Shown here in pieces: positions 1 through 41,759 of a DNA stretch of 41,759 bases (positions are counted from its first letter, which is position 1; each line of letters opens with the position of its first letter). Made by a program: the position numbers and the translations under genes. This DNA is from Oscillospiraceae bacterium (lineage in GTDB: Bacteria > Bacillota > Clostridia > Oscillospirales > Oscillospiraceae). The stretch lies in NCBI GenBank assembly GCA_017479425.1, contig JAFVCD010000014.1, forward strand, positions 1 to 41,759. Reading direction: 5' to 3'. The notes below the pieces were generated by a model. It worked only from the letters and a program-made list of their open reading frames with translations. It had not been told where the DNA came from and ran no database searches.

Positions 1-215
1 GGACGTCCTTTGCTCCCTCGTCCACGACGCTCAATGTACAGCCCTTCCGGGCCCTCCTCCAGATAGATCCGCTCCCATGACGCCACAAGATGATGATCGC
101 TTACATTGAACTGCCGAGCCGCCTCATGGTAACTCAGCCTTGCACTCATCATCGTCTCGACAACTTTTTGCTTGAATTCACCAGTGTATTTCTTGTTCGG
201 TATTCCTTTCGGCAT
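1..215 (-). CDS. IS3-family transposase OrfA (helix-turn-helix), partial
   Basis: The gene is read from an ATG at 213-215 on the minus strand and leaves the window at position 1, leaving about 71 residues of the N-terminus. The product begins MPKGIPNKKYTGEFKQKVVE and contains SYHEAARQFNVS and VASWERIYLEEGPEGL. This is the helix-turn-helix pattern of IS3-family OrfA, which binds the terminal repeats and is normally joined to the DDE catalytic OrfB by a frameshift. The likely ribosome binding site is GGGGTG, seven bases before the ATG; it lies inside a hairpin arm (see the 223-268 entry). The ORF is too short and truncated to say whether the element is intact. Confidence 0.8.
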   Translation of the reverse strand, partial: MPKGIPNKKYTGEFKQKVVETMMSARLSYHEAARQFNVSDHHLVASWERIYLEEGPEGLYIERRGRGSKGR

Positions 216-222
216 AAAACAA

Positions 223-268
223 CACCCCATTCGTTAGTAGTATACCATACTGTCTAACAAATGGGGTG
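223..268 (-). promoter_or_regulatory. Hairpin at the IS end covering the transposase ribosome binding site
   Basis: Positions 223-237 and 254-268 are complementary at 14 of 15 positions around a 16-base loop. On the minus strand the 5' arm lies in the terminal repeat and the 3' arm contains GGGGTG, the probable Shine-Dalgarno sequence of orfA. A TATACT box (minus strand, 239-244) lies in the loop, so a transcript started inside the element would lack the 5' arm, while read-through from outside would form the whole hairpin. The base pairing is seen; the regulatory role is inferred by analogy with the protection from impinging transcription known for IS10 and IS50. Confidence 0.6.
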
Positions 269-305
269 CAGTTCAGAATCGTTCAGGGAATTTTTGCGTC
301 CATAT

Positions 306-1676
306 TTACTCAATGCTCAGAATCTCGTCCGCGACGAAAACTCCGCTGGCGGAGGCGTGGGATAGCGAATGGGTAACACCGCTGCCGTCGCCGATTATGT
401 ACAGTCCCGGTACTACGGTTTCGAGCTTCTCATTCAGCTCGACCTCCATATTGTAGAACTTGACCTCAACGCCGTAGAGCAGGGTATCGTCGTTTGCCGT
501 TCCCGGCGCGATCTTGTCAAGGGCGTAGATCATCTCTATGATTCCGTCAAGAATACGCTTCGGAAGCACAAGGCTGAGGTCGCCCGGAGTAGCGGAGAGC
601 GTAGGTCTCAGCGTATTCTCCTCGATGCGCTTGACTGTGCTGCGGCGCCCGCGCTCAAGGTCGCCGAAGCGCTGCACGATAACGCCGCCGCCCAGCATAT
701 TACTGAGCCGTGCTATGGATTCGCCGTAGCCGTTGGAGTCCTTGAACGGCTCCGAGAAGTGCTTTGAAACGAGCAGGGCGAAGTTTGTGTTGTCCGTTTT
801 CTTTGAAGGATCCTCGAAGCTGTGGCCGTTTACGGTCACGATGCCGTTCGTGTTCTCGTTTACTACAATGCCGTTCGGGTTCATACAGAAGGTTCGCACC
901 TGATCCTCAAACTTTTTCGTGCGATAGACGATTTTCGACTCATAGAGCTTCTCGGTGATGTGGCTGAAGATCGCCGCCGGAATCTCGACTCTGACGCCGA
1001 GATCGACGCGGTTGGAATGGGTGTTTATGCCAAGCTCGGAGCAGACCGATTCCATCCACTTTGAGCCGCTTCTGCCGACTGAAACTATGCACTTCTCAGC
1101 CGTCGCCGAGCCGCCCTTGTAGTCGATTTTGAGTCCGCCCTCCATGCGCTCGATATGCTCGACCGGAGTGCGGAAGAAAAAATCAACGCTCCCCTTGAGC
1201 TCGTTGTAGATATTCTCGAGCACGACGTAGTTAATGTCGGTGCCGAGGTGGCGTACGGACGCCTCGAGGAGCTGAAGGCCGTTCTGCATGCAGAGCTTTT
1301 TGAACTCACTGCCAGCGGTGGAATAGAGCTTCGTGCCCTCGCCGCCGTAGCGCATATTGATATCGTCGACGTACTTCATAAGCTCGATGGCCTTTTCCCT
1401 GCCGATGTACTCGTAGAGCGTGCCGCCGAAGTCGTTTGTAATGTTGTATTTTCCGTCGGAGAACGCTCCGGCGCCGCCGAAGCCGTTCATGATCGCGCAG
1501 GTCGGGCAGTTTATGCAGCGGGTAATCTTCTTGCCGTCAATGGGGCACTTGCGCTTGTCAAGCGGATTGCCGGTCTCAAAAACTGCGACCCTTATGCCCG
1601 GCTTTTTTGTAACAAGCTCGTAGGCAGAAAAAATACCGCCGGGTCCCGCACCGACGATTATTACATCATAATCCAT
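306..1676 (-). CDS. NAD(P)/FAD-dependent oxidoreductase, COG2509 type
   Basis: This is a 456-residue flavoprotein. The N-terminus MDYDVIIVGAGPGG is the dinucleotide-binding fold that holds FAD. A cysteine-rich stretch around residues 50-65 (CPIDGKK, then CINCPTC) is followed by GFGGAGAFSDGKYN, a block characteristic of uncharacterised FAD-dependent dehydrogenases of COG2509. The C-terminus (LYIIGDGSGVTHSLSHAS) is the second FAD contact. Substrate and partner are not known for this family. I chose the ATG at 1676, seven codons inside the longest frame, because AGGAG lies ten bases before it and nothing useful precedes the upstream ATG. The gene stands alone between an IS end and the terminator of the nucleoside transporter operon; it may be read from its own promoter in 1680-1745. 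Confidence 0.85.
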   Translation of the reverse strand: MDYDVIIVGAGPGGIFSAYELVTKKPGIRVAVFETGNPLDKRKCPIDGKKITRCINCPTCAIMNGFGGAGAFSDGKYNITNDFGGTLYEYIGREKAIELMKYVDDINMRYGGEGTKLYSTAGSEFKKLCMQNGLQLLEASVRHLGTDINYVVLENIYNELKGSVDFFFRTPVEHIERMEGGLKIDYKGGSATAEKCIVSVGRSGSKWMESVCSELGINTHSNRVDLGVRVEIPAAIFSHITEKLYESKIVYRTKKFEDQVRTFCMNPNGIVVNENTNGIVTVNGHSFEDPSKKTDNTNFALLVSKHFSEPFKDSNGYGESIARLSNMLGGGVIVQRFGDLERGRRSTVKRIEENTLRPTLSATPGDLSLVLPKRILDGIIEMIYALDKIAPGTANDDTLLYGVEVKFYNMEVELNEKLETVVPGLYIIGDGSGVTHSLSHASASGVFVADEILSIE

Positions 1677-1745
1677 ATCTGTACATCTCCTATGCACATA
1701 TTTTCAATAATATTATAAACCCGAAGTGCGGTTTTTGCAATACTA

Positions 1746-1776
1746 GAAAAATCCCGCCCGTTTTTTAACGGACGGG
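1746..1776 (-). terminator. Intrinsic terminator of the nucleoside transporter operon
   Basis: On the minus strand CCCGTCCGTT pairs with AACGGGCGGG (arms 1767-1776 and 1753-1762, one G-U pair), followed by ATTTTTC. It begins eight bases past the permease stop codon. Confidence 0.85.
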
Positions 1777-1783
1777 AAAATTT

Positions 1784-2776
1784 TTATCTGTCCTCGCGGA
1801 AATACGCAAGTCCGAGGCTCTCGGGCGGCTGATTTTCCTTCTTGTTTCTCATGGAGGTTATGACGAGAACGATGATGGTCATGAGATAAGGCAGCGCCTT
1901 GTAGAGCTCGCGCACAGCGGCGATGCCGCCGGTGGGCAGGAGGTTTATGGCGAGGATGTACACGCCGCCGTAGAGAATGGAGGCGAGCACGCCGATATCC
2001 GGCTTCCAGATGGTAAAGATAACGAGCGCGATGGCAAGCCAGCCGCGGTCGCCGAAGCCGTCATTCGACCAGACGCCGGAGGCGTAGTCCATAACATAGT
2101 AGAGTCCGCCGAGGCCTGCTATCATAGAGCCGACGCAGGTTGCGACGTACTTATATCTGCCGACGTTGATTCCGGCGGCGTCCGCAGTCTTGGGATTCTC
2201 TCCGACGGCGCGCAGGTGAAGTCCGAGGCGCGTCTTATTGAGAACAAACGCGGCGACAAAGGCGATGATGATCGCGGTGTACGCGAGGAAGCTGTAAGAG
2301 AGGAACATCTCGCCAAACCAGCCGAGGGAGTCGGCAAACGGTAGCTTCGTGCGGAAGAAGGCGCTCGTCTGGCTGAGTGCGAGCGAGGGAACGTCCGCGC
2401 CGGAGATCTTGATGAGCGAGCCGCCGAAGAAGTTGCCTATACCCACGCCGAAGGTGGTGAGCGCAAGGCCGGTGACGTTCTGATTTGCGCGGAGGGTAAC
2501 GGTCAGGAACGAATAGATAAGTCCCATAATGAGCGAGCCGAGAAGCGAGCAAAGGAGCGGAATCAGAACTCCGAGGAAGGGATTGAGCGCCGCGCCGGAC
2601 TGCTCGTAGAAGAACGCGCCGATAACGCCCGAGATGGCGCCGACGTACATAACGCCCGGGATACCGAGGTTGAGGTTGCCGCTCTTTTCGGTAAGGGTTT
2701 CACCGGTGGAGCCGAAGAGAAGCGGAATGCCCTGTTGAATAGCTCTCGAGAAGTAGAAGGCGATCTGTGACATCAT
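1784..2776 (-). CDS. nupQ: Nucleoside ABC transporter permease, NupQ-like
   Basis: The product (330 residues) is a polytopic membrane protein of the branched-chain/sugar-nucleoside permease family (BPD_transp_2). It has a conserved N-terminal TEKSGNLNLGIPGVMYVGA block, GNFFGGSL near the middle and AVGENPKTADAAGINV in the cytoplasmic loop that contacts the ATPase. Together with the upstream permease it would form the membrane channel of a purine nucleoside importer related to B. subtilis NupNOPQ. GGAGG lies ten bases before the ATG; a second ATG follows immediately. It starts two bases after the preceding permease stops and is the last gene before the operon terminator. Substrate (guanosine or other nucleosides) is inferred from the family and from the linked xpt gene. 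Confidence 0.88.
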   Translation of the reverse strand: MMSQIAFYFSRAIQQGIPLLFGSTGETLTEKSGNLNLGIPGVMYVGAISGVIGAFFYEQSGAALNPFLGVLIPLLCSLLGSLIMGLIYSFLTVTLRANQNVTGLALTTFGVGIGNFFGGSLIKISGADVPSLALSQTSAFFRTKLPFADSLGWFGEMFLSYSFLAYTAIIIAFVAAFVLNKTRLGLHLRAVGENPKTADAAGINVGRYKYVATCVGSMIAGLGGLYYVMDYASGVWSNDGFGDRGWLAIALVIFTIWKPDIGVLASILYGGVYILAINLLPTGGIAAVRELYKALPYLMTIIVLVITSMRNKKENQPPESLGLAYFREDR

Positions 2777-2778
2777 AA

Positions 2779-3867
2779 TTACTTCGCCTCCTTTTCAGTG
2801 TTGTGAACAAGGTCTATGCGGTAGTTGATGAAGAACTCGCTTCCGATGATGAAGAAGAGGATTATGCCGGTGAGGATATCGGAGAAGGACTTGTTAAGTC
2901 CGAATTTGGAGGTGATGTCGCTCGAGCCGCGCTCGAGGAAAACGAGGATGAACGAGGTGACTATCATGACTACGGGGTTGAACTTCGCAAGCCACGATAC
3001 CATAACCGCCGTGAAGCCGCGTCCGCCGGCGATCGTTGTGGAGATCGAGTGATCGGTGCCGCCGACGAGCAGAAGTCCTGCAACGCCGCAGAGCGCGCCG
3101 GAGAGGAGCATCGTGCGGACTATGACCTTCTCGACCTTGATTCCGACGTAGCGCGCGGTCTTTTCGCTCTCACCGACGACGGTGAGCTCATAGCCGTGCT
3201 TTGAGTAGTTGAGGTAGATGTAGACGAACACGACAAGGATTGCGACGATGATGACGTTCAGAAGATATCTCTGACCGCCGAGCACCGGGAACCAGCCCGC
3301 CTCGGTGGCGGGATTGATAACGCCGACGATGCCGCTTCCCTTCTTATCCCAGATGTTGCAGAAGTAGGCGACAAGCTGAGTTGCGATGTAGTTCATCATG
3401 AGGGTGAAGAGGGTTTCGTTAGTGTTCCACTTCGCCTTGAATATAGCGGGGATTCCGCCCCAGATGGCGCCCGCGACGATGGCGGAGACCGTCATCATAA
3501 GTATGAGCACCCAGTTCGGCACGACATCTCCGAAATAGATCATGCACGCGGCGCACGCGAGGCCGCCCATAAGTATCTGACCCTCGCCGCCGACATTCCA
3601 GAAGCGCATTCTGAAGGCGGGAGTTACCGCGAGCGAAACGCAGAGGAGGATCGCGATGCCCTGAAGGGTCGCCCATATCTTGCGGCTCGTTCCGAAGGAG
3701 CCGGAGATCATCGCGGAAAATACATTGAGCGGGTTTTCGCCCGTGAAGAGCATTGTGACGACGGCGCAGACGACGAGGGCAAGCGCGATCGCGATAACGC
3801 GGATGAGAAGCGACTTCCACCACGGCATGGCGGGGCGCCTGGAAACGTGAAAGAGCTTATTTTTCAT
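2779..3867 (-). CDS. nupP: Nucleoside ABC transporter permease, NupP-like
   Basis: A 362-residue integral membrane permease, paired with NupQ as the second half of the channel. Features include an N-terminal cytoplasmic stretch, a first membrane helix near residues 20-45, FWNVGGEGQILMGGLAC (residues about 88-105, the EGQ motif of this permease family) and VVGESEKTARYVGI, the cytoplasmic coupling loop. The start codon overlaps the end of the ATPase gene by 11 bases, so translation is probably coupled; a G-rich ribosome binding site lies inside the ATPase's last codons. Assignment to nucleoside rather than sugar transport rests on the BMP-family binding protein in the same operon. Confidence 0.88.
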   Translation of the reverse strand: MKNKLFHVSRRPAMPWWKSLLIRVIAIALALVVCAVVTMLFTGENPLNVFSAMISGSFGTSRKIWATLQGIAILLCVSLAVTPAFRMRFWNVGGEGQILMGGLACAACMIYFGDVVPNWVLILMMTVSAIVAGAIWGGIPAIFKAKWNTNETLFTLMMNYIATQLVAYFCNIWDKKGSGIVGVINPATEAGWFPVLGGQRYLLNVIIVAILVVFVYIYLNYSKHGYELTVVGESEKTARYVGIKVEKVIVRTMLLSGALCGVAGLLLVGGTDHSISTTIAGGRGFTAVMVSWLAKFNPVVMIVTSFILVFLERGSSDITSKFGLNKSFSDILTGIILFFIIGSEFFINYRIDLVHNTEKEAK

Positions 3868-5389
3868 CCTTCGTTCCCCCCAATCTTGTCATCATCATGC
3901 CGACGTCGCGCTTTTTGGCGCCGCGGCCTGGTACTATGCCGCTGACCTTGCCGCCGCACAGGACGAGAATACGGTCGCTTAGCTCAAGAAGCACGTCGAG
4001 ATCCTCGCCGACATAAATAACGGCGACTCCTGCTTCCTTCTGCTTGTTGATAAGGTCGTAGATCATGTAGCTCGCGTTAATATCAAGTCCGCGGACGGCG
4101 TAAGCCGTGAGCAGAACGGTCGGCGCCTCGGAAATTTCGCGTCCGACAAGCACCTTCTGTACGTTTCCGCCAGAGAGAAGTCTGACCGGAGTCGAAACGG
4201 ACGGGGTCACTACCTCGAGATCGTGGACAACCTTCTCTGCTAACTTGTGCGGTGTCTTGCGGTCGGCAAAAAGTCCCTTGCCGCGTCGGAAGGAGCGGAG
4301 CATCATATTGTCCGAGAGATCCATATTGCCGACAAGTCCCATGCCGAGGCGATCCTCAGGCACGAACGAGAGCGCAACGCCCATATTCTGAATAGCGAGC
4401 GGATCCTTTCCGAGAAGCTCCTCGCGCTTGCCGTCGTCCTCGATATATGTGACGGTGCCGCTCTCAACCGGCTGAAGTCCGGCGATAGCCTCCAGAAGCT
4501 CCTTCTGTCCGCAGCCGGAGATGCCCGCGATTCCGAGTATCTCTCCGGTGTTGGCGGTGAAGGAAACGTTGTCGAGCTTGATAATGCCGTCCATATCGCG
4601 GACGGTGAGGTTTTTGACCTCGATGCGAGGCTTCGGATCCTTCGGCTCTGGGCGGTCGATGTTCAGAACGACCGGTCTGCCGACCATCATGTTGGTCATT
4701 TCCTGTGCGTTTGTGTCCTTCGTGAGCATATCGCCGACAAAGTGTCCGTGGCGCAGAACAGCGACGCGGTCGGAGAGCGCCTCGACCTCGTGCATCTTGT
4801 GCGTGATGATAACGATAGCCTTGCCGTCATCGCGCATCGCGCGCAGGACGTTGAAGAGCTTGTCCGTCTCCTGCGGGGTGAGAACGGCGGTCGGCTCGTC
4901 GAGGATAAGTATCTCGGCGCCGCGGTAGAGCGCCTTGACTATCTCGACGGTCTGCTTCTCGGAAACGCTCATCTCGTAGATCTTCCTGTCGGGATTAACG
5001 TCAAAGCCGTAGGTGTCGCAGATCTTCTTTATCTGCTCCCGCGCGCCCTTGAGGTCGAGCTTTCCGGGCAGGCCGAGAACTATGTTCTCAGTCGCGGAGA
5101 GCACGTCGACGAGCTTGAAGTGCTGATGTATCATGCCGATTCCGAAGCCGAAGGCGTCCTTCGGCGAGGCGATGGTCACGGGCTTGTCGTCGATGTAGAT
5201 CTCACCCTCGTCCGGGAAGTAAATGCCGGAGAGCATATTCATAAGGGTGGTCTTGCCGCTGCCGTTCTCGCCGAGCAGGGCGAGGATCTCGCCGCGGTAA
5301 ATATCCAGCCAGACCTTGTCGTTGGCTATCTTTGAGCCGAAGGCCTTGGAAATGTCTCGCATCTTGATAACCGGAGTTTTTTCTGACAT
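3857..5389 (-). CDS. nupO: Nucleoside ABC transporter ATP-binding protein with two ABC domains, NupO-like
   Basis: A 510-residue protein with two ABC cassettes in tandem. The first has a full Walker A (GENGSGKTT), a degenerate signature (MSVSEKQ) and Walker B ILILDEPTAVLTP. The second has a degenerate Walker A (GISGCGQKE), the signature LLSGGNVQK and VLLTAYAVRGLDI where relatives usually have a QPTRGLD-like segment. This asymmetric layout is typical of ATPases that energise sugar and purine nucleoside importers. It has AAGGAG seven bases before the ATG, 275 bases downstream of the binding-protein gene, and overlaps the next permease. The long structured gap before it is consistent with lower expression than the binding protein (inference). 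Confidence 0.9.
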   Translation of the reverse strand: MSEKTPVIKMRDISKAFGSKIANDKVWLDIYRGEILALLGENGSGKTTLMNMLSGIYFPDEGEIYIDDKPVTIASPKDAFGFGIGMIHQHFKLVDVLSATENIVLGLPGKLDLKGAREQIKKICDTYGFDVNPDRKIYEMSVSEKQTVEIVKALYRGAEILILDEPTAVLTPQETDKLFNVLRAMRDDGKAIVIITHKMHEVEALSDRVAVLRHGHFVGDMLTKDTNAQEMTNMMVGRPVVLNIDRPEPKDPKPRIEVKNLTVRDMDGIIKLDNVSFTANTGEILGIAGISGCGQKELLEAIAGLQPVESGTVTYIEDDGKREELLGKDPLAIQNMGVALSFVPEDRLGMGLVGNMDLSDNMMLRSFRRGKGLFADRKTPHKLAEKVVHDLEVVTPSVSTPVRLLSGGNVQKVLVGREISEAPTVLLTAYAVRGLDINASYMIYDLINKQKEAGVAVIYVGEDLDVLLELSDRILVLCGGKVSGIVPGRGAKKRDVGMMMTRLGGTKDEK

Positions 5390-5425
5390 TATACAGCTCC
5401 TTTTTAACTCTTATATACCACAAAT

Positions 5426-5532
5426 ACTGCACAGGAAAGCACAGAACTGAAAGTGTTCTGGGCGATCCTCTGCAGTACAGATTTATGATAATCGGGGTCT
5501 GCCCCCGCCTATTGGCAGGAGCCCCCGTTATC
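5426..5532 (-). other. Two large intercistronic hairpins before the ATPase gene
   Basis: 5426-5476 is a stem with three nested complementary blocks: ACTGCA/TGCAGT, AGGA/TCCT and CAGAAC/GTTCTG. 5487-5532 pairs GATAATCGGGG with CCCCGTTATC (one base unmatched) around a C- and G-rich inner stem. They lie between the binding-protein gene and the ATPase gene. Such structures often stabilise the upstream message or reduce downstream transcription, which would give more binding protein than transporter; here that is inference. Neither is followed by a clear U run on the minus strand, so they are not simple terminators. Confidence 0.55.
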
Positions 5533-5562
5533 AGCGAATGGATAATTGTTCTGTCAACACAA

Positions 5563-5661
5563 GCACGAGAGATTTTTTGTCGAGACGATGATGAATTATC
5601 GAAGCTGTACTTTGTGTACTGCGAGATAATTCAGTGAAGTATCGGCAGAAAAGATCCGTGC
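5563..5661 (-). repeat. Structured intergenic repeat, copy A
   Basis: This copy begins four bases after the stop codon of the BMP lipoprotein gene and folds end to end as one long stem. Outer pairs are GCAC/GTGC, then GATTTTTT with AAAAGATC, then GTCGA/TCGGC. The apical part is GAATTATC/GATAATTC, an internal loop GAA/GA, a stem gctGTAC/GTACtgc and a TTTGT loop. The copy at 11906-12007 has the same loops and unpaired bases but different, still complementary stems. It contains no ORF. The function is unknown; it may be a mobile hairpin repeat or an RNA processing or 3'-end element. Confidence 0.75.
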
Positions 5662-5664
5662 GGC

Positions 5665-6936
5665 TTAGGCGTCGATGTTGGTGATGCCGTCAATATCGAT
5701 GTCGAAGTACGGAGCGGAACGGTACTCGGACTCGTGGAAGTAGCCGTCGGAGATGACGTTGGTCTCAGGCTGGAAGTCGCCCATATCGTCAACGTCTGCG
5801 AGGTACTCAGTAAGGCTTGCGCCGCCGACGGTGAAGGTATCGGTAGCAAAGACCTTGAGAGTGCCGGCCTCGAACTGAGCCTTGACCTCCGCAAGCTTCT
5901 CGGCAGTGCCGGCTGCGGCGGCCTTCTCATTGAGCTCGCTGAGCTCGACGGAGCTTGTGGCGATGGTGCCGGTCCAGTCAGCCTCAAGAGCGGTGCCGGT
6001 GCGGGCGCAGTCGATCATGTGGAGGAAGTAGGGCTCCCAGTTAATGCGGCTGGAGATGATGAAGGTGTTGGGGCAGGCGGCGACGGTGGAGCCGTTGTAG
6101 CTTACGTCGGGAACACCGGCGGTCTCGCAGGCGGTCGGAGCGCCCATGGAGTCAGCGTGCTGGCTGATGAGCTTGCAGCCGCGGTTGATGAGCTTGTTTG
6201 CGGCCTCCTTCTCGAGAGCCTCGTCATACCAGGAGTTGGTGAAGGTTACCTCCATGGTAACGGTCGGGCAGACGGAACGGGCGCCGAGGAAGAAGCTGGT
6301 GTAGCCCGACTTGACCTCTGCATAGGGGAAGGCGCCGACATAGCCCATCTTAGCCTCGTCAGCGGTGAACTCACCGTTTGCGATCATCTCGTTGAGCTTG
6401 AGTCCTGCGGCAACGCCTGCAAGATAACGGCCCTCGTAGATGGCGGCGAAAGCATTGTGGAAGTTGTCAAGACCGGTGGTGTGAGCCTTGGTGCCGGTGG
6501 CGTGGCAGAACATAACGTCAGCGTGAGCCTTGGCAGCCTGGATCATGAAGTCCTCGTGGCCGAAGGAGTCTGCGAAGATTACGTTGCAGCCCTCGTCGAT
6601 GAGCTCCTCAGCGGTATCGAAGCACTCAGAACCCTCGGGAACGTTCGACTTGATGATGTACTCAACGCCGGCGTTTGCACAGGCGGCCTTGGCGGCGTCG
6701 ATGAAGTTCTTGTCGTAGGTGGAGTTCTCGTCGTGGAGGGTGATGAAGCCGACCTTTACGGTCTTGCCCTCAGCTGCCGGGGTATTGTTCGTTGCGGGAG
6801 TATCGTTGGTTGCCGGAGCATCGTTGTTTGCGGGGGTGGAGTTTGCATTGTCGTTAGAGGCAGGCTGAGAAGAGCAGCCGGCGAGAACGCCAATGACCAT
6901 GATAGCGCAGAGAGCGATAGCAAGGATTTTTTTCAT
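5665..6936 (-). CDS. BMP-family substrate-binding lipoprotein of the nucleoside transporter
   Basis: The 423-residue product starts with a lipoprotein signal peptide (LAGCSS; the cysteine at about residue 21 is lipidated). A low-complexity Asn/Thr/Pro/Ala linker to about residue 58 follows. The mature domain starts KVGFITLHDENSTYDKNF and is of the BMP (basic membrane protein) family, which binds purine nucleosides and hands them to BPD_transp_2-type permeases. AGGAGG lies 11 bases before the ATG. It follows xpt by about 120 bases and is followed by a 275-base structured gap before the ATPase gene. The ligand is inferred from family and context; BMP proteins may bind guanosine, adenosine, inosine or xanthosine. 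Confidence 0.9.
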   Translation of the reverse strand: MKKILAIALCAIMVIGVLAGCSSQPASNDNANSTPANNDAPATNDTPATNNTPAAEGKTVKVGFITLHDENSTYDKNFIDAAKAACANAGVEYIIKSNVPEGSECFDTAEELIDEGCNVIFADSFGHEDFMIQAAKAHADVMFCHATGTKAHTTGLDNFHNAFAAIYEGRYLAGVAAGLKLNEMIANGEFTADEAKMGYVGAFPYAEVKSGYTSFFLGARSVCPTVTMEVTFTNSWYDEALEKEAANKLINRGCKLISQHADSMGAPTACETAGVPDVSYNGSTVAACPNTFIISSRINWEPYFLHMIDCARTGTALEADWTGTIATSSVELSELNEKAAAAGTAEKLAEVKAQFEAGTLKVFATDTFTVGGASLTEYLADVDDMGDFQPETNVISDGYFHESEYRSAPYFDIDIDGITNIDA

Positions 6937-7057
6937 GTTGGATTTTTCCTCCTAAAAATAATGTCCAATTCTGCTTCTTGCTTCTATATGAAACCGCTGT
7001 TGCGGTCACACGCTGAAAAACGGGAATAAAAATGCGCTCACACGCGCGCTCGGGCGC

Positions 7058-7630
7058 TTATGAGCGGAATTTTATATCTGTATCGTTCATCTCGTCGATG
7101 ATGGCAAGGCTCTCGCAGCGGATGCCCATAGCGCGCACCTCGTCGCCGCCCTTCTGGAAGCCCTTTTCGATGGCGCAGGAGCAGCCGGCAATCTTCGCTC
7201 CGGCCTGCCTGCACAGCGCAATAAGACCCTTGAGGGCGTTGCCGGCGGCAAGAAAATCGTCCACGATGAGGACGCAGTCCTTCTCTGTGAGATAGTCCTT
7301 GGAGACCATGATGGTATTGTCGATGTTGTGTGTGAAGGAGTGCACGGTGGCGGAGTAGACGTCGCCGTCCACATTGGAGGTCTTATGCTTTTTCGCAAAG
7401 ACAACGGGCGCGTTCATGGCAAGACCCACCGCAGTAGCGATCGCAATGCCGCTGGACTCGATGGTGAGTATTTTATTGACGCCGCAGCCGTCAAAGAGGC
7501 GCGCGACCTCGGCCGCCACGGAGCGCAGGAATGCTACGTCGATCTGCTGATTGAGGAAAGAGCCGACCTTAAGGATACCGCCGGGAAGAACCTCGCCCTC
7601 GGCAAGGATTTTCTCTTCCATAAGCTGCAA
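7058..7630 (-). CDS. xpt: Xanthine phosphoribosyltransferase
   Basis: This gene makes XMP from xanthine and PRPP in purine salvage. The product (190 residues) starts LQLMEEKILAEGEVLPG and has LKVGSFLNQQIDVAF, which matches the N-terminal pattern of Xpt. It carries TIESSGIAIA and VFAKKHKT, and the PRPP loop VLIVDDFLAAGNALKGL at about residues 122-138. I place the start at the TTG at 7628-7630, because GGAGG lies eight bases before it and Xpt proteins begin just there; the longer frame would run back through the terminator. It is first in the operon with the nucleoside importer, behind a promoter, a purine-riboswitch-like leader and a terminator, so excess purine base probably shuts off salvage and uptake together. 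Confidence 0.9.
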   Translation of the reverse strand: MQLMEEKILAEGEVLPGGILKVGSFLNQQIDVAFLRSVAAEVARLFDGCGVNKILTIESSGIAIATAVGLAMNAPVVFAKKHKTSNVDGDVYSATVHSFTHNIDNTIMVSKDYLTEKDCVLIVDDFLAAGNALKGLIALCRQAGAKIAGCSCAIEKGFQKGGDEVRAMGIRCESLAIIDEMNDTDIKFRS

Positions 7631-7644
7631 CGTAAACACCTCCG

Positions 7645-7686
7645 AAAAAATATAAAAACGGCAAACGATAAAAAACACGTCTGCCG
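7645..7686 (-). terminator. Leader terminator just upstream of xpt
   Basis: On the minus strand CGGCAGACG pairs with CGTTTGCCG (one G-U) around a U-rich loop and is followed by TTTTTATATTTTTT. It ends about 15 bases before the xpt start codon and lies downstream of the purine-riboswitch-like aptamer, so it is the likely switch output. Confidence 0.85.
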
Positions 7687-7728
7687 CAATAGACAATTCT
7701 CCCCCGATTATCTCGGGAGTATCTTAAA

Positions 7729-7818
7729 CCAATAGTCGCAACTTACGGTCAACCGAAGCGTTGCGGTAGAAACATTCGGGCTCGACGCACTGCGCAAACT
7801 TATCCGAAACTATATTGG
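7729..7818 (-). promoter_or_regulatory. Purine-riboswitch-like aptamer with enlarged loops
   Basis: On the minus strand P1 is CCAATA/TATTGG. Joining regions match the purine riboswitch core: TATAG after P1, GTTTCTACC between P2 and P3, and GACTAT before the P1 return. The cytosine in GACTAT corresponds to the position that sets guanine-type specificity. P2 is TTCGG/CCGAA and P3 is CGCAAC/GTTGCG. Normal aptamers have 7-9 base loops; here L2 is about 24 bases with an inner GCGC/GCGT stem and L3 is 17 bases with an inner CGG/CCG stem. Loop motifs GGATAAG and ACCGTAA resemble halves of the usual kissing loops. Placement before xpt and a terminator supports the call. Confidence 0.7.
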
Positions 7819-7850
7819 CAAAACGCTATTAACTTTTTGTTTGTGAGCAC

Positions 7851-7879
7851 ATATTATCCGAAGAGGTCAGGCTTGTCAA
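7851..7879 (-). promoter_or_regulatory. Sigma-A promoter of the xpt-nucleoside transporter operon
   Basis: Minus strand TTGACA (7874-7879), 17-base spacer, TAATAT (7851-7856). It starts a leader of roughly 215 bases to xpt. The stretch 7880-8000 upstream has small inverted repeats (AACGGT/ACCGTT at 7878-7895) but no gene that I can see. Confidence 0.85.
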
Positions 7880-8000
7880 CGGTTTTTCGACCGTTTTCGG
7901 CGTTTTCTACCTTGTGACAATTCTTGCAAGTAAAATTTCATTTTCCGTATGTCATTTTGACAAGGACTTTTGCAACATTTTGGCGCAGATTGTATAGTTA

Positions 8001-8032
8001 AAAATCTAACAGGCGGGTCAAATGACCCGCCT
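8001..8032 (-). terminator. Terminator of the two-component operon
   Basis: Minus strand AGGCGGGTCA pairs perfectly with TGACCCGCCT (8011-8032), followed by GTTAGATTTTTAAC. It lies just past the histidine kinase stop codon. Confidence 0.8.
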
Positions 8033-8039
8033 TGTAGTA

Positions 8040-9476
8040 TCAGTCCTTCAGCGCGAGGCTGAAAACAAACGTCGTGAGGTTATTTTCGCTCGTGACGTAG
8101 ATCTCGCCGCCGTGGCTGTCGAGAATGGTTTTGACGATATAGAGCCCGAGTCCGACGCCGTCCTTATCCATGCTTCTGGAGCGGTCGGTCTTGTGGAAGC
8201 GGTCGAAGATGAGCGGCAGCTCCTCCTTCGATATCGTATCGCCCTCGTTGGAAACCGTGACAAACGCACGCTCCCGCTCCTTATATAGCTCAATGCCGAT
8301 GCTCGAGCCGGAGTAGGCGAATTTCGCCGCGTTGTCGATGAGGTTGTAGACCACCTGCGTTATGGAATCGCGGTCGCCCTTGACCATAACCGGCTCCTCG
8401 GGGATGTTCGCGTCCACATCAAGTCCGCGGTCGGTGATTTTCTTCTCAAGGCTCACGAGCGCGAGGCGGATTACCTCGCCGAGGTCAAAGGACTTCTGCA
8501 TCGCCTCCTCACGGTCTATCGCCTGAACGCGCGACATATCGAGCATACCGCGCACAAGGCGGCTGAGGCGCTTCGTTTCGCTGGAGATAACGCCGAGATA
8601 CTCCCGCTCCTTCTCGGGCGGGATCGTGCCGTCGAGAATGCCGTCAGCAAAGCCGGTGATGGTCGTCATCGGGGTTTTCAGCTCGTGCGAAACATTGGCG
8701 ATGAGGTCGCGGCGCGCGTTTTCACCGCGCTCGAGGGAGTCCGCCATCTTGTTGAAGGCTCGGCTGAGCTCGCCTATCTCATCGAGCCTGTCGTTTTCAT
8801 CGACGCGCACGGAGAAATCGCCCTTGCCGAACCTCGCGGCGGCGTCGGCTATCTCCTTTATGGGCTTTGCCTGCTTCTTCGTAGTTATAAAGCTCACAAC
8901 AAACGCCGCCAGCATGACGAGAATGCCGATCGAGAGGAACATACGGCTTGATTTGCGCCATACAAAGCTCAGGTTTTCGCCCTTGCCGGATATGATTATC
9001 AGCCCGTCAAAGCTCGGGTACTCCCAGTCCTGATGGAGCGAAACACCGACGACGTAGCGGTCATCATCGTAAACCCCGCCGAGCTTCGAGAGCGCGGTGT
9101 ACTGCCCGGAATTATTGATAGCGGTCACAACGGCGCGCGGAACGCTCTTTCCGATGTGCTCGCACTCGAGCTCTCTGTCCGAGCAGGAAACTATCGTTCC
9201 GGTTTCGTCAGTGATGAGAATGTGCATATCGCGCGTTTCTCCGAGCAGAACGATGAGTCCGCGGATATCGAGAGAGTCAAGCTCAGCGGCCGAGGCATAG
9301 CTCGATATAAGGCGGCTCGCGGCGACTGCCGAGCCCTTCATATCCTGCGTTTTGGAGTTTATAATGTATCCGTAGCTGACGGCCGCAAACGATACCGCCA
9401 TTATCGCGAACGAAATTGCGACGATAACGGCGATGGTTATGAAGTTTTTAATGTAAATCGAATGAAATTTTCTCAT
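8040..9476 (-). CDS. Sensor histidine kinase, PhoR-like
   Basis: A membrane sensor kinase of 478 residues. Membrane helices lie near residues 13-36 and 179-198, with an extracellular sensing domain of about 140 residues between them. HAMP covers about 199-252, and the dimerisation H-box (SHELKTP) has His264 as the phospho-acceptor. The ATPase domain has an N box YNLIDNAAKF, a weak G1 (SNEGD, Asp replaced by Asn), an F box IFDRFHKTD and the G2 box GVGLGLYIVK. Its ATG overlaps the response regulator stop codon (ATGA), so the two are translated together. The signal is unknown. The neighbouring D-Ala-D-Ala carboxypeptidase, divergently transcribed, hints at a cell-envelope role, but nothing in the sequence proves it. 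Confidence 0.92.
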   Translation of the reverse strand: MRKFHSIYIKNFITIAVIVAISFAIMAVSFAAVSYGYIINSKTQDMKGSAVAASRLISSYASAAELDSLDIRGLIVLLGETRDMHILITDETGTIVSCSDRELECEHIGKSVPRAVVTAINNSGQYTALSKLGGVYDDDRYVVGVSLHQDWEYPSFDGLIIISGKGENLSFVWRKSSRMFLSIGILVMLAAFVVSFITTKKQAKPIKEIADAAARFGKGDFSVRVDENDRLDEIGELSRAFNKMADSLERGENARRDLIANVSHELKTPMTTITGFADGILDGTIPPEKEREYLGVISSETKRLSRLVRGMLDMSRVQAIDREEAMQKSFDLGEVIRLALVSLEKKITDRGLDVDANIPEEPVMVKGDRDSITQVVYNLIDNAAKFAYSGSSIGIELYKERERAFVTVSNEGDTISKEELPLIFDRFHKTDRSRSMDKDGVGLGLYIVKTILDSHGGEIYVTSENNLTTFVFSLALKD

Positions 9477-10174
9477 TTTCCGGCGCTCTGACCGTTCACC
9501 TCGAACTTATATCCCACGCCCCATACCGTTTTGAGGCTCCATTTATCGCTCACGCCCTCCAGCTTTTCGCGCAGGCGCTTGACGTGGACGTCGACGGTGC
9601 GGCTGTCGCCGAAGTAATCAAAGCCCCACACCTCGTCAAGGAGCTGATTGCGGGTGTAGACTCTGTTTGGGCTGGAGGCGAGGTGGAAAAGGAGCTCCAT
9701 CTCCTTGGGCGGTATATCGAGCTTCTTTCCGTCGACCGTCAGCTCGAACGAATCCATGTCGATCACGAGCTTGTCAAAGGTGAGAACGCGCTCTGAGGTC
9801 TTTTCGTCCTCGCCGAAGCGGCGCAGAACGGCGTGAATACGCGCGACTACCTCCTTGACCTCAAAGGGTTTCGTGATGTAATCGTCGGCGCCGGACTCAA
9901 GGCCGGTGATCTTATCCTGCGTTTCGCCCTTGGCGGTCAGCATAATGACCGGAGTTTTGCTTTTCGAGCGAATCTCGCGCAGCACCTGCCAGCCGTCCAT
10001 AACGGGGAGCATTATATCGAGGAGCACGAGATCAGGCTTCTCCGCGTCGAAAGCGGCAACGCCGGCGCCGCCGTCCTTCGCTACGGCAGTCTCATAGCCC
10101 TCCTTTTCAAGGTAGAGCCGCAGAAGCTCGGCAATATTCGCCTCGTCCTCTATAACAAGTATCTTTTTCGGCAT
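9473..10174 (-). CDS. Response regulator, OmpR/PhoB family
   Basis: A 233-residue regulator with an N-terminal receiver (KKILVIEDE; phospho-acceptor Asp in LVLLDIMLP near residue 53; Lys in YITKPF near 102). The C-terminal winged-helix DNA-binding domain contains PPKEMELLFHLASSPNRVYTR and DSRTVDVHVKRLREKL. It is the partner of the kinase that overlaps its 3' end. I chose the ATG at 10174 (MPKKILV), with GGAG ten bases upstream, over the GTG three codons earlier that overlaps the ribosome binding site. A TATAAT box lies on the minus strand at 10206-10211 without a clear -35 box. The shared gap 10175-10280 also serves the divergent carboxypeptidase gene. Confidence 0.93.
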   Translation of the reverse strand: MPKKILVIEDEANIAELLRLYLEKEGYETAVAKDGGAGVAAFDAEKPDLVLLDIMLPVMDGWQVLREIRSKSKTPVIMLTAKGETQDKITGLESGADDYITKPFEVKEVVARIHAVLRRFGEDEKTSERVLTFDKLVIDMDSFELTVDGKKLDIPPKEMELLFHLASSPNRVYTRNQLLDEVWGFDYFGDSRTVDVHVKRLREKLEGVSDKWSLKTVWGVGYKFEVNGQSAGK

Positions 10175-10280
10175 AGTTATCACTCTCCATGAATCATCTA
10201 TGCCTATTATAACCCCGTTTCCGCTTTTTGGGTGAATTTTTTGTAAAAAAACTTCATACCATCTACGGAGGTGATACGAA

Positions 10281-11480
10281 ATGAAAAAACTACTGTGCCT
10301 GCTTCTCGCGCTGACTGTCTTTATAACGCCCGCGCTTGCCGCGGACTACGACTTTGAGATCGACGACGGCGAATGGTCGGTCGAGGTATTCGACGAGCTG
10401 ACCGTTCCCGCGTCAGCGACAGAGCTATCCATACCCGCGCCGAGCGCGATACTCATGGAGCGCGACACCGGAAGCGTGCTATACGAAAAAAACGCCGACG
10501 AAAAGCTCCGTCCGGCGTCCGTTACAAAGGTAATGACTATTCTTCTCATCGCCGAGGCGATAGACTCAGGCGATATTTCGCTTGACGATACGGTGACAAC
10601 GAGCGCCTTCGCCTCCTCTATGGGCGGAAGTCAGGTCTATCTCAAGGAGGGCGAAACGATGACCGTCCGCGATATGCTCAAATGCATCGTCGTGGTGTCC
10701 GCAAACGACTGCGCGGTGGCGATGGCGGAGCACCTTGCGGGCAGCGAAAGCGCCTTTGCCGGCAGGATGAACGCCCGCGCCGCAGACCTCGGCATGGTGA
10801 ACACGCATTTTACAAACTGCACCGGTCTGTATGACGACGACGAGCACCTGACAACGGCGCGCGACATCGCTATAATGAGCCGCGAGGTCATAAAGCACAA
10901 GTGGCTGCGCGACTTTACTCAGATATGGACGGACACCATAAGAAACGGCGAATTCGGGCTTACGAACACGAATAAGCTCATCCGCTACTTTCCCGGCGCG
11001 ACCGGCTTAAAGACCGGCTACACCTCGAAGGCGGGGCGCTGCCTTGCGGCATCGGCTGAGCGCGACGGGGTCGAGTACGTTGCGGTAGTTCTTAACTGCG
11101 CGACCTCGGACGACCGCTTCAACTCCGCAAAAACGCTTCTGAGCTACGGGTTCTCGACCTATTCCCTCGTTCCGGTCGGGGCCTCGGAGCCGATACCGCC
11201 CGTTGAGGTCACGCTCGGCAGGCAGAAATACGTCCAGCCGGTGATCGAAAACTGCGACCCGGTGCTCGTCAGGAAAGCAGACGTCGGCAGGATAGAGCGC
11301 GCCTTTGAGCTTGATGAGCGCGTCGACGCGCCGGTTTCCGAGGGCGAGGAGCTCGGCTATCTCGTCATGACCCTTGACGGAGCTGAGCTTGCCCGCGTAC
11401 CCCTCATCGCCGCCGAGAGCGTCGAGCGGCTTTCCGTTTGGGATCTTGTCGTGATGATCCTCACCGCGTTCGGGAGGTAA
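10281..11480 (+). CDS. D-alanyl-D-alanine carboxypeptidase (penicillin-binding protein 5/6 type)
   Basis: This enzyme trims the terminal D-alanine from peptidoglycan stem peptides outside the cell. The 399-residue product has a signal peptide (about residues 1-20) and the serine active-site motif SVTK in PASVTKVMTI near residue 78. The SAN motif is in VVSANDCAVA near 139, and the KTG motif in GLKTGYTSKAGRC near 252. A C-terminal domain with a final hydrophobic, amphipathic segment (LSVWDLVVMILTAFGR) could hold it to the membrane, as in the DacA/DacF group. GGAGGTGAT precedes the ATG at ideal distance. It is monocistronic: it is followed by a palindromic element (11495-11612) and the convergent acpP gene. 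DacA versus DacF cannot be decided from this sequence. Confidence 0.92.
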   Translation: MKKLLCLLLALTVFITPALAADYDFEIDDGEWSVEVFDELTVPASATELSIPAPSAILMERDTGSVLYEKNADEKLRPASVTKVMTILLIAEAIDSGDISLDDTVTTSAFASSMGGSQVYLKEGETMTVRDMLKCIVVVSANDCAVAMAEHLAGSESAFAGRMNARAADLGMVNTHFTNCTGLYDDDEHLTTARDIAIMSREVIKHKWLRDFTQIWTDTIRNGEFGLTNTNKLIRYFPGATGLKTGYTSKAGRCLAASAERDGVEYVAVVLNCATSDDRFNSAKTLLSYGFSTYSLVPVGASEPIPPVEVTLGRQKYVQPVIENCDPVLVRKADVGRIERAFELDERVDAPVSEGEELGYLVMTLDGAELARVPLIAAESVERLSVWDLVVMILTAFGR

Positions 11481-11494
11481 TGGGCGGGTAAAAT

Positions 11495-11612
11495 ACGCAA
11501 AGTGTCATTCCGAGCCAGTGCTCTCACTGGCGTGGGAATCCGTAATACCCTTTATGCGAGGGGAAACGGATTGCCACGGCTCCTGAACGAGCCTCGCAAT
11601 GACACTTTGCGT
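11495..11612. repeat. 118-bp palindromic intergenic element
   Basis: The ends are perfect 13-base inverted repeats: ACGCAAAGTGTCA at 11495-11507 and its complement at 11600-11612. Inside, CGTGGGAATCCGT pairs with ACGGATTGCCACG with one mismatch, and a small CCAGTG/CACTGG hairpin lies near the left end. It has no coding potential and fills the gap between the convergent dac and acpP genes. The look is that of a non-autonomous miniature element or dispersed palindromic repeat; only one copy is in this window. It might also end transcription from both sides. Confidence 0.7.
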
Positions 11613-11634
11613 CATTTTGAATGCGGGTTTTTCG

Positions 11635-11859
11635 TTATCTGAGGTTCTCGATTACCTCGCAGAGCTCACCGACGGTGGTGACGTCCTTGACGTCCTCCTG
11701 AGGGATCGTAATGCCGAGCTCGTCCTCAAGGGTCACGAGCAGGTCAACTACGTCGAGGGAGTCGGCGCCGATGTCATCGGCAAGGCTCGTATCCTCGGTA
11801 ATACGCTCGGGGTCGATATCCAACTGCTCAACGATAATGGCTTTTACCTTCTCAAACAT
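11635..11859 (-). CDS. acpP: Acyl carrier protein
   Basis: A 74-residue acidic protein that carries growing acyl chains on a 4'-phosphopantetheine arm attached to Ser in GADSLD (about residue 36). The pattern MFEKVKAIIVEQLDI...DIGADSLDVVDLLVTLED is classic ACP. I chose ATG 11857-11859, with AAGGAG ten bases upstream; the longer frame adds 11 residues with no ribosome binding site. It is unusual in standing apart from fab or plsX genes. It lies downstream of jag on the same strand with the structured repeat (copy B) between, and I see no good promoter of its own, so it may be read from the rpmH-jag operon. Confidence 0.95.
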   Translation of the reverse strand: MFEKVKAIIVEQLDIDPERITEDTSLADDIGADSLDVVDLLVTLEDELGITIPQEDVKDVTTVGELCEVIENLR

Positions 11860-11905
11860 TGGAAATACGCTCCTTTCTTGGTTAAATAGCATTAGTCAAT
11901 CCTGT

Positions 11906-12007
11906 CTGAGCGAGAGATTTTTTCGCCAGACAAGGAAGATTTCCGAAGGAATACTTTGTGTATTCCGAGGGAATCTGACGAAGTATGACGGAAAAAGATC
12001 CGCTCAG
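11906..12007 (-). repeat. Structured intergenic repeat, copy B
   Basis: This is the second copy of the element at 5563-5661. Outer stem CTGAGC/GCTCAG (six pairs, versus GCAC/GTGC in copy A), then GATTTTTT with AAAAAGATC, an apical stem AGATTTCC/GGGAATCT, the same GAA/GA internal loop, a second stem GGAATAC/GTATTCC and the same TTTGT loop. The jag stop codon (12004-12006) lies within the outer stem. Stems changed on both sides while the loops stayed the same, which shows selection on (or copying of) a folded form. Confidence 0.75.
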
Positions 12008-12972
12008 CACCACTCGCGGGTGGGCTTAGTCTCCTTTACTACCGGTTCCTTGAGCTCAGCAGTTTTGGGGGCAGAGGAACGCTCGCGGCGGCCGTCGCCT
12101 CTGCGCTCTCTTCTCTGCGGCTTCTCCTCAACCGGCTCGCCCGCGCCCTCGTAGGCGATGACAACGCGGCGATTCGGCTCGGTGCCGGTGGAATAGGTGG
12201 TTACGTTGGGGTAATCCTGAAGCGCGGTGTGGATAACATGGCGCTCGTAGGCGTTCATAGGCTCGAGCATCTTGTTCTTGCGGTACCTGACTACCTTCTC
12301 GGCGGTCTTTTTCGCAAGGCTGTCAAGGCTCTCCGCGCGCTTTGCGCGATAGTTCTCGGCGTCGATGTTGATGCGGATGCGCGCATCGTCGCCGGAGTTG
12401 ATGACGTAGTTGGAGAGGTGCTGAATGGCGTCCAGAGTCTCACCGCGGCGGCCGATAAGCGCGCCGACCTTCTGACCGTAGAGCTCAACGTTTATAACGC
12501 CCTCTGCGGCATTCTCGGTGATCGCAGCTCCCGCCTCAACGCCCATGCGCTGGAAAAGACCCTCAAGGAAGGCTCCGAGCTTCGCGGCCTTCTCAGAGAG
12601 ATTCTCATCCGAAACGGGCTGAGACTTCTTTTCCTTCTTCTCCTTCTTGGGCTCGGGCTTCTTCTCAGGCTGAGGCTTCTTCTCAGGCTGAGGCTTCTTC
12701 TCAGGCTGAGGCTTTTTCTCGGTCTGCGGCTTTTTCTCGGTCTGCGGCTTCTTTTCGGGCTCGGGCTTTCTCTCCGGCTTCGCGGGCTTCTCGTCCGGTA
12801 CCTCGTAGGAGACCTTTACCTTGGCGTCCTTTCTGCCGATTCCGAGAAATCCCTTTGTCGCACGCTCGACGATCTCAACCGATACGTCGTCGCGGCTCAG
12901 ATGGAGCTCCTCAAGGGCGGCGGCAATAGCCTCGTCCTCGGTAGCACCGGTTTTTTCTATGTATTTGAGCAT
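12004..12972 (-). CDS. jag: Jag/KhpB RNA-binding protein (Jag-N, KH and R3H domains)
   Basis: A 322-residue protein with an N-terminal Jag domain (residues 1-56, VERATKGFLGIGRKDAKV). A highly charged Lys/Pro/Glu/Gln linker (about 58-118) follows. A KH domain spans about 145-205 with the GRRG loop in ALIGRRGETLDAIQHL, and an R3H domain about 215-275 has Arg244-x3-His248. Relatives (KhpB/EloR) bind RNA and tune cell elongation and division. It follows yidC by eight bases with GGAG upstream, as in most Firmicutes. The long linker is unusual (see the repeat entry). The C-terminal tail is rich in Arg, Glu and Lys. Its stop codon is inside repeat copy B. Confidence 0.93.
   Translation of the reverse strand: MLKYIEKTGATEDEAIAAALEELHLSRDDVSVEIVERATKGFLGIGRKDAKVKVSYEVPDEKPAKPERKPEPEKKPQTEKKPQTEKKPQPEKKPQPEKKPQPEKKPEPKKEKKEKKSQPVSDENLSEKAAKLGAFLEGLFQRMGVEAGAAITENAAEGVINVELYGQKVGALIGRRGETLDAIQHLSNYVINSGDDARIRINIDAENYRAKRAESLDSLAKKTAEKVVRYRKNKMLEPMNAYERHVIHTALQDYPNVTTYSTGTEPNRRVVIAYEGAGEPVEEKPQRRERRGDGRRERSSAPKTAELKEPVVKETKPTREWC
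12649..12756 (-). repeat. Six tandem 18-bp repeats within jag
   Basis: Six copies in frame encode a hexapeptide, EKKPQT or EKKPQP (the last EKKPEP), at residues 73-108. The unit is exactly six codons, so gain or loss of copies keeps frame and only lengthens the charged linker. There are no spacers, so this is not a CRISPR array. Confidence 0.9.
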
Positions 12973-12980
12973 AGTTTATT

Positions 12981-14156
12981 TTACTCCTCGGCGGTTTCTT
13001 CGGTATTTTCTTCTTTTCTCGTGTAGCGGTCAGGGTCATAGGCTCTGCCGCGGGCATACTTGCGGTGGCCGACTCTGGAGGGCTCGTACTTCTCCTCGCC
13101 GGACTGCGCCTCGTTATACTCGCGCTCTGCCTTTTCGCGCTCCTGCTTCTCGCGGAGCGCCTTTTTCTTCTTGGAGGTGGACTCGTTCTCGGTCTGCTCG
13201 CCGGATGCCTTGAGGCGCTCTGTCTCGGCGCGCTTTGCCTCAAGCTCCGCCTCGCGCGCGGCGCGGCGGCGGTCGGCCTCTGCGGTCTCAACAGCGAGCT
13301 GCTTCTTGTAGTAGTCGGTCAGAACGAGCTCCTGAACGATGCTGATGACGGAGCCGATGGCCCAGTAAAGACCGAGAGCGCCGGGCATCATGAAGCAGAA
13401 GAAGATCGTCATGAGCGGCATCATCATCATCATTGAATTGCTGGTGGCGGCGGCCTGCGGATCTGCGGAGGGATTGAGCTTCTGGCTCATAACGCTCTGA
13501 AGATAGCTGAGGCCGGCGGCGAGGATCGGAATGAGGAAAAGCCCGATCTGCGGCCAGATCTTCGCAGGATCGGAGAAATCATAATTCCAGATCTGCCAAT
13601 CGGGGGTAGCGCCGAGGTCGACTCCAAGGAAGTTGTAGTCGATCTTGACGAGCTTGTCGCTGAGAGAGGAAAAGGCCTCGAAGTGGTCGGAGATGAACTT
13701 GCTCATCTCGATCTCAGCGTAAGCGGAGCGGCTGGAAAGCTCGAAGCCAAGCTCTGTGAGCTTCGTTGCGATGGCGCCGCCCTCGGCTAAAAGCTCGGTC
13801 GGAACGCGCATCATAGTGGTCAGCGGCTCGCGTATCGCGTAGTAGAGCGCGATAAGGATCGGGAACGGGATAAGGCTCCAGAGGCATCCGCCCATAGGGT
13901 TGACGCCCTCCTCTTTATAGAGCTTCTGGAGCTCCTCGGAGTATTTCTGCTGATTGGAGCCGTACTTCTTCTGCAGCTCCTGCTGTCTTGGCTGTATGAG
14001 CTGAGTGCGCATCATGCCCTTTTTGGATTTCATCTGGAAGGGCAGCATGATGAGCCTTACGATAACGGCGAAGAGGATTATCGCCACACCGTAGTTCTGC
14101 GTGATGTTGTACAGCCACATCATCAGAATACCGAAGGGGGTTGCAATTAATTTCAT
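12981..14156 (-). CDS. yidC: YidC/OxaA membrane protein insertase
   Basis: A 391-residue protein that inserts and folds membrane proteins, alone or with SecYEG. It shows a first helix (ILMMWLYNITQNYGVAIILFAVIVRLIMLPFQ) with the conserved Arg in the hydrophilic groove. A charged cytoplasmic hairpin (QPRQQELQKKYG) follows, then GCLWSLIPFPILIALYYAIREPL and C-terminal helices with PLMTIFFCFMMPGALGLYWAIGSV. The tail (about residues 290-391) is very basic and acidic, with likely coiled coil, and could touch ribosomes. No lipobox is seen, unlike B. subtilis SpoIIIJ. The stretch of about 85 residues between the second and third helices is longer than in minimal family members. It follows yidD by about 30 bases in the classical order. 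Confidence 0.93.
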   Translation of the reverse strand: MKLIATPFGILMMWLYNITQNYGVAIILFAVIVRLIMLPFQMKSKKGMMRTQLIQPRQQELQKKYGSNQQKYSEELQKLYKEEGVNPMGGCLWSLIPFPILIALYYAIREPLTTMMRVPTELLAEGGAIATKLTELGFELSSRSAYAEIEMSKFISDHFEAFSSLSDKLVKIDYNFLGVDLGATPDWQIWNYDFSDPAKIWPQIGLFLIPILAAGLSYLQSVMSQKLNPSADPQAAATSNSMMMMMPLMTIFFCFMMPGALGLYWAIGSVISIVQELVLTDYYKKQLAVETAEADRRRAAREAELEAKRAETERLKASGEQTENESTSKKKKALREKQEREKAEREYNEAQSGEEKYEPSRVGHRKYARGRAYDPDRYTRKEENTEETAEE

Positions 14157-14186
14157 TGGTACTCTCCTGTCGTAGCGTTTGTGTAC

Positions 14187-14405
14187 TCAGGGAACGGGGT
14201 CGTAATAGTCTAATTCCTTAAAGTGGAAGGGGTGGCAGCGGGATAAGCGCTTCAGGGCGAGCCATCCGCCCTTTATGGCGCCGTACTTCTCGACGGCCTC
14301 AAGAGCATACTGCGAGCAGGTAGGGCGGAACCGGCACGAGGGCGGCGTCAGCGGAGAAATATTGCGGCGATAGAATTTGATCGCCCAGAGCATGAGCTTT
14401 TTCAC
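14187..14405 (-). CDS. yidD: Membrane protein insertion efficiency factor YidD
   Basis: A 72-residue protein with the family core [32 protein letters not shown] and [17 protein letters not shown]. It is thought to help YidC-dependent insertion, as a peripheral membrane protein anchored by its N-terminal amphipathic helix. The start codon overlaps the rnpA stop codon (ATGA), so the two are translationally coupled. Confidence 0.95.
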
Positions 14406-14737
14406 GCAAGTATCCCCACTTTTTCCGCAAGCCTCAGAAACTCCGCCTCCATCCTGTGATAATCGGCGCCGTCCGCCTTAGAGCGGGCAACGATGATTAT
14501 ATCGTATCCGGGGCTGAGCCTTGCCTCATTGAGCCTGTAAATCTCGCGAAAGCGCCTTTTTATGCGGTTGCGATGCACTGCCTTGCCGATTTTCGTGGAC
14601 ACAGTCAGTCCGAGTCTGCTTCTCGGCACCGCGCGCTTGCGCGCATAGACGAGCATATACGCTCCGCCGGCGCTCTTTCCCTTTCTGTATGCCTTTCTGA
14701 AAGCGTAATTATCCTTAAGCCTTCCTGAAAAGATCAT
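14402..14737 (-). CDS. rnpA: Ribonuclease P protein component
   Basis: The 111-residue basic protein assists the RNase P RNA in cutting the 5' leaders of tRNA precursors. Typical patterns are [17 protein letters not shown] at the start and the RNR-like motif in [17 protein letters not shown] near residue 60. I chose the ATG at 14737 ([10 protein letters not shown]), because GGAGGG lies eight bases upstream and family members start here; the longer frame would add ten residues that overlap that ribosome binding site. It lies between rpmH and yidD in the conserved order. Confidence 0.94.
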
Positions 14738-14755
14738 TTCCGCTTCCCTCCGCTT

Positions 14756-14794
14756 CATTCGGTGCATACCGAATGAGCCCGAGTTGCCCCGGGC
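14756..14794 (-). other. Two adjacent hairpins between rpmH and rnpA
   Basis: CATTCGGT/ACCGAATG with a four-base loop (14756-14775) directly adjoins GCCCG/CGGGC (14777-14794). They lie upstream of the rnpA ribosome binding site. They could set the ratio of L34 to RNase P protein by processing or partial termination; no U tract follows, so plain termination is unlikely. Confidence 0.5.
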
Positions 14795-14825
14795 TTAAAA
14801 AATCAGTATTACAGCCTTTTCTCCA

Positions 14826-14960
14826 TTAGTGGGTAAGGCGGGCGCGTCCCTTAGCGCGTCTGCGATGGAGTACCTTGCGGCCGTTTGCGGTGGCCATTCT
14901 TTTGCGGAAGCCGTGCTCCTTGGAGCGCTGAAGCTTCTTGGGCTGATACGTTCTCTTCAT
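14826..14960 (-). CDS. rpmH: 50S ribosomal protein L34
   Basis: A 44-residue, strongly basic protein: [20 protein letters not shown], ending in GRARLTH. It is complete and of normal length. It was found by direct reading because it is short. It heads the rnpA-yidD-yidC-jag series. A GGAG ribosome binding site lies upstream, and a consensus promoter about 100 bases upstream begins a leader with a perfect 5' hairpin. dnaA, its usual divergent neighbour, is absent; thiT is there instead. Confidence 0.97.
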
Positions 14961-15028
14961 TTCTTTCACTCCTTATGTAGGATAATCTAAACTCGACACC
15001 GCGAATTACGCGGAGCAGTTACAAAGTA

Positions 15029-15087
15029 ACACCCTATGTGAAAACCATAGGGTGTTTATTGTACCTTATAAAACGCGGTTATGTCAA
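15029..15087 (-). promoter_or_regulatory. rpmH promoter with a hairpin at the transcript 5' end
   Basis: Minus strand TTGACA (15082-15087), 18-base spacer, TACAAT (15058-15063). About two bases past the -10 box begins a perfect ten-pair hairpin, ACACCCTATG/CATAGGGTGT (15029-15055, loop of seven). The expected start point falls at the base of this hairpin, so the messenger would begin with it. The hairpin also lies past the thiT stop codon and may act as a terminator for thiT, but on the minus strand no U run follows. Confidence 0.75.
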
Positions 15088-15104
15088 GAAAAATTTTTCC
15101 GCGC

Positions 15105-15659
15105 TCACTTTTTTGTCTTATCGAGCTTCTGCATCGGAACGATCAGCGCCGCGCAGACGGCGATCGCAAGGATGGTGTTCGGCAGCATATAGGTGCCGTT
15201 ATAGAGGAGCGAGTAAAGGGGCGGCGTCATGCCGGATATGCCCATAAACTCCTCCGGCATCCACTTTGCGTATACGGTCACGCCGGAGATGAAGTGGATC
15301 ACAAATCTTCCGAAGCAGCCGACAAGCGCCGCGAGCGGCAGTGTCTTGTAGGTTTTATTGAGAAGCCCCGCAAAGCCGACGAACATATAGGCTACGGAAT
15401 AGTCGAAGATTATGCTGACCCAGTCGATAGCCGAGCCGCCGAGGAAGTATTTGATCGTTCCGAACACGAGTCCGGCGCCGAGACCCCACGCGGCGTTGTA
15501 GCGCACGGCGTAGATGATGAGCGGCACCATAACGAGGTCGATCGACCCGCCGAAGCCGCCGAAGCCCGCTCCGATGGGTATTTTAAGGAAGCTCAGCGCG
15601 ATGCTGAGCGCTACCATAACTGCGCCCTCGGTGAGCGCTCTGAGGTTTTTGTTCTGCAT
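15105..15659 (-). CDS. thiT: Thiamine ECF transporter S component ThiT
   Basis: A 184-residue membrane protein with about six helices that binds thiamine and works with the shared ECF ATPase/T module encoded elsewhere. Family features are the N-terminal LTEGAVMVALSIALSFLK, PIGAGFGGFGGSIDLVMVPL, and the YAKWMPEEFMGISG segment, which holds the tryptophan and glutamate residues used in ThiT to bind the thiamine ring. The TPP riboswitch upstream confirms the vitamin. Start is the ATG at 15659; GGTGG and AAAGGAAAA lie upstream. The gene is monocistronic between its riboswitch and the rpmH promoter. Confidence 0.94.
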   Translation of the reverse strand: MQNKNLRALTEGAVMVALSIALSFLKIPIGAGFGGFGGSIDLVMVPLIIYAVRYNAAWGLGAGLVFGTIKYFLGGSAIDWVSIIFDYSVAYMFVGFAGLLNKTYKTLPLAALVGCFGRFVIHFISGVTVYAKWMPEEFMGISGMTPPLYSLLYNGTYMLPNTILAIAVCAALIVPMQKLDKTKK

Positions 15660-15697
15660 AGTTTACCACCATTTTCCTTTCTTGGGCGTTGCCCATA

Positions 15698-15726
15698 TAA
15701 AAAATCCGCACCTTCAATAGGCGCGG
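15698..15726 (-). terminator. Riboswitch-controlled terminator before thiT
   Basis: Minus strand CCGCGCC pairs with GGTGCGG (one G-U), followed by ATTTTTTAT. It lies between the TPP aptamer and the thiT start, so TPP binding should favour termination. Confidence 0.85.
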
Positions 15727-15744
15727 CAAAGGAATCAATATCGG

Positions 15745-15828
15745 AACTTCCTTCGCCGGCATTACCCGTATCAGGTTCGAGGGTCCGCGATAGCGCGTCT
15801 CAGCCTTTCGGCGCCCCTGTTCACGGGT
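15745..15828 (-). promoter_or_regulatory. TPP riboswitch (THI element)
   Basis: The minus strand has all the conserved blocks: ACCCGTGAACAGGGGCGCC, GGCTGAGA, GGACCCTCGAACCTGATA, then GGGTAATGCCGGCGAAGGAA. It controls thiT through the terminator at 15698-15726. The promoter places the transcript start practically at the first base of the aptamer. Confidence 0.97.
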
Positions 15829-15857
15829 ATTATAGGTCTGTGCGACCGATTTGTCAA
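15829..15857 (-). promoter_or_regulatory. Promoter of the thiT riboswitch transcript
   Basis: Minus strand TTGACA (15852-15857), 17-base spacer, TATAAT (15829-15834): a perfect consensus. It is divergent from the deaminase gene, which has a TATAAT at 15901-15906 but no recognisable -35 box. Confidence 0.9.
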
Positions 15858-15926
15858 TAATATGTTTACTTTTTCACGCTTCTTTGATATACTTATCTAT
15901 TATAATGTGCAGGAGGCTTTTTCGAT

Positions 15927-16400
15927 ATGGAACGCAGAGATAAAATCAACTACTACCTCGATATCGCCCAGACCGTTTGCGAGCGCTCGACCTGTATGCG
16001 CAGACACTACGGCGCGATTATCGTTAAAGCCGACGAGATCATCTCCACCGGCTATAACGGCGCGCCGCGCGGAAGAAAGAACTGTATGGATCTCGGCTAC
16101 TGCAAGCGAGAGGAGCTGAAGATCCCCTCCGGTCAGCGCTATGAGCTCTGCCGCTCCGTCCACGCGGAGGCGAACGCGATTATTTCCGCATCCCGCCGCG
16201 ATACCCTCGGCGCAACGATGTACCTCGCCGGGCGCGACGCCAAGACCGGCGCCCTGCTCACCGACACCACAAGCTGTTCAATGTGCCGCAGGCACATCAT
16301 CAACGCCGGTATCTCCACCGTCATAAACCGCCTCGGCGATAACGGCGAGTATGAGGTCATCGACGTTCAGCAGTGGATCGACGAGGACGATTCGCTGTAA
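15927..16400 (+). CDS. Deoxycytidylate (dCMP) deaminase, ComEB-like
   Basis: A 157-residue zinc deaminase that turns dCMP into dUMP, the precursor of dTMP. The catalytic motif SVHAEANAI (His and Glu near residue 74) and the second zinc ligands in SCSMCRRHII (near residue 112) are intact. CMRRHYGAIIVKADEIISTGYNG near residues 23-45 is the nucleotide-binding segment typical of the dCMP deaminase/ComEB family, as is the NCMDLGYCKRE insert. AGGAGG lies ten bases before the ATG. The stop codon abuts a hairpin that looks like the terminator of an opposite-strand RNA (16399-16476). Tadalike or riboflavin-type deaminases are less likely because of the CMRRHYG segment. Confidence 0.9.
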   Translation: MERRDKINYYLDIAQTVCERSTCMRRHYGAIIVKADEIISTGYNGAPRGRKNCMDLGYCKREELKIPSGQRYELCRSVHAEANAIISASRRDTLGATMYLAGRDAKTGALLTDTTSCSMCRRHIINAGISTVINRLGDNGEYEVIDVQQWIDEDDSL

Positions 16401-16476
16401 AAAAAGATGCCCACCGAGAACGGTGAGCATTAAAAAGGGTTGTGGGATAAAGATATGAGCTTCGGTTCGGAAGCTT
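16399..16476 (-). ncRNA. Candidate small RNA on the minus strand
   Basis: A minus-strand promoter (16483-16511) predicts a transcript start near 16476. The RNA would have a first hairpin AGCTTC/GAAGCT (16458-16475), a single-stranded A/C/U-rich middle, and a terminator ATGCTCACCG/CGGTGGGCAT (16407-16430, one C-A mismatch) followed by CTTTTTTTAC. Its 78-base length, two hairpins and open middle fit a trans-acting small RNA. It contains no plausible ORF. No minus-strand gene lies nearby that this terminator could serve. It ends at the deaminase stop codon. Unproven; homologue searches and RNA-seq would decide. Confidence 0.5.
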
Positions 16477-16482
16477 GTCTGT

Positions 16483-16511
16483 ATATTAGCAGAATTTCCA
16501 GAATTTGTAAA
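16483..16511 (-). promoter_or_regulatory. Promoter of the candidate small RNA
   Basis: Minus strand TTTACA (16506-16511), exactly 17 bases, then TAATAT (16483-16488). It points away from the PAP2 gene and toward the terminator at 16407-16430; no protein gene follows it on that strand for over 700 bases. Confidence 0.6.
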
Positions 16512-16552
16512 TAGGAAGTTTTGTCGATTTTGTTCTTTTTTTGGAGGTTTCT

Positions 16553-17185
16553 ATGGAAGCAATAGCACTCACCCCGGCGGCGGAGGTTATAAACAACATC
16601 TTCTTCGCCATCGACTATCAGATCCTCGCGCTTTACCACACGCTGGCTCTCGCCTGCCCGTGGCTTACGCCGATCATGGTCGGCATCAGCTACACCGCTA
16701 AGAGCGGAATTCCGCTCATCATCGCCTCGATCGTTATGATCTGCTTCAAAAAGACGCGCCGCACCGGCATTTACTGTCTCGCCGGACTTACAGTCGGTGC
16801 GATTCTCGTAAATGTCATCGTAAAGCCGCTCATCATGCGCCCCCGTCCCTATGTTTTCAACGCGGATATCCGTTCGTGGTGGGAAATGGTCGGCTCGCAC
16901 ACCGAGTCGGACGGCTCCTTCCCCTCCGGTCACACCAACGCCGCCGCCGATTTCTCCGTCGCCTTCTGCTGCGCTAACGGCAAAAAGTACATCCCCTGGG
17001 CGATCCTCTACATCGTTCTCATGGGCATAAGCCGCAACTGGCTTCAGGTGCACTACCCCTCCGACGTGCTTTTCGGCATGATCTTCGGTATTGCCGCGGG
17101 CTTCATCGCCGGCGCGCTCGTTTCCTTCGGCTACAAGAAATACGAGGAGCGCAGGAGCATCAAAAATGCAAATCCCGAGAAGTGA
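16553..17185 (+). CDS. PAP2-family membrane phosphatase
   Basis: A 210-residue membrane protein with the three acid-phosphatase motifs: KPLIMRPRP, PSGHTNAAA and SRNWLQVHYPSDV. These are the Lys/Arg, His and His/Asp active-site residues of PAP2 enzymes, which remove phosphate from lipids such as undecaprenyl diphosphate or phosphatidate at the outer membrane face. About five or six helices can be seen. I chose the ATG at 16553, five bases after GGAGG; the frame upstream starts with TTG inside that ribosome binding site. It overlaps the FabG-like gene by 20 bases, so the two form an operon. The substrate cannot be told from the sequence. Confidence 0.88.
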   Translation: MEAIALTPAAEVINNIFFAIDYQILALYHTLALACPWLTPIMVGISYTAKSGIPLIIASIVMICFKKTRRTGIYCLAGLTVGAILVNVIVKPLIMRPRPYVFNADIRSWWEMVGSHTESDGSFPSGHTNAAADFSVAFCCANGKKYIPWAILYIVLMGISRNWLQVHYPSDVLFGMIFGIAAGFIAGALVSFGYKKYEERRSIKNANPEK

Positions 17186-17894
17186 TTTTACCCGCCGCGC
17201 CCTCGTTACCGGCGGCAGCCGCGGTATCGGTGCGGAGATCTGTCGTGAGCTTTCCCGCCGCGGCTATCGCGTCACTGTAAACTACTCTAAAAGCGCCCAG
17301 AGCGCCGAGGCTGTCGCCGCAGAGTGCGGCGGCGCGGCGTACAGGGCGGATATGGCAGTCCCGGAGGAGATCACCGCGATGGTCGATTCCATCGGCGGCG
17401 CGGGGGTGCTTATTCTGAACGCCGGCGTGAGCCTTATGAGTCAGGTGCAGGACACCTCGCCCGAGAAGCTTCACAGCCTCATAAGTGTTGACCTCGAGGG
17501 CGCGTATAACACCATTTCCGCGAACGCAAAGCATCAAATCGGGGAGAAATTCGGCAGGATCGTGCTGATTTCAAGCATGTGGGGCGTTGTCGGCGCGAGC
17601 TGTGAGAGCGCTTACAGCGCGGCGAAGGCAGGGCTAATCGGGCTTACTAAGGCGCTCGCCAAGGAGCTCGGTCCCAGCGGCATCACGGTAAACTGCGTCT
17701 GCCCCGGTCTTATCATGACCGATATGAACGCCTCTCTGAGCGAGGAAACCATCGCCTCTCTCTGCGAGGAAACTCCCCTCGGCAGGGTCGGCTACCCCTC
17801 GGATATCGCAAAGGCCGTTGCGTTTCTCATCGGTGAGGACGCCGGCTTCATCACAGGTCAGGTCATCACAGTCGACGGCGGTCTGAGCCTATGA
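17166..17894 (+). CDS. fabG: 3-oxoacyl-ACP reductase-like SDR (FabG family)
   Basis: A 242-residue short-chain dehydrogenase. The NADP-binding motif TGGSRGIG is at residues 15-22, with NAG near 80, the catalytic Ser in LISSMWG, YSAAK as the Tyr-Lys pair, and a C-terminal GQVITVDGGLSL. FabG proteins reduce 3-oxoacyl-ACP in fatty acid elongation, but many SDRs share these marks. It is not in a fab cluster, so the symbol is tentative. The start ATG lies inside the end of the PAP2 gene, eight bases after AGGAG. A strong terminator follows. Confidence 0.8.
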   Translation: MQIPRSDFTRRALVTGGSRGIGAEICRELSRRGYRVTVNYSKSAQSAEAVAAECGGAAYRADMAVPEEITAMVDSIGGAGVLILNAGVSLMSQVQDTSPEKLHSLISVDLEGAYNTISANAKHQIGEKFGRIVLISSMWGVVGASCESAYSAAKAGLIGLTKALAKELGPSGITVNCVCPGLIMTDMNASLSEETIASLCEETPLGRVGYPSDIAKAVAFLIGEDAGFITGQVITVDGGLSL

Positions 17895-17910
17895 CAAAAT
17901 ATTAACACGA

Positions 17911-17934
17911 ATGCCCGCACACGCGGGCATTTTT
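17911..17934 (+). terminator. Terminator of the PAP2-fabG operon
   Basis: ATGCCCGC/GCGGGCAT with a four-base loop and a TTTTT tail, 17 bases past the fabG stop. Confidence 0.9.
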
Positions 17935-17948
17935 GTGCATTTTAGCGG

Positions 17949-17975
17949 TTGCCAGCGTGTGTGTGTAGTAATATA
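17949..17975 (+). promoter_or_regulatory. Likely promoter of the GGDEF gene
   Basis: TTGCCA at 17949-17954 and TATAAT at 17970-17975 (spacer 15), or TAATAA two bases on with a spacer of 17. The spacing is imperfect, hence moderate confidence. Confidence 0.5.
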
Positions 17976-18010
17976 ATAATCTATGTGTTTAATGTCTGGA
18001 GGCTTCTACA

Positions 18011-18913
18011 GTGAAAGACGTAGATTTATTTGATTCAAGTTCATACCGCAATTGGAAATTCTGGCAAAAGCTGCTTGTAAGCATCTTTCTGATGGCGCTG
18101 TTATGCGCAATCGTGTTTTTATTCAAAATTCCGAACCCGAATATGATACTCATATCGTGCCTTGTTATTACAACAGCGCTCTTCGGCTGGCACATCGGAA
18201 TTGCCTCGGCAGCTGTTATGTTTTTATATTCTTCGTTTTTCTTTTCAACCGACTATTCGCTGATTTATTTCACCGCGCAAAACCTTCAGAAGCTATTAGT
18301 CGTATTAGTCGGAGAAACTCTGGTTCTCGTTTTTGTCGGCAGGCTCAAGCAGGCGCACGATTCGACGGTTGCCGAGCTGCGGGAGCTGAACGAGATACTC
18401 ACCGACGATAACAAGATTCTCGCAGAGGCTTCAATGGCGGATCAGCTCACCGGACTTCGCAACCGCTATGCCCTGAGGCGCGATTATGACAGTTTTTCCC
18501 ACCGCGACCTCGTCGTTATGATGATGGACGCCGATGATTTCAAGCACTTCAACGACGCTTACAGCCACGATGTGGGCGACTATGTGCTCTCCGAGATCGG
18601 CGCAAACCTCACAGAAGTATTCGGTGCAGAGAGCTGCTACCGCTACGGCGGCGACGAGTTCCTCGTAATATCGGACCTTGCGCTCGATGAGTTCAAAAAG
18701 CGCATAAATAAGCTTGATAATCTGATGGATGACGTCAGGCTCGACGGCAGCCCATTCCCCGTTCCTATCTCCGGCGGCTACGTTTACGGCCGCAGTCTCA
18801 CGTCCTCGGATCTTCGCAGTATGATCCACGAGGCGGATGTTGCGCTTTACGCCGCAAAGGCTGCAGGAAAGCACCGCTTTAACGGCAAACCGTTTGTGCG
18901 ATTGGCAACATAA
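18011..18913 (+). CDS. Membrane diguanylate cyclase (DUF4118-like + GGDEF)
   Basis: A 300-residue protein. Residues about 20-110 form four membrane helices resembling the DUF4118 sensor module of KdpD (FKIPNPNMILISCLVITTAL). A short coiled segment (112-140) leads to the GGDEF domain with DQLTGLRNRYAL, DADDFKHFND and an intact GGDEF at 213-217. The enzyme should therefore make cyclic di-GMP from two GTP. The RxxD inhibitory site expected just before GGDEF is replaced (FGAES), so feedback inhibition is probably missing. The start is GTG with GGAGG eight bases upstream; a longer ATG start is not available. It is a single gene with its own promoter and a shared terminator. Confidence 0.88.
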   Translation: MKDVDLFDSSSYRNWKFWQKLLVSIFLMALLCAIVFLFKIPNPNMILISCLVITTALFGWHIGIASAAVMFLYSSFFFSTDYSLIYFTAQNLQKLLVVLVGETLVLVFVGRLKQAHDSTVAELRELNEILTDDNKILAEASMADQLTGLRNRYALRRDYDSFSHRDLVVMMMDADDFKHFNDAYSHDVGDYVLSEIGANLTEVFGAESCYRYGGDEFLVISDLALDEFKKRINKLDNLMDDVRLDGSPFPVPISGGYVYGRSLTSSDLRSMIHEADVALYAAKAAGKHRFNGKPFVRLAT

Positions 18914-18947
18914 AAAATCCCACGGAGCTTTCTCCGTGGGATTTTTT
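18912..18947. terminator. Bidirectional terminator
   Basis: AAAAAATCCCACGGAG and its exact complement around a five-base loop; A and T tails on either side serve both the GGDEF gene and the convergent AI-2E gene. The stop codons of both genes lie in the tails. Confidence 0.92.
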
Positions 18948-20106
18948 ATTCCTTTATGTGCTTCGCCTTGAGGCGCTTTTCAATGCCGCGGTTGAGAAGC
19001 GTATAGATAACGCTGACAGCCGGAACGCCGAGCACCATTCCCGCGACACCCGCAAGCGAGCCGCCGACCGTGACCGCGACGAAAACGAGCAGTCCGTGGA
19101 GCTTCATCGAATTGCCGACGATTCTCGGATAGATGAACGTGTTGTCAAACGCCTGGAGGCAGACGATAAATACGATGAACAGAAGCGCCTTAACGGGGCT
19201 CTCTGTCAGCGCGAGCAGGAAACCGACGATACCGCCGATCCACGCGCCGAACACGGGAATAAGCGCCGTAAGACCCATCGTAAAGCCCGCCGCTATCGCG
19301 TAGGGGAAGCGGAAAATCGTAAGTCCGACGGAGCACATCGCGCTCATGGCAATCGCCTCAAGGAGCTGACCGGTGATGAAATCGCGGAACGAGGTCATGC
19401 AGAGGTCGAAGAAATCAAAGAGCTTTTCTGCAAATTCCGCTCCGGCAAACGCCTTAACAAAGCGGCTGAAAAATCGCTCGACGCTCTCGCGCGAGATTAC
19501 GATATAGATTCCGATTATAAAGCCGAGGCCGAGATTTACGAGCGCTGAAACTACGCTCGAGGCGATGCCTACGACCGACCCGATAAGCCCCTTGCCGTCG
19601 CCCTCAGCCGGAAAAAGTATCTCTCCCAGCTGGGTTATGACCTTTGACCAGTCGATGCCGTCGAAATTTGAGAACTCAAGCTCAACTCCGAAGGAGGCGG
19701 CGGTGTTGTCGAGCCACAGAATGCCGTTCGCTATCGTTGTCGGCAGGCTGTCGCGCAGGGACGTGAACGCATCCTGAAGCTCAGGGAAGATTATCAGGAT
19801 AAAGAGTGCGATGAACGCAAGGACCAGTAGGGTCGCTACAAGCACGCTCAGCGTGCGCGCCGCCGGCTTCGAGATAAGCGGCGCTTTTTTATTCTTCGGC
19901 TTTCTGAGAAACAGCTCCTCAAAAATCTGCGCGAGCGGCGCCATAAGAAACGCCACCGCGACGCCGATTATCACCGGCATGAACACGTCCACAAGCCACA
20001 TGATGGTCGACCAGACCACGCCGAGATGCGTCAGCACAGCCCAGAAAAGCACCACCGCACAGCCGATGATGATTATTTTTTTCATGTTTTCGCGGTCAAG
20101 CTGCAT
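18946..20106 (-). CDS. AI-2E family transporter
   Basis: A 386-residue polytopic membrane protein of the AI-2E exporter family (PF01594). Typical features are two N-terminal helices (GVVWSTIMWLVDVFMPVIIG), a cytoplasmic Arg/Lys loop and a long outer segment, then the conserved core GFTMGLTALIPVFGAWIGG and FIYPRIVGNSMKLHGL. Some relatives export the quorum signal AI-2, others sodium; the substrate here is unknown. It is last in an operon behind pgsA and plsC, with GGAG upstream, and its stop codon lies within the bidirectional terminator. Confidence 0.88.
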   Translation of the reverse strand: MQLDRENMKKIIIIGCAVVLFWAVLTHLGVVWSTIMWLVDVFMPVIIGVAVAFLMAPLAQIFEELFLRKPKNKKAPLISKPAARTLSVLVATLLVLAFIALFILIIFPELQDAFTSLRDSLPTTIANGILWLDNTAASFGVELEFSNFDGIDWSKVITQLGEILFPAEGDGKGLIGSVVGIASSVVSALVNLGLGFIIGIYIVISRESVERFFSRFVKAFAGAEFAEKLFDFFDLCMTSFRDFITGQLLEAIAMSAMCSVGLTIFRFPYAIAAGFTMGLTALIPVFGAWIGGIVGFLLALTESPVKALLFIVFIVCLQAFDNTFIYPRIVGNSMKLHGLLVFVAVTVGGSLAGVAGMVLGVPAVSVIYTLLNRGIEKRLKAKHIKE

Positions 20107-20130
20107 TTTTGCGGCTCCTTTTTGATAAAA

Positions 20131-20943
20131 TCAGATTTCTCCGAGCTCCGCCTTGACGAGGCTCTCGCTGAGCGCCGCGATCTCCACGGTTTTCATCGAG
20201 CCGACCTCCTCCGGCGTGAGAACGCGCTCAACTATCACCTCGATGGGCGTGAGCTTAAAGGGGAAGTTCTTTTTGAAGTTCTTGCCGCCCTTGATGGCGA
20301 GCAGAACGACGGGGCTCTTCGCCTTTTGTGCGATCTTGTAGCTGCCGGGCTTGAATTCTCCGGTCTTTCCGTCGCGCGAGCGAGTGCCCTCCGGGAAAAT
20401 GCCGACGGAAACGACGTCGGAGGCTATCATATCCGCCGCCTCGTTTATGGTCTTTATCGCCTTGCGCGGGTCGTCGCGGTCGATGGGCAGATGGCGGCAG
20501 GCGTGCATATATCTGCGGATGATGGGTATTTTGTAGTTTTCCGGCTTCGTTATGAACACGATATCGAACTTTCTGAGCGCGTGACAGACAATAAGCGGGT
20601 CAAACGCGGTCGTGTGATTTGCTGTAACGAGAAAGCGCGTATTCGCCGGAATTTTCTCCTCGCCGGTGAGCTTCACGCGGAAGCCGAAAATCGTCAGTCC
20701 GTAGCCGAAGGTGTAGCGGATGAGGTCGAGATAAAAGGGATTCGGCCTATCATATTCCTTCTTCATATCTATCGGCAGACAGAACGCGCCCATAACTATC
20801 CAGTAGACGATAAAGCCCGCGAGCATTGTTCCGAGCACCCAGAACGGAAAGCGCACAAGGCTCCAAACCGTAAACCAGTTGAGCCCGATATCGAGCCCGC
20901 CGAACACAACGCCGAGTATCAGCGTGAGATAGTAAACCTCCAT
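20131..20943 (-). CDS. plsC: 1-acyl-sn-glycerol-3-phosphate acyltransferase (PlsC family)
   Basis: A 270-residue membrane enzyme that adds the second acyl chain to make phosphatidic acid. Its N-terminal 75 residues hold two membrane segments. The acyltransferase domain shows NHTTAFDP (NHx4D catalytic motif), the Arg in a PIDRDDPRKA block and the glycerol-phosphate site GIFPEGTRSRDG. I chose ATG 20943 with GAAGGG upstream; it lies two bases past the pgsA stop, so the two are coupled. Other lysophospholipid substrates are possible. Confidence 0.9.
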   Translation of the reverse strand: MEVYYLTLILGVVFGGLDIGLNWFTVWSLVRFPFWVLGTMLAGFIVYWIVMGAFCLPIDMKKEYDRPNPFYLDLIRYTFGYGLTIFGFRVKLTGEEKIPANTRFLVTANHTTAFDPLIVCHALRKFDIVFITKPENYKIPIIRRYMHACRHLPIDRDDPRKAIKTINEAADMIASDVVSVGIFPEGTRSRDGKTGEFKPGSYKIAQKAKSPVVLLAIKGGKNFKKNFPFKLTPIEVIVERVLTPEEVGSMKTVEIAALSESLVKAELGEI

Positions 20944-20945
20944 TT

Positions 20946-21533
20946 TCAGCCCTTCTTTGCTTCTTTTATTTCTATCAGGAGGGATATGACGTACATAACA
21001 AATCCGAATGAGGCAAACGCGATGGCAAGCCACAGAAGAATATCCGCCACGTTCGCCGGAATTTCAAACCACAAAACGAGCGTAAACGCGACGGCGACTA
21101 TGACAAAGGTCGCGGCCTTGCCGAACCACTTTGCCTTTTCGACCTTTCCGGTGTCGCGGAATAGTCTTACGCCGATTGCGCCGACGGTGATCTCCTTCGC
21201 TACCATAATCATAACGAGCGGAATTGCGAGCTTATAGCGCGAAATAAGGCACAGAAACATCGTGATCTGCGTCGCCTTGTCGGCAACGGGGTCGAGTATC
21301 TGCCCCATCTCCGTGGTCATGTGGAAGGTACGCGCGACCCAGCCGTCCAGCACGTCGGTTATAAAGCTCGCAACTACGACGATTGCCGCCCACATATACG
21401 CTTTTTTCGCGACGTAGAGCCAGACGAATACCGGTATCAGTACAAATCGCAGGTAGCTCAGAAAATTCGGTATGCTCTTCCAGTCGCGCTTGACTATTTC
21501 CCATGCTCTTTCAGTCAGTTTTTTATCTTCCAT
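20946..21533 (-). CDS. pgsA: CDP-diacylglycerol-glycerol-3-phosphate 3-phosphatidyltransferase
   Basis: A 195-residue membrane enzyme for phosphatidylglycerol synthesis. The CDP-alcohol phosphotransferase signature is complete: DGWVAR, eight residues, then GQILDPVAD (Asp, Gly, Ala-Arg, Gly, Asp, Asp). About five helices follow. I chose ATG 21533 (MEDKKLTERAWE), eight bases after GGAG; the longer frame has no ribosome binding site. It starts the pgsA-plsC-AI-2E operon behind a consensus promoter. Confidence 0.92.
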   Translation of the reverse strand: MEDKKLTERAWEIVKRDWKSIPNFLSYLRFVLIPVFVWLYVAKKAYMWAAIVVVASFITDVLDGWVARTFHMTTEMGQILDPVADKATQITMFLCLISRYKLAIPLVMIMVAKEITVGAIGVRLFRDTGKVEKAKWFGKAATFVIVAVAFTLVLWFEIPANVADILLWLAIAFASFGFVMYVISLLIEIKEAKKG

Positions 21534-21567
21534 CTTTCGTTCTCCGATGAATATTATTCCACCTTTT

Positions 21568-21596
21568 ATTTTATCGCTTTTTCCCTTGACTGTCAA
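21568..21596 (-). promoter_or_regulatory. Promoter of the pgsA operon
   Basis: Minus strand TTGACA (21591-21596), 17-base spacer, TAAAAT (21568-21573). Confidence 0.85.
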
Positions 21597-21611
21597 TGAC
21601 TATCGCCCGAC

Positions 21612-21647
21612 AAAATACGTGGCTGTGACAAATGCTCACAGCCACGT
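21612..21647 (-). terminator. Terminator of the permease-kinase gene
   Basis: A perfect 12-pair hairpin ACGTGGCTGTGA/TCACAGCCACGT (21617-21647) followed on the minus strand by ATTTTGTC, five bases after the stop codon. Confidence 0.85.
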
Positions 21648-21651
21648 TAAG

Positions 21652-24600
21652 TTATTTCTTCAATAATTTTGCGAGCGTATCGTAGAGCCGCTCGGGGTCT
21701 ACAGGCTTCGAGAGGTGCGCGTTCATGCCAGCCTGGAGCGAGCGTTGAACGTCCTCATCAAAGGCGTCGGCAGTCATGGCGATTATCGGAACAGTCTTTG
21801 CGTCCTCCTTGTCGAGGGCTCGGATGCACCGTGTCGCCTCAAGTCCATCCTTTACGGGCATACGCACGTCCATAAGCACCGCGTCGTAGTAGCCAGGCTC
21901 GGCCTTGGAGAACATCTCCACGGCGATCTCGCCGTTTTCGGCGCGCTCGGACGAAATGCCGCGCATTTCGAGCAGGTCTGCGAGAATCTCGGCGTTTATC
22001 TCAATATCCTCCGCCATAAGGATCCTTCTGCCCTCGAGGACATCCTCCCCGGGCGTCTCTTCCTCCTCTTTCTCAAACGCCTCGCCCCTTGTGCGCATAA
22101 CGGAGAATATCTCCCTTTGCAGAGAATCCGAGAAGAGCGGCTTCGGAAGCACACCGTCTGCGCCGGCCTTCTTCGCCTTCTCGCCGATCTCGTCGATATC
22201 GTAGCCGGTGAGGACGATTATCGCCGTTCTTCCGTTGTCGAAGCGGCGGATCTCCTCGGTGAGCGCGCCGCCGTCCATAACGGGCATACGGTAGTCTGTC
22301 ATAACGATGTGGAAGGGCTTGCAGTCAGTCCAGCGCTGGCGGATGAGACTGTACGCCTCGGTGCTGCGCTGGCAGGTCTCCGCCTCGATGCCCATCTCGC
22401 TGAGCACCATCTTCGCGTGCTCGCAGGCAACGGCGTCATCGTCCACTACGAGAACGCGCAGGCGGCTGAGATTGCGGTTCTTATCGCTCTCGCGCGAGGC
22501 TCTGCCGCTCGCCTTGAGCGTAACTGTCACGATAAACGTGGAGCCGACGCCCTTTTCGCTCTCGACCTTTATTTCGCCGTTCATCATATCGACAAGGTTT
22601 TTCGTTATCGCCATGCCGAGGCCGCTGCCGCCGTAGCGGTTTGTTGTAGTCGCGTCCTCCTGCGAAAATGCCTCAAAGAGCTTGGGAATGAACTCCTTAT
22701 CCATTCCGATGCCGGTGTCCTTCATCGTAAAGCGCAGGGTGCAGTGACCCTCAAACCGCGCGATCTCCTCTGCGGTGAGCGTGACCCTGCCGGGCGCGGG
22801 CGTAAACTTTACGGAGTTGCCGAGGATGTTGATAAGCACCTGCTTGAGCTTCATATCGTCGCCGACGAAGTATTCGTCGATTTCTCCGGCGGGTATGAAT
22901 TCGTAGGTGAGCCCCTTTTCGGAGCACTGGCCGTTTATGATGATATTGACCGCCTCAACGAGCTCTTTGAACGCAAATTCCTCGCTTTTCAGCACCATTC
23001 TGCCCGATTCAATGCGGCTCATATCGAGGATGTCGTTTATGAGTCCGAGCAGATGTCTCGCGCTTGCGCCGATCTTCTCGAGCTGTTCGCGCGTCTGCGG
23101 CGGGAGCGCCGGATCCTTCAGCGCGATGTTGTCAAGTCCGATGATGGCGTTCATCGGCGTTCTGATCTCGTGGCTCATGTTCGACAGGAAGCTCGTCTTT
23201 GCGCGGCTCGACTCCTCCGCGAGCGCCTTTTCGACCATGATCTGCTTCTCGCGCTTCTGCAAAATCGAGTAGACGTTGAAGATTATGGCGATAGCGGCGA
23301 CGATCAGTCCCGTGTAAATGAGAATATTTACGCTGAGCGAGCGCTCAACAGTGTTGAGCACCTCGTTTATCTTCTGCTCGCTCTCCGCCTCCTCGGCGGG
23401 AGTTTCGTCAACGCGGCTCGCGTAGTGCTCCTGAATGGGATTTACGGCGTCGACCACCGCCTTCTCGGTGCTCTGCCTCGCCCAGACGAGAGAGGTGAAG
23501 ATTATGAGCGCGAGAAGCGCTATCCACACGACCGTGGAGCGGCCGAGGCGGCGTTCTGTGTCGTGCTTGAACACCATTCGGTAGAAGAGGAAGCCCAGAA
23601 TGCTCCACGCGGCAAGAATCAGATAGCTCTCGGTCGAAAGCGTAGTGACGGAGAGCACATTCGGAATGAGAAAATAGAGCGCAAAAACGCCGCTCGCGGC
23701 AAGTCCCGCTCCGGCAAAAATCGTCATCACCGTGTTCTTCTTCCCGCGCGATACCTTGAGCGCGCAGCCCGAGACGTAGGCATAGGCGATCGCCGCGCCG
23801 ACGGTGGTGACGTCGACTATCCAGCTTATCGCGGTGCGCCCGAGGAACGGGAACGGAAGTGAGATCGCAAGGATGAAGATTATCGCGTTTTTCGGCGTGC
23901 CGGACTCTGTGAGCCTTCCGAACCACTCGGGCAGCAGCTCATCCTCACTGAGCGCGTGGAGAAGGCGGCTCGCGGCGATGAGGTTGCCGACAAGTCCGGT
24001 CAGAATCGCGCCGAAGGCGGTAAGACCCATAATGAGCCTTCCGGTGTCGCCCAGTCTGCTCGACGCGGCAAAGAAGGTCGGTATCGACTGCGCGCCGCTG
24101 TACTCGTCGAGCCTTCCGACGTACTCTACCCAGGATTCCGCGCCCTCCGGCTGCACCATAGCGCCGGTGACCGCGAGCATTGAATAGGCCGCGCAGGCGG
24201 CGATAAGCGAGGCGAGCATAACGATGAGGCTCTTTTTCTTGTCGAATCTGAACTCCGCCGCGGAGTGCGAGATGCTCTCGAAGCCCACGAAAGCCCACGG
24301 TGCAAGGCAGATAATGTTGAATATCTCGCGCACCGGCTGACCAGACGGGGAAAACGCGGGCTCCGGCATCTCTCCGGAGGCACGGCAGGCGATATACGCC
24401 GCACCGATTCCCGCGCACATGACGAGGGCGGCCAGAATCTGCACCGCCTTCGACGCCTTATTGTTGAGGCAGATAAGCGCGGCGACGGCGAGGGCGGCGA
24501 CGGCGAGCATAATCTCACCGAACCAGACGTGAAAGCCCGCGATAGTGTAGTCAAAGCCGAACTGAAACGCGCTTCCGAGCAGGTTTCGCGCAATCAGCGG

Positions 24601-24945
24601 CAGCGCCGAGGCGTTCGCCCAGATGATCGCAACGTAAGTCAGAATAAGAAACCACGCCGAGAGGAAGCCGTGGTCATAGCCAAAGGTGCGCTTTGTGTAG
24701 GAAAAGGCTCCTCCGGCGTCCGGGTAGGCGTTCAGCATATACGAGTAGTTGACGGCGATGATCGCCATGACCACCGCGCCTAGCGCAATTCCGATCACCG
24801 TTCCGGCGGGGCCGGCGATCGGTAGAAACGTCGTTCCGGGCATAACAAAAGCGCCCCATCCGACGGCGCAGCCGAATGCAAGCGCCCACGCGCCGAGAGG
24901 CGATAAATATCTCTGCAAAGACGGCTTATCAGTCTTTTTGTCCAT
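21652..24945 (-). CDS. APC-family amino acid permease fused to a hybrid histidine kinase with two receivers
   Basis: A single 1097-residue frame. Residues 10-490 are an APC permease with about 12 helices (GWGAFVMPGTTFLPIAGPAG near 29-48). A last helix (471-489), an outer loop of about 45 residues and another helix (539-558) join it to a kinase. H-box SHEIRTP has His592; N box LINILGN (Asn710); G1 KDTGIG and G2 GGSGLGMAI are intact. Receiver 1 (830-950) has Asp884 and Lys935; receiver 2 (974-1095) has Asp1026 and Lys1080. No HPt or DNA-binding domain follows. Start is the ATG at 24945, nine bases after AAAGGA, rather than an ATG 22 codons earlier. It resembles in plan the SLC5-kinase CbrA, with another transporter family. 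It has its own promoter and terminator; the output partner is not nearby. Confidence 0.92.
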   Translation of the reverse strand: MDKKTDKPSLQRYLSPLGAWALAFGCAVGWGAFVMPGTTFLPIAGPAGTVIGIALGAVVMAIIAVNYSYMLNAYPDAGGAFSYTKRTFGYDHGFLSAWFLILTYVAIIWANASALPLIARNLLGSAFQFGFDYTIAGFHVWFGEIMLAVAALAVAALICLNNKASKAVQILAALVMCAGIGAAYIACRASGEMPEPAFSPSGQPVREIFNIICLAPWAFVGFESISHSAAEFRFDKKKSLIVMLASLIAACAAYSMLAVTGAMVQPEGAESWVEYVGRLDEYSGAQSIPTFFAASSRLGDTGRLIMGLTAFGAILTGLVGNLIAASRLLHALSEDELLPEWFGRLTESGTPKNAIIFILAISLPFPFLGRTAISWIVDVTTVGAAIAYAYVSGCALKVSRGKKNTVMTIFAGAGLAASGVFALYFLIPNVLSVTTLSTESYLILAAWSILGFLFYRMVFKHDTERRLGRSTVVWIALLALIIFTSLVWARQSTEKAVVDAVNPIQEHYASRVDETPAEEAESEQKINEVLNTVERSLSVNILIYTGLIVAAIAIIFNVYSILQKREKQIMVEKALAEESSRAKTSFLSNMSHEIRTPMNAIIGLDNIALKDPALPPQTREQLEKIGASARHLLGLINDILDMSRIESGRMVLKSEEFAFKELVEAVNIIINGQCSEKGLTYEFIPAGEIDEYFVGDDMKLKQVLINILGNSVKFTPAPGRVTLTAEEIARFEGHCTLRFTMKDTGIGMDKEFIPKLFEAFSQEDATTTNRYGGSGLGMAITKNLVDMMNGEIKVESEKGVGSTFIVTVTLKASGRASRESDKNRNLSRLRVLVVDDDAVACEHAKMVLSEMGIEAETCQRSTEAYSLIRQRWTDCKPFHIVMTDYRMPVMDGGALTEEIRRFDNGRTAIIVLTGYDIDEIGEKAKKAGADGVLPKPLFSDSLQREIFSVMRTRGEAFEKEEEETPGEDVLEGRRILMAEDIEINAEILADLLEMRGISSERAENGEIAVEMFSKAEPGYYDAVLMDVRMPVKDGLEATRCIRALDKEDAKTVPIIAMTADAFDEDVQRSLQAGMNAHLSKPVDPERLYDTLAKLLKK

Positions 24946-24982
24946 ACGTTCAGATCCTTTCAAAGACAGATACCTATTATAT

Positions 24983-25011
24983 ATAATATTCCCCGCGGCG
25001 TGAAAAGTCAA
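24983..25011 (-). promoter_or_regulatory. Promoter of the permease-kinase gene
   Basis: Minus strand TTGACT (25006-25011), 17-base spacer, TATTAT (24983-24988), directly after the queT terminator. Confidence 0.8.
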
Positions 25012-25017
25012 GGATAT

Positions 25018-25047
25018 GAAAAAGCACCTCGTTCAGAACGAGATGCT
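25018..25047 (-). terminator. Terminator of queT
   Basis: Minus strand AGCATCTCGTT pairs with AACGAGGTGCT (one G-U) and is followed by TTTTTC. Confidence 0.85.
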
Positions 25048-25054
25048 TATATAT

Positions 25055-25534
25055 TCAGTCTTTCTTGAGCTTCTGAACTCCTGTGAGGAGCAGCTCGCCG
25101 AGGACGAATACCGCGATTGCCTCGCCGACGGCTACGGTTGCGCAGTTATAGAGCCACGCGCCAAAGAAAGCGCCGGTGAAACCGACCTCATACCACGCGA
25201 TGACAGCGCCGATAATAACGCCGTTCGATACCACGGGCGGAATTCCCGCGATCCAGCGATTTTTGCACTTTGAGGTCAGGTACGCCGCGATAAGAGTCGC
25301 AAGCGAGCCGAAAACGAGATCCGGAATACCCATCGGGCTCAGGATGTTCGTGAGAATACAACCGAGGAAGAGTCCCCAGGTCATCTCAGGCCAGACAAAC
25401 GGCAGTATAGTCAGCGCCTCGGAGAATCTGCACTGGATCGGGCCGTAGGTGACGCCGAAGATGTTTGCAAAATAGCTCAGCGCAGTGTAGATCGCGGCAA
25501 CGAGAGCCGCGCGGACAAGCTTTTTGGTGTTCAA
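25055..25534 (-). CDS. queT: Queuosine precursor transporter, ECF S component QueT
   Basis: A 159-residue membrane protein that binds a queuosine precursor (such as preQ1 or preQ0) for ECF-type uptake. Family features are YFANIFGVTYGPIQCRFSEALTILP near the N-terminus and SPMGIPDLVFGSLATLIAAY in the middle. The start is TTG at 25534 with a G-rich ribosome binding site (AAGGGGG) seven bases upstream. No later start fits as well. The leader (25565-25681) is highly paired and probably a preQ1 riboswitch. Single gene with its own promoter and terminator. Confidence 0.88.
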   Translation of the reverse strand: MNTKKLVRAALVAAIYTALSYFANIFGVTYGPIQCRFSEALTILPFVWPEMTWGLFLGCILTNILSPMGIPDLVFGSLATLIAAYLTSKCKNRWIAGIPPVVSNGVIIGAVIAWYEVGFTGAFFGAWLYNCATVAVGEAIAVFVLGELLLTGVQKLKKD

Positions 25535-25564
25535 AACTTCACCCCCTTAATAAAAAATGACCTT

Positions 25565-25626
25565 GCAAAACGCAAAGCCACATCCATTCGGGCAAAGTGC
25601 CACCTTGTTTGCAGTCCCGGTTTTGC
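25565..25626 (-). promoter_or_regulatory. Structured queT leader, candidate preQ1 riboswitch
   Basis: On the minus strand GCAAAAC (25620-25626) pairs with GTTTTGC (25565-25571). Inside, CGG/CCG encloses GCAAA/TTTGC around an 11-base loop. Upstream in the same leader CGACAG pairs with CTGTCG. The sequence does not fit the preQ1-I or preQ1-II patterns I know; preQ1-III is plausible, because that class is known from Faecalibacterium-like bacteria in front of queT. The class call is inference; the paired leader is seen. Confidence 0.5.
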
Positions 25627-25675
25627 TTAACGACAGGAAGGTACAAATGAACTGTCGGTTCTTGCGAACTCCGGC

Positions 25676-25704
25676 ATTATAGCAGAAACCCGCGGAAAAA
25701 GCAA
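25676..25704 (-). promoter_or_regulatory. Promoter of the queT transcript
   Basis: Minus strand TTGCTT (25699-25704), 17-base spacer, TATAAT (25676-25681). The leader to the queT start is about 135 bases. Between 25705 and 25766 I see nothing more. Confidence 0.75.
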
Positions 25705-25766
25705 GAGAAAAAGCAAACAGCCTGTAGACAAAAAAGAAAAGCGTTGGATAAAGGTGGCGGGGATCT

Positions 25767-25910
25767 GTGAAGGGGCCGGCCAAGAGGCCCCTTCACGTCG
25801 CATAATCCGCCCGCAGGCGTCATATTTTGCACTCTGAGAGCGCAAAATATGTTCGATGCGGAGACTTTGTCTACGCATTGAACAGCCTGAATCCCATAGG
25901 ATTCAGGCTG
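25767..25910. repeat. Run of five adjacent hairpins
   Basis: H1 25767-25796 GTGAAGGGGCC with its complement; H2 25808-25819 CGCC/GGCG; H3 25821-25851 CATATTTTGC/GCAAAATATG plus CTC/GAG; H4 25852-25882 TTCGATGCG/CGCATTGAA plus AGAC/GTCT; H5 25883-25910 CAGCCTGAATCC with its complement. H3, H4 and H5 touch without a linker. No ORF. It lies between the end of the 538-codon gene and the queT promoter. It may be a miniature or palindromic mobile repeat, or a structured RNA; which strand is used is not known. Confidence 0.7.
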
Positions 25911-25937
25911 TAAAGGTTTATCTGAGATTAGTATAGA

Positions 25938-27548
25938 TTATTCGCTTTTTGAGGTTGAAACGTAGCTCATAAAGCCGCGCACGCGCTGGAGAAAGCTGTG
26001 GTAGAGATTTTCCTCTATCGTATCGCCCTTCAGCTCGCCCGTTGAAACCGCCCAGCTCTGGTATTCGCTCTCTATATAGTCGATTCTGAACTGCATTTCC
26101 GTAGTCCAGCTCGGCGTTTCAAAGCTCGCGCTGACCGCGCCGCCCATCTGAAGCGAGCCGTCGACCGCTGTGAGGGGATAGTAGTTGAGGGAATTTGATA
26201 TCACGGTTCCCTCGTGCAGGTAAATATCTTCGCCATCGTTCACAAAATCTCCGACAAGGCGCGTATTTTCGCCCATGCCCTCGCCCCAGTCGAAGGACTC
26301 GGAGTACACGCCGCTCACCGGCTCGCCGAACTGGGCGTAATAGCTCGGAACGTGCAGCGCGCCCGCGAAGAATACGATGTGCGATTCGCTGTCGCTGATA
26401 ATTATGCCGCTTGTGCCAGTAAAGAGCGCGGAGGCGTCGGCGGCGTAGGTCACGCAGGAAATATAGTCAGTTGCGTACAGCTTTATCGCCTCGCCGGAGG
26501 AGGGCGTTTCGTCAAGCTCGCCGTTTACATACCACGCACTTTGGAAATCCTCGGCAAAGCCCTCGCTTTTCACAGCCTCGGCTGCGGCGTCGAGCGCGGA
26601 TTTGAACGCGCCGTAGTTAGTATTGTCGCCCTCGGCGGCGATAACCCGCGCGGCGGCGATGAGATCGTCCATCGCGCTCTTAACGCTGTCCGTAAGCGTG
26701 CGCTCGGGCTTTATCTCAACGATCGGCTCTTCGATGACGGGCTCTGTCAGCTCCGACGGGCGCAGCTCAACACTTGAGAACATTACGCTCATGCTGTCGA
26801 AGGGGTTTTCAGCACCCTCAAGGCAGCAGATCGAGGCTTCAATGCAGTTGACATCGAAATATTCGGAGTATTTTTCCGCCGCGCCGTCAATTACTGTGAA
26901 AGCGCCCTCTAAGGTGCGTGTTCCGACTGCGGAGTAGCTTATGAGCGTTCCGCTCGTCGGAATGAGGCGGTCAGCGGCATACGCGCCGCCGTCGTAGCTC
27001 TCGCTGAGAGCGTCGAAAAGGCCGAAGGCGCGCACGCGCGAGAAATCTGAGATATCCGGAAACCATATAAGCTGAACGCCGTCGCCGTTGCCGCCGGTCC
27101 ATACGGCGCTCGCGTTGCCGGTGAAGTCTGAGCGCAGATACCCCTCGGAGTAGTACATGACGCCGTGGGAGTCCATATAATCCGCCGCCTTCTTGCCGAT
27201 TGGGGTGTTCATTTCTGCAAAAATCGCCGCGTCCCCGGCCTCGTCGGCGCAGAGCGCGAGAATGCGCTCAAAAAACGCGCCGATATCCTCAGGAACGGCT
27301 ATCCCCGTGCTCTCGATAACGCTGACGATGGGCGCAAGCCCGAGAAAATCGCCGAGATAGTCTATCCCGAGGCTGTTCCCGACAACGACCACAGCCATTG
27401 CCGCCGATACTGCCTGCACAAGCGCGCGGTTTTTCGCACTTGAGCGGCGCGGCCGCTCCTTTTCCGCGCTCTTCGGCGGCGGAGCGTAATTGAATTCGTC
27501 GCGCCGCACTTCCTCCGGCGGCGAGACGTTAAACTCAAGGTCGGTCAT
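25938..27548 (-). CDS. Unrecognised membrane-anchored protein
   Basis: I do not recognise this 536-residue protein. It begins with a polar, proline- and arginine-rich tail of about 40 residues, then one hydrophobic segment (ALVQAVSAAMAVVVVGNSLGI). The rest is acidic and aromatic, without further membrane helices. It is therefore likely a single-pass protein with a large outer domain of about 470 residues, including a Glu/Pro/Ile/Val-rich joint near 270-285. Start: the ATG at 27548, with AGGG nine bases upstream, rather than the GTG overlapping the mscS stop. It is directly downstream of mscS (end and start nearly touch), so the two are co-expressed. No catalytic motif is visible. Confidence 0.75.
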   Translation of the reverse strand: MTDLEFNVSPPEEVRRDEFNYAPPPKSAEKERPRRSSAKNRALVQAVSAAMAVVVVGNSLGIDYLGDFLGLAPIVSVIESTGIAVPEDIGAFFERILALCADEAGDAAIFAEMNTPIGKKAADYMDSHGVMYYSEGYLRSDFTGNASAVWTGGNGDGVQLIWFPDISDFSRVRAFGLFDALSESYDGGAYAADRLIPTSGTLISYSAVGTRTLEGAFTVIDGAAEKYSEYFDVNCIEASICCLEGAENPFDSMSVMFSSVELRPSELTEPVIEEPIVEIKPERTLTDSVKSAMDDLIAAARVIAAEGDNTNYGAFKSALDAAAEAVKSEGFAEDFQSAWYVNGELDETPSSGEAIKLYATDYISCVTYAADASALFTGTSGIIISDSESHIVFFAGALHVPSYYAQFGEPVSGVYSESFDWGEGMGENTRLVGDFVNDGEDIYLHEGTVISNSLNYYPLTAVDGSLQMGGAVSASFETPSWTTEMQFRIDYIESEYQSWAVSTGELKGDTIEENLYHSFLQRVRGFMSYVSTSKSE

Positions 27549-27550
27549 GC

Positions 27551-28489
27551 TCACTTACCCTGATGGACTACGACCTGCGTGAACGGAATTTCAACGCCCG
27601 CCTTGTCAAAGCCGAGCTTGTACTCGCGGTTCATGAGGCGCTGAGCGGAGAATACGTTCTTCTCGTCCACCTCTGCGACGATGCGAAGAGTGACAGAGCT
27701 GGCGTCGAGGCTCTGAACGCCGAGATATTTCGGCTTCGAGGCGAAGGTCTCGGGGTACTTCTTCACAAGCTCGTCGCTTATCTTGTCGACTACCTTCTCT
27801 GCGTTCTCGATGCTCTCGCCGTAGCCGATGGGCATATCGCAGACGGCGCGGGAGGCGGTCTTGGAGCGGTTCAGTATGTCCTTGATGCCGGAGTTGTTGA
27901 TGACCTTTATGTTGCCGCCGGCGTCGCGTATGCAGGTGACGCGGATGCCTATGGAGTCTACCGTGCCGCGAAAGCCGTTGAGCTCCACAATGTCGCCTAC
28001 GTTGAACTCGTCCTCAAAGACGAGGAAGATGCCGGTAATTACGTCTGCGATGAGGCTCTCAGCCGCGAAGCCGACGATGAGGGCGATGATCCCGATGGAG
28101 GCGAACACCGTCGAGAGGTTTATGCCGATGGCGGTCAGGCACCAGATTATCGCGACGAGCACCGCAGCGTAGGTTATGAAGGAGTTTGCCATCGAAAGTA
28201 TGCTCATGCCCTTGCCGGTCTTGGGCTTTATGAAGCCCGTAACGAAGCGCACGAGGTTTACAACGAGGCAGGAAGCGAGCACGATCGCAACGATTTTGAA
28301 GATACTGACCCAGTTTATCGTCACGACCGAGGCGACGGAGCTGACGTTGCCGAACAGCCCCTCCCACGTTTCGAGCAGACCCGCTTTGGCGCCCTCCGGC
28401 AAAAACCAGAGTATGGCGGGATTTGTCGCTATGAGGAAAAGGACGAGCGCGATGGCGAAAATGATGACTTTTTTGAGGTAAGCGTTCAT
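27551..28489 (-). CDS. mscS: Small-conductance mechanosensitive channel, MscS family
   Basis: A 312-residue protein. Three or more helices lie in the first 155 residues, and the pore-lining helix carries the glycine/alanine-rich ASIGIIALIVGFAAESLIADVITG. The beta domain FNVGDIVELNGFRGTVDSIGIRVTCIRDAGGN, with the typical GDIVE and VxxIGxRxT patterns, and the cytoplasmic cage follow. It relieves osmotic downshock by opening when the membrane is stretched. GGAG lies ten bases before the ATG, behind the promoter at 28530-28558. It is translationally close to the unknown membrane protein that follows. Confidence 0.92.
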   Translation of the reverse strand: MNAYLKKVIIFAIALVLFLIATNPAILWFLPEGAKAGLLETWEGLFGNVSSVASVVTINWVSIFKIVAIVLASCLVVNLVRFVTGFIKPKTGKGMSILSMANSFITYAAVLVAIIWCLTAIGINLSTVFASIGIIALIVGFAAESLIADVITGIFLVFEDEFNVGDIVELNGFRGTVDSIGIRVTCIRDAGGNIKVINNSGIKDILNRSKTASRAVCDMPIGYGESIENAEKVVDKISDELVKKYPETFASKPKYLGVQSLDASSVTLRIVAEVDEKNVFSAQRLMNREYKLGFDKAGVEIPFTQVVVHQGK

Positions 28490-28529
28490 TTCTGTGGCAC
28501 TCCTTTTACTATTATATTGGATATAAACA

Positions 28530-28558
28530 AGTATAAGCTATTTAATACGAAAAGGCAA
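28530..28558 (-). promoter_or_regulatory. Promoter of the mscS operon
   Basis: Minus strand TTGCCT (28553-28558), 17-base spacer, TATACT (28530-28535). The A- and T-rich stretch 28559-28665 up to the divergent rplM promoter holds nothing else that I see. Confidence 0.75.
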
Positions 28559-28665
28559 CAGGAATAAAAAAGTAAATTGCAAATCGAGAAAACAAGAGAT
28601 AATCAGCGCAAAACGCCGAAAACGCGAGATAACTTTTTGTAATCCGAGTTTTCGGAAAATTATCG

Positions 28666-28694
28666 TTGACAATGCCGCGGCGGTGTGGTATAAA
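28666..28694 (+). promoter_or_regulatory. Promoter of the rplM-rpsI operon
   Basis: TTGACA (28666-28671), 17-base spacer, TATAAA (28689-28694). The leader of about 40 bases has a small AGTG/CACT hairpin before the ribosome binding site. Confidence 0.88.
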
Positions 28695-28739
28695 AATAGG
28701 GCACGAAAAAGTGATTTCACTGTGAAGGAGAAAATAAAA

Positions 28740-29171
28740 ATGTCCACTACACTTGCGAAGAAGGAGACCGTTTCCCGTAAATGGTACGTCCTCGACGCTG
28801 CGGGCAAGCCCCTCGGACGCACTGCCGTCAAGGCTGCAACCCTGCTCCGCGGCAAGCATAAGACCGACTACACTCCCAACGTTGACTGCGGCGATTTCGT
28901 CATCATCATCAACGCTAAGGATGCTGTTCTCACCGGCAACAAGCTGACCGATAAGTATTATCGTCATCACTCCGGCTGGATTGGCGGACTCAAGGAAGTT
29001 CAGTACAAGAAGCTTATGGCAGAGCGCCCTGAGCTTGCTATGGAGCTTGCCGTTAAGGGTATGCTCGCAAAGAACAGCCTCGGCCGCGATCAGCTCACCA
29101 GACTTCGCGTCTATGCCGGCGCCGAGCACAAGCACGAGGCTCAGAAGCCCGAAGCTTGGACCCAGGAATAA
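28740..29171 (+). CDS. rplM: 50S ribosomal protein L13
   Basis: A 143-residue protein with the L13 pattern: [16 protein letters not shown] near the start, [37 protein letters not shown] and [12 protein letters not shown]. It is of standard length. I chose ATG 28740, nine bases after GGAG; the longer frame runs back into the promoter. It is paired with rpsI 14 bases downstream, the usual order. Confidence 0.97.
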
Positions 29172-29185
29172 GGAGGATCTGACAA

Positions 29186-29590
29186 ATGTATACTTCCAAG
29201 AAGCCCTATATGTACGGCACCGGCCGTCGTAAGTCCTCCGTTGCAAGAGTCCATCTCTTCCCCGGCGGAACCGGAAAGATCACCGTTAACGGCCGCGATC
29301 TCGACGAGTATTTCGGACTCGACACCCTTAAGTTCATCGTCCGTCAGCCGCTCGAGGCTGTCGGTCTCACCGGCAAGGTCGACGTAGAAGTCGCCGTTCT
29401 CGGCGGCGGTCTCACCGGTCAGGCCGGCGCTATCCGCCACGGTATAGCCCGCGCCCTCCTCGAGGTCGACGCTGCATATCGTCCCGCTCTCAAGGCCGCC
29501 GGCTTCCTTACCCGCGACCCGAGAATGAAGGAGAGAAAGAAGTACGGTCTCAAGGCCGCCCGTCGCGCTCCCCAGTTCTCAAAGAGATAA
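29186..29590 (+). CDS. rpsI: 30S ribosomal protein S9
   Basis: A 134-residue basic protein with the S9 marks [38 protein letters not shown] and the C-terminal tail [19 protein letters not shown], which reaches the P site tRNA. AAGGAGG lies before the ATG. It is followed by a terminator. Confidence 0.97.
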
Positions 29591-29602
29591 CAAGCCAGAA
29601 TT

Positions 29603-29633
29603 CAAGCACCTGCTTATGTGGGTGCTTGTTTTT
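29603..29633 (+). terminator. Terminator of rplM-rpsI
   Basis: CAAGCACC/GGTGCTTG (29603-29628) then TTTTT. Confidence 0.9.
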
Positions 29634-29730
29634 ATGCGGCGGGCGAGCTGAAGCCTCTATCACAGCCCCCTCCAGCGCATAGCCCGTTTTATTAGCCACA
29701 CTTCATCCTCAAAAACCGAATAACTTAAAT

Positions 29731-29762
29731 CGGCGGGTTCATCTCAGACCCGCCGTTTTTTT
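29731..29762 (+). terminator. Second terminator overlapping the acyltransferase end
   Basis: CGGCGGGT/ACCCGCCG (29731-29755) followed by seven Ts on the plus strand. The stop codon of the convergent acyltransferase lies in the loop. It should stop any ribosomal-operon read-through; in the minus direction the tail (ATTTAAG) is weaker. The 29634-29730 stretch is otherwise empty. Confidence 0.75.
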
Positions 29763-30707
29763 GCATACATATTCAATTACCCGGTGCAGGATTATCCCGC
29801 CCGCGATATTCACAACGAGCATAATGGCGTAATACGCGAAATGCCCCTCGTCAAAGTCGAGAAAGCGCCGCAGTCCCTCGCGCTTTTCAACAAGCGAGAC
29901 ATTAAGAAGATAAATCTCAAGGCTGCACTCTCCGAGAACCGCGAGCGGCTTTGCCGGAATCTTATCGAGCGCCCATGCCAGCGCAAGGCAGGCGGGCACG
30001 CTGAAAAGCGAGAATACCGGCGCAAGCGTCAGAACGTCCGGATACCGCCACACCAGAGCAGCATAGACAGCTCCCGGCACAAGTGAGGTTATGATGACCC
30101 ATACCGGCTCCTTTTTCTCCTCAAAAATCGCAAATCCGAGGTAAATACCCATAAAAAGCGTCGGAAACCGGTAGAAAACGTCGCAATACTGCCACCAGCC
30201 GTCGCGCAGGAGAAGCCACAGAACGCCGTATGAGGCGGCGCAGAGCGCCACGCACGCAAAAAGCTTGTTTTTCGCCCTGCCGATGAGCGCGACGAAGGCG
30301 GGAGTCAGAAGATAAAAGGTCATTATTCCGGTGATATACCAGTTGAACGCGCCAAGCGGGCGAGCCCAGTAATGCATCGTCGTGAGATTCCAGAACAGCG
30401 CCGAGGGCACCGCGAAGCCGCGGATAATATTATAAACGCACAGCGGCACCATGACCGCGTAATACGCGGGCAGTATCCGGCTCAGGCGGCGCTTAAGATA
30501 ATCGCCGTAGCGCTGCCGCTTTCTCAGAAGCGAGAGCGCAAGTCCCATTCCGGACACAAGCACGAAAATATCCACGCCCGCAAAGCCCATCGCGCGCACG
30601 TTGTTCAGAGCGCCGATCGGCATATCGTTCGCGTGAAACGCGAGGATCATAAGAATCGCAAGCCCCATAAGCTCGCTCCGGCGCTTGGAAATTATCGAAT
30701 AGCTCAA
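29739..30707 (-). CDS. Membrane acyltransferase (Acyl_transf_3 family)
   Basis: A 322-residue polytopic protein of the OafA/YrhL-like acyltransferase family. ELMGLAILMILAFHANDMPI carries the conserved His in the first helix, GMGLALSLLRKRQRYGDYLKRRLSRILPAYY is the conserved loop, and ECSLEIYLLNVSL is near the C-terminus. Such enzymes O-acylate sugars or cell-wall glycans; the substrate is unknown. The start is uncertain: TTG 30707 has AAGGTG six bases before it; GTG 30716 is three codons earlier but overlaps that site. The start lies just past the pnp terminator, so expression would need read-through or a promoter inside pnp. Confidence 0.82.
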   Translation of the reverse strand: MSYSIISKRRSELMGLAILMILAFHANDMPIGALNNVRAMGFAGVDIFVLVSGMGLALSLLRKRQRYGDYLKRRLSRILPAYYAVMVPLCVYNIIRGFAVPSALFWNLTTMHYWARPLGAFNWYITGIMTFYLLTPAFVALIGRAKNKLFACVALCAASYGVLWLLLRDGWWQYCDVFYRFPTLFMGIYLGFAIFEEKKEPVWVIITSLVPGAVYAALVWRYPDVLTLAPVFSLFSVPACLALAWALDKIPAKPLAVLGECSLEIYLLNVSLVEKREGLRRFLDFDEGHFAYYAIMLVVNIAGGIILHRVIEYVCKKTAGLR

Positions 30708-30721
30708 TTCCGTCACCTTAC

Positions 30722-30750
30722 AAAAAATGCCCCACGTTTTCGTGGGGCAT
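30722..30750 (-). terminator. Terminator of pnp
   Basis: Minus strand ATGCCCCACG, four As, CGTGGGGCAT, then TTTTTTG. It ends only about 15 bases before the acyltransferase start. Confidence 0.9.
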
Positions 30751-30759
30751 TGTAATTTT

Positions 30760-32907
30760 TTACTCGTCAGCCTTGTCGGTGGGAAGACCGGCGGCCTCGC
30801 GCTCCTTGAGAGCGTCCTTGCGGCTGATGTTCCAGCGGCCGCGCTCGTCGATGCCGAGGAACTTGACCCAAGTCCAGTCGCCTACATTGAGAACGTCCTC
30901 AACCTTCTCGGTGCGCTTGAACTCGAGATCCTTGATGTGGCACATAGCGTCCTTGCCCGGAACAAGCTCGACGAATGCGCCGATGGGGATTACGCGCACG
31001 CACTGACCCCAATAGAGCTTGCCGACCTCGGGAACGAAGCAAATATCGTCGATGATCTTCTTCGCTGTGCGGCAGGCGTCGATATCCTGATGGGTGATGA
31101 ATACGCTTCCGTCGTCCTCGATGTCGATCTTGCAGCCGGTGTCGGCGCAGATCTTCTGAATGACCTTTCCGCCGGAGCCGATGACCTCGCGGATCTTGTC
31201 GGGATCGATGTGCATATTTATCATCTTCGGGGCGGTCTTCGCAAGCTCCTTGCGCGGCTCGGAAATGACGGGCAGCATGATCTCGTCAAGGATCTGGATC
31301 CTCGCCTCGCGGGTGATCTGGAAGGCGTTCATGATGATATCGGGGGTAAGGCCGTCGTTCTTGAGGTCCATCTGGATCGCGGTGATGCCCTTCTTGGTAC
31401 CAGCTACCTTGAAGTCCATCTCTCCGTGGAAGTCCTCAACGCCCTGAATGTCGATAAAGGTTGTCCATGAGCCGTCGTCATCGTGGATAAGTCCGCAGGA
31501 GATGCCGGCTACGGGAGCCTTGATGGGAACGCCCGCGTCCATAAGAGCGAGGGTGGAGCCGCAGATGGAGCCCTGCGAGGTGGAGCCGTTGGAGGAGAGG
31601 ACCTCGCTGACTACGCGGATCGCATAGGGGAACTCCTCCTCGGAGGGGATGACCGGCTCGAGAGCCTTCTCAGCGAGGGCGCCGTGACCGATCTCGCGGC
31701 GGGAGGTGGAGCGGCTGGGTCTCGCCTCGCCGACGGAGTAGGACGGGAAGTTGTAGTGGTGGATATATCTCTTCTCCTCTTCCTCGAAGATCGTGTCGAG
31801 CTTCTGGGAGGCGGAGAGCATAGCGAGGGTGCAGACGGAGAGAACCTGAGTCTGTCCGCGGGTGAAGAGGCCGGAGCCGTGGACTCTCGGAAGCACGCCG
31901 ACCTCGGCGCTGAGAGGACGGATCTCGTTCATGGCGCGGCCGTCAACGCGCTTGCCCTGAAGCAGCCACTCCTTAACGACCTTCTTCTGGATCTTGTAGG
32001 TGATCTCCTCAAGCATGGTGGTGAGCTCGGGATAGTCCTCGCCGAACTCGGCGATCATCTTCTCAACGATGGCGTTGTAGCGCTCCTCGCGGACGTTCTT
32101 ATCGTCGGTGTCCATAGCGTAGCGAACCTCGTCAAGGTGAGCGGCGACGATCTTATCGAAGAGCTCCTGATTCCAGGAGGCGTGCTCATACTGGAACTTG
32201 GGCTTGCCGATCTCTGCGACCATCTGGTTGATGAGAGCGACGACGGGCTTAATAGCCTCGTGAGCCGCCATAATGCCGTCGAACATGACCTGCTCGGGGA
32301 TCTCGTTGCCGCCGGCCTCGATCATAACGATCTTGTCCATGGTGCCGGCGATGGTGCAGTACATCTCGGTGTCGTTCATCTCGTCGCTGGTGGGGTTGAT
32401 GAGAAACTTGCCGTCCTTGAGGCCGAGGCCGACTCCGGCGATCGGGCCGTTAAACGGAACGGAGGAGATAGAAACCGCGGCGGAGGCGCCGATCATAGCG
32501 GCGATCTCGGGCGAGCAGTCGAAGTCAACGCTCATAACGGTGCAGGTGATGACGACGTCGTTGCGGAGGTCACTCGGGAAGAGCGGACGCATCGGGCGGT
32601 CGATCATGCGGCTTGCAAGGATGCCGCGCTCAGAGGGCTTGCCCTCGCGGCGGGTGAAGCCGCCGGGGATGCGGCCTACGGAGTAGAGCTTCTCCTCAAA
32701 CTCAACGGAGAGGGGGAAGTAGTCGATGCCGTCCTTCGGGCGGGCGGAAACGGCGCAGGTCACGAGAACGGTGGTCTCGCCGTAGGTCACCATAACGGCG
32801 GCGTCAGCGAGCTCAGCGTACTTGCCGACCTCGAGCTTGAGGGGGCGGCCTGCGAGGGTTGTCTCATACTTTTTGTAGTTCGGAAATTCGCGGTGCTTGA
32901 TAATCAT
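30760..32907 (-). CDS. pnp: Polyribonucleotide nucleotidyltransferase (PNPase)
   Basis: A 715-residue exoribonuclease that degrades RNA 3' to 5' with phosphate. There are two RNase PH-like domains (first about 5-230; second about 310-540, with LRPLSAEVGVLPRVHGSGLFTRGQTQ and the active-site Asp block MDFKVAGTKKGITAIQMDLK). Then come a KH domain (IREVIGSGGKVIQKI) and an S1 domain (GKLYWGQCVRVIPIGAFVELVPGKDAMCHI). I chose ATG 32907, with AAAGGA seven bases upstream. It follows rpsO, as in most bacteria, with two hairpins between. Confidence 0.96.
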   Translation of the reverse strand: MIIKHREFPNYKKYETTLAGRPLKLEVGKYAELADAAVMVTYGETTVLVTCAVSARPKDGIDYFPLSVEFEEKLYSVGRIPGGFTRREGKPSERGILASRMIDRPMRPLFPSDLRNDVVITCTVMSVDFDCSPEIAAMIGASAAVSISSVPFNGPIAGVGLGLKDGKFLINPTSDEMNDTEMYCTIAGTMDKIVMIEAGGNEIPEQVMFDGIMAAHEAIKPVVALINQMVAEIGKPKFQYEHASWNQELFDKIVAAHLDEVRYAMDTDDKNVREERYNAIVEKMIAEFGEDYPELTTMLEEITYKIQKKVVKEWLLQGKRVDGRAMNEIRPLSAEVGVLPRVHGSGLFTRGQTQVLSVCTLAMLSASQKLDTIFEEEEKRYIHHYNFPSYSVGEARPSRSTSRREIGHGALAEKALEPVIPSEEEFPYAIRVVSEVLSSNGSTSQGSICGSTLALMDAGVPIKAPVAGISCGLIHDDDGSWTTFIDIQGVEDFHGEMDFKVAGTKKGITAIQMDLKNDGLTPDIIMNAFQITREARIQILDEIMLPVISEPRKELAKTAPKMINMHIDPDKIREVIGSGGKVIQKICADTGCKIDIEDDGSVFITHQDIDACRTAKKIIDDICFVPEVGKLYWGQCVRVIPIGAFVELVPGKDAMCHIKDLEFKRTEKVEDVLNVGDWTWVKFLGIDERGRWNISRKDALKEREAAGLPTDKADE

Positions 32908-32944
32908 TTTCTTTTCCTTTCCGGGAGACCACACCGTTTAGCAC

Positions 32945-33062
32945 TTGAAAAAGACGGGCATGCCTGTCCGGCTTTTTCAAATACTAATCGGCATTCTCCC
33001 TGTGCTTAAAAATATCTGTTTACAGCAAAATCGGGTACTCCGTCATTTTCGGCGAAGTACCC
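32945..33062 (-). other. rpsO-pnp intercistronic hairpins
   Basis: Hairpin 1 at 33033-33062 pairs GGGTACT/AGTACCC with an inner CCG/CGG. Hairpin 2 at 32945-32980 pairs TTGAAAAAG/CTTTTTCAA and then GACGGGCA/TGCCTGTC with a three-base bulge, close to the pnp ribosome binding site. In E. coli an RNase III-cut hairpin at this place lets PNPase repress its own message; an equivalent role here is inferred. Confidence 0.55.
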
Positions 33063-33079
33063 TCATTTTACATACTGAC

Positions 33080-33346
33080 TTACTTTCTGATGCCGAGCTT
33101 TGCGATGATTGCACGATAGCGCTCGATATCCTTGCGCTGGAGATAGTCGAGGAGAGCGCGGCGCTTACCGATCATCTTGTACATACCGAGGCGGCTGTGC
33201 TTGTCGCCGGAGTGTACCTTGAGGTGCTCGGTGAGCTGATTGATGCGCTCGGAGAGGATGGCGATCTGGACCTCGGGGGATCCGGTATCGTTCTCAGCGC
33301 GCTTGTTAGCTTCGATAACTGCGGTCTTCTGCTCTTTGGTGATCAT
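33080..33346 (-). CDS. rpsO: 30S ribosomal protein S15
   Basis: An 88-residue protein with the S15 signature [44 protein letters not shown] and the C-terminal [13 protein letters not shown]. Length is typical. GGAAG lies eight bases before the ATG. It is first of the rpsO-pnp operon, behind a good promoter and a leader of about 85 bases that may carry the usual S15 self-regulation site. Confidence 0.97.
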
Positions 33347-33438
33347 GGGTATTACTTCCTTTCATTATATATTCGCCCTCGTCGAAGTATCGGGTGGAAA
33401 GGACTTCTCCCGAAACCGCGATCGTGGCAAGCTGAAAT

Positions 33439-33467
33439 ATTATATCAGAGGTTCTCGGAGTTGTAAA
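33439..33467 (-). promoter_or_regulatory. Promoter of rpsO-pnp
   Basis: Minus strand TTTACA (33462-33467), 17-base spacer, TATAAT (33439-33444), 30 bases past the mnmG stop. No mnmG terminator is visible. Confidence 0.85.
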
Positions 33468-33496
33468 GAGGTTTTTTGAGGAAATATAAGGGTTTT

Positions 33497-35323
33497 TCAC
33501 GCGCCGAGCCAGATCATCAGCGCCGCCATATCGGCCGGGCTCACTCCGGAGATCCTCGACGCCTGCCCGAGCGATGCGGGTCGGATCCTACCGAGTTTTT
33601 CGCGCGCCTCAAGCCGCAGTCCGGCGATAGCGCCGTAGTCGATGTCTGCGGGCAGGAGCTTCTCCTCAAGGCGGCGGAACTCCGCGATGTGGCGCAGCTG
33701 CTTTTCGATGTAGCCGGCGTATTTCAGCTCGATTTCGACCTCATTTGTGACCGTTTTCGGCAAATCGGGCCGGTTTTTATCGTAAATTGCGATATTTTCG
33801 TAGGTGCTTTCGGGTCGGCGTATGAGGTCTGCGAGGCTTATGCCGGTGTTTATGCCCAAATTTGAGGGCGGATAGGTCGCCCTCATGCGGTTTATCTCGC
33901 GCTCGACGGCGGCGTACTTCTCCTCCACCCTCTTAAGCCGCTCGTCGGACACAAGCCCGATGTCGTGGCCGATGCCGCAGAGGCGGATATCGGCGTTGTC
34001 CTGCCTGAGATAGAGGCGGTACTCGCTGCGCGAGGTCATCATTCTGTATGGCTCCGGCGTGCCCTTCGTGACGAGGTCGTCTACAAGGGTGCCGATGTAG
34101 CTTGTGGAGCGGTCGAGGATAAAGGCGCTTTCGCCGCGCAGCTTTCTCGCGGCGTTCACGCCTGCGACAAAGCCCTGCACCGCCGCCTCCTCATAGCCGG
34201 AGGAGCCGTTGAACTGCCCGGCGCCGTAAAGCCCCGCGACCTTCTTCGTTTCGAGCGTGGGATAGAGCTCAGTCGGGTCTACGCATTCGTACTCTATCGC
34301 ATAGGCAAAGCGCTGGATCTCAGCATTTTCAAGCCCCGGAACGGAATGCACCATCTCGATCTGCACATCCTCCGGAAGCGAGGACGAGAGACCCTGAATA
34401 TATAGCTCCTCTGTGCCGAGTCCCATCGGCTCTATGAAGAGCTGATGGCGCGATTTATCGGGAAAGGTGACGATTTTCGTCTCGATCGAGGGGCAGTAGC
34501 GCGGGCCGATGCCCGTCACTGAGCCGTTAAAGAGCGGCGAGCGGTCAAGGTTTTCGCGGATTATCTCGTGCGTGCGCTCGGTGGTGTAGGTGAGCCAGCA
34601 CATAGCGCGGTTTTCGGGCGCTTTTTCGGTTTCCATCGAAAAGGGCTCCGGCTCGGCATCTCCCGGTTGAGGCTCCATCTTTGAAAAATCCACGCTCCTT
34701 GCGTTCACTCTCGGCGGAGTGCCGGTCTTGAAGCGCCGGAGATTGAGCCCGAGAGCCTTCAGCCTCGGGGTTAGGCGCGTTGCCGCGTGCATACCGTCCG
34801 GCCCGCTCTCCTCTATGTGGTCGCCGGTGATGGTGCGTCCGTCGAGGTATGTGCCGGTGCATATTATCGCCGCGCGGCACGGGAATATTGCCCCGGAAGC
34901 AGTAATAACGGCGCTCACCGCGCCGTTTTCAACGGTTATATCGGCAATCTCAGCCTGCAAAAGTCTGAGATTTGCCTGCTTTTCAAGAGTTTCCTTCATA
35001 ACGCGGCGGTACTCATAGCGGTCAGCCTGCGCGCGCAGTGAATGAACGGCGGGCCCTTTGCCGCGGTTCAGCATTCTGTACTGAATGCAGGCCTTATCCG
35101 CCGCCCTGCCCATCTCGCCGCCGAGGCAGTCAAGCTCGCGAACGAGGTGTCCCTTCGCGGTGCCGCCGATGGCGGGGTTGCACGGCATATTGCCGACGGC
35201 GTCGAGCGAGAGCGTGAATAGGACGGTTCTGAGTCCGAGCCTCGCAGAGGCGAGTGCCGCCTCTATTCCGGCATGACCCGCTCCCACAACGGCGACGTCT
35301 ATATTTTCCTGAACGTAGGACAT
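33497..35323 (-). CDS. mnmG: tRNA uridine-5-carboxymethylaminomethyl modification enzyme MnmG (GidA)
   Basis: A 608-residue FAD enzyme that with MnmE modifies the wobble uridine of some tRNAs. Features: VAVVGAGHAGIEAALASARLG (FAD site), NPAIGGTAKGHLVRELDCLGG, YRMLNRGKGPAVHSLRAQ, LKALGLNLRRFKTGTPPRVN, GIGPRYCPSIETK and C-terminal EIELKYAGYIEKQ. Length is typical. I chose ATG 35323 (AGGTGA five bases before) rather than the GTG three codons earlier. It is separated from mnmE and from the rpmH cluster, and follows a HAD gene whose stop codon lies in its ribosome binding site. Confidence 0.96.
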   Translation of the reverse strand: MSYVQENIDVAVVGAGHAGIEAALASARLGLRTVLFTLSLDAVGNMPCNPAIGGTAKGHLVRELDCLGGEMGRAADKACIQYRMLNRGKGPAVHSLRAQADRYEYRRVMKETLEKQANLRLLQAEIADITVENGAVSAVITASGAIFPCRAAIICTGTYLDGRTITGDHIEESGPDGMHAATRLTPRLKALGLNLRRFKTGTPPRVNARSVDFSKMEPQPGDAEPEPFSMETEKAPENRAMCWLTYTTERTHEIIRENLDRSPLFNGSVTGIGPRYCPSIETKIVTFPDKSRHQLFIEPMGLGTEELYIQGLSSSLPEDVQIEMVHSVPGLENAEIQRFAYAIEYECVDPTELYPTLETKKVAGLYGAGQFNGSSGYEEAAVQGFVAGVNAARKLRGESAFILDRSTSYIGTLVDDLVTKGTPEPYRMMTSRSEYRLYLRQDNADIRLCGIGHDIGLVSDERLKRVEEKYAAVEREINRMRATYPPSNLGINTGISLADLIRRPESTYENIAIYDKNRPDLPKTVTNEVEIELKYAGYIEKQLRHIAEFRRLEEKLLPADIDYGAIAGLRLEAREKLGRIRPASLGQASRISGVSPADMAALMIWLGA

Positions 35324-35332
35324 TTTATTCAC

Positions 35333-36160
35333 CTAAAGGTTAAGAATCTTTTCGAGCGCCTTTGCCACACCGGCGGAATTGTTCGTCGCGGTGACCATAT
35401 CGGCGCGGCGCTTTGCCTCGGGAACGGCGTTTTCCATCGCTACGCCGATTCCGGCGGCGGAAAGCATACTGAGGTCGTTCGTGCTGTCGCCGAAGGCGAT
35501 GGAATTTTCCACCGGCAGGTCGAGATACCCGCACATGAAGCGCACCGCCTCGCCCTTGTTGGCGTCAAGTGCGTTGACCTCGATGTTTATGCTCACGGAG
35601 CTCGTCACTGAGCAGTCCGGCAGGAGCCGCGTGAGCGCCGCGGCGCATTTTTCGCGCTCTGCGGGGTCGGCAAAGAAAATCTGCGTTTTCTGAATAGCCT
35701 TGTAGCGCTTTTTTATGTAGCTTTTGAAGTCCGGCACCGCCTGCCTCAGCTCGTGGACCATCTTGTTGAACGCCGGCTCGCGGACGTAGAAATCGCAGTT
35801 TCGCTTCATGCTTCTGTCCATGAAGGCGCGATTTTCGACAAAGCAGTCGTAAATGCCGTCAAAATTATCCATTATATCCCATATTTCAAGGGCGCGGTCG
35901 ATCGGTATCTCCTCGCGCCTTACTGCTCTGTCCTCAATCTTATCGTAAATCTCCGCGCCGTTCATGCACACATAGTAGCGGCAGAACGGCAGCGAACGGA
36001 TAAGCGGCGGCATACCGCCGAAATATCGGCCGGTGCAGGGGATAAAGTAGTGTCCCGCCTTTACGGCGCGCTCAATGGTGCGGAGATTGCGCTCCGAAAT
36101 TGTCTTGTCATCATTAAGCAGCGTGCCGTCAAGGTCTGAAAAAATGGCGTAGCGTTCCAT
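35333..36160 (-). CDS. Cof-type HAD-IIB phosphatase
   Basis: A 275-residue HAD hydrolase. Motif I DLDGTL (Asp9, Asp11), motif II in FIPCTGR, motif III Lys in DANKGEAVRF, and motif IV AFGDSTNDLSML with the Mg-binding Asp residues. The C2B cap between motifs II and III identifies the Cof/IIB group, which cleaves sugar phosphates, FMN or similar small phosphates. The substrate is not predictable. The ATG comes two bases after the vanW stop without a Shine-Dalgarno sequence that I can see, so it probably depends on termination-reinitiation. Confidence 0.9.
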   Translation of the reverse strand: MERYAIFSDLDGTLLNDDKTISERNLRTIERAVKAGHYFIPCTGRYFGGMPPLIRSLPFCRYYVCMNGAEIYDKIEDRAVRREEIPIDRALEIWDIMDNFDGIYDCFVENRAFMDRSMKRNCDFYVREPAFNKMVHELRQAVPDFKSYIKKRYKAIQKTQIFFADPAEREKCAAALTRLLPDCSVTSSVSINIEVNALDANKGEAVRFMCGYLDLPVENSIAFGDSTNDLSMLSAAGIGVAMENAVPEAKRRADMVTATNNSAGVAKALEKILNL

Positions 36161-36162
36161 TT

Positions 36163-37737
36163 TTAAGCGTTAGTCGTGAGATTTGCGCCGGATGCGGGGA
36201 TTTTCGGCTCCTCATTCTGCTCCTCGGGCTTGTCCTCCGGATCCTCGGGAGGCGCTTCGGTCGGGGTCTCCTCCGGAGTCTCGGCGGGAGTCTCAGCGGG
36301 AGTCTCGGTCGGCTCCTCGATGGGCTCCTCGGGCAGCGGCGTGCCGTTGAGCTCCGCCATTATCTTCTCATAAGCGTCGGGTGCGCAGAGGATTATATTC
36401 GTGTGCGCTCTGTACTTGTTCGTCGCTATCTTCGTCTCGGAGAGCTTCTTTCCCTCCGCGTCCTTGACTATCTTGTAGCTGTCGACAACGTAGCCGACCT
36501 GGCCGGCCTGCTTGACCTTCGTCGTGCCGGCCTCGAGAGTTTCGTCCACGCGGTACTCGGTAGTCCAGTCGATGGTCTCCTTGGTGACGTACTTGAGCTC
36601 GATCGTCTCGTCGGTCTCCTTAGTTCCCTCGATGGTCACGAACAGCTCCTTGTTCTCAACGTAGAGCTTGAGGCGTATCGGGTGCGAGAGGCTGTTTTCA
36701 AACTTGAAGTCGATGGTGCCCCAGTTGACGGTGGCGTCGAAGCCGAGCGGCAGGTACGCCACGGGGTACATATGGTTGGCGCGGCTTACGATCTTGAGAT
36801 CGGATTTGAGCGCGCACCAGTAGAGCGTGGAGGAAACCTGGCAGATTCCGCCGCCTATTTCGTCCACAGTTTCGCCGCCGACGTAGGCGCCTGCGGGCTT
36901 ATAGCCCTTTGCGGCGGTGCGCTGACCGACGACTTCGTTGTAGCTGAATACATCGCCCGGCTGCATAACGAGGCCGTTAATCGCCTGCGCCGCGAGGGTG
37001 ATGTTGTTGATTCTGTTTGCGCTTGAGGACTTCATCGAGGTGGATTTCTCGCAGAGAATATCGGGAAAATCGGCGTCGGTGTAGCCGTTTATGCACTCAA
37101 GAAGCTCGATCTCCATGCTCTCGCCTGCACCGAGCGCGGCGTAAGCCTCCTTCGCAGACTCTAAATTGAAGGTCACGCCCGGCTCCTCCTCGGTGCCGTC
37201 AACGTGGACGGCGGCATAGAGCGCGTCGAGGTCAATATCCTCAGCGGGAACCGCCGCGAGAACGGTAGACACCTCTGCTCCCTTGAGAATGGCGGCGACA
37301 AGGCTCTCCTCGTCGAGAGCGGCGCCGTCGGTGCCCTTGGTTATGGTTATGGTCTTTTCTCCGACCTCGCTTGCGGCGGCGACCGGCTCGACCTTTACCT
37401 TTTCAGCCGCGGACTTTACTGCCTCGCGCACCTCTTTTTCAGTCATCTCTCCGCTCGCACCGAGCTCGATAACCGTGCCGTCGGCGAGCTTGACGGAGGC
37501 GGGAACGGCGTACTTCTTCTCAGCGGCGGGAGCGACGTCGTTTTTCGGCGCGTCGTTTCCCTGCTCGGTATTTGTCGACGGCTCCTCGTTGTTAGAGGCG
37601 GGCGACGGCGCGATCTGCTTGAAGAACACCTCATAAACGCCGATTATCGCAACTATCAGCACAGCGAGCGCCGCGACCGTTATGCCGATCGTCAGCCCCG
37701 CATTTTTATTCTTCTTAACTCTCTTACCTCTTGCCAA
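36163..37737 (-). CDS. VanW family membrane-anchored protein with G5-like domain
   Basis: A 524-residue protein: basic N-terminus, one membrane helix (about 14-37), an Asn/Glu/Pro-rich stem, a PG-binding-like region (to about 220), and the VanW core. In the core are RINNITLAAQAINGLVMQPGDVFSYNEVVG, GGGICQVSSTLYWCAL and MYPVAYLPLGFDATV. A G5-like segment and an acidic Pro/Glu/Thr-rich tail (about 460-515) follow. The core is extracellular and linked to the cell wall; its exact activity is not established. Start is TTG 37737 with GGGAG nine bases upstream. It has its own promoter and is followed closely by the HAD gene. Confidence 0.88.
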   Translation of the reverse strand: MARGKRVKKNKNAGLTIGITVAALAVLIVAIIGVYEVFFKQIAPSPASNNEEPSTNTEQGNDAPKNDVAPAAEKKYAVPASVKLADGTVIELGASGEMTEKEVREAVKSAAEKVKVEPVAAASEVGEKTITITKGTDGAALDEESLVAAILKGAEVSTVLAAVPAEDIDLDALYAAVHVDGTEEEPGVTFNLESAKEAYAALGAGESMEIELLECINGYTDADFPDILCEKSTSMKSSSANRINNITLAAQAINGLVMQPGDVFSYNEVVGQRTAAKGYKPAGAYVGGETVDEIGGGICQVSSTLYWCALKSDLKIVSRANHMYPVAYLPLGFDATVNWGTIDFKFENSLSHPIRLKLYVENKELFVTIEGTKETDETIELKYVTKETIDWTTEYRVDETLEAGTTKVKQAGQVGYVVDSYKIVKDAEGKKLSETKIATNKYRAHTNIILCAPDAYEKIMAELNGTPLPEEPIEEPTETPAETPAETPEETPTEAPPEDPEDKPEEQNEEPKIPASGANLTTNA

Positions 37738-37772
37738 TTTAATTCGCTCCCATATCTAAATGATTATTGCTT

Positions 37773-37800
37773 ATAATACCCCAAAAATTGCGAAAATCAA
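37773..37800 (-). promoter_or_regulatory. Promoter of vanW-HAD-mnmG
   Basis: Minus strand TTGATT (37795-37800), 16-base spacer, TATTAT (37773-37778). It starts eight bases past the hemW stop; no terminator lies between. Confidence 0.65.
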
Positions 37801-37807
37801 GATATTT

Positions 37808-39055
37808 TTATATTCCATTAAATAGCTCGGTTTCGACCTTGTCCTTTGTGAACATCGTAAACTGCCTCTCAGCGAGCTCGCGCTCCTTCCACGGAGCGAC
37901 AGTGCCGGCTCTCGCCTTTGTCTGCGTTTCGAGAATATTGCCGATGAGGACGTTTGACAGAAGCATACCCTGCGGCGTGAAGCTCCAGCGGTCCTCGTTT
38001 TTGACCATCCAGCCGTTTTTGCGGTAGCTCTCCATGAGCTCCTCGCAGAGGTCGAAGCGGCACGGGAAAATATCGTAGTATTCCTTTGCCGAAACGCCGT
38101 GATTTGTTCTGAGTCCGAGCATCAGGTACTCCCCCGCCCGCTCAAAATCAGTTATTTCCTCCATAGAATCGATTACGCTTTTGCCGTTTTCAATGCTGTC
38201 AGCGTACTTTTTCATATCGGGTATGAACGAAAATCGCGCGTTGTGTATGTAGCTGTGCGCCGCCGCGCCGAAGCCGAGATACTCCTTTCCCTGCCAGTAG
38301 CGCAGATTGTGGCGCGAGTGATAGCCGCGCTTTGCGAAATTTGAAATCTCGTACTGCCGGTAGCCGTAGCGCTCAAGGAAATCGACGGTATAGAGGTACA
38401 TATCTGCCTGCGCGTCGTCATCCGGAATAAAGGGCGAATCCTTGTAGGGATAAAGCGGCGTGCCCTCCTCGATTTTCAGCCCATAGCAGGAAAAATGCTC
38501 CGGCTTAAGGTTTACAGCCGCCTTCAGCGTGTCCGCCCAGCCCTCGCGCGTCTGGCTCGGGAGCCCGTAGATAAGGTCTATCGAAACATTTTCAAAGCCC
38601 GCCTGCCGAGCGGTGGCGACCGCCTCCGTTACCTGCTTCCAGGTATGTATTCTGCCTATGCTCTTTAGTATCGTATCGTCCGCGCACTGCGCGCCGATGG
38701 AAATGCGGTTGAAGCCCGCGCGGCGGAGCTTTTTGAGGTCAGTGTATTTTACGCTGTCCGGGTTTGCCTCCAGCGTGACCTCGCTCTCAACGAGCACCAT
38801 TGCGTACTTTTTCAGCGCGGTGAAGATCTCTATAAGTCTGTCTGCGCCGTAATAGCTGGGCGTGCCGCCGCCGAAGTAGACCGTGTCCACAAGGTAGCCC
38901 TCCATGGAGCTCTGCGATTCGCGGATGTGGTCAAGAAGCGCGCGCTGGTATTCCGGCATAAGCTCGTCGCACCCGGCGCGGGAGTAGAAATCGCAGTAGG
39001 CGCACTTCCCGGCGCAGAATGGTATGTGAACGTAAATGCCAAGCTCTTTATCCAT
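37808..39055 (-). CDS. hemW: Radical SAM family heme chaperone HemW
   Basis: A 415-residue radical SAM protein. The cluster motif is in HIPFCAGKCAYCDFYS (CxxxCxxC plus the following Phe, near residues 14-25); then YFGGGTPSYY, LEANPDS, RISIGAQC, and the C-terminal HemN domain with SRHNLRYWQGKEYLGFGAAAHSYI. HemW proteins insert heme into target enzymes, and this subgroup lacks the extra N-terminal region of coproporphyrinogen oxidase HemN. I chose ATG 39055, seven bases after GGAG; it overlaps the end of the L,D-transpeptidase gene by eight bases. Confidence 0.9.
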   Translation of the reverse strand: MDKELGIYVHIPFCAGKCAYCDFYSRAGCDELMPEYQRALLDHIRESQSSMEGYLVDTVYFGGGTPSYYGADRLIEIFTALKKYAMVLVESEVTLEANPDSVKYTDLKKLRRAGFNRISIGAQCADDTILKSIGRIHTWKQVTEAVATARQAGFENVSIDLIYGLPSQTREGWADTLKAAVNLKPEHFSCYGLKIEEGTPLYPYKDSPFIPDDDAQADMYLYTVDFLERYGYRQYEISNFAKRGYHSRHNLRYWQGKEYLGFGAAAHSYIHNARFSFIPDMKKYADSIENGKSVIDSMEEITDFERAGEYLMLGLRTNHGVSAKEYYDIFPCRFDLCEELMESYRKNGWMVKNEDRWSFTPQGMLLSNVLIGNILETQTKARAGTVAPWKERELAERQFTMFTKDKVETELFNGI

Positions 39056-39995
39056 TATGCAACTCCATAATGAGCTCCGCAAGCTCGCCGCGTGTCACAA
39101 CGGCATCGGAGCCCTCGTTATTTATCTTGAATAGCGCAAGCTCGCTCCTCACGACGTTCTCCTCCGGAGAGAGCTTCATATCGGGATACGCAGTCTCCAG
39201 CCATCTGACCGCCTTGGAATACCATTTTGTTCCCTCGGCCTGCACATCCGGTCTCCCGGCGGCATTATAGAGCGCCTGCGCTACCATCGCGCCGCACACC
39301 GTGCCTTCCGGCGAGAATTTCCCGCCGCCGACTCCGTTGAGAAAGCCCCTCTCGAAGCAGTATTGAACGGCCTTGTGGTATCTGCTCCCCGGTCGAACGT
39401 CCGAAAATGCCTCGAGCGCCCTCCACGGGTTATTCTTATGCGGGTCTGTGGGATCCCAGCCCGCCGGGTAGCCCTCCGGTATCGCATCGATGTACTTTTC
39501 CGGCGCGATGGGGTCTGTTTCCTCGTCGACTACGCTGACGGCAGTCCCCCAATCGCAATTATCGTATATCCACTTCGCGTCCGCGACCTGAAGGCGAACG
39601 CAGCCGAGGGAAACGCTCTTTCCGAGGTCGCCGTACTCCTCAGTGATAAGCGTCGAGGCGTCGGCGGCTGTGTAGCAGGCGGAGTGAAAGAGGTAGTTGC
39701 CCTTGATCTGAGTGCAGTACTGCCCATAGCTTCCGTCTACCATTCGGATCCACTTTGCCTTGTAGCCCGTGAGCGCAAATTCACCCGCCGGCGTTTCGTC
39801 GCCGGGCTTTCCGGTGGAGCAGATGAACGCGCGCGAGGGATAGTACTCCCCGTCTGCGCCCTTTTCATATACGGTCACGACGTTTGTCGCGCGATTGACT
39901 CTTATTTTATAATCGTCTGACGCCGCCGAGGCTGAAAATGCAGCGGAGGCGAGCATAAAGCAGGCAAGAATGAGTGCCGAAAGTCGTTTTATCAC
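39048..39995 (-). CDS. Secreted L,D-transpeptidase (YkuD) with SLH repeats
   Basis: A 315-residue exported protein. The signal peptide is MIKRLSALILACFMLASAAFSASA. The YkuD domain (about 26-165) has the His in FHSACY and the catalytic Cys in SVSLGCVRL. The C-terminal part has one clear SLH repeat (FSDVRPGSRYHKAVQYCFERGFLNG) and a second weaker one, which would bind it to the cell wall. The enzyme cross-links peptidoglycan 3-3 or attaches proteins. I chose GTG 39995 (AAAGGTGG eight bases before), which gives a proper signal peptide; the frame has a GTG four codons earlier inside the ribosome binding site. It is translationally linked to hemW. Confidence 0.88.
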   Translation of the reverse strand: MIKRLSALILACFMLASAAFSASAASDDYKIRVNRATNVVTVYEKGADGEYYPSRAFICSTGKPGDETPAGEFALTGYKAKWIRMVDGSYGQYCTQIKGNYLFHSACYTAADASTLITEEYGDLGKSVSLGCVRLQVADAKWIYDNCDWGTAVSVVDEETDPIAPEKYIDAIPEGYPAGWDPTDPHKNNPWRALEAFSDVRPGSRYHKAVQYCFERGFLNGVGGGKFSPEGTVCGAMVAQALYNAAGRPDVQAEGTKWYSKAVRWLETAYPDMKLSPEENVVRSELALFKINNEGSDAVVTRGELAELIMELHNG

Positions 39996-40027
39996 GGGCT
40001 TGTCCACCTTTGCGCATAGATACAGTT

Positions 40028-40056
40028 ATTTTAACACAATAATATAGCTTTGGCAA
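40028..40056 (-). promoter_or_regulatory. Promoter of the L,D-transpeptidase-hemW operon
   Basis: Minus strand TTGCCA (40051-40056), 17-base spacer, TAAAAT (40028-40033). Confidence 0.75.
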
Positions 40057-40089
40057 CGAAATAATGGTACAATTTATTTTGTTAATTAG

Positions 40090-40118
40090 TTGACAAACGC
40101 CGTGGAATAATCTATAAT
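40090..40118 (+). promoter_or_regulatory. Perfect consensus promoter of the SDR gene
   Basis: TTGACA (40090-40095), exactly 17 bases, TATAAT (40113-40118). It is divergent from the L,D-transpeptidase promoter 34 bases away. Confidence 0.93.
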
Positions 40119-40158
40119 AGCCACAGTTCAAAATTTTATCGAATGGGAGAAAAGCAAA

Positions 40159-40932
40159 ATGAAAAACTATTTCGATCTTAAGGGCCAGGTAGCTATCGTT
40201 ACCGGCTGCTCCACCGGTCTCGGCGTGCAGATGGCAAAGGCTCTCGCAAACCAGGGTGCAAACATCGTAGTCGTAGCCCGCCGTCAGAACCTCATTGAGC
40301 AGGTCGCCGATGAGATCAGCAAAGAATTCGGCGTTGAGACCCTTCCCGTCCGCTGCGACATTACCGATACCGACGGCGTCAACGCAATGGTAGACGCAGT
40401 TATGGCAAAGTTCGGCAGAATCGACGTTCTCATCAACAACGCCGGCACAGGCGCAGTTGCGCCGGCCGAGGACATCACCGACGATCAGTTCTCGCACGAG
40501 ATGGAGATTGACCTCTTCGGCTCCTTCAAGGTTGCCCGTGCCGTTGCCAAGAAGGCAATGATCCCCGCAAAGTACGGCAGAATCATCAACATCGCTTCAA
40601 TGTACGGTCTTGTCGGCAACAAGATCGCCGGCTCCGCTCCTTATCACGCAGCTAAGGGCGGCGTTGTCAACCTCACCCGTGCTCTCGCTGCCGAGTGGGG
40701 CAAGTACGGCATCACCGTCAACTCCATCTGCCCGGGCTACTTCTACACTCCGCTGACCGTTGACACGCTCAACTCCGACTTCTTCCAGCAGAACGCCAAG
40801 ACCATGATCCCCGAGGAGCGCTACGGCAACGAGGGCGAGCTCGACTCCGCCGCTATCTTCCTTGCCTCCCCCGCTTCCAGCTACGTCACCGGCGTACAGC
40901 TCCCTGTCGACGGCGGCTACACCTGCATGTAA
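40159..40932 (+). CDS. Short-chain dehydrogenase (gluconate 5-dehydrogenase-like)
   Basis: A 257-residue SDR with TGCSTGLGVQMA (NAD(P) site, residues 15-26), NNAGTG, the catalytic Ser in INIASMYGLVG, YHAAKGG as the Tyr-Lys pair, and PVDGGYTCM at the end. It resembles gluconate 5-dehydrogenases and other polyol SDRs; the substrate is unknown. A perfect promoter and GGGAG before the ATG suggest high expression. Its codons look optimised (few rare codons), which agrees. It is single, with its own terminator. Just downstream is the end of an IS66 element. Confidence 0.88.
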   Translation: MKNYFDLKGQVAIVTGCSTGLGVQMAKALANQGANIVVVARRQNLIEQVADEISKEFGVETLPVRCDITDTDGVNAMVDAVMAKFGRIDVLINNAGTGAVAPAEDITDDQFSHEMEIDLFGSFKVARAVAKKAMIPAKYGRIINIASMYGLVGNKIAGSAPYHAAKGGVVNLTRALAAEWGKYGITVNSICPGYFYTPLTVDTLNSDFFQQNAKTMIPEERYGNEGELDSAAIFLASPASSYVTGVQLPVDGGYTCM

Positions 40933-40965
40933 ATCGCTTCGCTTCACGCGAGAGGCAGAAATGAT

Positions 40966-40999
40966 AATAATCCCGTGGGTCACCCCACGGGATTATTTT
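40966..40999 (+). terminator. Terminator of the SDR gene
   Basis: AATAATCCCGTGGG and its exact complement around a four-base loop, then TTATC. Confidence 0.9.
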
Positions 41000-41024
41000 A
41001 TCGTAACCGTCAAATAAAACAGCG

Positions 41025-41052
41025 CAGAGCCTGCGAAAATCCGCAGGCTCTG
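41025..41052 (-). terminator. Hairpin at the 3' end of the IS66 transposase gene
   Basis: CAGAGCCTGCG/CGCAGGCTCTG, followed on the minus strand by CGCTGTTTTATTTG; it may terminate the transposase message before it leaves the element. Confidence 0.6.
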
Positions 41053-41068
41053 GTACTACATTCTGAAA

Positions 41069-41759
41069 TTAAACCTTGCAGCTCTCCGGCGCCGATGATG
41101 GGAGGAAGGTCTTGAACCAGCTATCGTCTTTCTTCTTTACCTTCGGGGCTTCTCTGAATATCCAAAGAAGATAGCGGTAAGGATCTAAGCCGTTCTCCTT
41201 TGCCGTTTCAATGATGCTGTATATGACAGCGCTCGACGTCGCTCCCGCCGGAGTATTTGCGAACAGCCAGTTCCTGCGCCCCATTACGAACGGCTTTATG
41301 CTCCTCTCGGCGCGGTTGTTCGAGAGCTCCAATCTGCCGTCCTCAAGGTATCTCACAAGATACTTCCACTGCTCAACAAGATAATTCAGCGCCTTGCCAA
41401 GCGCAGATTTACCGGCTGTTTTGGGCATGAGCTCATTTGCCCATGCGTACATAGCGTCCAGAACAGGCTTTGCCTTTTCCCGACGCTCTTTCAGCTTCTC
41501 TTCAATCGGAAGATCAGCTATCTCTTTCTCAATATTGAACAGCTTAGTGCAGTACGCGACTCCCTTCGCCGCTTCACTGCCGACTTGAGCCTCCTTCGGA
41601 AGCACGTTCAGCGCCTCATCGAACTTGCGCCGCGCATGAGCCATACAGCCGACAACGCGAATGCTCTCCGGAAGGGTGTGGTAGCCCTGGTAGCCGTCGG
41701 CGTGGAGCCATCCGCTGAAGCCTTCAAGGAATGCTTTTGCATTCTCCGGCTTCCTTGAC
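41069..41759 (-). CDS. IS66-family transposase (TnpC), C-terminal part
   Basis: The frame enters from the right edge without a start codon. The last 229 or so residues are present: ENAKAFLEGFSGWLHADGYQ, then VVGCMAHARRKFDEALN, ELSNNRAERSIKPFVMGRRN and the C-terminal LDPYRYLLWIFREAP. This is the DDE transposase of IS66 elements; the last Glu of the catalytic triad is in the NNRAERSIKP block. An ATG at 41644 is internal to the protein and not its start. The stop codon is intact; whether the rest of the gene is intact cannot be seen. Confidence 0.92.
   Translation of the reverse strand, partial: SRKPENAKAFLEGFSGWLHADGYQGYHTLPESIRVVGCMAHARRKFDEALNVLPKEAQVGSEAAKGVAYCTKLFNIEKEIADLPIEEKLKERREKAKPVLDAMYAWANELMPKTAGKSALGKALNYLVEQWKYLVRYLEDGRLELSNNRAERSIKPFVMGRRNWLFANTPAGATSSAVIYSIIETAKENGLDPYRYLLWIFREAPKVKKKDDSWFKTFLPSSAPESCKV

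Follow-up and report, generated by a model that had tools for sequence, protein, structure and literature searches.

A gene on the minus strand of a 41,759-nucleotide stretch of DNA from an Oscillospiraceae bacterium (the whole stretch is hereafter the window) encodes an APC-family amino-acid permease that continues into a hybrid histidine kinase, and this fusion is confirmed as genuine. Judged from its sequence and that of its relatives, the protein is, by a modest preference, a transporter-derived amino-acid receptor, which would feed cyclic di-GMP (c-di-GMP) breakdown via a phosphorelay from the kinase through a receiver (REC) and an HPt protein to a REC-EAL protein. Transporter-kinase fusions are already known (the SLC5-STAC kinases CbrA and CrbS; the Amt domain in Ks-Amt5); the fusion adds an APC variant to these, and the c-di-GMP theme is unexpected.

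The gene (24945-21652, minus strand) starts with an ATG at 24945, preceded by AAAGGA, and translates into 1097 residues with a single stop. The uninterrupted 1097-residue frame described in an earlier note, which left the strand unstated, is thus borne out on the minus strand; on the plus strand, the first frame of 21652-24945 has stop codons. Residues 1-460 (23566-24945) form the APC permease domain with 12 predicted helices. AA_permease_2 (PF13520) matches residues 14-429 (E 1.5e-26; 93.7 bits vs a cut-off of 27; profile positions 1-403 of 427), the TM1 G-x-G-W-G and TM6 PWAxxGFE motifs are conserved, and no SLC5 (sodium/solute symporter) domain matches in Pfam at E 0.001, in line with the earlier assignment to APC rather than SLC5. 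By this match and the glycine-rich broken helices TM1 and TM6, the N-terminal domain is a predicted member of the APC family. Its closest solved relatives by sequence are CAT1/CAT4, the bacterial 'Amino acid transporter' 5oqt/6f34, which we take to be GkApcT, and AdiC; they have the TM1 and TM6 motifs in common with the fusion but carry no signalling domains, being free-standing or 14-helix transporters. Of the 14 hydropathy peaks, 12 belong to the APC part; the other two, at 471-489 (TM13) and 537-555 (TM14), flank an outer loop of 47 residues (490-536); the note's estimate had been about 12 helices and two extra ones around a loop of about 45 residues. The element comprising TM13, loop and TM14 (residues 461-562; 23260-23565) connects to the kinase and does not occur in the sampled free-standing permeases. 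Residues 430-581, which include these two membrane helices, match no Pfam model, whether PAS or, in so far as Pfam has a model for it, STAC.

The signalling half, also on the minus strand, consists of HisKA (residues 582-648; 23002-23202), HATPase_c (695-810; 22516-22863), receiver 1 (about 827-955; 22081-22467) and receiver 2 (975-1091; 21673-22023), with HisKA, HATPase_c and both Response_reg matches above the Pfam cut-off. The catalytic residues are those named before and are conserved in relatives: His592 (23170-23172) and N710, D743, G745, G747, G775, L776 and G777 in 84/84 aligned rows, Asp884 (22294-22296) in 36/36 double-receiver rows, and the last-receiver Asp, here Asp1026 (21868-21870), in 84/84. 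Possessing HisKA, HATPase_c, receivers and catalytic residues, the fusion classifies as a putative hybrid histidine kinase. Within the 1097-residue frame Pfam detects no HPt, DNA-binding or enzymatic output, which agrees with the earlier reading as to HPt and DNA binding.

An assembly or frame artefact is ruled out, because a genome of the same genus holds the entire frame (89.8% identity over 1095 residues) and the best 80 public loci contain 83 APC frames, 69 of which are complete APC-kinase frames; these counts include near-duplicates (L085 equals L145 in APC and kinase; L034 closely resembles L107). Relative to the congener copy, dN/dS is 0.10 for the whole protein, 0.13 for the APC part and 0.07 for the outer loop (47 residues). 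The earlier note had named two kinds of homologue as evidence against a fusion, those divided at the joint and those without the key residues. Both were sought and the fusion was not refuted: APC permeases do occur alone, but outside the clade of the fusions. Carriers include Eubacterium ruminantium FB3002 and Butyrivibrio sp. WCD3002. Most matches are of ruminant origin; the make-up of the collection is not accounted for, hence no enrichment is claimed. The APC part has matches in 44 plasmid records, all at less than 60% identity; the best among the matches listed (15 of 44) reaches 33% (Staphylococcus).

Conservation of the transport residues of the APC core, which the earlier note had proposed to look at, is found: G25, G29, G31, W217, G221 and F222 are present in 111/111 fusions, and the pocket-helix motifs of TM1, TM6, TM8 and TM10 are retained in at least 109/111. 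It can reasonably be inferred that the fusion reports on its own substrate or flux, and two refinements of the receptor reading are conceivable. The APC part may still move amino acids while the kinase senses flux or the occupied transport state, as in CbrA, which is described as transporting histidine (PMC13022988). This is possible rather than probable: it is consistent with the retained pocket motifs, with the low dN/dS of the APC part and with a genome search, in which the only other APC-family gene of the window's genome is likewise a fusion, but a pure receptor would be expected to have the same pocket, and fusion-specific changes suggest retuning. In TM6, E223 occurs in 111/111 fusions where 14/16 solo permeases have D, and H227 replaces Q in most fusions; D91 (111/111) and W109 in TM3 (108/111) are found in none of the 16 solos. 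E223, D91 and W109 favour the second refinement, in which the APC domain no longer transports and serves solely to bind its ligand, like the Amt domain of Ks-Amt5, a precedent lacking STAC or HAMP (PMC5764959). We hold this only tentatively, since the core motifs are undegraded and the substitutions could equally alter the substrate.

Two further approaches to transport and substrate gave no answer. Lysine in TM5 provides proton coupling in ApcT-type transporters; its absence was dropped as a mark of lost transport because the fusions share the lack of lysine at this column with at least 15/16 solos (residue 176: one K among the far solos). The genes beside L051 and L153, the nearest two of the solo permeases, point to no clear substrate: they encode adenylosuccinate enzymes and alanyl-tRNA-synthetase-like, adenylation-domain and ATP-grasp-like proteins, and the best NCBIfam matches of the permeases themselves, BcaP and 2A0306, are far under cut-off.

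With its two helices flanking an outer loop, TM13-loop-TM14 resembles an ordinary kinase sensor. The loop might thus be the sensor and the permease a tethered passenger, or itself controlled by the kinase. The loop is kept between the two congeners, as its dN/dS indicates, but across 84 frames the distance from residue 488 to 540 varies between 21 and 59 residues and the loop is weakly conserved in alignment A1, in contrast to the nearly invariant pocket residues, which makes a loop sensor quite improbable. Nor did a hairpin lacking the APC part come up incidentally in searches aimed at other features. W474 and W488 are conserved among the fusions and correspond mostly to gaps in solo permeases.

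The receptor reading gains from the recurrence of the same APC plus two-helix module on other outputs: it is also joined to GGDEF (in the second APC-family gene of the window's genome), to GGDEF-REC-GGDEF-EAL and to HD-GYP. In a quick tree with SH-aLRT support only, whose outgroup is not set apart by any single branch and whose HKR label takes in frames truncated by a contig end, all sampled fusions lie on one side of a branch of support 99 vs 16 free-standing permeases, although closer solo permeases may be unsampled. Because it occurs on kinases and on these three other outputs, on one side of that branch, the module appears to behave as an input module; its presence on GGDEF and HD-GYP outputs points towards c-di-GMP. 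As the module is common in related gut bacteria, with kinases or with enzymes making or breaking c-di-GMP, it gives the impression of a widely distributed nutrient sensor. We lean, with some reserve, towards a scenario in which an APC permease was turned once into a receptor module (12 + 2 helices) and was then attached, in gut Clostridia, Negativicutes and Coriobacteriia, to diguanylate cyclases, to HD-GYP phosphodiesterases and to kinases of two or more lineages; the outcome would be a large group of amino-acid transceptors in bacteria, with c-di-GMP as shared output. The large natural family observed combines one transporter module with kinase, cyclase and phosphodiesterase outputs; the conversion of transporter motion into signal should therefore be comparable across outputs and testable by swaps. 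In bacteria of rumen and gut, the supply of amino acids would thereby be linked directly to c-di-GMP.

The earlier note found no target regulator adjacent, which is correct for the window but not for most double-receiver relatives: where such a frame is complete and has 1.5 kb or more upstream, a REC-GGDEF-EAL gene adjoins it in 26/32 cases, usually with an HPt between, and the remaining 6/32 include those of the window and its congener. For single-receiver frames that are complete and have enough sequence upstream, an adjacent EAL gene is mostly lacking (33/44). A frame of 115-140 aa sits between kinase and REC-GGDEF-EAL in 40/46 pairs; H60, K63 and G64 are invariant (41/41), and both of the two such frames tested match Pfam Hpt. 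The REC-GGDEF-EAL proteins have an intact EAL motif in 44/46 cases and a GGDEF motif in 1/46. Some fusion neighbours are other signalling genes; in Butyrivibrio, the neighbour is a REC-GGDEF protein with intact motif, which would make, not break, c-di-GMP.

In the window's genome, the single Pfam Hpt match (G000:C7:67241-67603) overlaps a REC-GGDEF-EAL frame (L159:7604-9361; degenerate GGDEF, EAL apparently intact) on a contig other than the fusion's, and this separation is counted against the relay. The co-occurrence of an HPt, which the earlier note had suggested looking for, is found across genomes: HPts of the C7 type (>140 bits) occur in 9/200 family genomes, 8 of the 9 being among the 13 APC-kinase genomes (Fisher 2e-10, a value that ignores relatedness and includes 3 HPts belonging to the search model itself). 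Every one of the 5 family genomes carrying a double-receiver fusion has one, while 5/13 APC-kinase genomes lack a high-scoring C7-type HPt. One genome (G131) holds the HPt pair with a solo permease as its only APC protein, and 2/6 newly retrieved HPt loci of other genomes (L182, L184) have no REC-GGDEF-EAL alongside. These exceptions speak against the relay, as do the fusions that lack an adjacent EAL gene and the Butyrivibrio neighbour.

The receptor reading might therefore be right with another cognate target, receivers 1 and 2 serving as a sink or the phosphate passing to a different response regulator. The distant HPt pair, the 26 receiver matches in the genome and the lack of a nearby pair in most single-receiver fusions favour this, but only one HPt was detected in the genome, all double-receiver family genomes carry the C7 type, and a shared HPt is plausible because another hybrid of the genome is 69% identical in receiver 2 and 67% in the kinase core; we regard a different target as rather unlikely. 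LuxU and HptB are phosphotransfer hubs, with multiple hybrid kinases acting on one HPt and one regulator. Similarly, the three double-receiver frames of the window's genome may converge on its one HPt and one REC-GGDEF-EAL, with the difference that this regulator is predicted to act as a c-di-GMP phosphodiesterase.

The sequences show directly that the fusion exists and is conserved, that the phosphorelay and EAL residues are conserved too, how the genes are ordered in relatives, and that fusion and HPt co-occur. The preferred relay could operate in the following manner: An extracellular amino acid, or a near relative, presumably docks in the APC pocket. Motion of the APC bundle would reach the kinase dimer by way of the TM13-TM14 hairpin, setting autophosphorylation of His592 upwards or downwards. 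The phosphate may then pass from His592 to the receivers, to the separate C7 HPt and to the receiver of its REC-GGDEF-EAL neighbour. The output would be altered c-di-GMP breakdown, because the GGDEF domain is degenerate and the EAL domain apparently intact.

Transporter-receptors are described as rare (PMC13022988), and transceptors as oddities found in eukaryotes, with STAC systems set aside (PMC11109136). CbrA, which binds and transports histidine (PMC13022988), and CrbS share with the fusion an N-terminal secondary transporter and a C-terminal kinase in one chain (PMC5715377, PMC9100948). They are described as having a 13-helix SLC5 domain and a cytoplasmic STAC bundle, with PAS in CbrA, whereas the fusion has an APC domain, the TM13-loop-TM14 hairpin without STAC or PAS match, and two receivers; their partner is DNA-binding, the predicted partner here c-di-GMP-linked. 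In Ks-Amt5, a transporter was likewise recruited as sensor and the kinase attached without HAMP, PAS or STAC, but it is a trimeric Amt channel with a plain kinase and reported loss of transport, and the available text mentions no GGDEF or HD-GYP sister fusions (PMC5764959). The 5TMR/S-component-like sensors (PF07694) are comparable as a transport-related membrane module on kinase, GGDEF and EAL outputs (PMC11109136); their fold is that of an S-component, not an APC permease. No APC-type transporter-kinase fusion was recognised among the open full-text literature matches listed.

The flanks of the gene carry two overlapping promoter-like sites 5' of it (24976-25011, minus strand; consensus match only), a terminator-like hairpin between the gene and an upstream QueT homologue, so named by Pfam match (25022-25048, minus strand), and another 3' of the stop codon (21617-21647, minus strand); the whole window has 11 terminator-like sites vs 5.8 in shuffles. 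The only RNA element detected in the window is a TPP riboswitch at 15731-15828.

The earlier note had read an APC-family amino-acid permease joined to a hybrid histidine kinase (HK) with two receivers (REC), and Pfam and hydropathy bear this out as one frame of 1097 codons on the minus strand of the window (21652..24945; ATG at 24945, stop at 21654-21652). The APC part (AA_permease_2, residues 14-429) comprises 12 hydropathy helices and is followed by TM13 (residues 471-489), a 47-residue outer loop and TM14 (residues 537-555); about 25 residues further on lies HisKA (582-648), and then HATPase_c (695-810) and the two receivers. Because terminator-like hairpins flank the gene on both sides and promoter-like sites (consensus matches only) lie directly upstream, it is probably transcribed alone; the gene upstream encodes a QueT homologue. 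Elsewhere in the window are a GGDEF-domain frame of 300 aa, located some 2.7 kb away from the fusion (18011-18913, plus strand), what looks like an ordinary pair of kinase and response regulator (8040-10183, minus strand) and a TPP riboswitch (15731-15828, minus strand; 62.4 bits).

An assembly artefact would be betrayed by homologues split at the joint, yet the fusion stands: the congener G181 carries the whole frame with 89.8% identity over 1095 residues. In this one pair, the Nei-Gojobori dN/dS is 0.10 overall and, by part, 0.13 (APC), 0.05 (TM13), 0.07 (loop), 0.10 (TM14 plus coil), 0.08 (HK), 0.05 (REC1) and 0.12 (REC2). A scan of a species-genome collection yielded at least 597 stretches, at least 586 of them encoding a relative, of which the best 80 loci were analysed; since the query was headed by the window protein, their ranking is biased towards kinase types. 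Of the 83 APC frames at these loci, 69 are complete fusions to a kinase: 37 have a single receiver, 31 have two, and in 1 the kinase match is split in two. Another 8 APC-kinase frames run off a contig end, 3 frames carry GGDEF outputs, and 3 break off before reaching an output domain. The record titles of the loci, which may be wrong for MAGs, name Lachnospiraceae, Oscillospiraceae, Ruminococcaceae, Selenomonadaceae, Erysipelotrichaceae, Coriobacteriaceae and Atopobiaceae, including Eubacterium ruminantium FB3002 (L137) and Butyrivibrio sp. WCD3002 (L136), and many give ruminant hosts or RUG/RGIG names, which belong to rumen series. Relatives of the APC part occur in 22 of 200 family genomes at E 1e-20, some being solo (free-standing) permeases or contig-end fragments; at E 1e-60, with fusions and solo permeases pooled, the class-level set gives 14 matching genomes out of 391 and the phylum-level set 10 out of 398 (own genome included in all three counts). 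The APC-kinase fusion family is real and widespread.

Fusion of a transporter to a kinase is already known as a kind, the nearest precedents being two SLC5-STAC kinases, CbrA and CrbS, and Ks-Amt5, an Amt kinase (PMC13022988, PMC5764959, PMC11109136; see also PMC9100948, PMC5715377, PMC7096432). By the descriptions in the first three papers, none of these belongs to the APC family, unlike the window fusion. CbrA is described as a rare transceptor whose SLC5 pocket contains histidine, STAC being packed underneath (PMC13022988), and Ks-Amt5 is reported to have lost transport (PMC5764959). In partly covered open-access literature, no description of APC-kinase, APC-GGDEF or APC-HD-GYP fusions was recognised by title or abstract start, and earlier print is possible; the APC version is a new variant of the kind, and what surprises in the family is the swapping of modules and the link to c-di-GMP.

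Transporter and kinase residues, whose loss in homologues the earlier note had named as evidence against its reading, are conserved in relatives. At least 109 of 111 fusions keep the pocket residues G25, G29, W30, G31, P216, W217, A218, G221, F222, R327, G369, R370, W375 and D378, and most solo permeases share them, although the distant ones have W217 and A218 less often. His592 and the Asp of the last receiver are present in 84/84 complete fusions, Asp884 in 36/36 double-receiver fusions. D91 (111/111) and W109 (108/111) set the fusions apart from the solos, as do E223 (111/111, versus D in 14/16 solos) and H227 (92/111, versus Q in 14/16). Such conservation with fusion-specific substitutions argues for a binding site that has been kept but retuned, compatible with transport or with its absence. 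By sequence, the closest solved relatives of the APC part are CAT4, CAT1 and the 5oqt/6f34 transporter, AdiC and xCT being weaker.

The APC part is coupled to several outputs. A second APC-family match in the window's genome, where the search gave no third, is an APC-GGDEF protein of 746 aa with an intact GGDEF (L001:1453-3693, contig C14); the motif is kept in 15 of 16 APC-GGDEF frames. APC-HD-GYP fusions (L149:4438-6813, 792 aa; L151:957-3179, 741 aa) show Pfam HD_5 and a GYP motif, and an APC-GGDEF-REC-GGDEF-EAL protein of 1445 aa occurs in L034 and L107 (Pfam run on the L034 copy); in these two loci and L118, a double-receiver kinase fusion and a GGDEF fusion lie side by side. Two same-phylum genomes have tandem APC-kinase frames without a receiver (L191:3504-8406, L192:393-5382), three of the four recognised as kinases and the fourth reading as degraded. 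In the APC-domain tree (n=130), one branch (SH-aLRT 99) separates 16 solo permeases from every one of the 111 classified fusions, together with 3 cut rows; a nested group (support 100) unites 17 GGDEF and HD-GYP rows and leaves out the GGDEF row L135. In the kinase-core tree (n=150), APC occurs in two distinct lineages, one of 35 rows (support 98) and one of 63 (support 98), the latter also including 10 kinases with other sensors; a minimum of 4 changes is required, at least 2 of them forced by well-supported branches. Judged by these outputs and both trees, APC together with TM13-TM14 acts as an input module that can be exchanged. Two further arrangements were seen: an APC-GGDEF frame of G181 whose GGDEF reading breaks off part-way and is overlapped by a second GGDEF-matching frame (L049:8087-10333), and arrays of two or three solo permeases related to the fused module (L193:3526-8891, L194:4264-7279, L195:4357-10683).

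In relatives, the common gene order is HK-REC, REC-GGDEF-EAL, a frame of ~122 aa and APC-HK-REC(-REC), and it recurs in four loci whose titles name Coriobacteriaceae or Atopobiaceae (L086, L087, L095, L108). Of the 94 APC-kinase frames examined, 45 have a same-strand EAL gene no more than 1.2 kb away, and HK-REC lies directly upstream of the EAL gene in 33 loci. When the count is restricted to complete frames that have 1.5 kb or more upstream, 26/32 two-receiver and 11/44 one-receiver frames have an adjacent EAL gene. That the target regulator is not adjacent, as first noticed, is true of the window, which shares this with the double-receiver frames of L033, L036, L084, L089 and L143; in L036 a frame for a stand-alone phosphotransfer protein (HPt) still adjoins the fusion. 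Under a looser count that also accepts receiver-GGDEF genes (46/94), a frame of 115-140 aa intervenes in 40 of the 46; H60, K63 and G64 are invariant in these and in the HPt of the window's genome (41/41), and both of those run through Pfam are Hpt. The 46 REC-GGDEF-EAL proteins of the loci should be phosphodiesterases, as predicted from the EAL motif being kept in 44/46 while GG[DE]EF is kept in 1/46.

The window's genome, 84% complete, has one Pfam Hpt match (L159 7236-7604, contig C7), which shares four bases with the end of a REC-GGDEF-EAL frame (L159 7601-9361); the latter has 43-59% identity to the corresponding proteins at the loci. The genome has two EAL matches, 26 receiver matches and three double-receiver frames, namely the window gene and hybrids on contigs C32 and C36; the C32 hybrid shares 67% identity with the window protein in the kinase core, 69% in the last receiver and 39% in the first. 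Several hybrids converging on one HPt and one regulator would resemble LuxU and HptB, which are phosphotransfer hubs. The co-occurring HPt that had been proposed for search turned up: an HPt of the C7 type scores above 140 bits in 9 of 200 family genomes, 8 of them among the 13 with an APC-kinase (next best score 87 bits; Fisher 2e-10, or 6e-7 once the three genomes that contributed their HPt to the model are left out, relatedness ignored in both). In the ninth, G131, a solo permease occurs together with the pair of HPt and REC-GGDEF-EAL. At six HPt loci fetched from other genomes, REC-GGDEF-EAL lies beside the HPt in 4 and is absent there in 2.

Alongside the observed conservation, gene order and co-occurrence, we infer the following biochemical route from ligand to c-di-GMP. 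A ligand in the APC pocket would shift the helix bundle, and TM13-TM14 may relay this shift to the dimerisation helices; phosphate would then pass from His592 to a receiver, to HPt and to the REC-GGDEF-EAL protein, whose phosphorylation would change c-di-GMP. Sister fusions with their own GGDEF or HD-GYP would bypass the phosphorelay.

Other contexts occur. In E. ruminantium, the fusion overlaps by 14 bases the next gene (L137:8879-12283), which encodes two SBP_bac_3 (amino-acid-type binding) stretches, PAS and GGDEF; neighbours of similar length with an intact GGDEF near the end, by motif reading, are present in L074, L082, L084, L093, L100 and L101. In Butyrivibrio sp. WCD3002 (L136:4669-11396), a REC-GGDEF frame with an intact motif, ending 25 bases ahead of the fusion, the APC-HK-REC itself and another HK-REC stand in a row.
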